The notes beneath the pieces were generated by a model. That model was not told where the DNA came from. It was given only the letters and a program-made list of their open reading frames with translations, and made no database searches. The translations under genes and the position numbers were made by a program. DNA of 64,000 bases. Source: Flavisolibacter sp. (GTDB lineage Bacteria; Bacteroidota; Bacteroidia; Chitinophagales; Chitinophagaceae). Shown piece after piece: positions 1-64,000 of this stretch. Positions within the stretch are counted from its first letter, which is position 1; each line of letters begins with the position of its first letter. The stretch spans positions 85,654 to 149,653 of the forward strand of contig JAQBNG010000127.1 of the NCBI GenBank assembly GCA_028288675.1, written 5' to 3'.

Positions 1-1
1 T

Positions 2-94
2 GATACGGCTGTACCTTTTAATATAGAATTGGAAGGAGCGTTTTTAGCAAAAAGCAGGTTGAATGAGTATGTGCAAAAATTAATGAGCTACTGA
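2..94 (+). CDS. 3' end of an unidentified protein gene
   Basis: An open frame enters from the left edge and encodes 30 residues ending in the stop at 92-94. Its last base overlaps the first base of the next start codon (TGATG), so the two genes are very probably co-transcribed and translationally coupled. That overlap with a zeta-toxin-like gene would fit an antitoxin or partner protein, but the visible tail shows no recognisable motif and the identity is unknown. Confidence 0.5.
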   Translation, partial: DTAVPFNIELEGAFLAKSRLNEYVQKLMSY

Positions 95-655
95 TGCCCG
101 CCCTCTACATTATAGCAGGGCCAAATGGTGCCGGTAAGACAACTGCAGCAGAGTTTCTGTTGCCCGAAGTTTTTGGTACTTCTATTTTTATTAATGCTGA
201 TCTTATTGCTGCGGAGCTGTCGCCAATTAATCCGGAAGCGGCGGCGTTTCAGGCCGGAAGAATCATGCTTACTCAAATTCAGGAAAGGCTTTCTAACAAA
301 GAAACATTTGCTATTGAAACTACGCTGGCCATTCGATCTTATCTTAATCTTGTAAAGCAGGCGCAGTTATTAGGATATGATGTTGTGCTCTATTTCTTTT
401 ATTTGCCTTCGGCAGAAATGGCTAAAGAGAGGGTGAAGCTTAGAGTAAGTAAAGGCGGTCATAATATTCCGCCTGGTGTAATTGAAAGGAGATATGAAGC
501 AGGATTAAAAAATTTTTTTGAACAATAAAATAGTAGATCATTGGTTCTTATACAAGAATGTAGATTCGCCTCCGGAGCCTGTTGCAGAAGGTGAATTGGA
601 TGGAAAATTAATAGTGTATAATTTAGTATTATGGGAACAACTAAAAAACAGGTAG
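94..655 (+). pseudogene. Zeta-toxin-like P-loop ATPase, frameshifted
   Basis: The first 144 residues (94-528) match the zeta-toxin/AAA family, which are UDP-sugar or small-molecule kinases usually found in toxin-antitoxin modules. A Walker A motif GPNGAGKTT lies near residues 9-17, followed by the family-typical INADLIA and ETTLA segments, then an Arg-rich lid and RRYEAGLKNF. The frame stops at 526-528. The expected C-terminal end (…KIVDHWFLYKN…) continues in the +1 frame from about 521 to the stop at 653-655. Removing one T from the run of seven at 513-519 joins the two parts. This is either a mutation, a sequencing error or transcriptional slippage. The end overlaps the next gene by 25 bases. 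Confidence 0.75.
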
Positions 656-813
656 GTTTTTCTGACCGTCATAAAGAGTTGAGTAAAGCCACAGAAGCCG
701 CTTTAAAAAAGGTTAGAGCAAAGCTGGTTGCGGAAACGAAAGCTAAAAATTCTTATCTCGTTGTAACGGACGAAGCCGGCAATATCAAAAAAATACCTGC
801 CAAAGATTTATAA
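631..813 (+). CDS. Small basic protein downstream of the zeta-like gene
   Basis: This 60-residue, Lys/Ala-rich protein begins inside the shifted tail of the zeta-like gene, so it looks like the third member of the same operon. It has no signal peptide or membrane segment. The N-terminal half is predicted helical by composition, and the C-terminal half (SYLVVTDEAGNIKKIPA) looks like a short beta hairpin. I do not recognise the family. A role as accessory or antitoxin protein is inference from position only. The stop codon abuts the stop of the convergent gene at 814. Confidence 0.6.
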   Translation: MGTTKKQVGFSDRHKELSKATEAALKKVRAKLVAETKAKNSYLVVTDEAGNIKKIPAKDL

Positions 814-1035
814 TCATCGCCCGGTGCGAAACCCAACCGCTTCTTTGTCTTCCCCATTTATCTTTCGTATCAAATCTTCAGCCCGCATCGCTACGTTTAC
901 AGGATCACCGGACAACCCTGCCAGTTCAATGCTACTTTGGCTATCATTGTCAAGCTTTGTTATCAAAACAACTTTATCAAGGTTGATAAAAACGCTTGCC
1001 TTCCGGCTTTCGCAATAAACATTTAAAAATTTCAT
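814..1035 (-). CDS. Small hypothetical protein
   Basis: A 73-residue protein, convergent with the zeta-associated operon and with no space between the two stop codons. The sequence alternates short hydrophobic beta-like stretches (KFLNVYC, ASVFINLDKVVLITKL) and ends with an amphipathic helix (AMRAEDLIRKINGE). No signal peptide or membrane segment is visible. No function can be assigned; the compact form suggests a soluble single-domain protein. Confidence 0.5.
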   Translation of the reverse strand: MKFLNVYCESRKASVFINLDKVVLITKLDNDSQSSIELAGLSGDPVNVAMRAEDLIRKINGEDKEAVGFRTGR

Positions 1036-1087
1036 GCTAACAAATTACGTTCTTCTCAAAAGAGTGATTTTGTTTTCTCCTGTTTCC

Positions 1088-1849
1088 CTAAACATTTATC
1101 CCGCCACTCACTTCAATCCTTTGCCCGTTGATCCACCTTGCTTCATCGGTGCATAAAAAAGCTACTACCCCGCCAATGTCATCCGCGGTACCCACTCTTC
1201 CCAATGGCGACATAGAACTTAAAAACCCTTTCATCTGAGGGTTGTTTCTAATACCGGCATTATTAAAATCAGTTTCAATCGGGCCGGGTGCAATTACATT
1301 GGCTCTAATTCCTCTTGCTCCTAATTCTTTTGCCAGGTATTTAGTAAACACTTCTACTGCTCCTTTCATAGATGCATATACTGAGTAACCGGGGTTGGCA
1401 AACCTTGTAGTGCCTGTGGAGATGTTAATGATGGCACCACCATCTGCTAAAAGCGGCAAACATTTTTGAGTGAGAAAATAAACACCTTTAAAATGTACAT
1501 TCAAAAATTCATTGAAAATTTCTTCCGTTACATCGGTAAAAGGTACGGTAGCACCCATGCCTGCATTGTTAACCAGGTAATTAAAGTGCGTCACATTCCA
1601 CACTGTCTTTAACTCAATTGTTACTGCCTGAACAAAAGCATCTAAAGAAGAAAAAGCATTCATATCTAAAGCAACGGCAACCGCTTTTTGACCGAGATCT
1701 TCTATTTGCCTTACCACTTCCTGTGCTTCCTCTTTTTTTGTGCGGTAGGTAAGCACTACGTCCATTTGTTTGCGGGCAATGCTTATAGCCATGTCTTTGC
1801 CCAGTCCGCGGCTGCCACCGGTTACCAGGGCTATTTTAGTCTGATTCAT
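1088..1849 (-). CDS. SDR family NAD(P)-dependent oxidoreductase
   Basis: A 253-residue classical short-chain dehydrogenase/reductase, probably using NADP(H) on a small carbonyl or alcohol substrate that cannot be named. The glycine-rich cofactor motif TGGSRGLG is near residue 11, NNAG in the middle, the catalytic Ser in IINIST, and the catalytic Tyr/Lys as YASMK. The C-terminal signature SGGINV is typical of the FabG-like group. The frame opens seven codons earlier at 1870, but the conserved part begins at MNQTKIALVTGG, so the start at 1849 is preferred. It stands alone. Confidence 0.9.
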   Translation of the reverse strand: MNQTKIALVTGGSRGLGKDMAISIARKQMDVVLTYRTKKEEAQEVVRQIEDLGQKAVAVALDMNAFSSLDAFVQAVTIELKTVWNVTHFNYLVNNAGMGATVPFTDVTEEIFNEFLNVHFKGVYFLTQKCLPLLADGGAIINISTGTTRFANPGYSVYASMKGAVEVFTKYLAKELGARGIRANVIAPGPIETDFNNAGIRNNPQMKGFLSSMSPLGRVGTADDIGGVVAFLCTDEARWINGQRIEVSGGINV

Positions 1850-2174
1850 GCAAAAAAATTTGTGCATCAAAGCTATGCTTCGATAAGAAAGCGACTTTGA
1901 TTATTCAACACTAAAAGAGTAAAATCAGGCCATAAAAGATAACAGCCTGATTACGGCTTTTATTTCCTGTATGGCTTATATCACTGCCGACCTTGTTTTT
2001 AATTCTTCACCGGTAAAAATGTCTTTACTGCTAAGGCTCACGGTAATGTTGTTTAAAGTAAAAGGCATGGTAGTTGCAACCCCAACAGTACAGATATTCT
2101 AACTTTTGAATAGCCTTTAGCATTAATTCTTAACACGGACTTTCTATATACTTAACTAACGTCTAAAAAATACA
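1850..2174. other. Intergenic region with a hairpin
   Basis: About 325 bases between divergent genes. A perfect 8-bp stem lies at 1923-1930 / 1945-1952 (AATCAGGC / GCCTGATT, loop 14). A 30-codon open frame on the minus strand (1976-2068) is listed separately. No consensus -7 box for the gene at 2175 was found. Confidence 0.5.
1976..2068 (-). other. 30-codon open frame, possible leader or remnant
   Basis: An ATG-started 30-residue frame upstream of and in the same direction as the SDR gene. It contains SKDIFTGE. A second mini-frame at 15065-15160 holds SKDIFTVGE, and the two DNA stretches match over roughly 24 bases. It may be a degenerate repeat, a leader peptide or a gene fragment; nothing in the sequence decides between these. 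Confidence 0.2.
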
Positions 2175-2642
2175 ATGAAAAAAATCATGTTCTTCGGGTC
2201 GGCCATGCTGCTTATGATGGTAAGCCTGCCTGCAATTTCCCAGAAATATAAATCGGCGTCTGATACGGTAAAGCTGAATAAAGAATGGGTGGATCTTAGC
2301 AATGATATTGCGAAGCTTCAGGCTGAAGTAACGATAGCCCAAAATAATTTGCCGGGTTATAACAGTAAGGTTAGCGACAAGGTTTCAGATGCACAAACGG
2401 CTGCGCAGCAAAGCAGCGACCAGGCATATAAAGCTACCAATGGCGATTTAGGCGATGCAAAAGATGCAAATAAGAAAGCTAAAAAAGCATTAAACGAGGC
2501 AGAAGATGCCCAATCGGCCAAAGACAAAGCAAAAGACCAGGAGAAGAAAATTGATAAGCTGAATTCTGAGCTACAGAAAAAGCAAAAGAAATTAGCGGAG
2601 TTAGAGCAAATGCGGACAACTATAAGAAGCATGCATCAGTAA
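2175..2642 (+). CDS. Secreted coiled-coil protein
   Basis: A 155-residue exported protein with a clear Sec signal peptide (residues 1-22, ending ISQ). The rest is almost entirely charged, Ala/Lys/Glu/Gln-rich helix with heptad-like spacing from about residue 38 to the end, so it probably forms a periplasmic coiled coil. It resembles the small stress-related exported proteins of Bacteroidota in size and composition, but no named domain is evident. It is monocistronic, with its own hairpin at 2657-2703. Confidence 0.7.
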   Translation: MKKIMFFGSAMLLMMVSLPAISQKYKSASDTVKLNKEWVDLSNDIAKLQAEVTIAQNNLPGYNSKVSDKVSDAQTAAQQSSDQAYKATNGDLGDAKDANKKAKKALNEAEDAQSAKDKAKDQEKKIDKLNSELQKKQKKLAELEQMRTTIRSMHQ

Positions 2643-2656
2643 GCATACAGAACTAA

Positions 2657-2703
2657 ATGTATAAAGCCACTTCAATAATAAGATTGATAGTGGCTTTATA
2701 CAT
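2657..2703 (+). terminator. Hairpin terminator, 15-bp perfect stem
   Basis: Arms 2657-2671 and 2689-2703 are perfectly complementary (ATGTATAAAGCCACT), with a 17-base loop. No T-run follows, but the position 14 bases after a stop codon and the stem length support a terminator or 3'-end processing structure. Confidence 0.7.
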
Positions 2704-2743
2704 TTCACCTAATATTTAAACTTCTTAAACAACAATAAAAATC

Positions 2744-3139
2744 ATGAAACAGAAACATCAAAAGCAGTACGCAGGCGTATGGCTTGATAACACAAAAGCG
2801 CTCATCATAGCAGATACCTCTGAAGGTGATACCAGTGAGTACACCATACTTGATAAAGTGAAAGCAAACGAGGCTCATGGCGGTGGCAGTGAGCATAGCA
2901 TGAACAATGCAAAGCAGTCGGACATGTTGAAGTATTATAAAACCCTTTCGACCCTGTTGCTTGACTATGACGAAATATTTGTATTTGGTCCAGGCAAATC
3001 GCAGGAACAATTTCAACATCACCTTCAGCAAGATGCCCAATTCAATAGCAAGAAAATTACCATTGACAGCGCTGAGCAACTTACCGACCCCCAAATGATA
3101 GCAAAAGTTCGTGATCATTTCAAGTCACGCCAGTCTTAA
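2744..3139 (+). CDS. eRF1-like 'translational machinery' family protein
   Basis: A 131-residue soluble protein resembling the short bacterial eRF1/pelota-like (baeRF-related) family often annotated as translational machinery or host-attachment protein. Supporting features are the N-terminal AGVWLDNTKALII strand pair, the central acidic/His linker, the FVFGPGKSQEQFQHHL segment (family GPG…K…L), and the C-terminal TDPQMIAKVRDHF helix. Family members are thought to act on stalled ribosomes or under stress, which is inference here. It sits in a run of single-gene units that look stress-related, with its own terminator at 3142-3178. Confidence 0.65.
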   Translation: MKQKHQKQYAGVWLDNTKALIIADTSEGDTSEYTILDKVKANEAHGGGSEHSMNNAKQSDMLKYYKTLSTLLLDYDEIFVFGPGKSQEQFQHHLQQDAQFNSKKITIDSAEQLTDPQMIAKVRDHFKSRQS

Positions 3140-3141
3140 AT

Positions 3142-3178
3142 TTTATAAGGCCATGAATTACCAACATGGCCTTATAAA
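3142..3178 (+). terminator. Hairpin terminator, 14-bp perfect stem
   Basis: Arms 3142-3155 and 3165-3178 (TTTATAAGGCCATG) with a 9-base loop, starting two bases after the stop codon at 3139. No long T-run follows. Confidence 0.75.
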
Positions 3179-3217
3179 TTATCTCCCCAAAATTTCTTTT
3201 AGGAAAATTAAATTAGT

Positions 3218-4216
3218 ATGAAAACAGCCATATTCAGCGCACATAAATTCGAAAAAGAGTATTACGCTAAACAAGCCGCTGAAAAGCATGACCTGCTTTG
3301 GATCGAAGCCCCGCTTTCCGAAGACACTGTTATGCTGGCACATGGCTGTAAGGCTGTATGCATATTTGCCAATGATGATGGTTCTGAAAAAGTGATCAAA
3401 AAATTGGGAGAGGCCGGTATAGAATTTCTTGTATTGCGTTCAGCGGGATTTAACCATGTTGACCTTAAAGCCACTAAAGCAGCAGGTATAAAGGTTGCCC
3501 GTGTTCCGGAATATTCGCCATATGCTGTTGCCGAACATAGTGTAGCGCTGATGTTGGCCCTGAACCGGAAACTGATAAAAGCGAACAACAGGATAAGGGA
3601 CGGAAATTTTTCGTTAGATGGGCTTACCGGGTTTGATATGCATGGCAAAACCGTTGGCATTATCGGTTTGGGGAAAATAGGAAAGATCGTAGCTTCTATT
3701 GTTCATGGCTTTGGCTGCAACATCGTGGTATATGACCCTTCTCCGGACAGAGAACTGGAGCAAAAATTCGGTGTTATTTATACAGATATTGATTCGGTTT
3801 GTAAAGCGTCAGATATTATTACGCTTCACGCCCCGCTTACCAGCGAAACAAAATACCTGGTTAACAAAGACAGGATAGAGCTGATGAAAAAAGGAGTGAT
3901 GCTGATTAATACAGGCAGGGGAGGTTTAGTGAATACGAGGGATGTAATTGCAGGATTGAAGTCGTGCAAAATTGGGTATTTAGGCCTTGATGTTTATGAG
4001 GAAGAAAAAGGATTATTCTTTGAAGATCATTCGGGTGAAGTGTTGCAGGATGATGTTATTGCCCGGTTGATGACCTTTCAGAATGTTTTAATTACCAGTC
4101 ACCAGGCTTTTTTAACCAATACTGCCCTTGCGAATATTGCCGATATAACTATTAGTAACCTGAATGATTTTGAAGCCGGCAAAAAATGCGTAAATGAAAT
4201 AGATGAAAATACTTAG
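3218..4216 (+). CDS. 2-hydroxyacid dehydrogenase, D-lactate dehydrogenase type
   Basis: A 332-residue NAD-dependent D-2-hydroxyacid dehydrogenase, closest in layout to fermentative D-lactate dehydrogenase (pyruvate to D-lactate, cytosolic). The Rossmann motif GLGKIG is at residues 150-155, the substrate Arg is in NTGRGG (R234), an acidic residue in LDVYEEE (257-263), and the catalytic His in SHQAFLT (H295). Length is normal for LdhA. It is a single gene with no obvious terminator after it. The substrate could be another 2-keto acid, but the VYEEEKGLFFED insertion is typical of the LdhA branch. Confidence 0.88.
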   Translation: MKTAIFSAHKFEKEYYAKQAAEKHDLLWIEAPLSEDTVMLAHGCKAVCIFANDDGSEKVIKKLGEAGIEFLVLRSAGFNHVDLKATKAAGIKVARVPEYSPYAVAEHSVALMLALNRKLIKANNRIRDGNFSLDGLTGFDMHGKTVGIIGLGKIGKIVASIVHGFGCNIVVYDPSPDRELEQKFGVIYTDIDSVCKASDIITLHAPLTSETKYLVNKDRIELMKKGVMLINTGRGGLVNTRDVIAGLKSCKIGYLGLDVYEEEKGLFFEDHSGEVLQDDVIARLMTFQNVLITSHQAFLTNTALANIADITISNLNDFEAGKKCVNEIDENT

Positions 4217-4409
4217 TTTGTAAAAAGTAATGTTGTATTGCCTTGTTACTTTCCTGCCTATAGCTCGCTATTTATTTTGAATAATTCACCACGTGATAAA
4301 ACCCATCTAAAATAGGTTAGCATTTTGGAACAAAGTAACCGGCATATTACCGCAGCAAAGCTTTGTACATTAGCTTAAAACTGTAGCAATCTGCCGGCAT
4401 AGCCTAAGA
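4217..4409. other. Intergenic, no gene seen
   Basis: AT-rich sequence between the dehydrogenase stop and the stop of the small membrane peptide on the other strand. No open frame, consensus promoter or strong hairpin was found. Confidence 0.4.
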
Positions 4410-4568
4410 TTAAATTCCCCTTCTTCCGCCCAGCAACTTTACCAGGAACAGGATAATGGCAATAACCAGCAGGGCATGTATAAAGCCGCTGCTTACATTA
4501 AAGGCGAACATTCCTAATAGCCATCCGATAATTAGGATAACGGCTATGATGTACAATAGATTTCCCAT
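4410..4568 (-). CDS. lmo0937-type small membrane protein
   Basis: A 52-residue protein starting MGNLLYIIAVILIIGWLLG with two hydrophobic segments (about residues 4-22 and 29-46) and a basic end LLGGRRGI. This pattern matches the lmo0937/DUF5670 family of tiny inner-membrane proteins that are common and stress-associated in Bacteroidota. Its molecular role is unknown. It lies near the eRF1-like and D-lactate dehydrogenase genes. Confidence 0.75.
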   Translation of the reverse strand: MGNLLYIIAVILIIGWLLGMFAFNVSSGFIHALLVIAIILFLVKLLGGRRGI

Positions 4569-4861
4569 AAAAAAATTTGTTTAGAAATGAATATGAAGGT
4601 TACCAGCTTATAGATTATAATAATCTTGCCAACTCTGCGGGACAATCAAATCCCCTTATCAGCAAGTAAAGCTGCCAAAGCTATTCAACCACCAATCACT
4701 ACATGCAATAATGGCGTTAAGGACAAGCAGATTGAATAGCCACTATTTCTGTTATTGTAGGCTGTTTGTGCGTATATCAACCACTGCGGACCGCAAGCAT
4801 TATTTCGAATTGCTATGTTTAACAAATACCAGGTAGTAGTTTAGCCGCTTAATCTCTACTC
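4569..4861. other. Intergenic between divergent genes
   Basis: About 290 bases. A 9-bp inverted pair GCTATTCAA / TTGAATAGC spans roughly 4681-4740 with a long loop, which is weak. No consensus -7 box and no open frame of note was seen. Confidence 0.35.
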
Positions 4862-5344
4862 ATGAAAAAAACAATCTTATTCTGTTCGCTGCTTTTAACT
4901 GCCCTTATTGTTCATGCACAGGAGGTGCCTAAAACGCTTGATGATCTCAAACCATTTATCGGGCTCGATTGCTCAAAGCTGGAAAAACTGATGAAGAAAA
5001 AAGGCTATATCTACGAAGGCAAAGAGGAGGATGATATATCAGGGCCTTATACTTGGAAATCCTACACATCTGAGGAGAGTGACGTTATCCCCATATGCGA
5101 TAATGAAAAAGTAGTTGGGGTATGCTATGAGGATTTTACGGCCTCCGATTACGCTAAAATTCTTTCTTACCTTAAATCGAATGAGTATAAAAAAACGGTG
5201 GATAGCAAAGGAGGTTTAGAAAGAGTTGACCTCTGGGTGAGCCGTGATGATAAATGGAGCGTGAAGGTTGTGTATGGCGTATATAGTAAAGAAAAGCCAA
5301 ATAACGTAACCATCACCACCGGAATCAAATGGGGTTTCGAATAA
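4862..5344 (+). CDS. Secreted hypothetical protein
   Basis: A 160-residue protein with a Sec signal peptide (residues 1-19, MKKTILFCSLLLTALIVHA). The mature part begins QEVPKTLDDLKPFIGLDCSKL and has a mixed alpha/beta pattern rich in Lys, Glu and Tyr, with two early or mid Cys residues that could form a disulphide. No known domain is recognised. It is convergent with the outer-membrane receptor, and the two share the hairpin at 5359-5396. Confidence 0.65.
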   Translation: MKKTILFCSLLLTALIVHAQEVPKTLDDLKPFIGLDCSKLEKLMKKKGYIYEGKEEDDISGPYTWKSYTSEESDVIPICDNEKVVGVCYEDFTASDYAKILSYLKSNEYKKTVDSKGGLERVDLWVSRDDKWSVKVVYGVYSKEKPNNVTITTGIKWGFE

Positions 5345-5358
5345 ATTTTTCTATCGAT

Positions 5359-5396
5359 AAATGGCCTCCCTGGCACAGACGCGAAGGAGGCTATTT
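5359..5396. terminator. Bidirectional terminator hairpin
   Basis: Arms 5359-5369 (AAATGGCCTCC) and 5386-5396 (GGAGGCTATTT) pair with one G-T, loop 16. It lies between convergent genes and overlaps the stop codon of the minus-strand gene at 5391. Confidence 0.65.
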
Positions 5397-8189
5397 CGTT
5401 TTAAGGGGTCGCTTTTTTGTTTCAAGTTTATTAAGATTATACTGAAACCGCACGGTAAAATAATTACGCAGCGTAGCCATCTGCACATCTTCAATATAAT
5501 TTTCGCCCACGGTTCTTCGCAGGTCATTATTGGTAGTGAGTAAATTAAGCGCCTCTAATTTCAACTGGCCTTTACCTCCTTTAAATAGATAGGCCGATGC
5601 ATATAAATTGAGGTTTGGCATTCCTTTACTTCTACCTGCCGGCACCTGTGTATTATAGGTATAAGTGAAAGCCGATTGCAGCGAATACCGCTTTTTTATC
5701 TGTACGGTCAGGTTATTAGAAATAAAGTGAGAGCTGTATTCGTCATTGCGGCGAAGCGCTGAATGATAATCGAGTTTGTTGTACCCAACCAGGTACGATA
5801 AAGTTGCATAAATAAAACCGGCTACTGTAAGTGCGCCTTCAACCTTAGGTACAATGTTTATCCGTGTGGTATTTAAAATGCTGGTATTCGCCGGTGTCCA
5901 GTTGCGGTTAAAAGATGAAGCCAAGGCAACGGTATAGCTTGTTGGTTTAGCTACCGCCTCCCGTTTAGAAAAAGAAATTTCTCCTCCTGTTGTATAATTG
6001 CGGGAATAGTATTGGTTGTTGCTTTGAAAGAAAACCTGCTGCCCATACGCACCGTTTGAAGAAAAACTCCAGCCCTGTGACCTTTTATCTTGTCGTGCTG
6101 TTTTTGAAAAAGAAAAGTTACCCCGCATAGAATAGACGTTCGTAACATTAATGAAACGGGAAGTTTGTTTTCTGAATTCATCGTAATAAACAGCGTTCAC
6201 AATTTGGTTGCTTACAGGCGAATAAGTAAAGCCGGCCACAACCACTTTCGCCAGCGAATAATGATTATAAGTAAGGCCATAGTTCTGTGCAAAAGCGGTA
6301 CGCAAGTTAGGGTTCCCAAGGCGGATGTAAAGCGGGTTGCTGTTATCAGGTACGGGTTGCAATTGATCGATGGTGGGTTGAATGGTAGTTGCAGAAAAAT
6401 TAGCCCGCAACGTTTTCCCTTTAGAGACCGAATAAGTGGCATTTGCAGAAGGCGAATAACGCAAAAGAGTTTGTTTGATATCTTCCTTTTGAAGGGTCCG
6501 TAGTGTTTGCTGCAAAACTGTTGTCAGGCCTGTTGTTACATTCCATTTTTCAGTGGTATAAATGAACGAAGCGGCCAGGTTTTGCGTGTTGTACGACGAC
6601 AGGATCTGGGCTGAATACAAACTGTCGTATTCAGCGGTATGTGAAAGAGAGTCAAGGTTATAAATGGCCCGCACTGTTGTTGTTTTATTAAAATCCAAAT
6701 CGCTTTTAAGATTGATGCGCACTGTTTTGCTGACAGGTTCCGAATACGAAAAGTTCACGGAATACCCTTTGATACTGTTACTTGTTTTAGTATACCTGTT
6801 TAATGTATCGCCGCTGACAGGCACACCATTTTTAAAATACGTATTGGCTGACACCGTATAAAGGTTAGACCCCTGGTCACTGCTATTTGTTCTTGCATTG
6901 ATGGATACGTTTCGTCCTTTATTATTAAGCCGTTTCGCCCAAAACAATGTAGCTCCCAGGGTTTGATTTTCACCGGCAGAAGACGATTGGTTATTGCTTT
7001 GATTGCGTAAGGAACCATTTTCGACAGTTATGGAAGCAGCGCTGTTTTCACTGTTATTTTTAGTGCCGGTAAAAGAAATACCAATATCCAGTGTGCTGGT
7101 AGAATCTATAGCCCAGTTAGCACCAATATTAAACCGTTGGCCGCTGCTCTTATAGTTAAAGCGGTTGGTGCTGCGGGTAAAAAAAGAAGTGTCTGCTGTA
7201 ATGATCTGCGTTCGCTCCCTGTTTAGTTCATTACTGTTGGCGTTCTCATTATAACCATAGCTGCCGTTTAGCTTTACATCGCCCCATTTGTTCCCATAGT
7301 TTATACTGGCATTTGTGGATGAACTTGTAGGGCCCGTTCTCATTTTTACAAGCCCATGTTTATTACTGCTATTGAACGAACCCATAGCACTGATACGTTT
7401 TGCGTCGTCGAATACACTTAACATGACATTGCTTTCCAATTGATTTTTTGTTCCTGCTAAAGCATCTGCGGAGCCAAAGGTTTTGGTCCCCGCCTTTAAT
7501 TTTATATTGAGGGTTTTGTTGTCACCATCTGCAGGGGTACCGTTAAACAGATCCTCCAGGGTTTTGGTATCCATCACCTGTATTTTAGCCACCATCCCCG
7601 CCGGTAATTTTTTCATAGAGAAAGTAACATCACCACCAAACATATCTTCGCCATCTACTAAAATCCGCGTAATGGGTTTGCCCTGGAATGTCATCTTTCC
7701 TTCGGCATCAATCTCCAACCCGGGCAGGCGTTTTACCAGGTCTTCCACTACATCATAAGGTTCAAACATTGCGGAGTCAATGTTGAACTCGGTGGTATCA
7801 CCCCTGATCACGACAGGTGGTACTTTGGCTTTAATTACAATGCCTTCCATCACCAGGTTGACTGGCGCCAAAAAAATAGTATCGAAGCTGACCTGCTTTT
7901 CAGTAATTAAAACGGTCAGGCGAAGTTCGGTGTAGCCAACATGCCTGACAACCAGCAATGCGGAATCGGCTTTTACTGTAAAAGAAAAAAAACCTTTGTC
8001 ACTGGTGATTGTTTTTTGGGAAGCCCCGTTTTTGGGGTTAAAAATTACGGTGCATTTTTCAATGGGGGTTTTGTCTATCGAGTCAATGATAATGCCGGTA
8101 ACAGGTTTTTCCTCCTGCGCCCATACTTGTATCGTAGCCGGAAGAAGAAGGCAGATAAAAAGAATTTTATGTAAACCGGCAATCCTCAT
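5391..8189 (-). CDS. Outer-membrane beta-barrel receptor with carboxypeptidase-regulatory-like domain
   Basis: A 932-residue outer-membrane protein of the TonB-receptor-like (OMP_b-brl_3) family. It has a signal peptide (about 1-24, ending WAQ), a carboxypeptidase-like regulatory fold (about 28-110, GIIIDSIDKTPIEKCTVIF…), a plug-like domain (about 120-215, including LVDGEDMFGGDVTFSMKKLPAG), then a long barrel region with alternating aromatic strands to the end. No SusD partner or TonB box is apparent nearby, so the substrate is unknown. Members of this family lack the usual strong plug signature and may serve assembly or peptide uptake roles. The gene is intact despite nearby decayed genes. 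Confidence 0.85.
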   Translation of the reverse strand: MRIAGLHKILFICLLLPATIQVWAQEEKPVTGIIIDSIDKTPIEKCTVIFNPKNGASQKTITSDKGFFSFTVKADSALLVVRHVGYTELRLTVLITEKQVSFDTIFLAPVNLVMEGIVIKAKVPPVVIRGDTTEFNIDSAMFEPYDVVEDLVKRLPGLEIDAEGKMTFQGKPITRILVDGEDMFGGDVTFSMKKLPAGMVAKIQVMDTKTLEDLFNGTPADGDNKTLNIKLKAGTKTFGSADALAGTKNQLESNVMLSVFDDAKRISAMGSFNSSNKHGLVKMRTGPTSSSTNASINYGNKWGDVKLNGSYGYNENANSNELNRERTQIITADTSFFTRSTNRFNYKSSGQRFNIGANWAIDSTSTLDIGISFTGTKNNSENSAASITVENGSLRNQSNNQSSSAGENQTLGATLFWAKRLNNKGRNVSINARTNSSDQGSNLYTVSANTYFKNGVPVSGDTLNRYTKTSNSIKGYSVNFSYSEPVSKTVRINLKSDLDFNKTTTVRAIYNLDSLSHTAEYDSLYSAQILSSYNTQNLAASFIYTTEKWNVTTGLTTVLQQTLRTLQKEDIKQTLLRYSPSANATYSVSKGKTLRANFSATTIQPTIDQLQPVPDNSNPLYIRLGNPNLRTAFAQNYGLTYNHYSLAKVVVAGFTYSPVSNQIVNAVYYDEFRKQTSRFINVTNVYSMRGNFSFSKTARQDKRSQGWSFSSNGAYGQQVFFQSNNQYYSRNYTTGGEISFSKREAVAKPTSYTVALASSFNRNWTPANTSILNTTRINIVPKVEGALTVAGFIYATLSYLVGYNKLDYHSALRRNDEYSSHFISNNLTVQIKKRYSLQSAFTYTYNTQVPAGRSKGMPNLNLYASAYLFKGGKGQLKLEALNLLTTNNDLRRTVGENYIEDVQMATLRNYFTVRFQYNLNKLETKKRPLKTK

Positions 8190-8282
8190 TTGGCAGATGG
8201 TAAAACAGAAACGAAGTAATGTAGAAAAAAGTACGATGTATTGTGGTTACTGATAAATTTTGGTTGCGGATTTAAGTATAAG

Positions 8283-8480
8283 GGCTTAGGGACAACGCCC
8301 CTGGAGCCGCTATCAAGATCAGCTCGGAAAGAGGTACGTGGTTATAGAAACCCTTGTAATAAATGAGAGCAAGGCCGCATGGAGCCCCCTGTTCAGAAGC
8401 GTAGAACACGCAGCTTTTAACGGAGCTGAAAGCCTCCCTGTTCCATATTTCTATAAACGCGGCGATCTTCCAGAGCGAAA
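8283..8480. ncRNA. Candidate structured RNA, family unknown (6S-like shape)
   Basis: The gap 8190-8600 holds no gene but has nested pairing. An outer stem joins 8322-8332 and 8466-8476 (GCTC/GAGC, GGAAAGA/TCTTCC). A second stem joins 8341-8350 and 8448-8458 (GTTATAGAAA/TTTCTATAAAC). Inside lie hairpins 8352-8356/8370-8374, 8391-8394/8404-8407 and 8411-8415/8424-8428, plus a GGAG/CTCC pair at 8381-8384/8434-8437. The total size is about 155 nt. A long closed rod with an internal bubble resembles 6S RNA, but no diagnostic motif was found. The strand is not decided. On the minus strand it would also be a 5' leader of the receptor gene. Confidence 0.4.
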
Positions 8481-8563
8481 AAAAACCTAGCTATACCAGC
8501 TAAGACACATGGGGTTGAAATTTTGAAAATGTCGGTCACATTTGATAGCATTGCATCTCTTTC

Positions 8564-8597
8564 AACTTACCAAATAGTAACTTACCTTTTGGTAACC
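8564..8597. promoter_or_regulatory. Operator-like repeat cluster
   Basis: AACTTACC occurs at 8564-8571 and again at 8579-8586, followed by an inverted GGTAACC at 8591-8597 (TTACC-TTTT-GGTAA). The spacing resembles sites for HxlR- or TetR-like regulators, but no such regulator is next to it. It lies just after the stop codon of the minus-strand amidohydrolase gene. Confidence 0.25.
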
Positions 8598-8600
8598 TAA

Positions 8601-10190
8601 CTATATAGGCCGTATGGAGCTGCTGGAGGAAGACAACGTTTGACCGCTACGTGTACCTATGTGTTTACCTTCCTCCACTACTGCCTTTCCGTTTACCAAC
8701 ACATACAAAAACCCTTTTGAATACGCATGTGGCTTTTCAAATGTGGAAACATCGCTGACTTCTTTTTCATCAAAGATTACAATGTCAGCAGCAAAGCCTT
8801 CCCGTAATAAACCCCTATCCCGCAAGCCAAATTTCTGTGCCGGCAAAGAGCTCATTCTTCGTACTGCTTCTTCTAAAGAAAGCACGCCTTCTTCCCTCAC
8901 ATATTTACCCAGCACTCTTGCATTGGTACCATACCCGCGGGGATGAGGTGCACCCTGGTTATAAACCCTGATAGAAGCATCCGACGCAAACATATTGAAC
9001 GGGTATTGCATAATGCTTTTTACATCGTTCTCGCTCATGCCATGAAACACCATACCGGCACCGCCTTTTATCATCATATCCATTACAGTCTCTGTTTCTT
9101 CTTTCAGTTTATGCTTGCGGCCCATAAGCAGGTTAACCTGTTCGATACTTTTACCGTTCATGGTTGTATCAGCTTTGTAGTAGGCTACTACAGGGTAGCT
9201 AAAATGCTTCAGCTTACGCTTCTTTAATTTTTTCAGCATATATTCCGTTACATATTTGCGCACATCGGCACGGCCTAATCTTGCTTTAATGGAGTCTTGT
9301 CCATCGGCTAAAATTTCATCAGGAATTAATGTACTAAGGCTTGTACTGCTGGCGGTGTATGGATATTGGTCAATAGTTACATCTATACCTTCTTCCCTTG
9401 CCTTAATGATCATAGGAATTGTTTCGCTGCTGCGCCCCCAGTTTTGCTGTCCGCTTAATTTAAAGTGCGAGATCTCAACCGGCATCTTTGCCTCTCTTCC
9501 AATATGTATCGCTTCGTTGATAGCCGCTACAACGCTATCACCTTCATCACGCATGTGCGATGCATACACGCCTTTGTATTTAGCAGCGGCTTTAGCAAGA
9601 CCAACCACTTCTTCGGTGGATGAATAGGTGCCCGGTATATAAATTAAGCCGGTGCTAAAACCAACAGCGCCATCCTGCATAGCTTTCTCTACCAAGGCTT
9701 CCATTTTCGTTTGTTCATCTGCTGTTGCTTTACGATTAGCAGTTCCCATTACCGCACGGCGTACATTGTTATGGCCGATTAGCGAGGCAACGTTAATAGA
9801 AAGTTTTATGGAGTCAAGCCTTTGCAGGTAGGCCTTTATGTCTACGCTTGATGAGCCGCAGTTGCCGGTAACAACCGTTGTTACACCATCATAAATAAAA
9901 TTATCGGCAGTAGGGTTCTCTACTTCATCGCCTTCAATGTGTGTATGTACATCAATAAAGCCGGGAGCTACTACCAGGCCTTTTGCATCAATGGTTTTTG
10001 TTGCCGTTATATTTTGCAGAGAGCCAATCTTTACTATTTTCCCATCCTTCACCGCAACATCTGCATAGAACCAGGAGTTGCCTGTACCATCTAAAATGCG
10101 GCCGTTCTTTATTAAAATATCAGCAGTTGTTTGTGCCTGCACTATACAATTAAGAAGGAGAGCGGCTGTAATAAAAAGTATAAACTTCAT
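8601..10190 (-). CDS. Exported D-aminoacylase / N-acyl-D-amino-acid amidohydrolase
   Basis: A 529-residue amidohydrolase-superfamily enzyme that likely hydrolyses N-acyl-D-amino acids or related amides. Signal peptide 1-19 (ending VQA) places it in the periplasm. Metal-site motifs are VHTHIE (H82, H84), GNCGSS with the D-aminoacylase Cys, ASHMRDE, EISHFK and a late ASDAS, plus PRGYG. Length is normal for the family. The start lies 16 bases after the stop of the DUF1624 gene, so the two form an operon. A Ser-rich tail ends the protein, which is unusual but harmless looking. Confidence 0.88.
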   Translation of the reverse strand: MKFILFITAALLLNCIVQAQTTADILIKNGRILDGTGNSWFYADVAVKDGKIVKIGSLQNITATKTIDAKGLVVAPGFIDVHTHIEGDEVENPTADNFIYDGVTTVVTGNCGSSSVDIKAYLQRLDSIKLSINVASLIGHNNVRRAVMGTANRKATADEQTKMEALVEKAMQDGAVGFSTGLIYIPGTYSSTEEVVGLAKAAAKYKGVYASHMRDEGDSVVAAINEAIHIGREAKMPVEISHFKLSGQQNWGRSSETIPMIIKAREEGIDVTIDQYPYTASSTSLSTLIPDEILADGQDSIKARLGRADVRKYVTEYMLKKLKKRKLKHFSYPVVAYYKADTTMNGKSIEQVNLLMGRKHKLKEETETVMDMMIKGGAGMVFHGMSENDVKSIMQYPFNMFASDASIRVYNQGAPHPRGYGTNARVLGKYVREEGVLSLEEAVRRMSSLPAQKFGLRDRGLLREGFAADIVIFDEKEVSDVSTFEKPHAYSKGFLYVLVNGKAVVEEGKHIGTRSGQTLSSSSSSIRPI

Positions 10191-10206
10191 TCCTAAAATT
10201 AAGGAA

Positions 10207-11442
10207 CTACAAATAACTCAGCCACCATTGTTTGTGAGTTTGCTTGTAAATGCTGAACCATTTGCAAAGAGGATAGAGCGAGGCTACAACAAGTATCCAA
10301 ACGAGATAGACAATTGCTAAAGAATACCCTTCGCCCGGTACCAGGAATTTAGCAAAGCTGTTGGGGTGTATTACCTGGCCTTCTTCAAACGAATGTCCCC
10401 TGGCAAGAAAAAAAGCGGCAGATAAAATATGAATAAGGTAAAAATGAAGAACATAATAAAAGAAAGGCACCTTGCCATACACCGTAATGATTTTTGACAA
10501 TACCGTTTTTATGTTACCTACCCATGCCAGGAACAAAATGGCAGGGCCGATAGTCATGCACATGTATAATAACGAAGGCGGATATTTTACCGTATCAACA
10601 AAAGACAGGACTGTGTACAACAGGTTCTTTTGTGTTGACCAGTGTTGCGCATCGCCGTATTTATTTGTGGCTCTTAAAACAATAAAGAAGAGAATAATAC
10701 CAAGCCCTAACCATGTTAGAATTTTTCTTCTTTGTATTCCTTCGTAGCTCGTAAAAAATTTTCCAAAGCAATAACCGGCTATCATTAATCCTGTCCATGG
10801 CAAAAAGGGATATAAAATCAACAGGTCGTGGCTGCCGGGAACATCATGAAAGTTAGGACGGTGCAGCAAATCATATACTAAACCAAGCTGCATTCCTCTT
10901 TTGCCGGCTTCGTAAAAGTCAAGCGAATTATGACCAAGCACAATGAGCAGTCCAAGTGCGGCAATCAGTTTAAACGGTAACCAAATTACCAGGCCAAGGA
11001 TACACATACTAATACCAATCGACCAGATGGTTTGTAAGGCCACCACGCTGAAGCCGAGATCGAAACTAAAAGCAAAATTCATCAGGATCAATTCAATCAG
11101 TATCAGCCAAAGCCCTCTTTTAATTAAAAAGCCGCTTAGCTCTTTTTTGGTTTTCCTGGCGCTTTGAAAGTAAGCGGATGTACCGGCAAGAAAGACAAAA
11201 ACAGGAGCGCAAAAATGGGTGATCCATCTTGTGAAAAACAAGAAAGGCGTAGTAGTTTGCAAATTAAGCGGGTCTTCGGTAAAAGCCGGTGCATGAAAAA
11301 AGTCACGGGTATGATCCAATGCCATAATGATCATCACCAGGCCGCGTAACAAGTCAATGCTATTGACACGAAATATTTTTTGATTTTGCAGCGGAGGCAA
11401 AGTGGCGGGCATCCAAATGGCGGATGTAACAGCAGTTGGCAT
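10207..11442 (-). CDS. DUF1624 / HGSNAT-like multi-spanning membrane protein
   Basis: A 411-residue inner-membrane protein with about ten hydrophobic segments. The N-terminal RVNSIDLLRGLVMIIMALDHTRDFF block is the signature of the DUF1624 (heparan-alpha-glucosaminide N-acetyltransferase-like) family, which is related to membrane acyltransferases. The conserved DHxRD His/Asp would be the likely active site. The residues before IFRVNSID are not conserved-looking, so the start may be ten codons later at the second Met. It is first in a two-gene operon with the D-aminoacylase, which could suggest linked modification and turnover of acylated compounds (inference). Confidence 0.82.
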   Translation of the reverse strand: MPTAVTSAIWMPATLPPLQNQKIFRVNSIDLLRGLVMIIMALDHTRDFFHAPAFTEDPLNLQTTTPFLFFTRWITHFCAPVFVFLAGTSAYFQSARKTKKELSGFLIKRGLWLILIELILMNFAFSFDLGFSVVALQTIWSIGISMCILGLVIWLPFKLIAALGLLIVLGHNSLDFYEAGKRGMQLGLVYDLLHRPNFHDVPGSHDLLILYPFLPWTGLMIAGYCFGKFFTSYEGIQRRKILTWLGLGIILFFIVLRATNKYGDAQHWSTQKNLLYTVLSFVDTVKYPPSLLYMCMTIGPAILFLAWVGNIKTVLSKIITVYGKVPFFYYVLHFYLIHILSAAFFLARGHSFEEGQVIHPNSFAKFLVPGEGYSLAIVYLVWILVVASLYPLCKWFSIYKQTHKQWWLSYL

Positions 11443-11519
11443 ATGAATTAGTTTAGGTGGAAGAATGAATCATACACAAGATATTACTATCTGCAAAAAA
11501 TAATCGTAACCGGTTTCGG

Positions 11520-11945
11520 CTATTGCATCATTGATAAATACGCCTTTGTTGACACAGGCTCCCATTGTAACAATTTTTCTTCTTTAACCGGGTGTAGCCT
11601 TTTTACAATTTGTACTTCTGAAATATTATATGGATTGTACCGGATGGTCATACTTCCGTTGATGGCCGTATGCAGCAATTCGTGCGGAGGAAAAAATGAA
11701 TCTACACTAGCGATAAAACCGGCCCCTTTTGACGGCAGCACGGCCACTTTGAGTTTTAAAAAGGGAAGATAACGGCCAGGCTCATTTATCACTTCTATTT
11801 TCAGGATTTGTGCGGCTGCTTCTATACCGTTTTGTTGCAACCATCTTGCCTTTTGCCACCTGCTAATAATAGCGATACCAAAGTGAAGAACAAAAAAGCT
11901 TGCGCTGCTACCAATGGCCGCTGTGAAAAAGAAGAAGAAACTCAT
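11520..11945 (-). CDS. DUF3592-like membrane protein
   Basis: A 141-residue protein from the preferred start MSFFFFFTAAIG; the frame is open 11 codons further upstream. One N-terminal membrane segment (about residues 1-25) precedes a soluble beta-rich domain: AAQILKIEVINEPGRYLPFLKLKVAVLP…GSMTIRYNPYNISEVQIV. The pattern (variable 'turn' then 'V-Y-P-x-N-P-x-x-V') is the DUF3592-like fold. The remnant at 12191-12420 has the same pattern, so this locus probably once carried tandem paralogues. Confidence 0.55.
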   Translation of the reverse strand: MSFFFFFTAAIGSSASFFVLHFGIAIISRWQKARWLQQNGIEAAAQILKIEVINEPGRYLPFLKLKVAVLPSKGAGFIASVDSFFPPHELLHTAINGSMTIRYNPYNISEVQIVKRLHPVKEEKLLQWEPVSTKAYLSMMQ

Positions 11946-12154
11946 GGCTGAAAATTTATATGAGTAAGATAAAGGCAACTTGTTTCCCGGATCAAATAGA
12001 TTTAACCAACGGCAGGTTTCGTTTAGTAAACGGGAAAAAATGAAGCAGTGCTTACTGGCACTGCTTCAAAATAAAAACCATCCGATTGTACTTACTGAAG
12101 TAATCTAAAGAAAAGGGCAGTAGTAGACTTGTTAATTATCAGCTTCCTTAGGGA

Positions 12155-12188
12155 TTGTCCTGAGCTTGCCGAAAGATCAGGATGACAA
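12155..12188. repeat. Short inverted repeat with TTGTC…GACAA ends
   Basis: Left arm TTGTCCTGA (12155-12163) and right arm TCAGGATGACAA (12177-12188) flank a GCTTGCCGAAAGA centre. The ends match the TTGTCATCC termini of the larger element at 21847-21969, suggesting one dispersed repeat family. It sits two bases from the stop of the DUF3592-like remnant. Confidence 0.5.
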
Positions 12189-12190
12189 GA

Positions 12191-12420
12191 TTAATTGCGC
12201 AATACCATTATTTCTTTCGTATTGGCGGGGTTGTATTTTACTTTTAGCATACTGCCGATGCGAAGTTGGCTAAGGTCAATAAGGGTAAGCACCGCACGGG
12301 TTTCGGATACAAAATTTCTACCGGCTGCCGGATGCACTTGTAGCTGTAGTTTTATTTGCGGCTGCTTGTTTACATATAGGCCTGTTTGCTCCATGTGTAA
12401 GAGTACTGCGTTAGCTTCAA
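12191..12420 (-). pseudogene. DUF3592-like protein remnant fused to kinase remnant
   Basis: The minus-strand frame reads through from about 12420 to the stop at 12191-12193. It encodes a DUF3592-like C-terminal part (GLEANAVLLHMEQTGLYVN…, ending KVKYNPANTKEIMVLRN). The N-terminal membrane segment expected for the family is absent. Upstream, at about 12421, the sequence changes abruptly to the GAF region of a sensor kinase. This looks like a deletion junction joining the middle of one gene to the middle of another. Confidence 0.6.
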
Positions 12421-15038
12421 GGCCTTCTGCACCATCACATTTCGCTTTTCATCCAATAGATACACTACACAATCTTCCAGCTTCAATTGCGAGATGCAGT
12501 TGCGGGCAATATCCCAGCAAATTTCATTTGCCGAGTTTTCGCCGTAAAGCGAATTAGCAAAATAATCTATGGTTTCATCCATGCGTTGTTCTGCCTTACG
12601 TTTTTGCCGGAAACGGTAAATAAAATAAAAGCTGAAGGCGCCCCCCTATTGCGAATAAACTTATAGCCCACCAGCTTAACCAAAAAGGTGCAAGAATGCG
12701 TATGCTGATTGGCGCCGCCTCTTTCCATTTGCCAAGTCCGTATTGTGTGCGGAGCAAAAGTTTATACCTGCCCGGTGGCACATTGGTATAGCTCGCCGAT
12801 GTTTTATCAATCACCCTCCAATCTTTATCAAAACCTTCCAGGCGATATGCATATTGCAGACCAGCGGTTTGGTAAATCAAGAGCGGAAAAATCAAAGGAG
12901 AAAAAATTTCATTGTATTTCAATTCTACATCGGTAAGCTCATAGTAAGACTTATTGAATAGCTTAGGCTGATCAAAAACTTTAAAATTTACCAGGTGTGG
13001 TGCCGACATGCCTTCCCTCGGTTGAAACGCCTTTTCGTTAAGTACGCAAAAGCCTTTGTTGCTGCCGATCCATGCGCTGTTTTCATCATCAATAACAGCG
13101 AACGTTTAGATAAGATGACATGCGGCAGCAAAGCGTTCAAATTAAACGATACGGCTTTGCCTGTATTTGCATCCAGCTTTACAACCTCGTTGGTTGTTGT
13201 AACCCATATAGTCTCTCCATCCCTGGCAGCTACATTAAACAGGTTTTGCGTAGTCGCAGGCAAAGGATACAACGGGCTTTTTTTTGTTTTAGGATCATAG
13301 AAAACCAGGCCGTTATTTGTAGCCAGCCATACTGCACCCCTGCTATTTATTGCCATTGCTGTAATCGTTTTCATTACGCTGTCTTTTTCATAAAAATGAC
13401 GGGTGCTTTTTTTAGTTAGTAGATCATATTCATGCAATTGGCCGCTGCCTGACTCTACCCAAAGCTTTTTATGCAACGTATCATACGCTGAAGAATTAAT
13501 ATCATGAAAAGAAAAAAGAGAATCGGTGCCATCGGAATTACTGCTGTAAAAGCAGTGGCCAGTTTTTATATCATACCGTGCTGCCCCGCCATTAAATTCC
13601 ATCAGCAGGAGTTCGCCCGGCACTGTATAATAAGTTTTAGCTATGCCATTTGTAAAAAGCTCGAATGGCTGCAGCTTCATTTCATCTTTTGCAATAACAC
13701 GTTTGAAAGCTGCTGTTTTTTTATTGTAAAACGATAGGCCGAAATCAGTAGCCATAATAATAGTATCGCCATGCATAGTTAATGAACGCATAGCCCCTGC
13801 AGGATAATTTCCGGAAGCAGTAACGGAATAAGTGTAGTTAAAAAACCGGCCGTTGCTTTTAGTGAGTTTACTTAACCCTTTACTTGTCCCTACAAACATT
13901 TCATCTTTACCAACAGGTAAAAATCCATGAACACCATCATCGGCAAGGGATGCAGGGTTAGAATAATCACGCTGGTATATTTTTATAAAATCCTGCCTCG
14001 GTTGAAACCATACAACCCCTCTTTGCGACGTGCCGTACCAGATATCACCATCCCGATCTTCAAATACATTCATGCCTTTGCCCTCTTGCTCCACATACGG
14101 ACGGGGTAAGAAGGTTCGCTCTTCAACGGGTAGATGCTGTTGCCGGATAGAATGTATTCTACAAGACCGTAAACAGAATTGGCCAGCCAGATCCTTCCCT
14201 TTGAATCTTTAAGCACACCACCTGTTTCATTATATTTTTTAGAAGTAAATGGGTCAAAAGGCGGCGGCGCAGGCCTGAACTGCAAGGTTCGGGTGTTGAA
14301 TAACACAAAGCCCGGTCTCGCCATAGAGATCAGGATCTCGTCACTATTTACAAATTCTCCATCGTGCATGGAAGCCATTCCATAGCCATACTTTTCTTTA
14401 TCAAAGGGAATTTTTTTAATGGCATTCTTCAGTAAGTCATAAAAGAAAATACCACCGTCGGTTAGTATCCACATCTTGTCTTTACCCTGCGGAATAATCA
14501 TAGCGACACCTTCATTTTCTATACTACCGTTAAATAACGGGGTCAGGTCTTCTATAGCCTTTGTTGTTTTTGTATAGCGAAGCAGTGTACCACCGCAGGC
14601 GAAGTAGATCCTGCCTTGAAGGTCTTCGTAAACACCCCAAACCGCGGCATTATACTTTTTTCCATTTTTAATAACCTCGTAAGCGGCAATCTTTTCAAAC
14701 CGTCGGTAGCGTAATTATATTTTACAACACCCTGGTGCCCGCAGGCCAGCCACATATCGCCATCTCTATCCTTAAACAGCCAATAAATAACGTTGCCGGG
14801 AATTGAAAAAGGATCTTTCGCATCGTGCAAATATTGTTTGATGCCATGGCCATCGTAACGGTTAAGTCCATTGGTGGTGCCTATCCACATAAAACCGTAT
14901 TTATCCTGGCTAATGCTCGAGGCAAAATTGCTGGATAAACCCTGGTCCATACCAAGTGTTGAAAAATGATAGCTGGATTGACACTTTGCAAAAAGATAGG
15001 GGAAGTACCAACAGCAGTATAAATAGTCGTATCCGCAT
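12421..15038 (-). pseudogene. Two-component-propeller (Y_Y_Y) sensor kinase, multiply frameshifted and truncated
   Basis: Read from 15038 downward this encodes a signal peptide (MRIRLFILLLVLPLSF), regulatory-propeller repeats (FMWIGTTNGLNRYDG, DIWYGTSQRGVVWF, AWIGSNKGFCVLN), a Y_Y_Y domain (GLQYAYRLEGFDKDW, YTNVPPGRYKLLLRT), a membrane segment near 12650 and the start of a GAF domain (DETIDYFANSLYG…). The frame is broken at about 14975, 14703, 14100, 13100 and 12645; the last is an extra G in a run of six. The histidine-kinase and ATPase domains are missing, cut off at about 12421. Intact relatives are LytS-like kinases sensing extracellular substrates. Clearly non-functional. Confidence 0.85.
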
Positions 15039-15064
15039 AAAGATGAAGGCAAAAAGATACCTTT

Positions 15065-15160
15065 TCAATTTAGAACGAATTGCACCAAACAGCGAACGGC
15101 AGGTGTGGATTCACCAACGGTGAAAATGTCTTTACTGATTTTGCGACTTAAAAGGAGCAT
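15065..15160 (-). other. 31-codon open frame upstream of decayed kinase
   Basis: An ATG-started 31-residue frame (MLLLSRKISKDIFTVGE…) that ends 26 bases before the kinase pseudogene start. It shares SKDIFT-x-GE with the frame at 1976-2068. At DNA level it holds a TTCACC-GTT-GGTGAA hairpin, so it may be a dispersed repeat rather than a gene. Confidence 0.2.
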
Positions 15161-15247
15161 TGCTTACCTGCTTATAAAATTCAATTCACCTGGTTTCATC
15201 AAAGCATCATGTAGCAACTGAGTAAATCAATAACGTTTTAAAAAGAC

Positions 15248-15279
15248 AAAGAGGCTGTCTCATTACGGACAGCCTCTTT
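15248..15279 (-). terminator. Intrinsic terminator of the M48-like protease gene
   Basis: A 12-bp perfect stem, 15248-15259 / 15268-15279 (AAAGAGGCTGTC), loop 8. On the minus strand it is followed by a T-rich stretch, fitting the gene that ends at 15326. Confidence 0.85.
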
Positions 15280-15325
15280 ATAAATAGTTAAGAAAAGTTT
15301 TTTGCATCTTCATCGCCCTACTGCA

Positions 15326-16213
15326 TTAAGGCACTTCAATCACCGTCCACGAGTTAGTGCGGCGGCTCCATATAATAGCATAGTCTTTACCATGTAATAA
15401 TTTATAAGTACGGGCACGACTATCGTTGCTAAAACGTAACCAGCCGTAATTATATACATCGAACTTAAATACAAATGGCTGTGTTGTTTCAAGCGCAGCC
15501 GCGTTAAACTTTTTCCCATCATCCGACAAATAAACATTCATAGCGGTATTGCCGTAAAGCGATAGATAGATCCAACTGGCATCAGGCGCAGATGGCGGCG
15601 GATTTTCCTGGGGTTGCGGCGCTGCTCCTCCTGATCCGCCTGAAGTGGTATTGGCTGATCCGTTTGCATAATTCCAGCCTTGCAAAATATATTTTAAGCG
15701 GTCAGCTTTTCCCGGATGCGTAGAACTGGCCGCGGCCGAAGCAATTTTTTGCATAGCGGCCATTGCTTCATTTGCAGTGGCGCCAAGCTTTGCCATTACA
15801 TAGCCCGAAAAATAATCGGCTTCAAGCTCTTTAGGTGGCGTGCTTCCCTGGCGATCCACTACGTGGTTGCGGTAATGATGTCCCATCTCGTGTGCCAGCA
15901 CGCTGATAGAAGCCCATTTTGTACCGGCATAGCTATCTAGGTTCTCTAAAAAATCATTGTCGTAAATAATGTAGCGTTTGTTACGGATGATGGTTGCGTA
16001 TGCATTGTTGATGCCGTTTTGTTCCTGCACCAAAAAATTCTCTTTCCAGTTAATGCTGTCAAGCATTGTAGTAACATATTCCCTGGCTTCGTACACCGAA
16101 TTAAAATTTGATTTTACAGAAGCAGGAGGAATAATAATGCCGCACTGATTTACTTTTTGTGCAGGAGCGAAGGAGTAAATAAAGATGGCAATAAGCAATA
16201 AAGCTTGTTTCAT
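15326..16213 (-). CDS. Secreted M48-like zinc metalloprotease
   Basis: A 295-residue exported protein with a signal peptide (1-18, ending APA). The zincin motif HEMGHH is at residues 108-113 and the downstream third-ligand region KELEADYFSGYVMAKLG at 128-144, the M48-type arrangement. A THPGKADRLKYI segment follows (about 165-176), then a low-complexity Gly/Pro/Gln linker (about 188-212) and a C-terminal beta domain with aromatic strands. Most M48 proteases are membrane-bound; this one looks soluble in the periplasm or outside. It has its own terminator. Confidence 0.82.
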   Translation of the reverse strand: MKQALLLIAIFIYSFAPAQKVNQCGIIIPPASVKSNFNSVYEAREYVTTMLDSINWKENFLVQEQNGINNAYATIIRNKRYIIYDNDFLENLDSYAGTKWASISVLAHEMGHHYRNHVVDRQGSTPPKELEADYFSGYVMAKLGATANEAMAAMQKIASAAASSTHPGKADRLKYILQGWNYANGSANTTSGGSGGAAPQPQENPPPSAPDASWIYLSLYGNTAMNVYLSDDGKKFNAAALETTQPFVFKFDVYNYGWLRFSNDSRARTYKLLHGKDYAIIWSRRTNSWTVIEVP

Positions 16214-16432
16214 ACAGGTAGTTATTTTTTAATGAACACTAAAGCTGTACAGTCAATAAACAGGCCAACACATTAATTGATTTCAATGGCATAGACCGGT
16301 TCACAAAGTTTTAAGATAATGGCTGGCTAATAAATTGCATAGTCTGTACAAGTAACACTCTACTGCTTTTGTCATCCATGTTCAATGGCAATATATCATG
16401 GCTTTTGCATTTTTAGGTTACGATAGCCTTAC

Positions 16433-19003
16433 ATGAAAAACAGGCTGTATTTCGTAAGTAAACATGAAGTTGTGAAGAAGGCAAACCAATTATTAATTAT
16501 AGAAGCCGACGCCACCCTGGAGCCACTGCTTTCCCAATTCAATTCTATATTTCAATCGTTGTCAGATACACCTGTTATAGTAGAGCCTTTATTGAATGTT
16601 GCAAATGCCCTCATAGATTCATCGCCGCAGCTTGTACTGTTACATAGCAATCTCACTACTATGCAACACCTGCAGCAGTTCGTTCACCTGCTTACCTTAT
16701 TGCCTTTTTCAAACTTCATCATCGTAAGCAATGAGCAGGACGAGGAATTATGCCTGATGGCATTGGAAGCCGGTGCTGGTGATAGTATAAAAAAAGAACA
16801 CCTCTCCCTTTACTACCTGCGTAAGGCAATCTTATTAAGCCGTCGTAAAAACCGCGTTCAAAAAGAGTTGAACCAAAACAGGGAACAACTTTTAGCCTGT
16901 ATTCAAAACACCCCAAACGTTGCCGTACAGTGGTATAACAGCAAAGCCGAAGTATTATTCTGGAACGAGGCATCGGAACGCATTTTTGGCTGGACGGCGG
17001 AAGAAGCAGTAGGAAAAACTGTTGACCAATTAATTGTTATTCCTGAGAACAAGGAGTTTTGGGTGCATAGGATTAATGAGCTTTCAAAAACCGGCACACG
17101 CTACCAAACAGAAGAGTGGTCGTTCAGCTACCGTGACGGACGCGAAGGATGTTGCATCTCTACACTTTTCCCAATCCCTTCTTTTGGTACAGAGCCGTGG
17201 TTTGTTTGCATGGATGTAGAAATTACCGACCGCAAACAAATGGAAAAAGCCTTGCGGAAAAGCGAAGAGGGCTACCGTACGCTTTTTAACCAGGCTTCGG
17301 ACGCCATTTTTATTAATGATGATAAGGGCCGGCTTTTAGATATGAATGAAATGGCTTGCCAACTTTCTGGCTATACAAAAGAACAGTTAGTAGAAATGAA
17401 CATAACCGATTTGTATGGCAGTGAGGAATTGGCGGCCCGGCCGATTATGTGGGAAGAACTTTTGGCAGGAAGGCGAACCGCTTTGGAACGCAACCTGCTC
17501 CGTGCAAACGGTAACAACATTCCAATAGAAGTAACGGCGCAAATGTTTAACGATGGACGTGTTATGGCCATCATACGTAATATTTCGGAACGAAAAAACA
17601 CCGAAGAAGCTTTGAAGCGAAGCGAGGAAAAGTATCGCTCATTGGTAGAGCAACAGGCCGATGCCATTACCATTTTTAATGCAAGCGGAAAAATACTGGA
17701 TGTAAATACCAGTGCCATGCAAATGCTTAAATACACAAGAGAAGAACTTCAGAACATGACCTTGACGGATATACTTTTAGAAGAAGGTGCAGCCAATAAC
17801 CCTGTTAGTTTTACCAGCTTGAAAGAAGGTGCAGCCACTATAAAGCAACGTAAAATGCGCAGAAAAGACGGTGGCCTGGTAGAAACAGAAGTGAATGCCA
17901 AGCACCTGGGTGATGGGCTATTTATTGCCTCTGCCCGCGACCTTACTGAACGTATAGAAGTACAGCGTGAAGTAGAAAAAGGAAACGAACTTTTAGATTC
18001 TATCATAAACAGTATGCCGGGGCTTTTTTATTTATTTAAAAAAGATGGCGGTTACCTGCGATGGAACAAACAGCTTGAACTCATCACAGGATATTCGCCA
18101 GAAGAGATTAGCCGCATATCGCCGCTCGATTTTTTCAGTAATGAAGAAATGCCCCTTATTGTAAAAGCAATTGAGAAAACCTTTGAAAATGGTAGCTGGA
18201 AATTAGAAGCAAACCTGCTTACAAAAGATGGCCGCAAGATTCCGTACTATTTTACCGGCGCTCTCATAAATTATGCTGATACCGAGTGCTTGCTTGGAAT
18301 GGGCATCGACCTTTCAGCAATAAAAAACCTGGAGAAGGAGCTATCGCAACAAAGAATTGCAGTGCAAAAAAAGATCATGCAGGCAATGATTGATGCCGAA
18401 GAAAAAGAAAAGGGCAAACTAGGCCTGGAACTGCACGACAATATTAGCCAGATACTCTCCGTAGTGCGGATGTACCTTACCATACTTGACTCCAGTCATG
18501 TGCCCGAAGGAGTTACCCTGTCACGAACCATTCAATTACTGGATACCGCTATCAATGAAATTCGCGACCTCTCACATAGCCTTGCCATCAGCTATAAATT
18601 TGAAGTAGGTTTAACTGAGGCTTTACAGGAAATGATTGATAAGATCAGGCTAACCCGTGGTTTTTCTATTGACTTGATACTGCATCCTGCGTTGAATGAA
18701 CGTACAAACAGCCATCAAAAATTAGCCCTTTACCGTATTGTACAGGAACAGTTGAATAACATCATTAAGTATGCAAAAGCATCGGAGGTAGCAGTGCATA
18801 TTGATGTAACACACGATAAAGTGCATTTAAAAATAAGCGACAATGGCGAAGGCTTTAACCCGCTAAAAGTTGATAAGGGTTTAGGGTTGAATAACATCAC
18901 CAACCGCGTGGAGGCCCTGGAAGGGAAAGTTACCATTCAATCGGCTCCTGGTAAAGGTTGCGTGGTAACAGTAAACCTGCCAACGCAAACAAGAAAAGAG
19001 TAG
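16433..19003 (+). CDS. Multi-PAS sensor histidine kinase (HisKA_3, NarL-type)
   Basis: An 856-residue cytosolic kinase. In order: a receiver-like domain (about 18-135), four PAS domains (about 145-275, 280-395, 400-515, 520-645), a HisKA_3 dimerisation helix with phosphoacceptor His in LELHDNISQ (about 667), and an HATPase domain (about 750-850; N-box EQLNNIIKYAKA, DNGEGF, GLGLNNITNRV). The receiver-like domain has His (H71) where the phosphorylated Asp is expected, so it is probably not phosphorylated. HPK7-type kinases pair with LuxR-type response regulators, but none is adjacent. There is no membrane segment, so it senses an internal signal. Confidence 0.88.
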   Translation: MKNRLYFVSKHEVVKKANQLLIIEADATLEPLLSQFNSIFQSLSDTPVIVEPLLNVANALIDSSPQLVLLHSNLTTMQHLQQFVHLLTLLPFSNFIIVSNEQDEELCLMALEAGAGDSIKKEHLSLYYLRKAILLSRRKNRVQKELNQNREQLLACIQNTPNVAVQWYNSKAEVLFWNEASERIFGWTAEEAVGKTVDQLIVIPENKEFWVHRINELSKTGTRYQTEEWSFSYRDGREGCCISTLFPIPSFGTEPWFVCMDVEITDRKQMEKALRKSEEGYRTLFNQASDAIFINDDKGRLLDMNEMACQLSGYTKEQLVEMNITDLYGSEELAARPIMWEELLAGRRTALERNLLRANGNNIPIEVTAQMFNDGRVMAIIRNISERKNTEEALKRSEEKYRSLVEQQADAITIFNASGKILDVNTSAMQMLKYTREELQNMTLTDILLEEGAANNPVSFTSLKEGAATIKQRKMRRKDGGLVETEVNAKHLGDGLFIASARDLTERIEVQREVEKGNELLDSIINSMPGLFYLFKKDGGYLRWNKQLELITGYSPEEISRISPLDFFSNEEMPLIVKAIEKTFENGSWKLEANLLTKDGRKIPYYFTGALINYADTECLLGMGIDLSAIKNLEKELSQQRIAVQKKIMQAMIDAEEKEKGKLGLELHDNISQILSVVRMYLTILDSSHVPEGVTLSRTIQLLDTAINEIRDLSHSLAISYKFEVGLTEALQEMIDKIRLTRGFSIDLILHPALNERTNSHQKLALYRIVQEQLNNIIKYAKASEVAVHIDVTHDKVHLKISDNGEGFNPLKVDKGLGLNNITNRVEALEGKVTIQSAPGKGCVVTVNLPTQTRKE

Positions 19004-19030
19004 GCAGTAATTAGTAAGCAGTAAACAGCC
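19003..19030. repeat. 7-bp periodic tract (4 units)
   Basis: Four consecutive imperfect heptamers, GGCAGTA-like, begin at the last base of the kinase stop codon. This is one of several intergenic tracts with a 7-base period in this window; here it lies between convergent genes. Confidence 0.5.
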
Positions 19031-19057
19031 AGAACGTTCACTACACTTACTGCTATC

Positions 19058-19603
19058 CTACTCATTACCGCCACCTTTATCACCCACAAACCACTGCTCC
19101 TTATTTTTAAAAAGAACATTAAACGTGGTAAGCGAACCATAGATACGTGTGATATATTGTTGCAGGTTCACCTTGTCTTCATCGGTTAGCTTTTTATGCG
19201 CATTGATCTGTTGCTCCATAACACGGATGCGGTCGCGCAGCATTACAATCTTATGGAAGAAGTCTTCAATTGGGATCTCTTTTGGCTTAAGTGATTTATC
19301 CGCCGGTTGCAAGCTCATGATTCCTTTTTGCCAGCGGTCGCCTAAGGGAACTATTTCATTGACACCATTCCAAAGGCGTAAAATTTTCAGCAACGATTTC
19401 TCCACTTCGGAATGTGTTTCTACTTCTTCAGTTACATTTTCGGGAATGATCTCTTCCAGCGCCGTATCGCCTTTATCAACTTCTTTAATGCCATGATAAA
19501 TAAAGGAGATAAGATAGGTTGCATAGCGAACGCCAACAATAACGCCCGGGCCGTGCTGGGTATGTTGAAGTCGGGTGCCGATGCCTAAAGTCAGTTGATC
19601 CAT
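19058..19603 (-). CDS. Conserved hypothetical protein with Tudor/CarD-like N-terminus
   Basis: A 181-residue soluble protein. The first 45 residues (LGIGTRLQHTQHGPGVIVGVRYATYLISFIYHGIKEVDK) look like a small SH3/Tudor-type barrel as in CarD- or UvrD-C-terminal domains. Residues 60-170 are helical with an EDFFHKIVMLRDRIRVMEQQIN coiled-coil stretch. Similar proteins are common in Bacteroidota without known function. A nucleic-acid or RNA-polymerase contact is a guess based on the barrel only. Confidence 0.55.
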   Translation of the reverse strand: MDQLTLGIGTRLQHTQHGPGVIVGVRYATYLISFIYHGIKEVDKGDTALEEIIPENVTEEVETHSEVEKSLLKILRLWNGVNEIVPLGDRWQKGIMSLQPADKSLKPKEIPIEDFFHKIVMLRDRIRVMEQQINAHKKLTDEDKVNLQQYITRIYGSLTTFNVLFKNKEQWFVGDKGGGNE

Positions 19604-19694
19604 TTTATTTTGTTTTTATAAATTCGTTTGAAGCAAATTTTGTATAAGCAATGCTGTAATTGCTCACGCTAAATAAAAGATTGTAGGAAAAAGG

Positions 19695-20867
19695 TTATAA
19701 TCCGTTCACAGTATTGGCAGTAAATACCCGGATAAAATTTTCGCCTAAAATTTTTCTTACGTCCGCTTTACTGTAGCCTCTTTTTAAAAGTGCTTTTGTA
19801 ATCAGTGGCATGGCCGTAACGTCTTTTAATTCTTTGGGGGCAGATGAAATGCCATCGAAGTCGGAGCCAAGGCCTACGTGGTCTACGCCAATTAAGCGAA
19901 CGATATAATCAATATGGTCTATCAGTAGTGAAAGAGGCGGTTTCAGGTTTTTTGCTGCTTCAGGATATTTTGCCAGGAGGTAGCCTTCAATTTCATACCC
20001 TGCCCATTTAAGAATAGTAAGTGAATCTATTTCACGTTTATATAAAGCACTATACTTATCCGCCTTTTTTTGAAAGGTGCTGTCTAAAAACAGCGAGAAA
20101 AAATTAAGATGAATAACCCCGCCGTTTTTACCTATGGCTTTTATCTGTTCGTCTTTTAAATTTCTAAAAACAGGGTTAAAATTATACACGCAACTATGCG
20201 AAGCAATCACCGGTTTTGTTGTGGTATTGATGGCATCCCAAAAGGTTTGTTCGCCTACATGCGAAATGTCAACCATCATTCCCAGGCTATTCATGCGTTT
20301 GACAATATTTTTCCCAAAGGCATTCAATCCTTTATGAACAAGCGAATCTTTCTTTGTTGTTTCATCAAGCGCAGATGTGGCCCAGGAGGTAGAGTTATTC
20401 CAGGTAAGCGTCATATAACGGACGCCACGTTTGTAAAACGCATCTAAGTAAGAGAGGTTGTCTTCTATCATGTGGCCACCCTCTACACCCATCAGGCAAG
20501 CCAGCTTTTTTTGCGCGATGGCTTGCTGCAATTGCAGGGGGTTAGTCACCATCATCATTTTATCCGGGTTGCGGGCAACGATGGCATACAGGGAATCTAT
20601 TTCGATGTTGGCAAACTTGTAGGCTGTGTCTTTGCCAAAACGTTCATTACAAAAGATGGAAAAAATTTGTGCATCTACGCCGCCTTTTTTAAAGCGGGCG
20701 ATGTCGGAGTGTGTTTTACCAGTAAGGTCATTCTCAATGTTTAGTCCCTTCATGGTAGCGGAGGAAAGAACATCGTTATGCGTATCAACAACAATTGCTT
20801 TTTGGTGAAGTGATTTATAAGATTGACAAGAGAATAAAAAGATGGAGAATAGAAGAAGAAGCCGCAT
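19695..20867 (-). CDS. Membrane dipeptidase (M19 family) lipoprotein
   Basis: A 390-residue zinc dipeptidase of the renal-dipeptidase family, anchored as a lipoprotein (lipobox LFSC, Cys14). Metal motifs are DTHND (H30, D32), the bridging Glu in GVEGGH, DISHVGE, ASHSCVYN and the late GLGSDFDGI. It would cleave dipeptides, possibly including L-D peptides from cell-wall turnover, in the periplasm. Length and layout are normal. It is a single gene. Confidence 0.9.
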   Translation of the reverse strand: MRLLLLFSIFLFSCQSYKSLHQKAIVVDTHNDVLSSATMKGLNIENDLTGKTHSDIARFKKGGVDAQIFSIFCNERFGKDTAYKFANIEIDSLYAIVARNPDKMMMVTNPLQLQQAIAQKKLACLMGVEGGHMIEDNLSYLDAFYKRGVRYMTLTWNNSTSWATSALDETTKKDSLVHKGLNAFGKNIVKRMNSLGMMVDISHVGEQTFWDAINTTTKPVIASHSCVYNFNPVFRNLKDEQIKAIGKNGGVIHLNFFSLFLDSTFQKKADKYSALYKREIDSLTILKWAGYEIEGYLLAKYPEAAKNLKPPLSLLIDHIDYIVRLIGVDHVGLGSDFDGISSAPKELKDVTAMPLITKALLKRGYSKADVRKILGENFIRVFTANTVNGL

Positions 20868-20987
20868 GTAAAGAATTTGATTTCAAAGTACAGCTTTCTG
20901 CAAATGCTTCTTCAAAAACATAGAAGGTCTTTGCAGAGGCTAACAATTAAAATAACCAAGCGGATACCTTCTATGTTTAGGATAGCC

Positions 20988-21746
20988 TCAAATAGCCTTT
21001 GTTTTCTTATACTCTTCGTAAGCTATCTTAATAAAAAACTGGAAATCGTAATCGGAGGTGCCGGTTGTAAACTCAAGCGTAGGCCGGTATCTTTTCATAA
21101 AGTCAGCAAGCTCTTCTTCTTTAGTAATGCCTGTTAACTTTTTCACCAGCCCCTTATTAAAACGGCGGTCAATGGCCTTATCTATTTCTTCCTGCTCCAG
21201 CCGTTCGCGAAAGCGTTCCATGCTCCTGTTTTTTCTGAACTGGAACAAGCGGATTATTTCCTGTACATCAAAGCCAACACCTGAAGAAGTAACAGAAGTC
21301 ATTGTTTCAAGCGAAGGCCTTCTGAAGTTAAATGCTTTGGCATAATCCTTCCGGTTTTGTACAGAGTCTTCTTTATAGTTGCGGGTTTTTATTCTAACTT
21401 CTTTCATCACATCGCTCTTCAGCCGCAGGGCAATATCAAACTGCATCACATCGGCAATTTTCAGTACCGGGTATTTGGGCGTTGGCTTGCCTAAAAAAGA
21501 AAACCATATTGAATCTTTTTCTGCAACATCAATCATATAATAACCGGCGGTGTCTGTTACTGATACCCTTCCCCCTGTGCTTTGCACAGTCACCAACTCA
21601 ATAGGATAGGTGCGGGAACTGTCGTAAACATGGCCTTTTACTTTGTACTGGGTAAAGCCTTGTTGTGTAAACAATAGAAGAAAGAAAAACGAAATGATGG
21701 TATAAAAGATTGCCTTTTTCAAAGTGGAAAGCAAGTAACAAAACAA
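20988..21746 (-). CDS. Exported carboxypeptidase-regulatory-like protein
   Basis: A 252-residue protein with a long hydrophobic N-terminus (signal peptide or anchor, about 10-33, ending FTQ). A carboxypeptidase-like regulatory fold follows (about 34-115: YKVKGHVYDSSRTYPIELVTVQS…YYMIDVAEKD). The rest is a charged helical region that includes FRRPSLETMTSVTSSGVGFDVQEIIRLFQFRK. This architecture is frequent in Bacteroidota exported proteins of unknown role. It lacks a barrel and so is not a TonB receptor. Confidence 0.7.
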   Translation of the reverse strand: MFCYLLSTLKKAIFYTIISFFFLLLFTQQGFTQYKVKGHVYDSSRTYPIELVTVQSTGGRVSVTDTAGYYMIDVAEKDSIWFSFLGKPTPKYPVLKIADVMQFDIALRLKSDVMKEVRIKTRNYKEDSVQNRKDYAKAFNFRRPSLETMTSVTSSGVGFDVQEIIRLFQFRKNRSMERFRERLEQEEIDKAIDRRFNKGLVKKLTGITKEEELADFMKRYRPTLEFTTGTSDYDFQFFIKIAYEEYKKTKAI

Positions 21747-21846
21747 ATTGTAAATGGTATGGTAAAGAATAGAGAATGCGATGCATGGGAATGATGGAGT
21801 GAAGTTTTAAGCTATTAACAGAATTGCTATTTGACAGTAAGGTTGT

Positions 21847-21969
21847 TTGTCATCCCTAGGCACGAGGGATCTTTGAACTGCATTGCAAGCGACGGTGGTA
21901 AAAAGTAAAGCCGGTTGCATAAGTCGTTTATAGGGTTTACCTCAGATCACTCCTCCGTCGGGATGACAA
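21847..21969. repeat. 123-bp element with 10-bp terminal inverted repeats
   Basis: TTGTCATCCC at 21847-21856 and GGGATGACAA at 21960-21969 are perfect inverted ends of an otherwise non-coding stretch. It resembles a MITE- or REP-like element. A shorter relative is at 12155-12188. No target-site duplication was identified with certainty. Confidence 0.6.
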
Positions 21970-22090
21970 GTGAGAGTGTTTATGATAGCAGTTAGGTTAA
22001 GTATTTGAAGAGTGGTTGTGCAATGCACAATAGAATTATATCGATGATGTGTTAATTCAATAGCCAAATGCTTATCCTTTTGTTTGGCCT

Positions 22091-22110
22091 CCTTCTCCAT
22101 GCGGAGAAGG
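22091..22110. repeat. Small perfect hairpin
   Basis: CCTTCTCC-ATGC-GGAGAAGG, an 8-bp stem. It is similar in style to the 10-bp hairpin at 56172-56195; both are pyrimidine/purine-arm palindromes in intergenic DNA. Confidence 0.5.
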
Positions 22111-22150
22111 ATAAGAGGATGAGGCTCTTTTGCTGAGTAGCAAACAAAGC

Positions 22151-22169
22151 GTACAAGAGTGCGACGCAA
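22151..22169 (+). repeat. Dispersed 19-base motif, copy 1
   Basis: GTACAAGAGTGCGACGCAA, identical to the copy at 49517-49535 and close to a minus-strand copy at 40919-40937. Here it lies downstream of lpxD. Confidence 0.55.
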
Positions 22170-22248
22170 GAAAGCCTGCTAGCAGTAGTACTTAGCTTGG
22201 TACATAAAAAGCGATAAATTAAAGAACGGTTTGAAGAAGATAGCGCCT

Positions 22249-23214
22249 CTACCCAGTGCCTCCTTTTGAAGATGGGGGAAACACCTTCTCCCACAAAACC
22301 GGTATCCGCTTCATCCATACCAGCTCCTTCTTTTTTGTCATTGCATCTTCAACAGGCGAACCAAAATATTTTCTACCACCCTCTATAGTTGCCGGCACGC
22401 CGCTTTGTGCATATACTTCTGCGCCTTTGCCGATAGTGAGTGTTTTGCTAACCCCTACCTGTCCCCAAAGGATAACTTCATCTTCGATAGTAGTGGCACC
22501 GGCAATACCTACCTGTGCAGCCAGCAAACAGTTTTTACCAATGACCGTATCATGACCTATGTGTACAAGGTTATCTATTTTGGTACCTGCACCTATAACC
22601 GTATCGCCACTAACGCCACGGTCGATGGTACAGTTAGCGCCAATCTCAACGTCATCTTCCACCACCACTCTGCCGCCGCTCAGCATTTTTTTATAGTGAA
22701 CCTCCCTGGTTGTTTTTTTGTTGTAGTAGAAGGCATCGCTGCCTATAACCGTTCCGCTTTGGATGATCACGTTATTGCCGATGATACAATGATCCATGAT
22801 AACAACATTCGGATAAATGATCGTGTCCTTTCCTATCTGAACATGATTACCGATAACAGCACCAGGCATAACAAAAGTTCCTTCGCCAGTGTTTGCAGAG
22901 TCGCTTATTGTTTTTTGAAGCGGCATAAACGGACGATAGTGCGCAACTATTTTTTGATAGGCTTCAAATGGTTCATCTACCAGCAATAAAGATTTATGGG
23001 CAGGAAAATCCGTTACCTGGTTAATGATGATATAGGTAGCTGCTGAGTTAATGCATTTCAGGTAGTACTTAGGGTGGTCAACAAAAACGAGGTCACCTTC
23101 TTCTACCTTATGAATTTCGTTGATGCCGCTTGCAGCACCTTGTTTACTACCGATAATTTGAGCGCCAATTAAGCTTGCTATTTCTGTAAGGGGAACAATA
23201 GTAGGGAAGCGCAT
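22249..23214 (-). CDS. lpxD: UDP-3-O-acylglucosamine N-acyltransferase LpxD
   Basis: A 321-residue lipid A biosynthesis enzyme that adds the N-linked hydroxy-acyl chain to UDP-3-O-acyl-glucosamine. An N-terminal uridine-binding-type domain (about 1-105) is followed by left-handed beta-helix hexapeptide repeats (about 110-290: [20 protein letters not shown]…). The catalytic His lies in [11 protein letters not shown]. It is slightly shorter than the Escherichia coli enzyme (about 341). The extreme C-terminus (PPSSKGGTG) is read from a repeat-like CCTCC…GGGGG stretch and may be recently acquired. It is not next to other lpx genes. A consensus -7 box lies at 23229-23236. Confidence 0.9.
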
Positions 23215-23228
23215 CTAAAAAGTTTTTC

Positions 23229-23236
23229 CAAAGGTA
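23229..23236 (-). promoter_or_regulatory. -7 box of lpxD
   Basis: TACCTTTG on the minus strand, an exact TAnnTTTG match, 14 bases before the lpxD start codon. Confidence 0.6.
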
Positions 23237-23486
23237 AAAGTGATTTGCAGTTTCAAATTGATGAATAGAAATTACTGGATGCAGTGCTTATCGTTTTTAT
23301 CAACCATTGTAAATGTTGATGCATACCATGATGATTTAAAGAAATAGAAACGATGCGAAGAAAGAGGCTGTAAATTTTTGCTATCATGATCATCAACTGT
23401 GTTATCAATTCACACCTCCATAAAAAAAATGTGAATAAAAAAAGTATGATTTTTTTTCTGTTAGTGAAAAATCTTTTTAATATTGT

Positions 23487-23557
23487 GGTGGGAAATTTAT
23501 TTTCTCTTACTTACTAACCCATCTCAATATTAAGCCCCGCATCTGCGGGGCTTTTTC
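23487..23557 (+). ncRNA. Candidate small RNA ending at an orphan terminator
   Basis: A strong plus-strand terminator (23533-23557) has no gene upstream on its strand; the nearest gene, lpxD, runs the other way. A near-consensus -7 box TAATATTG at 23478-23485 would start a transcript of about 70 nt. A first stem GGTGGG/CCCATC (23487-23492 / 23518-23523, one G-U) precedes the terminator stem. The family is not recognised. Confidence 0.35.
23533..23557 (+). terminator. Intrinsic terminator
   Basis: AGCCCCGC-ATCT-GCGGGGCT, an 8-bp GC-rich stem directly followed by TTTTC. The T-run is only on the plus strand, which fixes the orientation. Confidence 0.88.
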
Positions 23558-23627
23558 TTTGCCTTATATTTACCCCTTTGGTTAACCGGAATAAATAAAT
23601 TTACATTCTTCATATAAAAATAAGTGC

Positions 23628-24503
23628 ATGTTAAAATCAATGACAGGTTTTGGAAGAGCTGAGCGAAACGTAGGGAACAAAACTTTTTTGGTCGACATTA
23701 AATCATTGAACGGAAAACAATTTGACCTGCAGTTAAGAATGCCTGCTTTTCTAAAGCCATTCGAATTTGACATTCGTAAAATTCTTTCGGAAAAGCTGGG
23801 GCGGGGAACGGTTGAATGCAACATCAACTTGAAAGAAACCGGCAATGCAAAGCCGGTAACCATCAATACAGATTTGGCAAAGGCCTACTATAAACCACTG
23901 GAAGCTTTATCTAAAGAGCTAGGCTTAGATACAAGTTCTATTTTAAGTACGCTGGTTAAATTGCCGGAGGTTATTACGCCTACCAGTGAAACGTTGACCG
24001 ATGAGGAATGGAAAGTCTTTGCTACAATTGTACAAGCGGCTATTGATGAATTGAACAATCACCGCGAAGATGAAGGCAGGTCCTTAAAAACAGAACTGGA
24101 ACTGCGCATTAAAAACATTTTAACGCAGCAGGAAGAAGTAGCAAGGCTTGCACCGCTGCGTCAGCCTAAAATAAAGGAAGGGATAAAAAAACTCCTGGAA
24201 GAAAACGTAGGCAAGGAAAATTATGATGAGAACCGCCTGGAACAGGAATTGGTTTATTACGTAGAAAAAATTGACATCACCGAAGAGCAGGTGCGGCTAA
24301 GAAACCACTGCGAGTATTTTACTACCATTCTTAATGAAGAAGAGGAAAGTAAAGGCAAAAAGCTGTCTTTCATTCTGCAGGAAATTGGAAGAGAAATAAA
24401 TACTACCGGCGCCAAGGCTTATGATTCTACCATACAAAAAAGCGTGGTGATGATGAAGGATGAATTGGAAAAAGCAAAAGAACAGGTGTTGAATGTGTTG
24501 TAA
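23628..24503 (+). CDS. yicC: YicC family endoribonuclease
   Basis: A 291-residue protein with the full YicC pattern: N-terminal MLKSMTGFGRAE, internal SLNGKQFDLQLRMP, and C-terminal KGKKLSFILQEIGREINTTGAKAYD with VVMMKDELEKAKEQVLNV. Members are metal-dependent endoribonucleases linked to small-RNA turnover and stationary-phase survival. A downstream gmk gene is often adjacent in other bacteria but is not here. The start is fixed by the conserved N-terminus. It follows an orphan terminator and small-RNA candidate. Confidence 0.93.
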   Translation: MLKSMTGFGRAERNVGNKTFLVDIKSLNGKQFDLQLRMPAFLKPFEFDIRKILSEKLGRGTVECNINLKETGNAKPVTINTDLAKAYYKPLEALSKELGLDTSSILSTLVKLPEVITPTSETLTDEEWKVFATIVQAAIDELNNHREDEGRSLKTELELRIKNILTQQEEVARLAPLRQPKIKEGIKKLLEENVGKENYDENRLEQELVYYVEKIDITEEQVRLRNHCEYFTTILNEEEESKGKKLSFILQEIGREINTTGAKAYDSTIQKSVVMMKDELEKAKEQVLNVL

Positions 24504-24514
24504 AAGAAGCTATG

Positions 24515-24549
24515 AGTTATCAGTAATCAACATTCAGCATTTGACAATA
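24515..24549. repeat. 7-bp periodic tract (5 units)
   Basis: Five consecutive degenerate heptamers (AGTTATC, AGTAATC and so on) between yicC and gldH. The tract ends 7 bases before TAGTTTTA (24556-24563), a near-consensus -7 box for gldH. Confidence 0.5.
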
Positions 24550-24567
24550 CCTTTTTAGTTTTACAGC

Positions 24568-25062
24568 ATGATTTATAGAAAGAATGTTTATGACTTTCTC
24601 TGCCTGCCGCTGATAGCTTGCAGTTTGTGGTTTTCCTCCTGCAACACTATTGATCTTTACGAAAAGGTTGTGGCCGTTCCAAAGCATCAATGGCAAAGCA
24701 GCTATAAGCCTCAATTTACTTTCACGATAAAGGATACAACCGTTCCTTACCAACTGTACCTGGTTGTACGCCATAACAACAAGTATAGGTACAATAATAT
24801 CTGGGTAAACCTTTATGCAAAAGGTCCTGTTGACAGTGTACAAAAATTTAGTTTAGAGTTACCGCTCGCCGGAAAAGAAGGCTGGTTGGGTTCCGGCATG
24901 GATGATGTTTTTGATCACCGTATTGCTTTCACCCTTGCCCCCGAAAAGTTCTCCTTTTCTAAACCGGGCGATTATACTTTTTCGCTTGAACAAATCATGC
25001 GGGATGATCCTTTAACTGACGTAATGAACGTTGGCATCCGCATTGAAAAGAAAATGCAATAG
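24568..25062 (+). CDS. gldH: Gliding motility lipoprotein GldH
   Basis: A 164-residue lipoprotein (lipobox FSSC, Cys25) with the GldH pattern: CNTIDLYEKVVAVPKHQW, a beta-rich middle with YRYNNIWVNLY, GKEGWLGSGMDDVFDHRI, and SFSKPGDYTFSLEQIMRDDPL near the end. GldH is part of the gliding/type IX secretion-associated set in Bacteroidota; in non-gliders its role is unclear. It is followed 2 bases later by a histidine kinase gene, so the three genes 24568-26746 form an operon. Confidence 0.9.
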   Translation: MIYRKNVYDFLCLPLIACSLWFSSCNTIDLYEKVVAVPKHQWQSSYKPQFTFTIKDTTVPYQLYLVVRHNNKYRYNNIWVNLYAKGPVDSVQKFSLELPLAGKEGWLGSGMDDVFDHRIAFTLAPEKFSFSKPGDYTFSLEQIMRDDPLTDVMNVGIRIEKKMQ

Positions 25063-25064
25063 CT

Positions 25065-26042
25065 ATGGCTAACGACAGCAAACGCAAACTGCGCATTGCC
25101 ACTATTGTTTATTGGGTGCTACTCTTATACATACTCACTGCACTGGTTTGGTGGTCATTTTCACTTCTTCAACAGAACAAGGAAATACACGAATTAAAGA
25201 AGGAAGGTTTAAACCCTGCACAAATGGATTATGTGCAGCAGGTAAAACAAATTGAAGCACAACAACTGCGCGGCGTTTATAAATATGTAGGTGAGGGAAG
25301 TGCATTCTTACTCCTGATTTTTGTAGGTGCTGTTTTTATTTATCGTTCGGTGCGTCGCCAGTTTAATTTGCAACAGCAACAGCAAAATTTTGTGATGGCC
25401 ATAACCCACGAGCTCAAAACACCAATAGCCGTCTCCCGGCTTAATTTAGAAACCATGCAGAAGTATAACCTGGAAGAGGAGAAAAGAAAAAAACTTCTCC
25501 AGGCTACTTTGCAGGAAACGTTGCGGCTGGATACGCTGATCAATAATATCCTGATCTCTTCTCAATTAGAGGGAAATGCCTACAGTATTTCAAAAGATGA
25601 ACTGGATTTTTCAGAATTGGTAAAAGATGTGGTAAAAGGTTTTCAGTCACGCTACCCCGACCGGATGATAGTTGCCGACATAAGCGCAGAGGTGGAACTG
25701 GAAGGCGATACTATGCTGTTGAAACTTTTGCTTTCCAATTTGCTGGAGAATGCCAATAAGTATTCTCCAAAAGAAAAAAGCATCGTCTTACGATTGTGGA
25801 AAGAAGCCGGTAAGATTTTGCTGGAGGTAGCTGATGAAGGCTGCGGTATTCCCTCCGAAGAAAAGAAGGCCGTGTTTCAAAAATTTTATCGTGTAGGTAA
25901 TGAACAAACCCGGACAACGCAAGGCACAGGCCTGGGATTATACATCTGCAAAAGACTGGCAAAGGAACATAATGGCGATATATTGATAAAGGATAATCAG
26001 CCAACAGGAAGTAAATTCATTGTTCAATTTTATACACCATGA
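25065..26042 (+). CDS. Membrane sensor histidine kinase (HisKA type)
   Basis: A 325-residue kinase with two membrane segments (about 11-32 and 78-96) enclosing a short periplasmic loop of about 45 residues. The HisKA box is ITHELKTPIA (H115), the N-box ENANKYSPKEK, G1 DEGCGIP and G2 GTGLGLYIC. The small sensor loop suggests it reads membrane state or a partner protein, plausibly the co-transcribed GldH (inference). It overlaps the response regulator start by 4 bases (ATGA), typical of a cognate pair. Confidence 0.92.
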   Translation: MANDSKRKLRIATIVYWVLLLYILTALVWWSFSLLQQNKEIHELKKEGLNPAQMDYVQQVKQIEAQQLRGVYKYVGEGSAFLLLIFVGAVFIYRSVRRQFNLQQQQQNFVMAITHELKTPIAVSRLNLETMQKYNLEEEKRKKLLQATLQETLRLDTLINNILISSQLEGNAYSISKDELDFSELVKDVVKGFQSRYPDRMIVADISAEVELEGDTMLLKLLLSNLLENANKYSPKEKSIVLRLWKEAGKILLEVADEGCGIPSEEKKAVFQKFYRVGNEQTRTTQGTGLGLYICKRLAKEHNGDILIKDNQPTGSKFIVQFYTP

Positions 26043-26746
26043 TTGATCTATCAAAACCCTCCATACTTCTTGTTGAAGACGAAGCCAACCTGCACGAAAC
26101 ACTAAAGATGAATTTAGAGCTGGAAGGTTTCCAGGTAACATCTGCTTTTGATGGCATACAGGCAATGAAGGCGGTAGGCAATGAATATTTTGATTTGATC
26201 ATCATGGATGTAATGATACCTGAAGTAGATGGCTTTAGCGTTACGCAAAACATTCGTTTAAGTAATGCAGAAGTTCCTATTTTAATACTCAGTGCAAAGG
26301 ACAGCAGCGCCGACAGGGTAATGGGTTTAAAAAAAGGTGCTGATGATTACCTGACCAAGCCTTTTAATTTAGAAGAACTTTTATTGCGGGTACAAAAACT
26401 CATTCACAAAAACAAAAGGTTGCAGGACAAATCTTCTGTTGGCGATACTTACCTTTTTGGTGGCAACACAGTTGACTTTAAAGCACAACAGGCAACAACG
26501 CACGGCGGCGAAAAAATTGATTTAAGTAAAAAAGAAGCGATGCTCCTGAAGTTGTTGATTGAAAATAAAAATGAAGTAGTGCCAAGAGAAAAGATCCTGC
26601 AATCGGTTTGGGGCTATAATGTGTACCCTACCACAAGAACGATAGATAATTTTATTTTAAGCTTTCGCAAGTATTTTGAAGAGGATAGCCGAAATCCTAA
26701 ATATTTTCATTCGGTAAGAGGGGTAGGGTACAAGTATGCGGAGTAG
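26039..26746 (+). CDS. OmpR-family response regulator
   Basis: A 235-residue regulator. The receiver domain (about 8-120) carries the acidic pair VEDEA, phosphoacceptor Asp in IIMDVMIP (D57) and the Lys in DYLTKPF. The winged-helix DNA-binding domain (about 135-232) shows LSKKEAMLLKLL, VPREKILQSVWG and the RTIDNFILSFRKYF recognition region, ending VRGVGYKY. It is co-transcribed with the upstream kinase and gldH. Targets are unknown. Confidence 0.93.
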   Translation: MIDLSKPSILLVEDEANLHETLKMNLELEGFQVTSAFDGIQAMKAVGNEYFDLIIMDVMIPEVDGFSVTQNIRLSNAEVPILILSAKDSSADRVMGLKKGADDYLTKPFNLEELLLRVQKLIHKNKRLQDKSSVGDTYLFGGNTVDFKAQQATTHGGEKIDLSKKEAMLLKLLIENKNEVVPREKILQSVWGYNVYPTTRTIDNFILSFRKYFEEDSRNPKYFHSVRGVGYKYAE

Positions 26747-26845
26747 TATTTTCTTTTTTACTTGCTAAGTAAGTAAACTGTAGTAATAAATAAACTTAGC
26801 ATTTTGGTTTTGTAGTGTGGCATATAAGAAGCGCAATTCCAGGTA

Positions 26846-27790
26846 CTAGAACACAACAGGTCTTTCCATGCTTTCATGATAGCATAATACCCCCTTGGCA
26901 AAATAATGCATCACCAAACTTTTTCGTGTTAAAGAGAGATCCTTTTTGGGATGACTGCCGTGTAAGAGGTTAGCATGCCAAATCATCACGTCGCCTTTTT
27001 TCGGTAAAAAGGTTTCTGGCTTCAACTGATTTTCCTGAATAACCTGTGCAACTTTATCTTCATACTTTTCATTTAGCCTTACATCAATGCTCCAGGTGTT
27101 GTTTTTTGCATTAAAGTCTTGATTCATTATGTATTTAAACTTATGACTTCCGGGATAATAAAAAAATTCGCCACTACCAGGCACAACATCTTCCAGGGCT
27201 ACCCATACACCAACTAAATACCCCAAAGGCTCTGTGGTAAGATGTAGGCTGTCACTGTGTGCAAGCTGCGAGGAACTTTTATAAAAATTAATGGTTTGGT
27301 AAGGCAGTGCCTCTTTGCCAAGTATAAAGGACAATAACTTTAATAATTCAACATCTCTAAAGAGAGAGTCTACCAGCTTATTTGTTTTATGAAGATTAAT
27401 AACGCGATTAGAAAAATATTTTTCCTTATTCTTTTCGGTAAGATCAGTTGTAATTGACCGTTCAGTCTTATCTATCTCTTCACTCTTAAAAAATCGAGGA
27501 AGAACAATAATGCCTTTCTCCCGCCAGAGTAAAAGTTGTTGCTGAATATTATTATTAAATGATTTGTATAAGGGCATGTTCTGGATAGTTTCTGTAGTAA
27601 CAGGCTGATCCATCCAGGGGAAATCGTCACTATGCCGGGGTATGGAATTGTATGATAAACCTTGCCAAAGCTTTTTCTTTATTCCATATTTTTTATATAA
27701 AATATTATTTTTTCGCAGACTATTGAAATGCTTTAAAGCAGATAATATTCTTATGATCCCTAGCTTTCTAAGTTGATTCACTAAACGCAT
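26846..27790 (-). CDS. Phytanoyl-CoA dioxygenase (PhyH) family protein
   Basis: A 314-residue Fe(II)/2-oxoglutarate oxygenase-type protein. The facial triad is visible as AHSDS (His and Asp) in the middle and the distal His in NLLHGSHPKKD, followed by the 2-oxoglutarate-binding Arg in LTRKSLVMHY. The characteristic EDVVPGSGEFFYYPGSHK segment is present. The N-terminal 80 residues are basic and less conserved. The substrate is unknown; relatives modify lipids, small metabolites or amino acids. It stands alone with no biosynthetic neighbours. Confidence 0.8.
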   Translation of the reverse strand: MRLVNQLRKLGIIRILSALKHFNSLRKNNILYKKYGIKKKLWQGLSYNSIPRHSDDFPWMDQPVTTETIQNMPLYKSFNNNIQQQLLLWREKGIIVLPRFFKSEEIDKTERSITTDLTEKNKEKYFSNRVINLHKTNKLVDSLFRDVELLKLLSFILGKEALPYQTINFYKSSSQLAHSDSLHLTTEPLGYLVGVWVALEDVVPGSGEFFYYPGSHKFKYIMNQDFNAKNNTWSIDVRLNEKYEDKVAQVIQENQLKPETFLPKKGDVMIWHANLLHGSHPKKDLSLTRKSLVMHYFAKGVLCYHESMERPVVF

Positions 27791-28239
27791 TAACCATCAG
27801 TATTACTTTAAACAATCTTCGATACTTGAGAAAAGTAATACGTTAAGGCGACTAATACAAATAGTAATGAGAAATGTTAACCTTAAGCAACAATATAAAA
27901 TAAAGTAGACTATAACCGTATCTGCTATCTGTAGTAGAAAATGGAAAAATTGGTATGTCTAAATACTTCTTCTCCATTGTGTTTCCTACGGCAGAGTAGT
28001 ATTGCTGTCAATATTTAATGGCGGGGAGGCGTTTGTTTTAATGTCCGCTTTCTGAAAACGATGAGTCTGCTCTATTCACACCAGGTTTAGCAATAGTACG
28101 TATCAGAAAAAGAGAAAAGACGCATTGACGTAAAACACAAATGAAATCATCCCTTTTTCTAAAAGTTTGCCAATTATTTTCAATAAGCACGGCCTTGCGG
28201 CAAACCTCCGTAAATTGGTAAAACCAAATTTTATCAACC
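27791..28239. other. Intergenic between divergent genes, no gene seen
   Basis: About 450 AT-rich bases. Only short unconvincing frames are present. No consensus -7 box, strong hairpin or repeat seen elsewhere in the window was found. Confidence 0.4.
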
Positions 28240-28980
28240 ATGCAAATGAGAAATGCAATTCTGCTCTTACTAATTGTAAGCACCGTTTCCTGCTCGCCCA
28301 AATATGTAACTCCCGGAAGTGACGTGAAAATCTCAGAACTGGCCGATGCTGACATTTCAAAGCTATTGGCCAATAAGCCTGCCGCTGAATTTCCTGTAAA
28401 CATCGCTGTGGTAAGGCTTCAATCTCCATCTTATACCAACCACCGGTATAGCAATAGATACAACCCACAACCAGAGCCGCAGGATAAGTTTTCAATGATT
28501 CTTACAAGAGATGCAGAGGAGGAGGAAGCCTTTAATAAATTGGCCCAAATGGAAGGTGTAAAACAGGCATCTCCTTTTAACCGTCTTTTATTGCCTTATA
28601 CTTATAACTCTATTAAAGATCTACGGCTGGCTGCTGCTAAAATGAAAGCCCAGATGTTATTGGTCTATACTTTCGACACACAATTTTTTGTGGATACAAA
28701 GAACTATGGACCGCAGAATGTAATAGCGCTTGGCTACTTAAAAAATAAAGAAGTGAAAGCAGTTACCACAGCATCTGTTGCCCTTTTTGATGTGCAAACA
28801 GAATATTTATATGGTTTGGCAGAGGCAACCGCCACTCAAAAAAAGAGAGCTAATGCCTGGAAAAAGCTTGACGAAGTTGACAACCTTAGAATCGACACAG
28901 AAAAAAAATCGTTTAACCAGTTAATAGGTGAGATTGAAAAAATGTGGAAGGGAGTGATGCAGGAATATGCGAAGAAGTAG
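28240..28980 (+). CDS. Hypothetical lipoprotein
   Basis: A 246-residue protein with a lipoprotein signal (lipobox TVSC, Cys18). The mature part has a domain with the pattern FPVNIAVVRLQSP … LLLPYTYNSIKDLRLAAAKMKAQMLLVYTFD, resembling periplasmic lipoproteins that keep a GNA1162/TolB-N-like alpha/beta fold, but I do not recognise a named family. It is a single gene with a hairpin overlapping the end of the convergent gene. Confidence 0.65.
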   Translation: MQMRNAILLLLIVSTVSCSPKYVTPGSDVKISELADADISKLLANKPAAEFPVNIAVVRLQSPSYTNHRYSNRYNPQPEPQDKFSMILTRDAEEEEAFNKLAQMEGVKQASPFNRLLLPYTYNSIKDLRLAAAKMKAQMLLVYTFDTQFFVDTKNYGPQNVIALGYLKNKEVKAVTTASVALFDVQTEYLYGLAEATATQKKRANAWKKLDEVDNLRIDTEKKSFNQLIGEIEKMWKGVMQEYAKK

Positions 28981-29035
28981 GAGGCTGACTCAATTGGCCG
29001 TTAGCCGTATTTGCAGAGCCGCTAAGCCTCTTTTT
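28981..29035 (+). terminator. Possible terminator, long loop
   Basis: GAGGCT (28981-28986) and AGCCTC (29025-29030) pair, followed by TTTTT. The loop is 38 bases, so the case is moderate. It overlaps the last codons of the convergent gene. Confidence 0.45.
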
Positions 29036-29495
29036 GTTTCCTGAACCTAAACCAAATCGGGTGTTCCCGGGAATCGAGTTCTTTTGCCATTAAGGTGCGC
29101 AATTTTGAACATCTTTTACGCAAATCCTCATACTCAAGATCGTTTAACCTGATTTTGTTATTTACCCTATCCGCCGAAAGTGCAGCTACAATATATTTTT
29201 GTAAATCAAAATACATTTCCCGAAAATATCTGCTTATAACTATTCCGTTCCCTTCAAAATACCAATCTCTGAAGCCTATACTAAGCTGTAAAACATCTTG
29301 CCAGTTAACTTGGTTGTGGAAAGGGTATTGTGGAAATAAGGAAGTTAGTTTCACAAATTTGGTATACGCCTCCAGCCTTTTTTGCCACAGATTTTCCAGA
29401 AGTTTTGCCTGGTAGTCCATGTAAAGTTTTACAACTCCACCAACTACTCCTAAAATAATCAAAGCAATTAATGCTTTTTGCATTTCCTCATACAT
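29022..29495 (-). CDS. Single-pass membrane protein of unknown function
   Basis: About 157 residues from the preferred Met codon; the frame is open 12 codons further to 29531, and the first TM suggests a start at 29495 or 29483. One N-terminal membrane helix (ALIALIILGVVGGVVKLYM) precedes a helical cytosolic part, LLENLWQKRLEAYTKFVKLTSLFP …, ending in a basic FRFRKQKEA tail. The shape (TM plus long helical domain with a QKRLEAY motif) resembles small membrane proteins often found near mobile or defence regions, but nothing here confirms a role. Confidence 0.55.
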   Translation of the reverse strand: MYEEMQKALIALIILGVVGGVVKLYMDYQAKLLENLWQKRLEAYTKFVKLTSLFPQYPFHNQVNWQDVLQLSIGFRDWYFEGNGIVISRYFREMYFDLQKYIVAALSADRVNNKIRLNDLEYEDLRKRCSKLRTLMAKELDSREHPIWFRFRKQKEA

Positions 29496-29676
29496 ATACC
29501 TGACATTTATTAGCAGTTCATAATTGTTCAACCATTAAGTGCTTCACCTATTACATAACCTGAAGACCTTTTAAAATAAGCTTATTCTGATGGGTTCCAG
29601 ACATTCCCCAAAGTTCTAAGTCATGACGAATCAAGAAAGAGAAACCTCCTAAAAACATAATTGATAAACTATAGCA

Positions 29677-30120
29677 TCACACCCCAAACTGCTTTAAATG
29701 ATGATCCATATGTCTATACCCAAGCACCGCCCATTCCTGTGCTGACATCTTACCAAAAAAAGGATGCACACTTGAGGTAACCGTGTAGCCTTCCGTAGCA
29801 AATCGGTTAATATAAACAATGAGGCTTTCCTTCTCAGCCTCAAAATCTTTTTCACCCGACATTTTATATTGGGAGTCTGTTGGTAAGCCTTTGCCAATTG
29901 GCGCAGTACTGAACATTTTTTTCTTTGCCATTTTACCAAACAACTTTCCTATGAATGCCTGCTTGATCTTCAACTCGCCAAAATAATTTTTAAACGTGGC
30001 TGTGCAATGGGCCATCATCTGGGCGGCATTCATCTTGCCCCATTGAGCAGGTGTATTGGAATGGATGGCATTGAGGCGGGAAAGTATTTCCTCTGTGGCA
30101 GTAGTTTCAAAAAGATTCAT
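29677..30120 (-). CDS. DUF1569 (DinB-like) protein
   Basis: A 147-residue protein with the DUF1569/DinB-like four-helix pattern. Potential metal-binding His residues are at AQMMAHCTATF, in SSVHPFFGKMSAQEW and in GYRHMDHHLKQFGV at the C-terminus, the last being the family signature. Members may be metal-dependent thiol-transfer or hydrolytic enzymes; the function is unknown. It is divergent from korA. Confidence 0.8.
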   Translation of the reverse strand: MNLFETTATEEILSRLNAIHSNTPAQWGKMNAAQMMAHCTATFKNYFGELKIKQAFIGKLFGKMAKKKMFSTAPIGKGLPTDSQYKMSGEKDFEAEKESLIVYINRFATEGYTVTSSVHPFFGKMSAQEWAVLGYRHMDHHLKQFGV

Positions 30121-30174
30121 ATAAGTTTAATTAAAAAAGTAAGATAGAAAATTTAACGCATGCCTGCGCTAAAG

Positions 30175-30209
30175 AACCCTAAACTCTAAACGCCAAACCC
30201 CAAACCCTT
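30175..30209. repeat. 7-bp periodic tract (5 units, AACCCTA-like)
   Basis: Five heptamers based on AACCYYA lie immediately before the korA -7 box (one base gap). They look like a telomere repeat but are degenerate, short and intergenic in a bacterial chromosome. Confidence 0.6.
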
Positions 30210-30210
30210 T

Positions 30211-30218
30211 TATCTTTG
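30211..30218 (+). promoter_or_regulatory. -7 box of korA
   Basis: TATCTTTG, exact TAnnTTTG, only 4 bases before the start codon, implying a leaderless or near-leaderless mRNA. Confidence 0.65.
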
Positions 30219-30222
30219 CCCG

Positions 30223-32082
30223 ATGGACCGCAAACAAGAAGTTTTACAAGACGTAGTTATAAAATTCGCTGGTGATAGTGGAGATGGAATGCAGCTTACC
30301 GGCACACAGTTTACCAACAACACTGCTATGTTGGGCGCCGACCTTTCTACCTTCCCCGACTTTCCTGCTGAAATACGTGCACCACAAGGAACCCTGCCAG
30401 GGGTAAGCGGCTACCAGTTGCGGTTTTCAAGCGAAAGCATTCATACTCCCGGCGACTACTGGGATGTGCTTGTGGCGATGAATGCCGCCGCCCTAAAAAC
30501 AAACTTAAAGAGTTTGAAAAAAGGCGGGAAGGTAATTGTAAACGTAGATGGCTTCGATGTAAAGAACCTGCGCCTTGCGAATTACCCCGATGGTATTAAC
30601 CCAATCGAAGACAATACACTGGAAGGTTACGAAGTGATAAAGATGGACATTACTAAAATGACCCGCGAAGCCCTGAAAGATTACCAGATGGGCACTAAAG
30701 AAAAAGACCGGGCAAAGAACATGTTCGTGCTGGGCTTTTTATATTGGATGTATGGTCGCGATATGAAAAACACGGAGCAATTTTTAGAAGAAAAATTCAG
30801 CCGCAAGCCTGATATTATGGAGAGCAATTTGAAAGCATTGAAGGCGGGTTATAACTACGGCGATACCACTGAAACTTTCACCACGCAATACAAGGTTGAA
30901 AAAGCGAAAATGGACGCCGGTTCTTATCGCAGCATCATGGGCAACCAGGCCCTTGCTTATGGATTAATTGCAGCATCCGTAAAAAGCGGCCTTACACTTT
31001 TCCTGGGAACATATCCTATCACTCCTGCTTCCGACATTTTACACGAACTAAGCAAGCATAAAAATTTTGGTATAAAAACCTTCCAGGCCGAAGATGAAAT
31101 TGCCGGTATCTCTGCTGCCATCGGCGCATCATACGGTGGGCTCTTTGGTATCACCAGTACATCCGGTCCGGGCCTGGCATTAAAAGGCGAAGCCATGGGT
31201 TTGGCCATGATGCTGGAAATTCCTTTGCTCATTATTAATGTACAGCGTGGCGGTCCTTCAACAGGGCTTCCTACTAAAACAGAACAGAGCGATCTGATGC
31301 AGGCCTACTATGGAAGAAATGGCGAATCACCGATACCTATTGTTTCCGCCTCTACGCCGAGCGATTGTTTTGAAGCAGTGTATGAAGCCGTCCGTATTTC
31401 AGTGGAGCATATGACACCCGTTATCTTTTTAAGTGACGGCTATATTGCCAATGGTGCAGAACCGTGGAGATATCCTAATACAGAAAACCTGCCGAACATT
31501 CATGTAAAATTCAAAACAGAATTAGGTCATGGCGAAACAAAGTTTCAACCTTATCAAAGAGATGAAAAATTAGTACGTCCCTGGGCTTTACCGGGTACAC
31601 CGGGATTGGAGCACCGCATCGGCGGATTGGAGAAAGAGAACATTACCGGCAACGTGAGCTACGATCCCGAGAACCACCAGTTGATGGTGAAAATCAGGCA
31701 GGAGAAGGTTGATAAAATTGCACAGTACATACCTGAACAAAAACTGGATAACGGGCCTGAAGAAGGTGATGTATTAGTGTTGGGTTGGGGTTCTACTTAT
31801 GGCGTTATTAAAACCGCTGTTGAAGAATTATTAGCCGAAGGCCATAGTGTAGCACATGCGCATTTACGGTATGTTCGTCCCTTTCCTAAAAACTTAGGAG
31901 ACATATTAAAGAAGTATAAAACTGTTTTAATTCCAGAGATCAACAACGGACAATTGATTAAAATTATTCGTGACCAATATTTGGTGGATGCAAAGGGTTA
32001 TAATAAAATTATGGGTGTACCTATTACGAAGGCGGAGTTGATAGAGGAGATCAAAAAATACCTCATGCTGGCTATTGCTTAA
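30223..32082 (+). CDS. korA: 2-oxoacid:ferredoxin oxidoreductase subunit alpha (KorA, gamma-alpha fusion)
   Basis: A 619-residue subunit of 2-oxoglutarate (or related 2-oxoacid):ferredoxin oxidoreductase. The N-terminal gamma-type domain (about 8-195) begins VVIKFAGDSGDGMQLTG. The alpha pyrimidine-binding domain (about 215-440) contains GNQALAYGLI, TYPITPASDIL and the QRGGPSTGLPTKTEQ signature. A C-terminal transketolase-C-like part follows. The enzyme needs a beta subunit (KorB, TPP and Fe-S binding), normally encoded directly downstream. Here a terminator and a repeat element follow instead, with no korB in the window. Length is normal for the fused form. Confidence 0.9.
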   Translation: MDRKQEVLQDVVIKFAGDSGDGMQLTGTQFTNNTAMLGADLSTFPDFPAEIRAPQGTLPGVSGYQLRFSSESIHTPGDYWDVLVAMNAAALKTNLKSLKKGGKVIVNVDGFDVKNLRLANYPDGINPIEDNTLEGYEVIKMDITKMTREALKDYQMGTKEKDRAKNMFVLGFLYWMYGRDMKNTEQFLEEKFSRKPDIMESNLKALKAGYNYGDTTETFTTQYKVEKAKMDAGSYRSIMGNQALAYGLIAASVKSGLTLFLGTYPITPASDILHELSKHKNFGIKTFQAEDEIAGISAAIGASYGGLFGITSTSGPGLALKGEAMGLAMMLEIPLLIINVQRGGPSTGLPTKTEQSDLMQAYYGRNGESPIPIVSASTPSDCFEAVYEAVRISVEHMTPVIFLSDGYIANGAEPWRYPNTENLPNIHVKFKTELGHGETKFQPYQRDEKLVRPWALPGTPGLEHRIGGLEKENITGNVSYDPENHQLMVKIRQEKVDKIAQYIPEQKLDNGPEEGDVLVLGWGSTYGVIKTAVEELLAEGHSVAHAHLRYVRPFPKNLGDILKKYKTVLIPEINNGQLIKIIRDQYLVDAKGYNKIMGVPITKAELIEEIKKYLMLAIA

Positions 32083-32111
32083 CCGCCGCCGCGCTTGCAA
32101 CGATGTTTTAA

Positions 32112-32144
32112 AACTCAATTATATCTTATGATTGAGTTTTTTCT
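32112..32144 (+). terminator. Intrinsic terminator of korA
   Basis: AACTCAAT (32112-32119) and ATTGAGTT (32131-32138) with an 11-base loop, followed by a T-rich run. It starts 30 bases after the korA stop. Confidence 0.85.
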
Positions 32145-32338
32145 TTTTTACCAAACAGCAGTACTACAATTGATCTTTTGTACTAATGAACAAAATTTAT
32201 CGGCAGCAGAAATCAACAATTTACAAATGTTTATTTTCATTGTGTTAATGGTACAACCGTTAGGAAATCTTGCGTCCCGCTTGTTTCATCCAGCCTAGAG
32301 CAAGGCTTGTACGTGTTGTAATTCTTTCTATTCAACAG

Positions 32339-32509
32339 CCTCGTAGAGGCTTCATCTTGGTAGAAAATAAATAGTGATTACAACACCGGCTCTGTAGGAG
32401 CCGCACCTCAAATGAACCGAAGATTAAATACCCTTCCATCAATGTTCGACTCCTATGATCGCAGGCCATTTGATTCGTTCTTTTCTACCAAGGTTATTCT
32501 CCTACGGAG
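32339..32509. repeat. 171-bp element with imperfect 29-bp inverted ends
   Basis: The left end (32339-32367) and right end (32481-32509) are imperfect inverted copies, sharing an exact TTGGTAGAAAA core. An inner hairpin GGCTC-TGTAG-GAGCC is at 32388-32402. The whole resembles a non-coding MITE-like element. It lies where korB would be expected. Confidence 0.5.
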
Positions 32510-32578
32510 ATGAAGAAAAAATGGCAAATGCAATATTTATGATCTGCCTGCGCAAACGGGTGTATAAAGTGGGTTAGT

Positions 32579-33699
32579 TTATTTCTTCCCGCTAACCTCC
32601 ACGCCGTTTACATAAAAAGGCCCATAAAATATTTTACCGGCGTTAAAAGTGATGGAGGCTACATCACCAACGCTTAAAAAGCCAACTCCCACATTATTAT
32701 CAATTATACAGTTTTCAAACACGCCGTTTCTGATAAGACCTAATTCAGCTTCCATATCTATCCCTGCTCCCGGCGCTGAGGCAACTGCCGATTTCAGGGC
32801 AACATTTACGGTTTTACCTGTATTGATAAACCGGCAGTTGAGGGCAGATAAATGATTGCCGCCAACCCACGAAAAACCTTGCCTTGTGTTACCATCGAAA
32901 GTGCTGTTAAGAAGGGTTATTCTTTTTACTGCTGCCTTTTCATTAGGGGTGGTATTGCCTGTCTGAATACCATCCTTTGGGAAATATTTGCTTGTAACAC
33001 GATCCACAAATAATTCATCGTTATCTAAACCAGCAATTCCATCACCCGGCAATTGAATGCCTGTATCTCCCCAATAACCTCCAATAACCAAATTTTGCAC
33101 GTTACCATCTAATGCCAGGTTGCGAATAGTGGCTGACTTGTTGCGGGTGAGGTCAATCATGCTTTGAGGATAGGCAACGAAATCATAATTATAAAAGCCA
33201 CCTGCAGGTGCATTGTGCCTTGCTCCCGTTATACTTTGAAAAGAGCCGAAGTGTAACCCATTTGCCAGCTTTATAGTAGCTCCATTGCCTTTATAATAAC
33301 AGGTTTTGTGCAACTATCAATCTTTAGCATTGTCCGGCCCAAATAAGCATAGCCTTTACCGATGCCGCGGGCAAATGTTTCGCTGCCTACAGTATAAATG
33401 CCCTTGTTAATTATCAATATTACGCCGCCACTCATGCCATTTATTTTTGCACTAATACGCTGTAAAGCACTTGTGTTTACAGCCGCAGTTGCCGAAGGCA
33501 AAAACCCGAAAGTGCTTGCATTTATTTTAATGGCTGGCAGGTTGTAACTAAAAGCCCTGGATGTAAATTTTACTTTAGCACCGGATAATAAGGTTTGCTA
33601 ACTCCACTTTTATTTTCATCTTCTGCCCTATATAAAGTTGTGGCCTGAATAGTTATAAAAGCGGAGAAAGAAAGAAGCAGAAAAAAGAAAGTTTTTCAT
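32579..33699 (-). pseudogene. Secreted parallel beta-helix protein, frameshifted
   Basis: From 33699 downward the sequence encodes a signal peptide (MKNFLFSASFF… then LSAFITIQA in another frame), a linker, and a pectate-lyase-superfamily-like beta-helix (GGVILIINKGIYTVG, NLALDGNVQNLVIGGYWGD, LLNSTFDGNTRQGFSWVGGNHLSALNCRF, FENCIIDNNVGVGFLS). The frame is broken at about 33660, 33595 and 33292; the last can be repaired by one A in CCTGTTATTATAAAGG. Intact relatives bind or cleave extracellular polysaccharide. There are at least three indels, so it is almost certainly not functional. Confidence 0.75.
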
Positions 33700-33913
33700 T
33701 GTTACAATTTGAACTTTTACCCCATAAAGATGGTGCAGTATTCAAAAGGTAAACTTACCAAACTGACAATTAGGATTTCTTTGACGTACCAGCAGCCGCA
33801 TAGAAGAATGTAAAATCAGCAAGGGTATTATATTTCAGTACATGACAATTTTAATCAGTTGTTTTCCGATAACAGTGCGAAGCTGCTGTATGTTCAGTTG
33901 GTAATAATGGTTC

Positions 33914-35422
33914 TTAATGCCTGAAATGCCTCATGCCCGTTATTACCATTGCTAAGTTATTTTCTTTACAATATTCAATGCTATCCTTATCACGTATTGA
34001 TCCACCGGGTTGAATAAATGCAGTAATACCCGCCTCATGTCCCATTTTCACACAATCGTTAAACGGGAAGAAGGCATCGCTTGCCATTACTGCTCCGGCC
34101 AAGTCGAAATTAAATTGCTTTGCTTTTTCAATGGCCTGGCGTAAGGCATCAATTCGGCTCGTTTGGCCGCAGCCTTTACCAATGAGCTGACCATTTTTTA
34201 CTAAAGCGATGGCGTTACTTTTTAAATGCTTGCAAACTATGTTGGCGAATAGCAAGTCCTGTTTCTCAGCTTCGGTGGCTTGGCGTTCTCCTGCTTCATT
34301 CCATGTAGCAAAGTTGCCTTCATCCTTACCTTGTTGCAAGGTTCCGTTCACAACATTCTTGTAAATAACCGGTGTTGTAGTTGTACTTTTTAACTGAAGC
34401 AAAATGCGGTTCTTTTTTGTTTTCAATTTCTCTAATGCATTCTCAGAAAAGGAAGGAGCAAGCAGAACTTCGAAAAATATTTCATTGATGGCTTCTGCAG
34501 TGGCAGCATCAACTTCCTTATTGCAAACCAGCACACCACCAAAAGCACTTTCAGGGTCACCGGCCAGGGCGTAATTCCATGCGTCGATAACTTCTTCCCG
34601 TTGAGCAATACCACAAACGTTAGTGTGCTTGATAATAGCAAATGTTGTTTCCTCAAACTCTTTTATCAACTCAATCGCTGCATCAATATCAACCAGATTA
34701 TTATAAGAAATTTCCTTTCCATGTAACTGGTTAAAACTTTCAGCCAGGTTACCAAAGAACACTGCTTTTTGATGAGGGTTTTCGCCGTAGCGTAACGGCG
34801 TTTGTTGTCCCGCCCCAATCACAGTTAACGGAGTTGCAGCATTAAAATAGTTATTGATAGCAATATCATAATTGGCAACTACCTGGAATGCTTTTGCTGC
34901 AAAAGCTTTGCGCTGTTCCAATGAAATAGAACCAGCTTGTTGTTGCAGTAAATCAACTAACGGTTGATAATCATCTTTTGATGCAATCACGGTTACGTCA
35001 CTAAAATTTTTCGCCGCGGCACGAATCATGGATGGCCCGCCAATATCTATCTTTTCAATAATTAAAGCTTCCTCGTTAGTGGTTGCTAACGTTTCTTCAA
35101 ACGGATACAGATCAACAATCACTAAATCCAATATTGGAATGTTATACTGCTGCATTTCCTCCACATGCTTTGCATCATTCCGTTTGCCAAGTATGCCGCC
35201 AAATACGGATGGATGCAACGTCTTAACTCTTCCCCCTAAAATAGAGGGATACGATGTAAGCGCTTCTACCGGTATCACTTCAATACCTAAGTCTTCAATA
35301 AATTTTTGTGTACCCCCGGTGGAGTAAATGGTGGCGCCCTGGGCTTGTAACTGGCGAACAACTGGTTCTAATCCATCTTTATAAAAAACAGAAATAAGTG
35401 CTGAGGAGATTTTCTTATTCAT
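33914..35422 (-). CDS. purH: Bifunctional AICAR formyltransferase / IMP cyclohydrolase PurH
   Basis: A 502-residue enzyme catalysing the last two steps of IMP synthesis in the cytosol. The N-terminal methylglyoxal-synthase-like cyclohydrolase domain (about 1-185) carries IYSTGGTQKFIED and TLHPSVFGGILGKR. The formyltransferase domain (about 195-502) includes LRYGENPHQKAVFF, IIKHTNVCGIA, DPESAFGGVLVCN, SNAIALVKNGQLIGKGCGQTSRIDALR, ASDAFFPFNDCV and QPGGSIRDKDSI. Length is normal. Its own promoter (35446-35453) lies in the short gap to comEC. Confidence 0.95.
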   Translation of the reverse strand: MNKKISSALISVFYKDGLEPVVRQLQAQGATIYSTGGTQKFIEDLGIEVIPVEALTSYPSILGGRVKTLHPSVFGGILGKRNDAKHVEEMQQYNIPILDLVIVDLYPFEETLATTNEEALIIEKIDIGGPSMIRAAAKNFSDVTVIASKDDYQPLVDLLQQQAGSISLEQRKAFAAKAFQVVANYDIAINNYFNAATPLTVIGAGQQTPLRYGENPHQKAVFFGNLAESFNQLHGKEISYNNLVDIDAAIELIKEFEETTFAIIKHTNVCGIAQREEVIDAWNYALAGDPESAFGGVLVCNKEVDAATAEAINEIFFEVLLAPSFSENALEKLKTKKNRILLQLKSTTTTPVIYKNVVNGTLQQGKDEGNFATWNEAGERQATEAEKQDLLFANIVCKHLKSNAIALVKNGQLIGKGCGQTSRIDALRQAIEKAKQFNFDLAGAVMASDAFFPFNDCVKMGHEAGITAFIQPGGSIRDKDSIEYCKENNLAMVITGMRHFRH

Positions 35423-35445
35423 GAGAAGAGTGCTTTTAAGAGCGG

Positions 35446-35453
35446 CAAATGTA
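35446..35453 (-). promoter_or_regulatory. -7 box of purH
   Basis: TACATTTG on the minus strand, an exact TAnnTTTG match, 23 bases before the purH start and just after the comEC stop, so purH need not depend on read-through. Confidence 0.55.
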
Positions 35454-35455
35454 GG

Positions 35456-37531
35456 TTACTGCACCTTCATCACAAAAGCGCCTCTTTCGCTTACATTATA
35501 ACAGGGAATTTTTAAACTATCGCAATCTTTTTGCCATAGCGCCGCTTTCCATTGTGGCACGGAGCCATCAATTACCATCTGTTTTATAGCGAAGGATTTT
35601 GTAAGAGTTGAAATGTAAAGCTTTGGATTTCTTGATAGCACCAATAAATCAATTTCCTGTTTTATAGAACCCTCTTTATACAATAAATCTTCATCAATGA
35701 TCAATACCTGCTTTGCTCCAACTTGAAAGCTTTTTATAGCCGGATCATTATCCGGCCATAAAGAAATCCGGTGCATAATACGTGACGGCTGTAAATGAAA
35801 ATTGCGGATAAAATCATCGTACACCAAAGTAGAATCGCCAATAAAAGAATAACGTCTTCCATTAATAACATCAATTGCGGGATGCTTGGGTACATTGTAA
35901 ACAATTAGTTGTTGTTGCCGGTAAGCTTCGGCAAAAGATGCACTTCGCAATAGCATAAAGGCGCATAACGACAAACCTGCTATCCAGCCAAAATACTTTC
36001 TGGCTTCCATCAGCCAATAACAGGCAGCAACTACAAAAAATAGCAGTAAGATCATTTGCGGAACTGAAATAGATAACCCGTTCCAAACAGAAAACGGCAC
36101 AGCATCCAATCCTTCAATGTAATAGTTCATTATATAAATTCCCTGGTGAATAAGAGTGCCGATAAGCGTTGCAACAGGCTGGATAAAGTTGAAAGCGCAT
36201 AACAGGATCTCACCAATTAAAATAAGTGAGCTTAATGGCACGGCTATAAAATTGGTGAACAAAAACAAGAAGGGCATCTGGTGGAAGTGATAGATGGAAA
36301 TTGGCAGTGTAAGCAACTGTGCAGAAATAGTAACGGCTGTAAGGCTCCAGAAAAAGTCTACTATTTTATTAGGGAGGTAGAACCAATTATACACTGGCCG
36401 GAAGAAAACAATAATGCTTAACACCGCCGTATAAGAAAGCTGGAAACCAACATCCCATAACCAGAAAGGATTAATGCAAAGCAACACAAAAGCGGACAGC
36501 GCCATCGTGTTATAAATAGAAGTTCTTCGCGAAGCCAGCTGGCCAATGGCGATAATAGTAAACATAATGGCAGAGCGCAACACCGATGGTTGTGCTCCTG
36601 CTAAAAGAGTAAATGCCCAGAGAGCGGAAATCGTTAGTAACAACCGAAGCCACACCAGATTTTTATGGCGTTTCAATGGCTTAGTAATAAGTAACAGCAG
36701 CCAGTAAATGATGCCAAGATGCAAGCCTGAAATAGCGATGATATGCACAACACCTGTATTAGAATAGGACTGCACGAGGTTCTTATCCAAATCATCTTTA
36801 TAGCCAATCAGTAAAGCCTCTGCAAGGCCGCTTTCCTTATCGCCGGGAATGTATTTTTTTAATGTGCTGATCACCCAACTGCGGGTACTGAAAATAAATT
36901 CTTTTAACCAGTCTTGCTCTCCTTGCGGCAATAGTTCGTAATCTTCTTTAGTTAAGTAAGCCTGGTGTGTGATGCCTTGAAAAAGTGAATACCTTTTATA
37001 ATCGAAGCTGCCGGGATTACCGCTATTTTTTATTTCCTGTAAGTTTTTACTAAAGATGATCTGGCTGCCATATTTAAGTAGTGGTGGTAAAGAATCCTTC
37101 TTGAAATATAAAATCAGATCGCCTGTTGCTTTATCTACAGAATCGTTTTTGGTAATTGCAACGAATCTTGCAACAGCTTTGTATGAGTTGGCTTTTTCAA
37201 CCAACGGCTCCTGGAGAACAGCAATTATGTTATCACCTTGTTTATACTTTTGTCCTACCCATGCTTTATTGTTTCTTATGTCTTTTAGCCAAATTAATAA
37301 GGCTCCCATACAAACAAGTAAAAGCAAAACTGCCATGCCATTAACAACTGATAACAGGTAACGCAGCCTGATGGAACTGAATGAATAAACACCGATAATA
37401 AGAAGGCAAGCAACAAGACCACCAAGTGAATAATTAAGCGGTAGCTGTAAATGCCATTGAAGTAAAATGCCACACATTAAGGCAAGAAGCAAGCGAGTAA
37501 AAGGAGCCTTGTGCCAAAACTGTGCAGCCAT
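35456..37531 (-). CDS. comEC: ComEC/Rec2-type DNA uptake channel protein
   Basis: A 691-residue membrane protein starting MAAQFWHKAPFTRLLLALMCGILL; the frame is open 24 codons further but without conserved sequence. Features are an N-terminal DUF4131-like OB domain (about 65-210), then the multi-spanning competence domain (about 240-510) with the signature GVVHIIAISGLHLGIIYWLL, LAGAQPSVLRSAIM and INPFWLWDVGFQLSYTAVLSI. The last 150 residues do not show the HxHxDH motif of the usual metallo-beta-lactamase nuclease domain, a truncation or degeneration common in this lineage. It imports single-stranded DNA in competent bacteria. Confidence 0.88.
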   Translation of the reverse strand: MAAQFWHKAPFTRLLLALMCGILLQWHLQLPLNYSLGGLVACLLIIGVYSFSSIRLRYLLSVVNGMAVLLLLVCMGALLIWLKDIRNNKAWVGQKYKQGDNIIAVLQEPLVEKANSYKAVARFVAITKNDSVDKATGDLILYFKKDSLPPLLKYGSQIIFSKNLQEIKNSGNPGSFDYKRYSLFQGITHQAYLTKEDYELLPQGEQDWLKEFIFSTRSWVISTLKKYIPGDKESGLAEALLIGYKDDLDKNLVQSYSNTGVVHIIAISGLHLGIIYWLLLLITKPLKRHKNLVWLRLLLTISALWAFTLLAGAQPSVLRSAIMFTIIAIGQLASRRTSIYNTMALSAFVLLCINPFWLWDVGFQLSYTAVLSIIVFFRPVYNWFYLPNKIVDFFWSLTAVTISAQLLTLPISIYHFHQMPFLFLFTNFIAVPLSSLILIGEILLCAFNFIQPVATLIGTLIHQGIYIMNYYIEGLDAVPFSVWNGLSISVPQMILLLFFVVAACYWLMEARKYFGWIAGLSLCAFMLLRSASFAEAYRQQQLIVYNVPKHPAIDVINGRRYSFIGDSTLVYDDFIRNFHLQPSRIMHRISLWPDNDPAIKSFQVGAKQVLIIDEDLLYKEGSIKQEIDLLVLSRNPKLYISTLTKSFAIKQMVIDGSVPQWKAALWQKDCDSLKIPCYNVSERGAFVMKVQ

Positions 37532-37576
37532 GCAAAAAGATACAGTTAAGTTTTTAGGTATGCAAGAGGGAAGAAT

Positions 37577-37611
37577 TGGCAATAAGCAATTTGCAACCTG
37601 CAATCAGCAAA
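37577..37611. repeat. 7-bp periodic tract (5 units, TGGCAAT-like)
   Basis: Five heptamers (TGGCAAT, AAGCAAT and relatives) lie in the upstream region of comEC, about 45 bases before its preferred start, and end just before the MFS gene stop. Confidence 0.5.
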
Positions 37612-37614
37612 GTC

Positions 37615-38805
37615 TCAAATTGATATTGTAGAACTGTCAATCCCTTTGTATCTATAAAAAATAAAAAAGTATAGAAGTACAACTAAGGCAACACCTCCTG
37701 TTACAAAGAAGGTTACACTACTGCCAAAGCTGCCCCATAGCAAGCCAGCAAGTATGCTTGCAAGTAAAGTGCAAATGCTTTCGCAGGAGGTATAAAAGCC
37801 AATAGCCGTAGCAGTATTAGCGCCATGCGATAAATTAGAGATCCACGCCTTGGTAATGCCTTCGGTAGCCGCAGCATAGAGGCCGTAAATGAAAAATGCA
37901 ATAAAAAATACAGCGGTTGTGTTCCCAATCCCAAACAAAAAATAGACAACCGCAAACAGGCTCAATCCTGCTAAAAAGACTTTTTTGATCCCGATCTTAT
38001 CAGCCAGAACGCCTAAGGGATAAGCGGCTATTGCAAACACCATATTGTATAAAATATAAGCGCCAACAGCAAGGCGGTCGTCACCAGTAGCTTCTTTAAT
38101 CTTTAGCAGCAGGAAAATATCTGAGCTATTGAAAAGTGCTAACAGCAACAAACCTGTCACCAGCTTTTTATACTGTAGCGAAGCGACTTTCCAGTATTTA
38201 AAAAATGAAAAAAAGGTTCCCTTTCCTAAAGTGGACGATGGCTTCTTTTCTTCTTTCAATAAAAAAATAAGTGCAACAGAAATTAGCCCCGGAATACCAG
38301 CTATTAAGAAAAGGAGACTATAATTTTTAGGGAATAAAATGAGTAACAACAAGGCTAACACCGGCCCAATAGCTGCTCCAAGCGTATCCATGCTGCGGTG
38401 AAAACCAAACACTCTTGCCTTTGTTTGGGGCGTAGCATTATCGGAAAGCAAGGCATCTCTTGCTGCTGTTCGCAAGCCTTTGCCTAAGCGGTCGGTGGTT
38501 CTGGCAAAGAATATCCATATCGGGTAAGCAAAGGCAGCCAGCATAGGTTTGGAGATAGCACTTAAAAAATAACCAAGCCTGACAAACGGAAGCCGCACGC
38601 CTTTTTCATCGCTCAATTTTCCAAAATAACCTTTACTAAGTCCGGCGGTAAAATTGGCTACGCCTTCCAAAATCCCAATGAGTAAAATTGAGAAGCCAAT
38701 CTCTTTTAAATACACCGGTATGATGGGATACAACATCTCACTGGCTACATCGGCAAACAAGGAAACAAGAGAAAGAATAATGACAGTGCGGTTGAGGATT
38801 TTCAC
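37615..38805 (-). CDS. MFS transporter
   Basis: A 396-residue inner-membrane transporter with about twelve hydrophobic segments. N-terminal LFADVASEMLYPIIPVYLKEIGF and the loop GYFGKLSDEKGVRLPF (loop 2-3 motif A-like), then TDRLGKGLRTAARDALLS, match the MFS_1 group often labelled as multidrug or sugar-like exporters. The substrate cannot be told. It lies upstream of comEC on the same strand, with a 7-bp tract between them. Confidence 0.85.
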   Translation of the reverse strand: MKILNRTVIILSLVSLFADVASEMLYPIIPVYLKEIGFSILLIGILEGVANFTAGLSKGYFGKLSDEKGVRLPFVRLGYFLSAISKPMLAAFAYPIWIFFARTTDRLGKGLRTAARDALLSDNATPQTKARVFGFHRSMDTLGAAIGPVLALLLLILFPKNYSLLFLIAGIPGLISVALIFLLKEEKKPSSTLGKGTFFSFFKYWKVASLQYKKLVTGLLLLALFNSSDIFLLLKIKEATGDDRLAVGAYILYNMVFAIAAYPLGVLADKIGIKKVFLAGLSLFAVVYFLFGIGNTTAVFFIAFFIYGLYAAATEGITKAWISNLSHGANTATAIGFYTSCESICTLLASILAGLLWGSFGSSVTFFVTGGVALVVLLYFFIFYRYKGIDSSTISI

Positions 38806-38838
38806 GCAGTGAAATTAGTTCACAAGCCAGTAAAAAAG

Positions 38839-38948
38839 TTTGCAGTTGACAGCTTGCAGTTTGCAAAAAAGTTAGTAGAAGTCTTACTTCGTGAGCAAAA
38901 AAAAAGACAGTAGCCAGCGAGGTGCCCACTGCAAACTGGTAACTGCCA
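38839..38948. repeat. Two 7-bp periodic tracts upstream of the GNAT gene
   Basis: Tract one, 38839-38866 (four TTTGCAG-like units), and tract two, 38928-38948 (three ACTGCAA-like units). The second ends two bases before the -7 box at 38951-38958. Confidence 0.55.
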
Positions 38949-38950
38949 TC

Positions 38951-38958
38951 TAAATTTG
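38951..38958 (+). promoter_or_regulatory. -7 box of GNAT gene
   Basis: TAAATTTG, exact consensus, 5 bases before the start codon, directly after a 7-bp periodic tract. Confidence 0.6.
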
Positions 38959-38963
38959 TTGTT

Positions 38964-39491
38964 ATGAATCTCTCAATTCGCCACGCTACCACTTTTGATG
39001 CCGCACTTATTGCTGATATGAGCCGGCAGACTTTTTCCGACACATTCGCTCCTGATAATACAAATGAAAACATGGATAAATTTTTATCAGAACAATTTAC
39101 CAAGGGTGCTTTGATGATGGAAGTTGGACTAAAAGAGCATACATTTTTACTGGCATACGCCGATGAGGAAGCGGCTGGATATGTAAAACTAAGAGACGGT
39201 AAAAAGCCGCCGGAAATAAAAGGGACAGCCATTGAGATTGCCCGGTTGTATGCAACAAAAAGCTTTATTGGCAAAGGTGTGGGCAGGCTGCTGATGGAAG
39301 CTTGTATTGACGAAGCCAGAAAGAAAGAAAAAGAAATCATTTGGCTTTGCGTATGGGAGAAAAATAAAAAGGCAATTGATTTTTATACCGCCTGGGGGTT
39401 TCAAAAATTTGGTGAATGTGATTTTGTTTTAGGGGATGATGTACAGCATGACTGGATGATGAAGAAAGACCTTACCGAATCAGTTTTTTAA
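38964..39491 (+). CDS. GNAT family N-acetyltransferase
   Basis: A 175-residue acetyl-CoA-dependent acetyltransferase. The fold is complete: N-terminal SIRHATTFDAALIADM, central AAGYVKLR strand, motif A IARLYATKSFIGKGVGRLLMEAC (acetyl-CoA pyrophosphate loop), and C-terminal NKKAIDFYTAWGFQKFGECDF. The substrate is unknown; relatives acetylate amines, polyamines or protein N-termini. Its last 20 bases overlap the 3' end of the convergent aldehyde dehydrogenase gene. Confidence 0.85.
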   Translation: MNLSIRHATTFDAALIADMSRQTFSDTFAPDNTNENMDKFLSEQFTKGALMMEVGLKEHTFLLAYADEEAAGYVKLRDGKKPPEIKGTAIEIARLYATKSFIGKGVGRLLMEACIDEARKKEKEIIWLCVWEKNKKAIDFYTAWGFQKFGECDFVLGDDVQHDWMMKKDLTESVF

Positions 39492-40848
39492 ACCACTTAA
39501 GCTTACCCTTAAACGGTGGGTATTTTATTTTAGGGTCGAACCATGTTGGTGTTTTCATTACTCCTTTTTTATGGCTGAAAACATCGAAAGAATACTTGCC
39601 ATGATATGCGCCCATGCCGCTATTACCGCGGCCGCCAAAAGGCAAATTAAAATTAGTTAAATGCCAGGATGCATTGTTAACGCAACCACCGCCAAATGGA
39701 ATTTCTGTTAACCACCGCTCTTCTTTTTTATTGCTGCTGGTAAATACATAAAAAGCCAGGGGGTTTGTATTTTTATTGATGATACCTTTTGCTTCTTCAA
39801 ATGAATCAAAACAAATAATTGGCAGCAACGGGCCAAAAATCTCTTCACCCATCACAGCGCTTTCATCTGAAATATTTTCAATAATAGTAGGTTCAATGTA
39901 TCGTGTTACCGCATCATAGTTGCCTCCGTAAACTATAGTGCCTTCTTTTAGGTAAACAAGTAAACGGTTAAACCCTTTTTCGTTGATGATCTTTCCATAA
40001 TTATAACTCTCGGAAGCATCAGCCGTAAAAAATTCGTTGATAGCTGTTTTTAGTGCAGTAATAAATTCCTCTTTTACAGATTGATGCACTAACACGTAAT
40101 CAGGTGCTACGCACATTTGGCCGGCGTTAGAAAACTTCGTCATAGCAATTCGCCTGGCCGCAATTTTTATATCTGCATCGCTTTCCACTACACAAGGACT
40201 TTTGCCGCCAAGTTCCAACGTAACTGGTGTAAGTTGTTTGGCGGCCATCTCATAAATAAGCTTTCCAACGCTGGTGCTTCCTGTATAAAAAACATGGTCG
40301 AACCGAAAGTTATTCATCATCGCCGGCACTACCTGGGCGCCATCGCCTTCTACATATAAAACATAGTCTTTCGTAAAAACTTCTTCTATCAATTTTTTCA
40401 TAACAAGCGCCGTAGCCGGTGCAAATTCACTTGGCTTTAGTACCACGCAATTACCGGCAGCAATAGCGCCAACCAATGGTGCAAATAATAATTGCAAAGG
40501 ATAGTTCCAGGGGCCAATAACCAGCACAACACCCAGCGGCTCTTTATACACATAGCTTTTACTGGGAAAGTTCAAAAGGTTGGTAGCCACTTTTTTCGGT
40601 CTCATCCACCGGTGCAGATGTTTTAGCGTATGGCTGATTTCAGCCAGCAAAAAACCGATCTCTGTAACCCAACATTCTTCAGGGCTCTTTTTTAAATCAT
40701 CGTACAAAGCCCGCATTAATGCCGGTTCATAGCGAAGGAGTGCCTCATAAAGCGCCTTCAGGTTTTGCTTTCTGAATTGATAGCTACGGGTAGCGCCGCT
40801 GTTAAAATGGTTGCGCATTGTTTGCAGTTGCTGGAGAATGGTTTCCAT
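39472..40848 (-). CDS. Aldehyde dehydrogenase (class 3-like)
   Basis: A 458-residue NAD(P)-dependent aldehyde dehydrogenase of the short, class-3/fatty-aldehyde type. It has [16 protein letters not shown] (cofactor and active-site Asn), [10 protein letters not shown], the general-base Glu in LELGGKSP, the catalytic Cys in [14 protein letters not shown], and [11 protein letters not shown]. The C-terminus ([22 protein letters not shown]) is basic and amphipathic, as in membrane-associated class-3 enzymes. It would oxidise medium to long or aromatic aldehydes. Its 3' end overlaps the GNAT gene by 20 bases, so transcripts could be antisense to each other. Confidence 0.9.
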
Positions 40849-40918
40849 TGAATAAAAGTAAGATAAGCAGGAATGGTTTTTTGGTAAGCCGGCGCACGGA
40901 ACATCTATTTAGCTTTCG

Positions 40919-40937
40919 TTGCGTCGCACCCTTCAAG
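40919..40937 (-). repeat. Dispersed 19-base motif, variant copy
   Basis: On the minus strand the end GTGCGACGCAA matches exactly, while the first 8 bases differ from the copies at 22151 and 49517. It lies about 40 bases upstream of the transketolase start. Confidence 0.45.
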
Positions 40938-40966
40938 GTTCTTATCGCTAATGAGCAACACCTTAT

Positions 40967-40974
40967 TATATTTG
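40967..40974 (+). promoter_or_regulatory. -7 box of transketolase C-terminal gene
   Basis: TATATTTG, exact consensus, 5 bases before the start codon chosen at 40980. Confidence 0.65.
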
Positions 40975-40979
40975 CCCCT

Positions 40980-41945
40980 ATGTTAAAAGATATACAGCCA
41001 ACAGGGAAAAAAGATACACGAAGCGGCTTTGGTGATGCCATGAACGAGTTAGGAAAAACAAACCCTAATGTGGTGGCGCTTACTGCCGACTTAGCCGGCT
41101 CGTTAAAGCTAAACCAGTTTGCCAAAGACTTTCCTGAACGTTTTGTACAAATAGGTATTGCGGAAGCTAATATGATGGGCATTGCTGCCGGGTTAACCAT
41201 TGGTGGTAAAATTCCTTTCACAGCCACTTTCGCTAACTTTTCTACCGGCCGCGTATATGATCAAATTCGCCAGAGCATTGCCTATAGCAATAAAAACGTA
41301 AAAATATGTGCCTCCCACGCTGGAATAACGCTTGGCGAAGACGGCGCCACACACCAGATACTGGAAGACATCGGCATGATGAAAATGCTTCCTGGCATGA
41401 CGGTTATTGTGCCTTGCGACTATGCGCAAACTAAAGCGGCAACATTGGCTATTGCTGAATATGTAGGCCCGGTATACCTGCGTTTTGGCCGTCCTGTTTG
41501 GCCCATATTTACAGCGGAGCTGCCCTTTGAAATTGGTAAAGCACAACAGTTTTCCGAAGGCACCGATGTTACTATTTTCGCCTGCGGCCACCTGGTGTGG
41601 ATAGCGATACAGGCCGGTGTTGCCTTACAGGAAAAAGGCCTTAGCGTGGAAGTAATAAACATCCATACAATAAAGCCGTTAGATGAAGAAGCGATTCTTG
41701 CTTCTATAAAAAAAACAGGTTGCGCTGTTACCGCCGAAGAGCATAACATAATTGGCGGCTTGGGCGATGCGATAGCGCAGGTGGCTGCTAAAAATTTTCC
41801 GATACCGATTGAGTACGTAGGCACTAATGACACGTTTGGCGAAAGTGGAATACCAGATCAGTTAATGGAAAAATATGGCTTAACCACCAAGCACATTGTG
41901 GAAGCAGCAGAGAAGGTGATGGGCAGAAAGAAAAATAATAGCTAG
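40980..41945 (+). CDS. Transketolase C-terminal subunit
   Basis: A 321-residue protein corresponding to the second half (pyrimidine-binding plus C-terminal domains) of transketolase, which interconverts sugar phosphates in the pentose phosphate pathway. Motifs are [56 protein letters not shown] and the C-terminal [16 protein letters not shown]. In split transketolases the N-terminal TPP-binding half is a separate gene, often adjacent; here it is not. The frame extends 54 codons upstream, but conserved sequence and the -7 box place the start at 40980. A terminator follows at 41991-42018. Confidence 0.88.
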
Positions 41946-41990
41946 CTGTAGTTGCCGGTCCTATATCAATAAACACAAATACATAATACA

Positions 41991-42018
41991 AAAAAGCCAG
42001 CATACCGCTGGCTTTTTT
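41991..42018 (+). terminator. Intrinsic terminator
   Basis: AAAAAGCCAGC / GCTGGCTTTTTT with a 5-base loop (ATACC), followed by T-run. It ends the transketolase-half transcript. Confidence 0.9.
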
Positions 42019-42240
42019 GTATTTATACAGTTAATAGTTTCCAAAAAGAGATTTTTAGGTAAAACCCCTCTTTTATTACTTGCGTACTTTTTTACTTTTA
42101 CCACGTAATTCTGCATAGTAAATGCAGCATTTCTATAAATAGACTGTCTATAAAGAAATCCTCTCCTTCGAAATTACCGTAAATCTTAAAAATCCCTTAT
42201 CTATCAGAAAAGCCGCTTAACAATAAATACACCACACGTT

Positions 42241-42480
42241 ATGCGCACTCTTCTAAGCTTCACCGGATCTGTAATTTACCTTTTGGTAATGAGTATAATT
42301 TGGCCGTTGCTGTTTCTTGTTTATACAGGCTTGGAAACCGTAGCTGCTGTTCAATATTTAAAGCAACAAAGATTACATTTCCCAAATGTTTTTACCTACA
42401 TCAAACTACCATCGTTCCAGTTACCCGGAAAAAGATACGTTCAAACACTGTGGACGAAAGCTGTTCGCTTTCATTTATAA
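42241..42480 (+). CDS. Small membrane protein, hypothetical
   Basis: A 79-residue frame with one strong hydrophobic segment (about residues 8-32: TGSVIYLLVMSIIWPLLFLVYTGLE) and a basic, aromatic C-terminus. The downstream hairpin at 42540-42565 supports it being transcribed. No relation to a known family is seen. Confidence 0.45.
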   Translation: MRTLLSFTGSVIYLLVMSIIWPLLFLVYTGLETVAAVQYLKQQRLHFPNVFTYIKLPSFQLPGKRYVQTLWTKAVRFHL

Positions 42481-42539
42481 AAGCTTTGATGTTCGCCGGG
42501 TAAGAAATTAAGTAAACCGGCAACTAGCACGTTATTGAC

Positions 42540-42570
42540 AGGCAATGTTTCGGATAACATTGCCTTTATT
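42540..42570 (+). terminator. Intrinsic terminator
   Basis: AGGCAATGTT / AACATTGCCT with a 6-base loop (42550-42555), then TTATT. It lies 60 bases after the small membrane protein gene. Confidence 0.75.
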
Positions 42571-42876
42571 ATAAAAAGCAATCGTAAACTTTTTTCTTGT
42601 CCTTTCCGGTAAACTCCTCGCTCCTTATTGTCTTCGGTTAAACTAAAAGTCCTTCAGAGTGGAGAGCCTTTACTCTCTCTGTAGGTTTGAAGGTTTCTAG
42701 ACTGAGCTTAAAAGCAGAACGGCTTTTACGTAGTAACTTTTCGTCACCATAAAGTATCTGCTACTAAAGCATTACCGGTGTTTATGGATTTTGATAGCCA
42801 CAGCAAAACATCTATTTGTCCTGCGCCTTTTCTTTAGGTGACCCAGCATTGTCTTTTAAATACGCTTCTAACCTGC
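42571..42876. other. Intergenic, no gene seen
   Basis: About 300 bases downstream of both the small membrane protein gene and the cinA-like pseudogene. No credible open frame or strong signal. Confidence 0.4.
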
Positions 42877-43424
42877 TTAAAAACTACGCATGTAAAAAAG
42901 CTGAACATCATAAGGCGCTGACTCTTTTGCTTGTATTTTGTCTTTAAAAACAATTTCCTTATTGTAAGCCGTTGCGCATAGGCAAATAAAACATTTTCTT
43001 GCCCGGGTACAATTGATGCATAGCCGGTAATGCCTAAGCCCCGGTTGCTTTTAAAAAGGGTACAACAATTTCACGCCATATCCCCGGCTACCTGCTCTGA
43101 TATACAATCACACTTCTGGGCATGTATAGATTCTACGTTCAAATGTTCGTATTTCTGCCCCAGGTTATACGCAGTGATGCCGCCCTGGTAAAATTTCGAA
43201 ACGTCGATCGCTTGTGAAAGTGCGGCTTGCAATAATCCTGAGGTAACGCTTTCGGCAACAGCAATGGTTTCTTCTCCTTCTATAATGAGGTCCTTGTTTG
43301 AGTTAATTAACCCCGGATCGATAAGTGGGTTGTCCATGATCTCCATAAGTAAGACAGTTTCGTTACCAAGGGATAAAATTGTGCCGATAGAGGGTTCTGT
43401 ATAAATGCGGTTGCTAATTAGCAA
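42877..43424 (-). pseudogene. CinA-like nicotinamide-nucleotide amidase, frameshifted
   Basis: The minus strand encodes the CinA C-terminal domain. An intact first part ends at 43071, with ETIAVAESVTSGLLQAALSQ, FYQGGITAYNLGQKYEHL and CISEQVAGDMA. Translation of the other frames then gives LKLLYPFLKA, RGLGITGYASIVPG and a tail ending in RSF with stop at 42877. At least three indels are needed, near 43076, 43035 and 42970. Intact members deamidate NMN or related nucleotides. The overall length (about 182 codons) fits the stand-alone family. Confidence 0.75.
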
Positions 43425-43501
43425 CGCATTTACTTATCTATAAAAAATTATCTTTAGCGTTTTCAATCAAGCCGTAAAATCCAACGCATTAAAATACACA
43501 A

Positions 43502-44056
43502 ATGGCATTAACCGACTCTTCAGACGCATTGTTGCTGCAACAGTTCCGGGCTCCTGAAACAAAGGAACGGGCTTATACGGCCATCATTAAAAAATACCAG
43601 GAGCGGTTGTACTGGCATATCCGCCGGCTTGTGGTTGACCATGACGATGCTAATGATGTATTGCAAAATGTGTTTATCAGGGTTTGGAACGGACTGGCCA
43701 ATTTTAAAGAGGAGTCGCAACTTTACACCTGGCTCTACCGTATTGGTACTAACGAAAGCCTTACTTTTTTAGAAGGGCAGAAAAAGCGTCTTGCGGTTAG
43801 TTTAAGCGATGTGGAGACCGGCTTAAGTAATAAAATAAAGGCGGATAAATATTTTGACCCTAATCGTTTAGAGTGGAAGCTGCAACTCGCCATTCAACAG
43901 CTTCCCGAAAAACAGCGGGTGGTTTTTACCCTGCGCTATTATGATGAAATGCCTTATGAAGAGATGAGCCGGGTGTTGGAAACAAGTGAAGGTGCCCTAA
44001 AAGCAAGCTATCATCATGCGGTGAAAAAAGTTGAGGACTTCATCAAAAATCATTAA
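43502..44056 (+). CDS. ECF-type RNA polymerase sigma factor
   Basis: A 184-residue sigma-70 family ECF factor. Region 2 (about 28-95) shows DDANDVLQNVFIRVWNGL and the promoter-melting FKEESQLYTWLYRIGTNESL. Region 4 (about 125-180) shows LQLAIQQLPEKQRVVFTLRYYDEMPYEEMSRVLETSEGALKASYHHAVKKVE. It is first in an operon with an anti-sigma-like protein (36 bases later) and a secreted Spy-like protein, so it likely controls an envelope response. A near-consensus TATCTTTA lies at 43449-43456. Confidence 0.92.
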   Translation: MALTDSSDALLLQQFRAPETKERAYTAIIKKYQERLYWHIRRLVVDHDDANDVLQNVFIRVWNGLANFKEESQLYTWLYRIGTNESLTFLEGQKKRLAVSLSDVETGLSNKIKADKYFDPNRLEWKLQLAIQQLPEKQRVVFTLRYYDEMPYEEMSRVLETSEGALKASYHHAVKKVEDFIKNH

Positions 44057-44091
44057 ACTTTGGATATAGAACAAGGTCGTACATCCCGAAA

Positions 44092-44859
44092 ATGAGTAAC
44101 CAAAAAAACATACAGGATGAATTAAATAGCCTTGAAAGCGGCCTGACCGTCAACAATGACCAGGTATTTTCAGTGCCCGAAGGTTATTTTGAAGGATTTG
44201 CTTCTTCTCTTTTGGCAAAAGTAAAGGCCAGCGAAGTCTCGGCACAAACTGAGCTGGCAGAACTTTCTCCGTTGCTGGCCGGCATTCCTAAAGTAACGCC
44301 TTACTCCGTGCCCTTCTTTTATTTTGAACAGAATGCAGCACTAATCCCAGACTTTTCTGAAGACCCTCAACTATCTTTTTTGAGTGAGATTGGAAAAGCG
44401 GTCGTCCCTTATAAAATACCGCAGGGCTATTTTGATACCTTGCCTGAACAGATTGTGAGTAAAGTAACTCAGCCAATGGCTAAAGTTGTTCCCCTATTTG
44501 CCCGTAAATGGATGCGCATGGTGGCAGCAGCTGTAGTTGGAGGAATTTTATTTGTGGGAGGCTACCAATATTTTAATGACAAGCCACCAGCAGATCTTGC
44601 CGGTAATTCCAGTGATACCACGCAAAATTTTGTAGCGCAAAATGCACCGGCAATTGAGCAGGAAATAAGAAAAACCAGCACAAAAGAGCTGGATGAGTTT
44701 ATAAAAAATGTGGGGATAAATGTAAAGACGGCAAAAGCAGAAACTTCGTCATCAGGTAAGGATAATGCAAAAGAGTTATTGAAGGATGTTTCGGACACAG
44801 AAATGGAAGCTTTTTTATCTGCCTTGCCAACAACTGATGAACTCTTTGTAACTGATTAA
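44092..44859 (+). CDS. Anti-sigma-like membrane protein with P-x-x-YF repeats
   Basis: A 255-residue protein with a single membrane helix at about 142-160 (MRMVAAAVVGGILFVGGYQYF) separating a cytosolic N-terminal part from a periplasmic tail. The N-terminal part holds three repeats of the pattern V/I-P-x-x-YF (VPEGYFEGF, VPFFYFEQN, IPQGYFDTL), each followed by a helix. In Bacteroidota this pattern is found beside ECF sigma factors and is consistent with a sigma-binding domain, though no zinc-finger anti-sigma motif (HxxxCxxC) is present. It is co-transcribed with the sigma factor. The C-terminal acidic tail repeats EAFLSALPTTDELF-like segments. Confidence 0.7.
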   Translation: MSNQKNIQDELNSLESGLTVNNDQVFSVPEGYFEGFASSLLAKVKASEVSAQTELAELSPLLAGIPKVTPYSVPFFYFEQNAALIPDFSEDPQLSFLSEIGKAVVPYKIPQGYFDTLPEQIVSKVTQPMAKVVPLFARKWMRMVAAAVVGGILFVGGYQYFNDKPPADLAGNSSDTTQNFVAQNAPAIEQEIRKTSTKELDEFIKNVGINVKTAKAETSSSGKDNAKELLKDVSDTEMEAFLSALPTTDELFVTD

Positions 44860-44861
44860 CT

Positions 44862-45287
44862 ATGAAAAAGATTATTTACCTACTATTTTTCCTATTTGCT
44901 ATAAAGCCTGCGTTTGCGCAGGATGGTCAGCCTAATGAAGGAAAACTTCGCGAAAAAATGGTGGATTACATTCAGGCTAAGCTTGGATTAAGTCGTGGCG
45001 AGGCTGAAAAGTTTCAACCTGTTTTTGTAAATTACTTCAAAGACCTCAGACGCACTACTAAAGAATTTAAAGGTGATCGTTTAATCCTGCAACAAAAAAT
45101 TGTTGAGGTGCGTCTTCGTTACCGCGACCAGTTTAAACCGATTATTGGCGAAAAACGTAGTAATGAAGTTTTTGAACGCGAAAATGAATTTATACAAACT
45201 GTACGAGGTGAAATCAACGAACGCCGGCAAGAACGCCGGGAGGGCCGTGCTGACAAAGGAAAAAATTCCAAGTTGTTACAAGATTAA
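44862..45287 (+). CDS. Exported Spy/CpxP-like protein
   Basis: A 141-residue protein with a signal peptide (1-19, ending AFA). The mature part is almost all charged helix: KLREKMVDYIQAKLGLSRGEAEKFQPVFVNYFKDLRRTTKEF… ending in a run of Arg/Glu and Lys. The spacing resembles the periplasmic chaperone-like Spy/CpxP or 'LTxxQ' proteins, without the exact motif. It starts 2 bases after the anti-sigma-like gene, so it is part of the ECF operon and a probable sensor or target of envelope stress. A terminator follows at 45332-45363. Confidence 0.65.
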   Translation: MKKIIYLLFFLFAIKPAFAQDGQPNEGKLREKMVDYIQAKLGLSRGEAEKFQPVFVNYFKDLRRTTKEFKGDRLILQQKIVEVRLRYRDQFKPIIGEKRSNEVFERENEFIQTVRGEINERRQERREGRADKGKNSKLLQD

Positions 45288-45331
45288 TTTTCACCTATAT
45301 TTGAGCTTGGTGTTTTTCATAGGTTAGCAAC

Positions 45332-45363
45332 GGCCGGCTCTTTTTAGGGCGGGCCTTTTTTTT
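45332..45363 (+). terminator. Intrinsic terminator of the ECF operon
   Basis: GGCC-G-GCTCT / AGGGC-G-GGCC with a 4-base loop and one mismatch, followed by eight T. Confidence 0.85.
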
Positions 45364-45426
45364 GAGCTCAACCTTCCTTTCCATTAACCCGTTCCTGTTC
45401 TTTTATTCATTTCCTATCTTGCCGCC

Positions 45427-46101
45427 ATGCCCTTGATTTTAAATATTGACACGGCCGTGCAATCTGCTTCTATCTATTTGGCAGATGGAGCCACAATTTT
45501 AGATTCTTCCATAAGCGTTTCGGAAAGGGAAGCCGCATCGTGGCTTCATGTAGCGTTAAAAACGCTAATGGAAAAAAACGACCTTCATCTCCAACAACTT
45601 AACGCTGTCGCTATCAGTGCTGGTCCAGGTTCTTATACAGGCTTGCGTGTAGGTATGGCCGCCGCTAAGGGGTTCTGCTACGCGTTGTCAATTCCCCTGA
45701 TCACTATTAACACACTGCAACTAATGGCGGCATCAGTTTCTAAGCCTACTACTAAACTTCTTTGCCCAATGATTGATGCCCGGCGCTTGGAAGTATTCAC
45801 TGCTTTGTACGATACAGCCCTAGAGGAAGTAATGCCTTCAATTGCTTTAATTCTAAATGAAACGTCTTTTATTGATTTGTTAGATGAAAACACCATCACA
45901 TTTTTTGGGAATGGAAGCATAAAGGCAGCATCGCTTATTAATCACCCAAACGCGGTATTTGTAAAAGCTACAGGCACTGCATCTGGCATGGTTTATTTAG
46001 CTGCTAAAAAGTACCAGCAGAAACAATTTTCCGATCTAGCCTATACAGAACCTTTCTACGGTAAGGATATACACTTACCTATATCTAAAAAAATTTATTA
46101 A
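45427..46101 (+). CDS. tsaB: tRNA threonylcarbamoyladenosine biosynthesis protein TsaB
   Basis: A 224-residue pseudo-ASKHA protein that pairs with TsaD to put threonylcarbamoyl on A37 of ANN-reading tRNAs. Family blocks: LILNIDTAVQSASIYLADG at the start, NAVAISAGPGSYTGLRVGMAAAKGFCYAL (the key Gly-rich block at about 58-86), and CPMIDARRLEVFTALYD in the middle. The C-terminal YTEPFYGKDIHLP is typical. It has a TATCTTG-like box 5 bases before the start. Length is normal. Confidence 0.92.
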   Translation: MPLILNIDTAVQSASIYLADGATILDSSISVSEREAASWLHVALKTLMEKNDLHLQQLNAVAISAGPGSYTGLRVGMAAAKGFCYALSIPLITINTLQLMAASVSKPTTKLLCPMIDARRLEVFTALYDTALEEVMPSIALILNETSFIDLLDENTITFFGNGSIKAASLINHPNAVFVKATGTASGMVYLAAKKYQQKQFSDLAYTEPFYGKDIHLPISKKIY

Positions 46102-46193
46102 ACTTTTTAATTGTATATATATGTTGGCTATTAAATGGAATTACTTATAATTAAATTGCATCTTTATTACAACTAAAATAGGAACAAGTATCT

Positions 46194-46517
46194 ATGATTA
46201 TGGAAAAAACCCTATCAGTAAAAGAAGATTTAAAGATTGATGCGATTCAATTAAAGAAAGCTGCACTTGTTTTCAGAGCTGTTAATCACAAGCTTCGCCA
46301 GCAGATCATAAAATTCATCAATCAGAACGGTAAAATTACCGTTACACAGATTTATGTAAAGCTTCGCCTTGAGCAATCTGTTGCTTCGCAGCATTTAGCC
46401 ATTTTACGCAAAGCCGGATTTGTAATTACAGAACGTGATGGTAAGTTTATTTACTATTCTGTTGACAAGAACCGCCTTGCTGAAGTGCATAAGATTGCAC
46501 AGGATTTATTGAAATAA
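46194..46517 (+). CDS. ArsR-family winged-helix regulator without Cys
   Basis: A 107-residue DNA-binding protein. Helix-turn-helix core NGKITVTQIYVKLRLEQSVASQHLAILRKAGFVITERDGKFIYYSV gives a clear ArsR/SmtB wing. It has no Cys, so it cannot be a thiol sensor like BigR or SqrR, and the usual metal-binding ELCVC motif is absent. The signal is unknown. The spacing to the MBL-rhodanese gene is 65 bases with a separate -7 box there, so they may or may not be linked. AT-rich palindromic sequence around 46108-46130 (GTATATATATG) could be its operator. Confidence 0.82.
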   Translation: MIMEKTLSVKEDLKIDAIQLKKAALVFRAVNHKLRQQIIKFINQNGKITVTQIYVKLRLEQSVASQHLAILRKAGFVITERDGKFIYYSVDKNRLAEVHKIAQDLLK

Positions 46518-46557
46518 GCTTTCATTTTCTTCACCTTTCCTTTAGTGGCGAATGATT

Positions 46558-46565
46558 TATTTTTG
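46558..46565 (+). promoter_or_regulatory. -7 box of MBL-rhodanese gene
   Basis: TATTTTTG, exact consensus, 17 bases before the start codon at 46583. Confidence 0.6.
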
Positions 46566-46582
46566 CTGCTAAAGGAAATTTT

Positions 46583-47992
46583 ATGTTCATTAAACAATTA
46601 TATACTGCTTGCTTAAGCGAGGCAGCTTACTTTATAGAAAGCGGCGGTGAAGCGGCAGTAGTTGACCCACTACGCGATATAGATGCCTACATTCAACTGG
46701 CTAAAGAACATAACGCCACGATAAAATATATCTTCGAAACACATTTTCATGCGGATTTTGTAAGCGGCCATTTAGACCTTGCAAAAGCAACCGGCGCCGT
46801 TATTGTTTATGGCCCTAAAACAGAAACGTCTTTTCCGGTGCATGTAGCAAATGACGGTGAAGTTTTTTCCGTTGGCAAACTGTCTGTTGAAGCGTTGCAT
46901 ACTCCCGGACATACCTTAGAATCTACCTGCTATCTTTTAAAAGACGAAGAGGGGAGACAGCATTGCATATTTACAGGCGATACGTTATTTGTTGGCGATG
47001 TAGGCCGCCCGGATCTTTCACAAGAAGGGGCAACTGAAACAATGGATGATTTAGCTGGTATGCTATATGAAAGCTTACAAAAGAAAATAGTTCCGCTGCA
47101 GGATGATGTAATTGTTTATCCTGCCCATGGACCGGGCAGCGCTTGTGGAAAAAACCTTGGCCCCGCTACTACCAGCACTATAGGCAAAGAAAAAGAAACC
47201 AATTATGCCTTAAAAGCAACTACTAAAGAAGCGTTCGTGAAAGCAGTTACCGATGGTCTTTCTGCACCCCCCCAATACTTTCCTATCAATGCAAAAATTA
47301 ATAAAGAAGGTTATGACAGCATAGCTAACATTTTAGAGAAAGGACTTCGGCCATTAAGCGTTGAGGAAGTAAAGAAATATAGCGCTACTGATGCCCTGAT
47401 TTTGGATACAAGACCTGCTTTGGAATTTACGCAGGGCTTTATTCCGGATTCTGTTTTTATTGGTTTAGAAGGCCGCTTTGCTGAGTGGGCAGGTAGCCTG
47501 CTGCCATTTGATAAGGAACTGATTTTAGTTTGCGAACCTGGTAAAGAAAAAGAAACTGTTACCCGCCTGGCAAGAGTTGGCTTTAGCAGAATGGAAGGGT
47601 TTTTACAAGGTGGTATGGAAGCGTGGAAAGCCGCTGGTGAATTACTTGATATGATTATTGATATAGAAGCTGACGAACTGGCTATGGATATTCCCTTTGA
47701 TCCCAACCTTGTAGTGGTTGACGTACGTCGCCCCACGGAGTTTGCCGATGGGCATGTAACTAATGCAATAAATTTATCGCTTAGCGAAATGACCGACCCT
47801 GCAACGATGGCGCAGTTTGGAGAAGAGCAAAACATTTATGTTCATTGCGCAGGTGGTTATAGAAGTGTTATTGCCGCCTCCTTATTAAAGCGGCAGGGCT
47901 TCCATAATTTACGTAATGTATCAGGTGGGTGGAGTGCAATTAAAGAGCAGAAAAAAATCAAAACTGAAAAAGAAAAAAGTGTATTGAATTAA
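46583..47992 (+). CDS. MBL-fold persulfide dioxygenase-like protein with two rhodanese domains
   Basis: A 469-residue protein of ETHE1-like metallo-beta-lactamase type (about 1-245) fused to two rhodanese domains (about 270-355 and 370-460). MBL motifs: FETHFHADFVSGH (H54, H56, D58, H63), HTPGHTLES, FTGDTLFVGDVGRPDL and YPAHGPGSACG. The first rhodanese has VCEPGKEKE at its loop; the second has a canonical active loop VHCAGGYRSV with Cys. It should oxidise glutathione- or protein-persulfides to sulfite and handle sulfane sulfur. Length and order are typical of Bacteroidota. Confidence 0.9.
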   Translation: MFIKQLYTACLSEAAYFIESGGEAAVVDPLRDIDAYIQLAKEHNATIKYIFETHFHADFVSGHLDLAKATGAVIVYGPKTETSFPVHVANDGEVFSVGKLSVEALHTPGHTLESTCYLLKDEEGRQHCIFTGDTLFVGDVGRPDLSQEGATETMDDLAGMLYESLQKKIVPLQDDVIVYPAHGPGSACGKNLGPATTSTIGKEKETNYALKATTKEAFVKAVTDGLSAPPQYFPINAKINKEGYDSIANILEKGLRPLSVEEVKKYSATDALILDTRPALEFTQGFIPDSVFIGLEGRFAEWAGSLLPFDKELILVCEPGKEKETVTRLARVGFSRMEGFLQGGMEAWKAAGELLDMIIDIEADELAMDIPFDPNLVVVDVRRPTEFADGHVTNAINLSLSEMTDPATMAQFGEEQNIYVHCAGGYRSVIAASLLKRQGFHNLRNVSGGWSAIKEQKKIKTEKEKSVLN

Positions 47993-48011
47993 CAGTTGTA
48001 TTCTGTTACGT

Positions 48012-48042
48012 AAAAAGCTGAGGGATAAACCCTCAGCTTTTT
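48012..48042 (+). terminator. Intrinsic terminator of MBL-rhodanese gene
   Basis: AAAAAGCTGAGGG / CCCTCAGCTTTTT with a 5-base loop (ATAAA), then T. 13-bp perfect stem. Confidence 0.92.
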
Positions 48043-48052
48043 TATAATCAAT

Positions 48053-48070
48053 ATACCCCTAAAAGGGTAT
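48053..48070. promoter_or_regulatory. NarL-type 7-2-7 dyad, site 1
   Basis: TACCCCTAAAAGGGTA at 48054-48069 reads as heptamer-AA-heptamer. The first half fits the NarL heptamer TACYYMT exactly; the reverse of the second half (TACCCTT) differs at one base. The symmetric core extends to ATACCC…GGGTAT. Confidence 0.5.
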
Positions 48071-48326
48071 TGTTTATATTTTTTTATTATTTGAGATTTA
48101 CAACGATTTTAATTTCTCTGTAGAGAGATGAAAATCAATTGTTTTTATTCTTAGTTGTACGAACGGGGGGCATGTCTATGTTCCCCTTTTTGTGTTTAAA
48201 TAGAAGCGTTACGTACCTTTTCAAACAATAATTAAAGAAACCTTTTTTGCAATACCATAGCCGCTTTGCAAGCATAGTACCTGTTTTGGTTAGATATTAT
48301 TTTAAATATTTATATCCTTGTTTATC

Positions 48327-48342
48327 TACCCCAAATTGGGTA
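48327..48342. promoter_or_regulatory. NarL-type 7-2-7 dyad, site 2
   Basis: TACCCCAAATTGGGTA, again 7-2-7 with TACCC…GGGTA outer symmetry identical to site 1. It ends 48 bases before the LuxR-type start codon. Confidence 0.5.
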
Positions 48343-48390
48343 TTTTTAAATAATACTGCATTTACGATCTTTACTAAAACCAGACAAAAC

Positions 48391-48612
48391 ATGCCACTGA
48401 TTATAACACCAAACGGAATGATAAATGATAGTCCGTTAACCCCCAGGGAAAGAGACGTATTACAACTCATAGCTGATGGCCTCCGTCAAAAACAAATTGC
48501 TGAACGATTATCTATCAGTCCGGAAACTGCCAGCAAACACATAAAAAATGCCTATAAAAAATTAGGAGCGCATAGTAAAGTAGATGCTTTGCGTAAATCG
48601 GGAATGTGGTAA
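48391..48612 (+). CDS. Solo LuxR/NarL-type HTH protein
   Basis: A 73-residue protein that is essentially one LuxR_C DNA-binding domain: SPLTPRERDVLQLIADGLRQKQIAERLSISPETASKHIKNAYKKLGAHSKVDALRK. The turn and recognition helix (QIAERLSISPETASKHI) are intact. There is no receiver or ligand domain. The frame is open 48 codons upstream to 48247, but the conserved part and the MPLIITPNG start favour 48391. Two 7-2-7 dyads upstream suggest autoregulation or regulation by a NarL-type factor (inference). Its stop is one base from the stop of the convergent acyltransferase. Confidence 0.82.
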   Translation: MPLIITPNGMINDSPLTPRERDVLQLIADGLRQKQIAERLSISPETASKHIKNAYKKLGAHSKVDALRKSGMW

Positions 48613-48613
48613 G

Positions 48614-49495
48614 CTAAACTATAATTTTTCCGTACTCTTCTTTCCATTCCCACTTCCAGCGCCGATGGCTCCAGAGCCAGTTTTCGGGTTGCTGCTCAAT
48701 TGACCATTGTAAAAAATCCGCATACCTTTTTGTTAAGTCACCGGCCTGGGTAGCAGAAGGGTTTTCTTCCGCCAGTTGAAAAAGTATTCTATAATAGCCT
48801 CGGTTTTCTTTTATAAAAAAACAAAACACAACTGGTATATTTCCACGCCGTGCACCGCTTTCGGGGGCCCGCACAAAGGGAGTAGGATGGTTAAAAAAAT
48901 TAACCCAAAAGGCATTGTTTGGATCACCGGGGTTTTGGTCGGCTACTAAAGCGATTACATAATTTTTGTTGCGATGCGGAAGTATCTCTGCACGAAGATT
49001 GGTCGCAGATAAAAGTATAGCCCCTGTTTTTGCCCGCATTTTATAAAACATCCGATCGAATATTTTACTAGTAATAGGCATATAAACGGTTAGCAAAGGA
49101 TATACTAAATGTAAAGGAATACTGAGGTTGGCATACTCCCAGTTAAAGTTGTGGCCCGAATGCAACTGTACTTTTTGTACGCCTTTTTTATGCAATTCAT
49201 CAAACACAGAAAAGTCACCGGTGAAATGTTTACGGATAAACTCTTCCCCTGCGCTGAAGGCCTTTATCGTTTCGATAAAACTGTCAGCAAAGCTTTGATA
49301 AAACTTTTTGGCAATGGCTTTTCTTTCGGCTTCTGACTTGGAAGGAAATGCAATGGATAAATTATGGTGAACTACTTTTCTCCGATAGCCAATGATGTAG
49401 TAAATAATAAAATAAGCTATATCTGAAAAAAGATATAGCACTTTTAAAGGCAAAAGTGACAAGAGGTACAAAGGACCATAGACGACATAGTACAT
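48614..49495 (-). CDS. Lipid A-type acyltransferase (LpxL/LpxM-like)
   Basis: A 293-residue membrane-bound acyltransferase. An N-terminal hydrophobic anchor (MYYVVYGPLYLLSLLPLKVLYLFSDIAYF) is followed by VVHHNLSIAFPSKSEAERKAIAKKFY, QLHSGHNFNWEYANLSI (the HX4(D/E)-like active-site region), LVADQNPGDPNNAFWVNFF and FVRAPESGARRGNIPVVFCFF. It probably transfers an acyl chain to lipid A or a related lipid at the inner membrane. The frame opens 9 codons upstream, but the conserved start is at 49495, with a consensus -7 box 8 bases before it. Confidence 0.85.
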   Translation of the reverse strand: MYYVVYGPLYLLSLLPLKVLYLFSDIAYFIIYYIIGYRRKVVHHNLSIAFPSKSEAERKAIAKKFYQSFADSFIETIKAFSAGEEFIRKHFTGDFSVFDELHKKGVQKVQLHSGHNFNWEYANLSIPLHLVYPLLTVYMPITSKIFDRMFYKMRAKTGAILLSATNLRAEILPHRNKNYVIALVADQNPGDPNNAFWVNFFNHPTPFVRAPESGARRGNIPVVFCFFIKENRGYYRILFQLAEENPSATQAGDLTKRYADFLQWSIEQQPENWLWSHRRWKWEWKEEYGKIIV

Positions 49496-49503
49496 AGGCT
49501 GCG

Positions 49504-49511
49504 CAAAGATA
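49504..49511 (-). promoter_or_regulatory. -7 box of LpxL-like gene
   Basis: TATCTTTG on the minus strand, exact consensus, 8 bases before the start codon. A TTG 21 bases upstream of it lies in the dispersed 19-base motif (49517-49535) and could be the -33 element. Confidence 0.6.
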
Positions 49512-49516
49512 GAGAA

Positions 49517-49535
49517 GTACAAGAGTGCGACGCAA
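49517..49535 (+). repeat. Dispersed 19-base motif, copy 2
   Basis: GTACAAGAGTGCGACGCAA, identical to 22151-22169. On the minus strand its end TTGCG supplies a TTG in the -33 position for the LpxL-like gene. Confidence 0.55.
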
Positions 49536-49549
49536 CAGACGCTTCATAC

Positions 49550-49615
49550 TTATTCTTCCCCCGGCTCAAAAAACAGCTTTAATTTTTTTCCCTGCAGAAT
49601 ATAGATAAAACTCAT
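49550..49615 (-). other. 21-codon open frame, doubtful
   Basis: MSFIYILQGKKLKLFFEPGEE is read between nadB and the LpxL-like gene. It has an ATG and a stop but no supporting homology or motif; it may be a remnant or chance frame. Confidence 0.15.
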
Positions 49616-49631
49616 TTCCTGCTTTCAACTA

Positions 49632-51230
49632 TTACAGTACTATATTTTGAACCAGCTCTAATTTATCAGGGTAATCTGTATTGAAGTGAAGGCCCCGGCT
49701 TTCCTTCCTGAAGGAAGCGCCTTTAACAATCAGGTAGCCAACTGTAATCATGTTTCTTAACTCCAGCAATTGTTGCGACACCGTAGTTGTGCGATACAAT
49801 TCTTCCGTTTCTTCAAATAACAAATCAATTCGTTTCAATGCTCTTTCCAAGCGAATAGTATTACGTACAATGCCAACATAATCGCTCATGACCTGTTGTA
49901 GTTCTTTAAGGCTTTGAGTAATTAAAATCATTTCTTTTGGCTCTGAGGTTCCCCCGGCATTCCAATCAGGAATTTGCGGGAGAGATATATTGTCATCAAC
50001 TTTATTCACTGCATCCACATAGCATCGGTGCGCAAATACCATTGCTTCTAAAAGCGAGTTACTTGCCAAGCGGTTGGCACCATGCAAGCCGGTGCTGGCA
50101 CATTCGCCACATACATATAAATTCTTTATTGAGCTTCTTCCCCACTCATCGGTTTTAATGCCGCCGCAACTGTAATGCGCAGCAGGCGAAACGGGTATCA
50201 TTTGTACGGCTACATCAATACCAACAGACAAACATTTTTCATAAATATTAGGAAAGTGGTCTTTGAATTTTTGCAAATCCATATGGCGACAATCGAGATA
50301 CACATGCTCGGTACCGCCAATCTTCATTTCATTATCTATTGCTCTTGCCACTATATCCCGTGGGGCTAAATCTCTTCTTTTATCATAACGCTCCATAAAA
50401 GCTTCCCCGGCAGCATTACGCAAAATTCCTCCATCACCCCTGACAGCTTCTGTAATTAAGAATGCCTGGCCTCTTTTGCCGGCCTCATACAAAGCCGTTG
50501 GGTGAAACTGGATAAACTCCATATTTTCAATACGGCCCTTTGCCCGGTAAACCATTGCTACGCCATCGCCCGTGGCAATATATGGATTGGTGGTAGTACG
50601 ATAAACCTGTCCATTACCACCGGTAGCAAGCAAAGTATTTTTCGAAACTATTTTTTCTATTCGGTTCGTTTGCGAATTGAGGACGTATACACCGTAGCAA
50701 CAAATATCAGGAGTAGACTTAGTTACCAGGTAGCCTAGGTGGTGTTGTGTGATAACGTCTATAACAAACAGGTGGTTGAGCAGGGTGATGTTGGGCGAAC
50801 GTTTGATAGTTTCCAGCAAGGCCCTTTCCATTTCTTTTCCTGTCACATCTTTATGATGAAGAATCCGAAACTCGGAGTGGCCGCCTTCTTTGCCTAGCTT
50901 GTAATCCCCTTCGGGGTCTTTATCAAACATAGCACCCCACTCAATAATTTCATCAATTCGTGCCGGGCCTTCCTTTACCACAATCTCAACTACTTCTCTG
51001 TTGCAAAGCCCGTCACCGGCGATCAACGTATCCTCAATATGTTTTTCAAAGGAATCATTTTCTAAATCATTCACTACAGCTACACCGCCTTGTGCGTACT
51101 TGGTATTGGTTTCATCGGGAGCGGCTTTGGTAATGATGATTATTTTTTTATCGGGGCAATGCTGGGCAACTTTTACAGCATAAGTAAGGCCGGCTATGCC
51201 GGATCCAATAACAAGAAAATCTGTTTGCAT
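49632..51230 (-). CDS. nadB: L-aspartate oxidase NadB
   Basis: A 532-residue FAD enzyme that oxidises L-aspartate to iminoaspartate, the first step of de novo NAD synthesis. The FAD dinucleotide motif is at the start (LVIGSGIAGLTYAVKVA). Further motifs are KYAQGGVAVV, EGGHSEFRILHHKDVTGKEME, RGDGGILRNAAGEAFMERYDKRRDLAPRDIVARAID with the active-site Arg, GLHGANRLASNSLLEAMVFAHR, and a C-terminal helical domain. Length is normal. nadA and nadC are not adjacent. Confidence 0.94.
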   Translation of the reverse strand: MQTDFLVIGSGIAGLTYAVKVAQHCPDKKIIIITKAAPDETNTKYAQGGVAVVNDLENDSFEKHIEDTLIAGDGLCNREVVEIVVKEGPARIDEIIEWGAMFDKDPEGDYKLGKEGGHSEFRILHHKDVTGKEMERALLETIKRSPNITLLNHLFVIDVITQHHLGYLVTKSTPDICCYGVYVLNSQTNRIEKIVSKNTLLATGGNGQVYRTTTNPYIATGDGVAMVYRAKGRIENMEFIQFHPTALYEAGKRGQAFLITEAVRGDGGILRNAAGEAFMERYDKRRDLAPRDIVARAIDNEMKIGGTEHVYLDCRHMDLQKFKDHFPNIYEKCLSVGIDVAVQMIPVSPAAHYSCGGIKTDEWGRSSIKNLYVCGECASTGLHGANRLASNSLLEAMVFAHRCYVDAVNKVDDNISLPQIPDWNAGGTSEPKEMILITQSLKELQQVMSDYVGIVRNTIRLERALKRIDLLFEETEELYRTTTVSQQLLELRNMITVGYLIVKGASFRKESRGLHFNTDYPDKLELVQNIVL

Positions 51231-51350
51231 GAAAAATACAATAGTTAAGGTGTGAAGTTAGGAAGAGATGCGCTTTTAGTTATTTGAGACGTCAAACACG
51301 CAATAGCTCATATAATAATTTAATTACCTTACAGCCATCAAACTTAATTT

Positions 51351-51959
51351 ATGAGAGTTCTACTTGCTGCTATTGCAGCCCTTCTTCTTTTTAGTTGTAA
51401 AGAACAAAAAGCCCTGTTAACATTATTTATTTAAATAAAGATGCGGTGTTTACGAAAGACTCAGTGCGAAGCTTTTTAAGCACTGTGCCTGATGAACAGG
51501 CGGATAGTAGCAAGGCCGTCTTTTTACAAGGGATTGGCTTGATAAAAAATAATAATAACGCTACCGCAGCAATTGCTTAGTATTTATCCAACTGCCAATG
51601 CTTATTACGAATTAGGCAACGTTTACCTGCAAACCAAAAAGTGGAGTATAGCTTTGCAATCATTTGAAATGGCTGAAGCCATGAATTTTACACCTTCAGG
51701 TAATGTGCTATTTGGACAAGCCAGTTGTTATGCAGAAATGGACAGTACCGAGAAGATATACAGCTACCTTACGTATGCAGTTCACAACGGGTTTGTAGAT
51801 AGAGCAAAAATTCTGACCAACCCACATTTTGCCACGTACAAAAACGATGACATGTTACTAACTAGTTATAATGAAGCCATGAGCGGCAACGGCGACCCTG
51901 AGGAAATTTTATGGCAGGGATACACACAGGATTTTAAGCAAGCATCTTTCCCCTATAAG
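51351..51959 (+). pseudogene. TPR lipoprotein, frameshifted and truncated
   Basis: The gene starts with a lipoprotein signal (MRVLLAAIAALLLFSC). It runs out of frame near 51410 (continuing as KSPVNIIYLNKDAVFTKDSVRSF…) and again near 51572 (then QLLSIYPTANAYYELGNVYLQTKKWSIALQSFEMAEAM…). The latter is a clear TPR-like repeat. The last part continues as QGYTQDFKQASFPYK, then changes at about 51960 to HepT sequence. Two indels plus a fusion mean it is non-functional as a lipoprotein. Confidence 0.7.
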
Positions 51960-52265
51960 CTGGATAGTGCCCATAAGATTATCGATTACACAAAGGGGCA
52001 AACTTTTGATGCTTTTACCACTGACAATAAAACGATAGACGCTGTTATCAGAAATTTTGAAATTATTGGCGAAGCAGCGAACCGTTTACCGGACGCTTTT
52101 CGGGATACTCATACTTCTATAGATTGGGCTCGTATCAAGGGGTTTCGAAACAGGATTGTTCATGATTATTTTGGGATTGATTATTCTATTGTGTGGCAAA
52201 TAAAAGAAAGCTTTTTACCTCAACTGATTCAAGAGTTGAATAGGATTGATCTTCCAAACCAATAA
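51960..52265 (+). pseudogene. 5'-truncated HepT-like toxin (DUF86), fused in frame
   Basis: From LDSAHKIIDYT the same frame encodes a HepT-like HEPN ribonuclease: TFDAFTTDNKTIDAVIRNFEIIGEAANRLPDAF, WARIKGFRNRIVHDYFGIDY with the R-x4-6-H HEPN motif (RNRIVHDYF), and VWQIKESFLPQLIQELN. The native N-terminus (about 10-15 residues) and a start codon are missing, and the partner nucleotidyltransferase MntA is not present. In intact MntA-HepT systems MntA AMPylates and silences HepT. This looks like a deletion that removed mntA and the hepT start. Confidence 0.75.
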
Positions 52266-52270
52266 TTTTG
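52263..52270 (+). promoter_or_regulatory. -7 box of the Cys-rich secreted protein
   Basis: TAATTTTG, exact consensus, overlapping the stop codon of the HepT fusion. It gives a transcript starting near 52275, so the start at 52292 rather than 52274 is preferred. Confidence 0.5.
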
Positions 52271-52291
52271 TATATGCTAACAAAAAAATTC

Positions 52292-52651
52292 ATGAAGACA
52301 TTCCTTACACTATTCCTTTTCACCATTTGCACTATAAACGCATCAGCGCAAAACAAACAACCTGACACAGTTAACCTTGACACAGCTAAAAAAACTCAAC
52401 TCGTTGATGCCTCTTGTGGCCAATGTCAATTTGGTTTAAAAGGCAAGGGTTGCAACTTAGCGGTACGTATTAACGGCCAGGCTTATTTTGTAGATGGATC
52501 TGATATTGATTCGCACGGCGATGCCCACGCCGATGATGGCTTCTGCAAAAAAATAAGAAAGGCTAAAGTGCAGGGTGAGGTTGTTGACAACCGGTTTAAG
52601 GCAACTTATTTTCAGCTTCTGCCGGAGACGGCAAAAAAGAACCGCTCATAA
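52292..52651 (+). CDS. Secreted Cys-rich protein, DUF6370-like
   Basis: A 119-residue exported protein with a signal peptide (MKTFLTLFLFTICTINASA). The mature domain has DASCGQCQFGLKGKGCNLAVRINGQAYFVDGSDIDSHGDAHADDGFC followed by KAKVQGEVVDNRFKATYFQL. The Cys, Asp/His-rich centre looks like a metal-binding site. The family (DUF6370 to my recollection) is common in Bacteroidota with unknown role. An upstream in-frame Met exists but would be too close to the -7 box. Confidence 0.72.
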   Translation: MKTFLTLFLFTICTINASAQNKQPDTVNLDTAKKTQLVDASCGQCQFGLKGKGCNLAVRINGQAYFVDGSDIDSHGDAHADDGFCKKIRKAKVQGEVVDNRFKATYFQLLPETAKKNRS

Positions 52652-52705
52652 AATCTGGAGCGGTTGTTAACGGAATGAATCCCTTTCAATCTTTTGACAA
52701 AAGCC

Positions 52706-53911
52706 TCACTTTGGTTTCTTCGGCAACCAGGGCATATCCGGAATAGCCGCCGGCTCACGATAATAATTATTGCGTAACGAATCACTCCACCCATTCAGAG
52801 GTTTATCAAATGAAGTGCTGCTAAAATAAATTTGTCCCTGAATATTGGGCTGAGTACGGGTACTATCAATCTGCCGGGGAATAAGTGTACGGTCTTTCCA
52901 TGCGGCACTACTACCAGCCTTGTAAATACCTAAGCCAATATAGCAATGTCTTCCGTAGCTATGGCTATTCCACCATTCCAGTATCGGTTGAAACGGTGCG
53001 TTGGGTTGTGTAAACTCCCAATAAATTTGAGGCGCCACATAATCAATCCAACCATTACGTAGCCACAATAATACATCGGCAAATAAATCATCGTAATTGG
53101 TTACACCAGCCCTTGTAGCACTTCCTTCAGGGTCTTTATCCTTATTGCGCCACACGCCAAAAGGCGAGATGCCGAATTTTACCCAGGGCTTAACCTCTTT
53201 GATGACAGCTGATAGTTGACGGATAACGGAATCAACATTACTTCTTCGCCAATCATCCCTCGTCATACCATTACCATATTTAGCATATGAAGCAGCATCA
53301 GGAAATTCTTTCCCCGCAATACGATAGGGATAAAAATAATCATCCATGTGCAGGGCATCAATATCGTAGCGGCTTATCATGTCTTTCATCACCATTATCA
53401 CCCAGGCCTGTGCTTCTTTATTACCGGGGTCGAAGTAAAGTGTAGTGCCGTATTGTACAAACCATTCGGGGTGAAGTTTTGTAATATGCGAAGGAGCGAT
53501 AGAAGCTCTCCCTACTGAAAAGTTTGCACGATAGGGATTCACCCATGCATGATATTCAAAACCGCGTTTATGCGCTTCATCAATTGTAAATTCTAAAGGA
53601 TCGTAAAATGGAACCGGGGGCTTGCCTTGCGTACCGGTAAGCCATTGGCTCCAGGGTTCGTAAGGCGAAGGATAAAAAGCATCGGTTGCAGGACGCACTT
53701 GCACAATCACTGCATTCATGCCGTTGCGTTGGTGTACTTCTAACTGACGAATGAACTCTGATTTTTGGCTATCAACATTCCATTGGTTACGGCGGGGCCA
53801 ATCTATATTATCAACTGAGGCTATCCATACGCCACGGAACTCCGGTTTGGGCTGAGCTTTGGAATGTAAAATGCAAAATGTAAAATATAAAATATAAACA
53901 GCCTTCTTCAT
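52706..53911 (-). CDS. GHL10 (DUF187) family glycoside hydrolase-like protein
   Basis: A 401-residue exported protein with signal peptide MKKAVYILYFTFCILHSKA. It has a TIM-barrel-type pattern: EFRGVWIASVDNIDWP, NAVIVQVRPATDAFYPSPYEPWSQWLTGTQG, HKRGFEYHAWVNPYRA, DALHMDDYFYPY, KFGISPFGVWRN and IDYVAPQIYWEFTQP. The family (DUF187/GHL10, YngK-like) may cleave polysaccharide or peptidoglycan-derived glycans. The frame opens 20 codons upstream, but the signal peptide fixes the start at 53911. It stands alone, with a 7-bp tract upstream. Confidence 0.87.
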   Translation of the reverse strand: MKKAVYILYFTFCILHSKAQPKPEFRGVWIASVDNIDWPRRNQWNVDSQKSEFIRQLEVHQRNGMNAVIVQVRPATDAFYPSPYEPWSQWLTGTQGKPPVPFYDPLEFTIDEAHKRGFEYHAWVNPYRANFSVGRASIAPSHITKLHPEWFVQYGTTLYFDPGNKEAQAWVIMVMKDMISRYDIDALHMDDYFYPYRIAGKEFPDAASYAKYGNGMTRDDWRRSNVDSVIRQLSAVIKEVKPWVKFGISPFGVWRNKDKDPEGSATRAGVTNYDDLFADVLLWLRNGWIDYVAPQIYWEFTQPNAPFQPILEWWNSHSYGRHCYIGLGIYKAGSSAAWKDRTLIPRQIDSTRTQPNIQGQIYFSSTSFDKPLNGWSDSLRNNYYREPAAIPDMPWLPKKPK

Positions 53912-53952
53912 GGGATTACGATTAAAGGAAATGAAGATAAGGAGTTCAACTA

Positions 53953-54035
53953 TGCAATCGGCAATGAGCAATTAGCAAACAGAAACACATTTAACAAAAC
54001 TGGCTTCAATGCCGTTGCTTATTGCGTATTGGTCA
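53953..54035. repeat. 7-bp periodic tracts between divergent-like units
   Basis: 53953-53980 holds four TGCAATC/GGCAATG-like units; 54015-54035 holds three units of the opposite strand type (TTGCTTA). The first tract is about 40 bases upstream of the GHL10 start, just beyond a TATCTTCA box. Confidence 0.5.
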
Positions 54036-54043
54036 TAAGTCTT

Positions 54044-54493
54044 TCACGACCGCAGTTTATCAAGCAAATCACTCAATTGGCTGGCCTCTTCGTCGGTAAG
54101 ATTATTCATCACTTCATCCATTGCATTTGAATGGGCGTCTAGTTTTTCCAGCAGTTCCAAACCCTTACCTGTTATGATCACATCCACTAAACGTTTGTCT
54201 TTAGGACAAGTGGTTTTTTTTACAAGTTCTTTTAAAATAAGGCGGTCAACAATGCGGCTGGTATCGCTCATTTTATCCAGCATTCGCTCCCGTATTTGAA
54301 GTGTAGAAAGGGGATCGGGATGTGCGCCACGCAAGATGCGGAGGATATTAAATTGCTGGTGGGTTATGTCTTCCGCGGCCAGGAAAGCTTTTATTTTTTC
54401 AATAGCCCAGCCATAAGTAAACAAAAGGTTGATCATTGCCTTTTGCTTCACATTCTGAAACGTATTTTGATGTATGTCTTCCTCTATTCCCAT
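54044..54493 (-). CDS. MarR-family transcriptional regulator
   Basis: A 149-residue winged-helix regulator. HTH and wing: NILRILRGAHPDPLSTLQIRERMLDKMSDTSRIVDRLILKELVKKTTCPKDKRLVDVIITGKGLELLEKLD. Flanking helices give the dimer. The ligand is unknown; MarR proteins often control efflux, oxidative or aromatic-compound responses. A consensus -7 box lies 5 bases before the start. Confidence 0.88.
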   Translation of the reverse strand: MGIEEDIHQNTFQNVKQKAMINLLFTYGWAIEKIKAFLAAEDITHQQFNILRILRGAHPDPLSTLQIRERMLDKMSDTSRIVDRLILKELVKKTTCPKDKRLVDVIITGKGLELLEKLDAHSNAMDEVMNNLTDEEASQLSDLLDKLRS

Positions 54494-54498
54494 TGCCT

Positions 54499-54506
54499 CA
54501 AAAATA
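54499..54506 (-). promoter_or_regulatory. -7 box of marR-type gene
   Basis: TATTTTTG on the minus strand, exact consensus, 5 bases before the start codon, implying a leaderless transcript. Confidence 0.55.
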
Positions 54507-54517
54507 ATAAAATAGAA

Positions 54518-54576
54518 AACCTATGAGACCTGCTAAATTCTACCGTACAAAAACAATTTAACAGACCTCATAGGTT
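54518..54576 (-). terminator. Inverted repeat between NTF2-like and marR genes
   Basis: AACCTATGAG (54518-54527) and CTCATAGGTT (54567-54576) pair perfectly over 10 bp with a 39-base loop. It lies just downstream of the NTF2-like gene stop and just upstream of the marR -7 box, so it may be a terminator or an operator. Confidence 0.4.
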
Positions 54577-54582
54577 AAAAAA

Positions 54583-54939
54583 TTAGTTGTTGTAGTAAAA
54601 CTTCTCTTCTACAATCTTTCCGTTCTTCCAGCGCTGAACAGATACTTGTTTGTAATTACGTACACCATAATCTTTATGGGTATAATCAAACCACCATTCT
54701 GTTGCGGCCACATCATCACTGATGATTGTACTTAAAACTTTAGCGCCACGAAACTCGGTGAGGCCTTCTACGAAAGCTACTTCATATTCGCGGTTAATAT
54801 CAAAACCATCACGCACCGGGTAGTCATTATCCTGCATTTTTACTTCGGGTGCATAAAATTTATCAAAAGCATCTAAAATTTTTCCTTCCAGAACCATTTG
54901 GTTCAATTGATCTACGTTCGTTCTTAAGTCTTGTGACAT
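54583..54939 (-). CDS. NTF2/SnoaL-like protein
   Basis: A 118-residue cytosolic protein (start MSQDLRTN; the frame is open 7 codons upstream but past the -7 box region). NTF2-like fold with LDAFDKFYAPEVKMQDNDY, FVEGLTEFRGAKVLSTIISDDVAATEWWFDYTHKDYG and a C-terminal VQRWKNGKIVEEKFYY. Such domains serve as polyketide cyclases, isomerases or ligand-binding scaffolds. No signal peptide. The reaction is unknown. Confidence 0.78.
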   Translation of the reverse strand: MSQDLRTNVDQLNQMVLEGKILDAFDKFYAPEVKMQDNDYPVRDGFDINREYEVAFVEGLTEFRGAKVLSTIISDDVAATEWWFDYTHKDYGVRNYKQVSVQRWKNGKIVEEKFYYNN

Positions 54940-54957
54940 GGTAAATTGTTTAGAACA

Positions 54958-54965
54958 CAAAATTA
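54958..54965 (-). promoter_or_regulatory. -7 box of NTF2-like gene
   Basis: TAATTTTG on the minus strand, exact consensus, 18 bases before the start codon. Confidence 0.5.
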
Positions 54966-55109
54966 ATGTTTAAACATTGATTAGTGGGGTTTGTTTTGTT
55001 AAGAAGTAATTTCAAGCTGAAATGTGAGAAATGAAATGGGATACAGTAGTGGATTATAAGTATTAAAATGCCTTCTGCTTCATCCCTGCCGTTCGATGTC
55101 TTACCTAAA

Positions 55110-56135
55110 TCATCCCCATACCTTTACCCCTTCGGAGCAATTAGCGCAGATGTCAATGTTTTGGCGGCTTTGCAGCACCTGGCTGCGGAAATTTTTAAAT
55201 TCTTTATTATGCCAGAGTTCTTTAAAAGGTTGCTGGCGCAGAGAGCCCAGTTTATGTTGCGCATCTTTATCAAAACAGCAGGGCACCACTGTGCCGTCCC
55301 AGGTAATTACGGGGTCGTTCCAAAGTCGCCAGCAGTGGTTGGCATTGTTGCCATTGAAAGCCATTTTACCTTCCTTGTTCTTTTTATACCGGCTGTATTT
55401 TTTGTTGGCCGGAATTAAGTTATTCGGGTCATTTTCATAATCGTAAACCTGTGCTGTTTTCAGCCGCACCTGGTCAACGCCTATTTCTTTGGCCAGCCGT
55501 TTTACGTCTTCTATCTGGTGCTCATTATGCCGTACAACCAAAAACTGAAAAATGATAAATGGCGTTTTGCTTTTTAATTCTTTTTTCCACCTTACAATGT
55601 TGGCAGCGCCGGCTAAAACTTTTTCCAAATTGCCGCCGACCCGGTATTGCTTATATGTTTCTTGCGTAGTGCCATCAATAGAAATTATCAACCGATCCAA
55701 CCCGCTTTCCACGGTTTTCTTTGCTGCCGCATCGGTTAAGTAATGCGCATTGGTAGATGTAGCCGTGTATATTTTTTTTGATGAAGCGTACTTCACCATC
55801 TCTAAAAACTCAGGGTTTAAATAGGGTTCCCCCTGGAAATAAAAAACGAGGTAAGAAAGTTCTTGGTATAGCTGGTCAATGGTTTCTTTAAAAAAATTCT
55901 TTTCCAACATGCCGGTGGGCCGTGTAAAGGCTCTTAAACCACTTGGACACTCCGGGCATCGAAGGTTACAGGAGGTAGTAGGTTCAAAAGAAATAGAAAC
56001 CGGGTAGCCCCACTGAACAGGTTTTTTGGTGTACTTACTATAGAGGTACGAAGCATACACTTTAAAGGCATTAGCCGCTCTTGTAAAGGTTAGCTTACTC
56101 AAAAAATTCATGCTATCACGGGTGTTCCACTGCAT
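55110..56135 (-). CDS. Radical SAM / SPASM domain protein
   Basis: A 341-residue radical SAM enzyme. The 4Fe-4S motif is CNLRCPEC (C56, C60, C63) in the usual CxxxCxxC form, followed by ISIDGTTQETYKQYRVGG. The C-terminal SPASM region has Cys at HCWRLW, VPCCFD and ICANCSEG, binding auxiliary clusters. Such proteins modify peptides, act in heme or cofactor synthesis, or are enzyme maturases. No precursor peptide gene is adjacent, so the substrate is unknown. A -7 box 4 bases before Met1 supports the 56135 start, though Met9 is also possible. Confidence 0.85.
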   Translation of the reverse strand: MQWNTRDSMNFLSKLTFTRAANAFKVYASYLYSKYTKKPVQWGYPVSISFEPTTSCNLRCPECPSGLRAFTRPTGMLEKNFFKETIDQLYQELSYLVFYFQGEPYLNPEFLEMVKYASSKKIYTATSTNAHYLTDAAAKKTVESGLDRLIISIDGTTQETYKQYRVGGNLEKVLAGAANIVRWKKELKSKTPFIIFQFLVVRHNEHQIEDVKRLAKEIGVDQVRLKTAQVYDYENDPNNLIPANKKYSRYKKNKEGKMAFNGNNANHCWRLWNDPVITWDGTVVPCCFDKDAQHKLGSLRQQPFKELWHNKEFKNFRSQVLQSRQNIDICANCSEGVKVWG

Positions 56136-56139
56136 AGAA

Positions 56140-56147
56140 CAAATATA
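56140..56147 (-). promoter_or_regulatory. -7 box of radical SAM gene
   Basis: TATATTTG on the minus strand, exact consensus, 4 bases before the first ATG. Confidence 0.6.
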
Positions 56148-56171
56148 ACACCTTGCCGCCTGACCTCCCAG

Positions 56172-56195
56172 CCTCCTCTCCTCGCGGAGAGGAGG
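56172..56195. repeat. 10-bp perfect palindromic hairpin
   Basis: CCTCCTCTCC-TCGC-GGAGAGGAGG, in the gap between the divergent radical SAM and GH25 genes. Similar in type to 22091-22110. Confidence 0.55.
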
Positions 56196-56261
56196 AGTAG
56201 GACTCCGAAAATTTGAAGAGTGCTTACGATTGGTGTTTTATTTTCTTTGGCTGACGGGCGG

Positions 56262-56334
56262 CGGGATAGAAGCGCTATCCTTTTTGAGCCTCGCAAAAAG
56301 ATTGCAGCGGATAGCCCGGACGAAAGCCCGGAAA
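56262..56334. repeat. Structured repeat-like element upstream of GH25 gene
   Basis: The stretch has nested palindromes: GATAG-AAGC-GCTATC, GCTATCC … GGATAGC, CTTTTTG … CAAAAAG and CCCGG…CCCGG. The layout resembles dispersed REP-like elements of Bacteroidota. Only one copy lies in the window, so family membership is not proven. Confidence 0.4.
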
Positions 56335-56338
56335 AGAG

Positions 56339-57184
56339 TTGGTGTTGAAAGCCCCTGATTATTTCTCTGAGCAAGCTGCAATTCATAATTGTATTCATCG
56401 TTATTTGCATACTGTGGCAAAAAGAAAGTCAACTGGAACTCTGCGTATTTTTTTATGGATGACGGCTGTTTTCGCAGCGCTTTTTATTGGCTATCTTATT
56501 TTTTTATGGAGCCGCATTAAAGAGCCGACGTTTATACGCTACAAAGAATTCGGCATTTCCATTCCTACACAATACGAGATACATGGCATTGATGTAAGCC
56601 GCTACCAGAGCACCATTGCCTGGGAGGCTGTAAAGGAAATGAAGGTGAAAAACATTCAATTAGGCTTTGCTTTTATGAAGGCCACAGAGGGAAATGATTT
56701 AGTAGACCCATTTTTTAAACGCAATTGGAAAAAAGCAAAGAGCGCTGGGTTAACAAGAGGAGCGTACCACTTCTTTAACCCTAAAAAAGACGGGAAGGCG
56801 CAGGCGCAGAATTTTTTTGAACATGTAAAACTTGAAAGCGGTGACCTGCCACCGGTGCTGGATATAGAAAAAGCATTTGGAATGAGTGAGGCCAAGTTGC
56901 AAGTGGAAATAAAAAAATGGCTTGATGCGATGGAAGCGGCTTATGGCGTAAAGCCGATTATTTATACCTACGTTACGTTTTATGAAAAATATTTGAAGGG
57001 CAATTTTGATGATTATCCTTTGTGGATTGCACATTATTACCAGGCAGACAATCCTCGCATAAGCCGGCACTGGCATTTTTGGCAACATAGCGAAGAAGGC
57101 CGTGTGAACGGCATTATCGCTAAAGTTGATTTCAACGTTTTCAATGGCGACTCAGCAGCGTTTAAAGCGTTGCTGATACCTTGA
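56339..57184 (+). CDS. Glycoside hydrolase family 25 lysozyme-like muramidase
   Basis: A 281-residue cell-wall hydrolase with one N-terminal membrane anchor (about 36-58: IFLWMTAVFAALFIGYLIFLW). The GH25 domain (about 78-280) shows the N-terminal IHGIDVSRYQ (catalytic-site Asp), AFMKATEGND, GAYHFFNPKKDGKAQAQNF and VLDIEK. It would cleave the beta-1,4 bond between MurNAc and GlcNAc. The first 30 codons are poorly conserved and overlap a GC-rich repeat, so a GTG start at 56415 (AKRKSTG…) is a real alternative. Confidence 0.85.
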   Translation: MVLKAPDYFSEQAAIHNCIHRYLHTVAKRKSTGTLRIFLWMTAVFAALFIGYLIFLWSRIKEPTFIRYKEFGISIPTQYEIHGIDVSRYQSTIAWEAVKEMKVKNIQLGFAFMKATEGNDLVDPFFKRNWKKAKSAGLTRGAYHFFNPKKDGKAQAQNFFEHVKLESGDLPPVLDIEKAFGMSEAKLQVEIKKWLDAMEAAYGVKPIIYTYVTFYEKYLKGNFDDYPLWIAHYYQADNPRISRHWHFWQHSEEGRVNGIIAKVDFNVFNGDSAAFKALLIP

Positions 57185-57191
57185 AGAAACA

Positions 57192-57261
57192 GGCAATAAG
57201 CAATAAACAATAAGCAACATTTATTGCTAATTGCAAACTACCAGCTGCCAACTTATGAACA
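57192..57261. repeat. Long 7-bp periodic tract (10 units)
   Basis: Ten consecutive degenerate heptamers, beginning GGCAATA, AGCAATA, AACAATA. It starts 7 bases after the GH25 stop and ends one base before TAAACTTG (57263-57270), a near-consensus -7 box for the next gene. Confidence 0.6.
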
Positions 57262-57285
57262 GTAAACTTGTAAACCTAGCACCGC

Positions 57286-57528
57286 ATGGATGAATATGAT
57301 GAATCAGGTATGGGCCCTGAAGTGACAGGGTACTTCAGAAAAATAATGAACTCTTTTGGAGCCGGGCTATTGTGGTTAATCGTTATGGGTACAGCAGGTT
57401 TCTTTTTTAAGCTGGCTATCATACGGGATGCGGTACGATGGTACAACCTTGTTTTTTACAACGTCTTTTTACTTACACTTTCAGCCCTCATTTTATATTT
57501 TTATAAGACATGGCGCAAGAAGGACTAG
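57286..57528 (+). CDS. Two-helix membrane protein, hypothetical
   Basis: An 80-residue inner-membrane protein with two hydrophobic segments (about 25-43 and 52-72) and a short acidic N-terminus (MDEYDESGMGPE). The C-terminus is basic (KTWRKKD), so both ends are predicted cytosolic. No known family. Its location after the GH25 gene and a 7-bp tract suggests a separate promoter. Confidence 0.55.
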   Translation: MDEYDESGMGPEVTGYFRKIMNSFGAGLLWLIVMGTAGFFFKLAIIRDAVRWYNLVFYNVFLLTLSALILYFYKTWRKKD

Positions 57529-57540
57529 AAGATTAAACGT

Positions 57541-58309
57541 ATTTACATTTGATTAAAGAAGCCGCATCAAAAATTGGCCAATCTTATTGAGGAAAATAAA
57601 AACCAATATGCGGAGCTATTAGAATCTTCAAGAAAGTATTTCACCTCATTGCAAACAATCCGGCATAGCGAAGAAGAGAATTGATAACGCAGCGCCGAAG
57701 TGGAATAGCGGCTATATGCCTGGCTTATCTATGGTGATGCTATACACTATTCCTGCCCAATTTAAGCTCACAAAATATATTGAGATTGGAAGCGGTACCA
57801 GCACTAAAATAGCGTACAAGGCAAGAAAGGAAAATGGTTTAAAGTTTACTATTACATCTATTGATCCCTCTCCCCGCCAGGCGATAAAAGCCTTTGCAGA
57901 TGAATGGCACCAAAAGCGAATACAGGATATTTCTATGGATCTATTCAGCGGCTTATCCGGAAATGATATTGTATTTTTTGACGGCACCCACATGCTGCTT
58001 CCCAATTCAGACGTAGCCTGGTTTTTTCTTGAATTGCTTCCTCAATTACCAAAAGGCGTGATTGTTCAAATACACGATATCTACTTGCCTTATGACTATC
58101 CCCAATTCATGTGCGACCGCTATTACTCGGAGAACTATATTTTAGGCGCTGTGTTGTTGGCTAACCCGGATAAGTATAAAATACTTTGTCCGAATTTTTA
58201 TTTAAGTGAAGAACAGCAGTTGGCAGAAATCATTGAATCTTTTTGGCAGCATCCGAACTTACAAGGTGTAGAAAAACATGGTGGCTCTTTCTGGCTAAAA
58301 GTGCAATAG
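57541..58309 (+). pseudogene. Class I SAM-dependent methyltransferase, N-terminal frameshifts
   Basis: The core at 57716-58309 is intact: PAQFKLTKYIEIGSGTSTKIAY (SAM loop), SIDPSPRQ, IVFFDGTHM, GVIVQIHDIYLPYDYP and CDRYYSENYILGAVL. The expected N-terminal part is present but out of frame: …LANLIEENKNQYAEL… (57574-57681) and NAAPKWNSGYMPG (57686 on) need one base change near 57683, and another lies near 57570. It may be dead or may restart at 57716. It resembles the Methyltransf_24-like group acting on sugars or lipids. Its stop is 2 bases from the convergent gene's stop. Confidence 0.65.
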
Positions 58310-58310
58310 A

Positions 58311-58733
58311 TCAGGAGCTGTGGTCTGCAATAATTACCCAGCGGCCTTTTATCTTTTGCAGGAGTAAATTATAGTGCCCACTTAAGTCGCCAATACTTCG
58401 CTTCAGCATCCATTTGCCTACTACAAAAAAATATTGCGACGATAAGTTTTTTACCGTAATAATATCGAACGAAAGCTTTCCCATCGCTGCAGTATCAGGA
58501 TAGCCTTTTTTATAATTTTCCAAGGTTTGTTGCCAGCCCCTGGTAACACCGCTTTTCCCAATGAACATCAGGGAGTCGCTCTTCCAGTAGGTCTGCATAA
58601 AGCCTTCCAGATCGCCCCGGTTCCAGGCCTCTGTTTGAGATGTAAGCAACTGGCGAATTTTTGTCTCCTCAACCTTTTGTGCCGAAACTTTTATCGTGAA
58701 CAGCAGCATCAAACAAAGCAAGATTTTTTTCAT
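58311..58733 (-). CDS. Exported NTF2/DUF4440-like protein
   Basis: A 140-residue protein with a signal peptide (1-18, ending VSA). The mature NTF2-like fold contains AWNRGDLEGFMQTYWKSDSLMFIGKSGVTRGWQQTLENYKKGYPD and SGHYNLLLQKIKGRWVIIADHSS, typical of the DUF4440/SnoaL-like group. Probably a periplasmic ligand-binding or enzyme-like protein of unknown substrate. It stands alone. Confidence 0.82.
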   Translation of the reverse strand: MKKILLCLMLLFTIKVSAQKVEETKIRQLLTSQTEAWNRGDLEGFMQTYWKSDSLMFIGKSGVTRGWQQTLENYKKGYPDTAAMGKLSFDIITVKNLSSQYFFVVGKWMLKRSIGDLSGHYNLLLQKIKGRWVIIADHSS

Positions 58734-58872
58734 AATAGAACATCTTTACAGCAATATAAATCTAAACAAATAGAATACGTCCCTACAAAACTTGTTGCCT
58801 CTGATTCGTGCAACGCACAAAATTCGTGTTCAACCTTCCTGTTAATCCTTTCTTATCCGGCTGATCCGCGGT

Positions 58873-58880
58873 TAACTTTG
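58873..58880 (+). promoter_or_regulatory. -7 box of the SCO-Fur operon
   Basis: TAACTTTG, exact consensus, 19 bases before the SCO start codon. Confidence 0.6.
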
Positions 58881-58899
58881 CGGCAACAAGTAGCGATTC

Positions 58900-59508
58900 A
58901 TGTCGAAAAAATATATTTTCTATGCCGGGTTTTTTATAGTGCTTACACTGGGATTTTATTTTGCGCTTTCCTCTGCTATTCCGGGGTTTAGCGAAAAAAA
59001 ATTTCCGCCTATAGGCAAGGTGCAGCCCTTTTCATTTATTAACCAGGATGGGAAGCCGGTAACACAAGAACTTATTAAAGGCAAAGTAGCTGTCGTAAAC
59101 TTTTTCTTTACAACCTGTACTTCTGTTTGCCCACGAATGAACAACAACCTGAAGCCAACTTACGAGGCCTTTAAGAATAATGCTGATGTGCTGTTACTTT
59201 CTTTTACCTCCGACCCTAAAAGAGATTCGGCGGTACGCTTAAAACGCTATGCAGATTCGATGCAGGTAAATACGGCTAAGTGGATGTTTATTACAGGCAG
59301 CAAAGACAGCTTGTACCAGGCCGCACGCCATAGCTTTAAAATTGATGACCCAAGTAATTTTGTTACGGGTGATGAAGCAGACTTTCTGCATACACAGTTT
59401 GTGGCGCTGGTAAATAAGAAGGGCGAAGTGATAAAAATTTATGATGGTATCAAGCCCTCAGAATTAAAAACCATGACAGACGACATAAAAAAACTGTTAA
59501 CCGAGTAA
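58900..59508 (+). CDS. SCO1/SenC family copper/thiol protein
   Basis: A 202-residue membrane-anchored thioredoxin-like protein. One N-terminal membrane segment (about 5-27) places the domain in the periplasm. The copper/thiol motif is CTSVCP (C73, C77), with the third ligand His in FLHTQFVALV. SCO proteins deliver copper to the CuA site of cytochrome oxidase or act as redox chaperones. The next gene, a Fur-type regulator, overlaps its stop by one base (TAATG), suggesting metal-linked control (inference). Confidence 0.9.
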   Translation: MSKKYIFYAGFFIVLTLGFYFALSSAIPGFSEKKFPPIGKVQPFSFINQDGKPVTQELIKGKVAVVNFFFTTCTSVCPRMNNNLKPTYEAFKNNADVLLLSFTSDPKRDSAVRLKRYADSMQVNTAKWMFITGSKDSLYQAARHSFKIDDPSNFVTGDEADFLHTQFVALVNKKGEVIKIYDGIKPSELKTMTDDIKKLLTE

Positions 59509-59939
59509 TGCAAACGAAATCTATAACTATACGACTGAATGATATTCTTCATCGCAAGGAGTTAAGTTCTACCGAAAGCCGGCGAAAGATTCTAAGCCTG
59601 TTTTTTAATAGTAATGATGCGCTTACCCATGGCGACATAGAAAAAGAAGTAGGCCATAAATACGACCGGGTAACAATCTACCGCACCTTGCAAACTTTTG
59701 AAGAAAAAGGAATTATTCATGCGATTCCAACGGCTGATAATGCCATTTTATATGCCTTATGTAAAGATTGCACCGAAGGCCATCACCATGATGATCACGT
59801 ACATTTCATTTGCACGGCCTGCGAAAAAACAATTTGCTTGGATGATGTGGTATCGCCTAAAATAGAGTTGCCAAAAGGGTATGTGGCAGATAATGTACAG
59901 GTGGTTATAAATGGGGTTTGTAAGGAGTGTCAGAGCTAA
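59508..59939 (+). CDS. Fur-family transcriptional repressor
   Basis: A 143-residue metal-dependent repressor. Winged-helix domain (about 12-85): SSTESRRKILSLFFNSNDALTHGDIEKEVGHKYDRVTIYRTLQTFEEKGIIHAI. The metal-binding and dimer domain has CKDCTEGHHHDDHVHFICTACEKTICLDDV and C-terminal CKEC, giving two Cys pairs plus a His-rich loop. Without a test it is not clear whether it is Fur, Zur or another type. The terminator at 59994-60032 follows. Confidence 0.9.
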   Translation: MQTKSITIRLNDILHRKELSSTESRRKILSLFFNSNDALTHGDIEKEVGHKYDRVTIYRTLQTFEEKGIIHAIPTADNAILYALCKDCTEGHHHDDHVHFICTACEKTICLDDVVSPKIELPKGYVADNVQVVINGVCKECQS

Positions 59940-59993
59940 CAAGTTTAACCCTTGGCCTGCACAATTTTTAGTAAAAAACTTTGATGAAATATT

Positions 59994-60032
59994 AAAGAAA
60001 GAGTCGTTCATTACTTGAACGACTCTTTCTTT
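59994..60032. terminator. Bidirectional intrinsic terminator, 17-bp perfect stem
   Basis: Arms 59994-60010 and 60016-60032 (AAAGAAAGAGTCGTTCA) are perfectly complementary with a 5-base loop. T-rich ends on both strands serve the convergent Fur and S9 peptidase genes. Confidence 0.92.
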
Positions 60033-60059
60033 ATAAGAAGACCAGGAAGAGCTATATTC

Positions 60060-62480
60060 TTATAGTCCTTTTAATGGTTCTGCTTTTTTCACATACTTTT
60101 CCAGCCACTGGCTTTGCTCCGCCAGCATATGTAATAAATTTTCCTTGCCGGTATAGCCATGCGATTCATACGGCAGCATTACCAGACGCACATTACCACC
60201 ATTGCCCTTAATAGCATTAAACAAACGTTCGCTGTTAATAGGGAAAGTGCCGGGGTTATTATCCGCTTCGCCATGAATTAATAATAAGGGAGTTTTAATT
60301 TTATCAGCGTAGCTAAAAGGGCTCATATCATGGTACAAGTCCGGCGCCTGCCAGTAGGTTCTTTCTTCGTTCTGAAAACCGAATGGAGTAAGCGTTCTGT
60401 TGTAAGCGCCGCTACGGGCAATGCCGGCTTTAAAGAGTTTGGTATGCGCTAACAAATTCGCCGTCATAAAAGCGCCATAGCTATGACCACCAACGGCAAC
60501 CCGGTTCTTATCGCCAACACCCATCTCACTTAGTTTAGCAATAGCCGCTTCGGCATTCATCTGCAATTGCTCTACAAAGTTGTCGTTTGGCTTGCCATTG
60601 CCCTTGGCTACAATCGGCATTTCGGCATTATCCAATACAGCAAAACCCTGCGTAACATAAAACACCGGTGAGCCCCAACTGATAGTAGTAAAGCGGTGTT
60701 GCGAACCTCTAACCTGCGCGGCATCATCGGCTGAATTAAACTCTCTTGGGTAAGCCCAGATAAATGCAGGTAGCGGGCCATCTTTTTCTTTGTTATATCC
60801 TTTTGGCAAATACAGATCGCCGGTAAGGTCAACGCCATCGGCACGCTTGTAAAATACCTTTTGCTTGGTCACGCCTTCTAACTGCGGGTATGGATTAGTA
60901 AAGGCTGTAATTGGACGGTCGGCAATCTTTCGCATTAAATCTTTAATGTAAAAATTAGGCACAGATGTTTGCGATTCACGCCGTGTAAGCACTACTAATT
61001 TTTGAGGATCTAAAACATCAGCTACAAATTCATAACTGCCTTCGGGGCAACGCCAGATAATTTCATTTTTCTTTTCTTTTAAATCATATTTAGCCAGGTA
61101 AGGCAGGTCACCTTTAGCAGAAGAACCAACAGGATTATTCATTAAAATTTTTGATCCGTTATCAACCGTAACAATCACTTCTCTGCCCCAGGCATTCTTT
61201 TTCATCACCGGGCTGCCAGGATTATTGTAAGCGTCGGTTTGATTTAGATCGTAGAGCTTTTCTAATGTACCGGTTGTTGAAATAAACCTGCTAACCCTGC
61301 TTGTTTGCTTTGAGCGAAGTCCTTCGCTTACTAATGCCAACGAAGCATTACCCCAGGTGGTACCGCGATAGCGCATGGTTGTTTTAAACAATTCTTTTGC
61401 TTCACCTGTGAAAGGTGCTGCCAAAGCATAAACCGCATCATGGAAATCTACTTTAGTTTTAATTAAGCCGCTATCTAAAGGCTGTGCCCAAACAATAGTT
61501 GCTGCTTCATCATCTCTCCATTCAAACGCACGGGCGACGTTTTGAGTATTATCATAACCGCTCGGTGTGCCTTCGCTTGATGGTAATTCAGCTAGTTGTT
61601 TTACCACCTTCCCGCTCATATCTGTAATACTTACTGTAGTTGGAAAACCTCCGGCTGTAACGAGGTAAGAAAAGGGCTTGCGGATGGTTCTCACCATCAT
61701 GTATTTTTTATCAGGCGATAGAGAGTTGGTAAGATAAATAGCAGGTGTACCCACTTTTGTTTCTACACCATTAGCATTTTTTATCAGTTGCGATGTGCCG
61801 TAAAATTGAAACAGGTCTTCATCGTAAGGTGTCTTGATCAAATCCTGGAAAGTGGCACTGGGAGCTGCTTTCCCAAGGTTCTCCTGGATAGATGGCCCTT
61901 TTGGCGTAATGCTTTTTTTAGGGGCCGCACCCGGTGTAGCTGTAGCAGTTTTGTAAAGAATTGTATTATCATCTACCCAAGTATAGGCCGCACCTAAGCT
62001 GTTATTTACCGCTTGTTTGTTAAGCTTCGAAACTTTTAAGGCAGTTACATCTACAACATACAAATCAACTTTTGTTGCTGTTGTATTTAAAAAAGCAATC
62101 TTGCTTTCAGATGGATTCCAACTGATGTTTGTTGCCAACAAATCCTTTGGCAAACCGGTTATAGTAACTTCTTTGCCTGTTTTAATATTTTTTAGTTTGA
62201 TGTTGTTGATAAACACCTGCCGGCTGGGCGAAAAATTAGCCGGGTTTAATCGTAGACCAGCAATGCGAAGTTCCGGTTGGCCTAACTCTTCCACTGTTGG
62301 ATAGGGGTTGCGTTCGCTGAGGAGCATCCATTCTGCCTTGCTATCGATACTTACACCTGGGGTAGGTTTGGCAAGGAGCAAATCGGCAACATCTTTTGGT
62401 GGCAGCTTATAACCATCACCGGTTTGGGCATAGGTAATTTGATACGAAATGAAAAGAAATACAATGAATAGTTTCTTCAT
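60060..62480 (-). CDS. S9 family (prolyl-oligopeptidase-like) peptidase
   Basis: An 806-residue exported peptidase. Signal peptide 1-18 (ending TYA), then a beta-propeller-like N-terminal domain (about 60-520), then an alpha/beta-hydrolase domain (about 540-800). The catalytic Ser is in VAVGGHSYGAFM (about 668), the Asp in IHGEADNNPGT and the His in YESHGYTG. It probably trims peptides in the periplasm. This type, with GGHSYGAF, is common in Bacteroidota as glutamyl- or prolyl-type S9 peptidases. It follows the terminator of the M3 gene and is transcribed alone. Confidence 0.88.
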   Translation of the reverse strand: MKKLFIVFLFISYQITYAQTGDGYKLPPKDVADLLLAKPTPGVSIDSKAEWMLLSERNPYPTVEELGQPELRIAGLRLNPANFSPSRQVFINNIKLKNIKTGKEVTITGLPKDLLATNISWNPSESKIAFLNTTATKVDLYVVDVTALKVSKLNKQAVNNSLGAAYTWVDDNTILYKTATATPGAAPKKSITPKGPSIQENLGKAAPSATFQDLIKTPYDEDLFQFYGTSQLIKNANGVETKVGTPAIYLTNSLSPDKKYMMVRTIRKPFSYLVTAGGFPTTVSITDMSGKVVKQLAELPSSEGTPSGYDNTQNVARAFEWRDDEAATIVWAQPLDSGLIKTKVDFHDAVYALAAPFTGEAKELFKTTMRYRGTTWGNASLALVSEGLRSKQTSRVSRFISTTGTLEKLYDLNQTDAYNNPGSPVMKKNAWGREVIVTVDNGSKILMNNPVGSSAKGDLPYLAKYDLKEKKNEIIWRCPEGSYEFVADVLDPQKLVVLTRRESQTSVPNFYIKDLMRKIADRPITAFTNPYPQLEGVTKQKVFYKRADGVDLTGDLYLPKGYNKEKDGPLPAFIWAYPREFNSADDAAQVRGSQHRFTTISWGSPVFYVTQGFAVLDNAEMPIVAKGNGKPNDNFVEQLQMNAEAAIAKLSEMGVGDKNRVAVGGHSYGAFMTANLLAHTKLFKAGIARSGAYNRTLTPFGFQNEERTYWQAPDLYHDMSPFSYADKIKTPLLLIHGEADNNPGTFPINSERLFNAIKGNGGNVRLVMLPYESHGYTGKENLLHMLAEQSQWLEKYVKKAEPLKGL

Positions 62481-62556
62481 GGTTGAAATTATTTGATGGG
62501 TTTAAAGTTAACCTCTATGGTAATAGATTTGTGAGGATTGCAGGATTTACTAAAAA

Positions 62557-62586
62557 AAAGAGTCGCTCAATCCTGAGCAACTCTTT
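62557..62586 (-). terminator. Intrinsic terminator of the M3 peptidase gene
   Basis: AAAGAGT-C-GCTCA / TGAGC-A-ACTCTTT with one mismatch and a 4-base loop. On the minus strand eight T follow the stem. Confidence 0.9.
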
Positions 62587-62611
62587 AGTAGGAAAATACT
62601 TCTTGTCAACC

Positions 62612-64000
62612 TTAATTCGGATGCGTCAACTTCTCCATCTCCCCCTGCACAAACAACATCAGCTCACTAATATAATCAGGAGAAAAACTAAACTTCAAGC
62701 CGGCTGCTTCGTATAGCTGCGGCAACGTTTTGGTACCGCCTAATTGGAGGGCAGCCATATAATTACTGATAGCTTTTTCTTTATCTTTCTTGAACTGCAT
62801 CCATAAGCCAATAGCACCTAATTGCGCAATGCCGTATTCAATGTAATAAAAAGGCACTTCGTACAAATGCAGTTGCCGTTGCCAGCTATATTTACGGTAT
62901 TCCTCCAGGCCGGAAACATCCATGGTAATGGAGGTATAATCATTTAAAATGCTGCGCCAGTTCTCTTCTCTTTCCTCTAATGTATGAGCCGGATTTTCAT
63001 ATATCCAATGCTGAAATTTATCTATTGTGGCAATCCATGGAAAGATGGTCAGTACTCTTTCTAACTGGTGTTGCTTGGCTCTTTGTAAGTCTTCTTCATT
63101 GTCAAAAAACACCTCCCAATAATCCATGCTGAAAAGCTCCATTGCCATAGAGGCTACTTCGGCAATTTCCATCGGGTATTCTTTGAAGGCAGTAAGCGGT
63201 AGCTCGTGTGCCAAAAAAGAATGTATAGCATGGCCACCTTCATGCACCATCGTTGTAACATCGCTCATTTGACCAGCAGCATTCATAAAAATAAACGGCG
63301 CACCGGTTTCCGGCAACGGGCAATTGTAACCACCCGGCGCCTTGCCTTTGCGGCTATCCAAATCAAAGCGGCCCATCTCTTTCATCTTGGTCAGGCACTC
63401 ACCAAAGAAGGGATTCATCTGCGTAAAGCAATCAATGGTTTTAGCTACCAGTTCTTCCCCGGTTGCAAAAGGCCTTAATGGTTTTATACCATCCGGTTCG
63501 GCTTCAGTATCCCACGGACGAAGTGTAGGCAATCCAAGCTTTTGCCGCTTACGGTCGTAAATAAAATCAACCAGCGGACGCACATGTGTTTTTACTGCTT
63601 CATGAAACTGAAAACACTCTTCCTTGGTATAATCAAAGCGGCCAAGGTCAACAAATTTGTAATCCCGATAATTAGCAAAGCCGGCATTTTTCGCAACGGT
63701 ATCGCGTAAGCGAACAAGCTTTGAAAACAATTCGTTCATTTGCTCTTTGTCCTGCAAGCGGCGGTCGCCAATTTTGCGATAAACCTCTTCACGCAGCTCA
63801 CGCTTTGGGCTTTCTAAAAATTTGGCTGCTTGTTGCAATGTGTATTCCTGTCCATCTACTTCAATGCTCATCTTACCGGAGATAACACCATATTGTTGTG
63901 CAAGCACAGCTATCTGCGATTGCAGCGGAATATTTTCTTCCCTGAAAAGTTCAATGCTTTTTTTTACGCTGCGCAGATAAACTTTATAGGCATCGCCTTC
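62612..64000 (-). CDS. M3 family oligoendopeptidase (PepF-like), 5' end outside the window
   Basis: The visible 462 residues are open to the right edge, so the N-terminus lies beyond the window. The zincin motif HEGGH is in TTMVHEGGHAIHSFLAHELP, with the third-ligand Glu in EIAEVASMAMELF, as in M3/PepF. Other family blocks are GFANYRDYKFVDLGRFDYTKEECFQFHEAV and QWQRQLHLYEVPFYYIEYGIAQLGAIGLW-like sequence. It is a cytosolic enzyme that degrades oligopeptides. It is transcribed toward lower coordinates and ends at its own terminator. Confidence 0.9.
   Translation of the reverse strand, partial: EGDAYKVYLRSVKKSIELFREENIPLQSQIAVLAQQYGVISGKMSIEVDGQEYTLQQAAKFLESPKRELREEVYRKIGDRRLQDKEQMNELFSKLVRLRDTVAKNAGFANYRDYKFVDLGRFDYTKEECFQFHEAVKTHVRPLVDFIYDRKRQKLGLPTLRPWDTEAEPDGIKPLRPFATGEELVAKTIDCFTQMNPFFGECLTKMKEMGRFDLDSRKGKAPGGYNCPLPETGAPFIFMNAAGQMSDVTTMVHEGGHAIHSFLAHELPLTAFKEYPMEIAEVASMAMELFSMDYWEVFFDNEEDLQRAKQHQLERVLTIFPWIATIDKFQHWIYENPAHTLEEREENWRSILNDYTSITMDVSGLEEYRKYSWQRQLHLYEVPFYYIEYGIAQLGAIGLWMQFKKDKEKAISNYMAALQLGGTKTLPQLYEAAGLKFSFSPDYISELMLFVQGEMEKLTHPN

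Follow-up and report, generated by a model that had tools for sequence, protein, structure and literature searches.

A stretch of 64,000 nucleotides from Flavisolibacter sp. (contig JAQBNG010000127.1 of assembly GCA_028288675.1; hereafter the window) carries a compact locus that we read, with fair confidence, as a self-contained cassette in which a 73-aa activator would stimulate its own gene through one dyad (D3) and the output of a small RNA (sRNA) through another (D1). We give even chances to a broader proposal, in which the cassette would be a dedicated regulator–sRNA pair: a NarL-type activator lacking a receiver, whose only strict targets in the window genome would be a trans-acting sRNA and the promoter of the activator gene, the whole being gained or lost as one unit. 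Within a wider scheme of Bacteroidota, in which NarL-type regulators work through dyads fused to the -33 element and elsewhere mostly serve surface or secreted proteins, it would be the branch that makes an sRNA. No earlier description of the locus came up in the literature searched. Its features are the following:

48012..48045, plus strand: intrinsic terminator AAAAAGCTGAGGGATAAACCCTCAGCTTTTTT after the upstream MBL-rhodanese gene, read directly; isolates the cassette
48054..48069, no strand assigned: dyad D1, TACCCCTAAAAGGGTA, probable regulator site of the sRNA promoter; unique in the genome, kept at five of five orthologous loci
48070..48100, plus strand: predicted sRNA promoter, TTG (48070-48072), 20-nt spacer, -7 element GAGATTTA (48093-48100); TTG-N20-NANNTTTR at all five D1 sites
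48105..48191, plus strand: candidate small RNA between promoter and terminator, predicted start about 48105; folding z -3.6 against shuffles
48144..48160, plus strand: sRNA stretch TTTATTCTTAGTTGTAC, the same in all five genomes and probably the pairing region
48165..48191, plus strand: predicted sRNA terminator hairpin, loop GUCU, then a U-run; from a terminator scan and compensatory changes
48277..48292, no strand assigned: dyad D2, GTACCTGTTTTGGTTA, degenerate in the window and followed by GATATTA; aligned position in five of five loci
48327..48342, no strand assigned: dyad D3, TACCCCAAATTGGGTA, probable regulator site of the HTH gene promoter; unique in the genome, kept at five of five loci
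48343..48373, plus strand: predicted HTH gene promoter, TTT, 20-nt spacer, -7 element GATCTTTA (48366-48373); spacing 19-20 at all five D3 sites
48391..48612, plus strand: 73-aa solo LuxR/NarL-type DNA-binding protein; GerE E 3.4e-20, nearest solved protein the NarL output domain

A preliminary description of the locus had pointed to two 16-mers with a TACCC-N6-GGGTA frame, and both are found at 48054-48069 and 48327-48342. The window holds two such sites against 0.01 expected from shuffles, and the exact frame occurs twice in the whole 4.74 Mb genome, as D1 and D3. Allowing one mismatch brings the genome count to background (87 against 84 for a reversed-pattern control), on which ground a large strict regulon in the window genome was rejected. 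The first site had been noted to fit the NarL heptamer TACYYMT exactly on one side. Against the full 7-2-7 consensus (inverted heptamers with a 2 bp gap) D1 has one mismatch and D3 two, and searches at this tolerance gave nine sites against 6.1 expected, which is not significant alone; the dyads are probably NarL-type, and their TACCC/GGGTA frame is exact. It is this frame, rather than the consensus match, that is the standout feature. The DNA of the NarL–DNA complex 1je8, which we take to be the TACCCATTAATGGGTA palindrome, has the same frame.

The search for orthologues covered the genus set of 19 genomes and returned clear HTH orthologues in four (G005, G154, G157 and G159; 59-70% identity), the next relatives being full-length regulators or more distant solo proteins. 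All five loci share the MBL-rhodanese gene upstream and a convergent lipid A acyltransferase-like gene downstream. Whether orthologues keep the dyads had been named as the check to run, and D1 and D3 are present at all five loci with small changes, such as TACTCC in D1 of G005 and TACCAC in D1 of G157; the order D1-sRNA-D2-D3-HTH is whole in five genomes. Nine relatives without an HTH orthologue (G162, G163, G165, G155, G153, G151, G156, G107 and G161) have the two flanking genes adjacent or near, within the 1.5 kb examined, with neither dyads nor sRNA nor HTH gene in between. Because they are wholly present in five genomes or wholly absent in nine between the same two genes, the parts behave as one cassette. 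Upstream of it in the window, positions 46194-47992 encode an ArsR-type regulator followed by an MBL-fold/double-rhodanese protein, which looks like an operon for handling reactive sulfur (persulfide).

D2, overlooked in the preliminary description, lies 50-52 bp upstream of D3 in the five loci; it is a clear dyad in G154, G157 and G159, degenerate in the window and G005, and followed by GATAT or GTTAT throughout. DNA looping between D1 and D3, suggested earlier, is rejected as a conserved feature, as their spacings of 273, 189, 236, 238 and 237 bp (26.0, 18.0, 22.5, 22.7 and 22.6 helical turns) vary and share no helical phase; it is the D2–D3 spacing that is conserved instead.

Bacteroidota promoters have the consensus TAnnTTTG at -7 with TTTG near -33 (PMC7366714). 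Downstream of D1 and D3 the layout is 3 nt, 19-20 nt and then NANNTTTR, a relaxed form of the Bacteroidetes primary-sigma promoter, in 10 out of 10 cases, a count drawn from five related genomes and hence not from ten independent events. At other offsets the same element averages 0.05 of 10, none of 20,000 shuffles exceeds three, and none of the five D2 sites has it at a spacer of 19-20. The spacers between dyad and -7 element have diverged, so the geometry is not mere sequence identity, the genomes being nonetheless related. The 3 nt behind the ten dyads are TTG in six cases, TTT in three and GCG in one. A sigma-70 promoter scan was uninformative, as expected in Bacteroidota. Estimated from the element positions, the dyad centre would lie about 42-43 bp before the expected start, and the predicted 5' UTR of the HTH gene is only ~11-14 nt. 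The two dyads had been thought to flank a single leader. The layout points elsewhere: D1 would serve a short transcription unit of its own, at the promoter of that unit, which ends at a terminator near 48191, and D3 would serve the HTH gene's own promoter. By analogy, this geometry resembles class II activation by NarL.

The claim that the gene encodes nothing but a LuxR/NarL DNA-binding domain of 73 aa (48391-48612) was borne out: the protein scores 71.9 bits against Pfam GerE (cut-off 23.5), the LuxR/NarL (GerE) HTH domain standing alone. The predicted structure has four helices (18-28, 33-39, 44-58 and 63-70; mean pLDDT 78) and finds the NarL–DNA complex 1je8 as its top fold match, with GerE also among the top matches; by sequence, the NarL output domain is the closest of all solved chains in the PDB (4.6e-11). 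The protein falls outside the NarL equivalog family, being 73 aa long, without a receiver and scoring 44 bits against a cut-off of 250. Judged by sequence and modelled fold, it is close to a NarL output domain without the receiver. Its recognition helix reads TASKH against TVKVH in NarL, which counts against the best explanation. A search of genome contigs with the protein gave distant LuxR genes of other phyla only. A more distant solo HTH gene, 47% identical, lies elsewhere in the genus member G158 (L036, 1345-1500) with two dyads upstream, one of them followed by TTG-N20-CATATTTG, and no sRNA core between the two.

The most conserved intergenic part is the final 50 nt of the stretch downstream of D1, which comprises the invariant 17 nt, largely unpaired, the GUCU hairpin and the U-run. 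The stem is paired in 100% of the alignment cells and changes on both sides in four of its eight pairs, a covariation that comes from four distinct sequences only and is equalled by 25 of 500 shuffles. In G005 the predicted start lies a few nt before the conserved stretch, giving a minimal RNA of ~50-57 nt, and the predicted length elsewhere is ~85-95 nt. A covariance model of the RNA core, run on 399 family genomes, gave hits at E <= 1e-11 in the five cassette genomes and in no others; outside them the best value was 1.7e-4. Among the 16 Rfam 15 matches with E values up to 10, none came close to the gathering cut-off of its RNA family. Reading the five aligned sequences revealed no conserved ORF in the region, and the hairpin loop is GUCU in all five, with no other conserved hairpin, which does not correspond to an Rsm/Csr-type RNA. 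The predicted promoter, the terminator and the conserved sequence free of an ORF are features of bacterial intergenic sRNAs in general, and D1 thus precedes a candidate for a conserved small RNA gene, previously undescribed and absent from Rfam.

Action of the sRNA on the HTH mRNA was considered and rejected, as the duplex energies were no better than those of shuffles. Pairing with the start region of the acyltransferase gene (-8.6 to -10.7 kcal/mol, computed without a shuffle control) was not convincing, and no target for the sRNA emerged. With a looser core pattern, a look-alike turned up behind an ABC-transporter-like gene in G071, G144, G168 and G228, with no dyad seen nearby. Terminator hairpins sharing the CATGTCTATG or CATTTCTATG loop occur at L185, L196 and L197 (G144, G228 and G168) and at L188, L189 and L195; at the first three, TTAGTTCTAC, similar to the sRNA core, precedes the hairpin after the ABC-transporter-like gene. 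This look-alike is possibly a distant relative of the sRNA, or else a favoured type of terminator.

The dyad promoter was also searched as a whole ([A/T]CCC-N6-GGG[A/T]ATTG-N21-ANNTTTR). The 399 family genomes hold 64 occurrences against four of the reversed pattern, and in a phylum-wide sample it occurs in six of 297 genomes, two of them from the family. A LuxR/NarL-type gene lies within the fetched 3 kb at 16 of 30 pattern loci, three of the 16 being the cassette itself, against 1 of 13 and 1 of 25 control loci (2 of 38). Frequently the order is a NarL-type regulator, a dyad promoter and a protein with a secretion-type start. In G103, G028 and G088 a histidine-kinase-like gene (~1150 aa) is followed by a response regulator (207 aa) and a solo HTH gene (~65 aa), with one dyad promoter ahead of the solo HTH gene and a second between it and the gene of a very large protein; G244 matches this order from the response regulator through the second dyad promoter. 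Solo HTH genes with dyad promoters are therefore a recurrent arrangement. The version in the window has no response regulator beside the solo HTH gene and, unlike the recurrent arrangement, appears to have an sRNA as its target.

Several further dyads were seen. At L217 (G103), L218 (G088), L219 (G028) and L221 (G244), dyad promoters of the TTCCCC-N4-GGGGAA type stand before and after the solo HTH gene, and the very large protein of the first three is of the secreted type; these loci, with the kinase gene seen in the first three, are possibly a two-step surface-protein switch. In several family genomes, TACCC-N6-GGGTA-TTG-N20 promoters lie ahead of secreted-type proteins (L242-L244, L247, L249 and L250). 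Five of these six loci also have a gene for a NarL-type regulator close by, and the promoters may mark regulons of regulators that are otherwise orphans. Other solo HTH genes of the family, 65-75 aa long, at L211 (G159) and L019/L220 (G050) have no TACCC dyad directly upstream; in G050 the dyad promoter lies beyond the HTH gene, directed towards a secreted-type protein. G154, G157 and G159 carry further AT-cored dyads, before a SusC-like gene, after a pdhB-like gene and in other intergenic positions, and regulons in these species may be wider and differ from one another. In the same three genomes a further solo HTH paralogue has dyads overlapping its -7 region (TACCAATTTTGGGGTA), in a different geometry, with no counterpart seen at the copy in the window genome (L051 in G000). 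The conserved dyad after the pdhB-like gene in these three species (L173, L177 and L178 in G154, G157 and G159), of TACCC type and accompanied by a T-run and a long AT-rich hairpin, is probably a terminator rather than an operator.

Our favoured reading of the cassette runs as follows. The 73-aa protein would bind the TACCC-N6-GGGTA dyads as a dimer and, placed at D1 and D3 against the -33 element, would help RNA polymerase with the Bacteroidetes primary sigma factor in a class II manner. D3 would drive the solo HTH gene, giving positive autoregulation, and the tandem D2, about five helical turns upstream, would aid D3 and make the self-activation cooperative. From D1 would come an sRNA of ~50-90 nt ended by the intrinsic terminator, whose 17-nt stretch probably pairs with other mRNAs in trans. 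Since the 73-aa protein has no receiver, its amount is the likely input, which would set the activity of the cassette, the sRNA being the main output in the window genome.

That the gene might be autoregulated had been proposed before, with the alternative that it is the target of a NarL-type regulator. Autoregulation by the solo protein is well supported by the sequence comparison, the dyad promoter of the HTH gene being conserved and D1 and D3 being kept in all five loci. The adjacent protein is favoured as the binder because there is no other exact dyad in the genome, and the part of the earlier proposal that invoked a separate regulator is less so. A different NarL-type response regulator on the dyads, with the solo protein as its target, helper or competitor, is rather unlikely. 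Such regulator genes do precede the solo HTH gene and dyad promoters in G103, G028, G088 and G244, and LuxR domains within one genome may share sites. Yet neither the window locus nor its orthologues contain a response regulator gene, the genome would offer such a regulator no other strict target, and the cassette is gained and lost jointly with the HTH gene.

The sign of the regulation is a separate matter. Were the solo protein to block RNA polymerase at -33 from the same dyads, it would repress both the sRNA and itself, as is common among small autoregulators; the dyads do abut the -33 element. We regard this as unlikely. The -7 element stands at a fixed distance on one side of the dyad, which is how class II activators are laid out (PMC7419079) and which a repressor would not need, and the -33 box is poor (TTT or GCG) at four of the five D3 promoters, as in activator-dependent promoters. 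Activation is favoured over repression because of this spacing and the weak boxes at D3.

The RNA might also serve the HTH gene as an attenuator or leader, with transcripts from D1 stopping at the hairpin unless a signal permits them to read on. The strand is the same, the terminator lies upstream of the HTH gene and some read-through could come from D1. This is nevertheless doubtful, given that D3 supplies the HTH gene with a conserved promoter of its own, that the invariant 17 nt precede the hairpin with no alternative pairing seen in the folds, and that no conserved leader ORF appears on reading the aligned sequences. That the dyads are themselves terminator hairpins, as a scan flagging D1 and D3 and the T-runs of the dyads after the pdhB-like gene in G154, G157 and G159 would have it, is highly improbable, for the T-run is absent at all D1 sites and at D3 of G154 and G159, a better terminator sits just before D1, and termination leaves the 10 out of 10 spacing to the -7 element unexplained.

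Several known systems come close to the cassette. At E. coli yeaR-yoaG, NarL activates through one 7-2-7 site placed immediately before -35; at ogt it does so through sites at -44.5 and -77.5 (PMC7419079). The cassette shares with these promoters the NarL-type domain, a 7-2-7 type dyad abutting -35/-33 and, with ogt, a tandem upstream site, which lies at 50-52 bp rather than 33 bp. It differs from NarL, which has a receiver and responds to nitrate, in lacking the receiver and in its Bacteroidetes promoter and predicted sRNA target. The protein also resembles GerE of Bacillus subtilis and PedR of cyanobacteria, proteins of ~74 aa that consist of the LuxR/NarL HTH only; the PedR family model matches it below the curated cut-off (38 against 120 bits). 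We know of no sRNA paired with either gene as a neighbour. No sequence relation is known between the cassette sRNA and the intergenic sRNAs of Bacteroides thetaiotaomicron, GibS among them, nor to our knowledge do these lie beside a NarL-type regulator. Like them, the cassette RNA, as judged from sequence, is AT-rich and largely unfolded and has a predicted promoter of its own (PMC7366714). The GacA-RsmX/RsmY/RsmZ system of Pseudomonas likewise joins a NarL/FixJ-type HTH regulator and a palindromic upstream site to sRNAs that are switched on (PMC2375449), although GacA carries a receiver and its palindrome is distant, and the cassette RNA is shorter and lacks repeated GGA loops.

The primary sigma factor of Bacteroidota is unusual, and little has been worked out about how activators act with it. 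The cassette offers a new candidate sRNA with a named candidate regulator, and what may be a compact self-activating switch. It also displays a short, recurrent promoter grammar, in which a dyad is followed by 3 nt, 19-20 nt and NANNTTTR, and the gene of the likely regulator lies beside it. This grammar would provide a route to predicting the targets of NarL-type regulators in the family, many of whose dyad promoters stand ahead of secreted or surface proteins.
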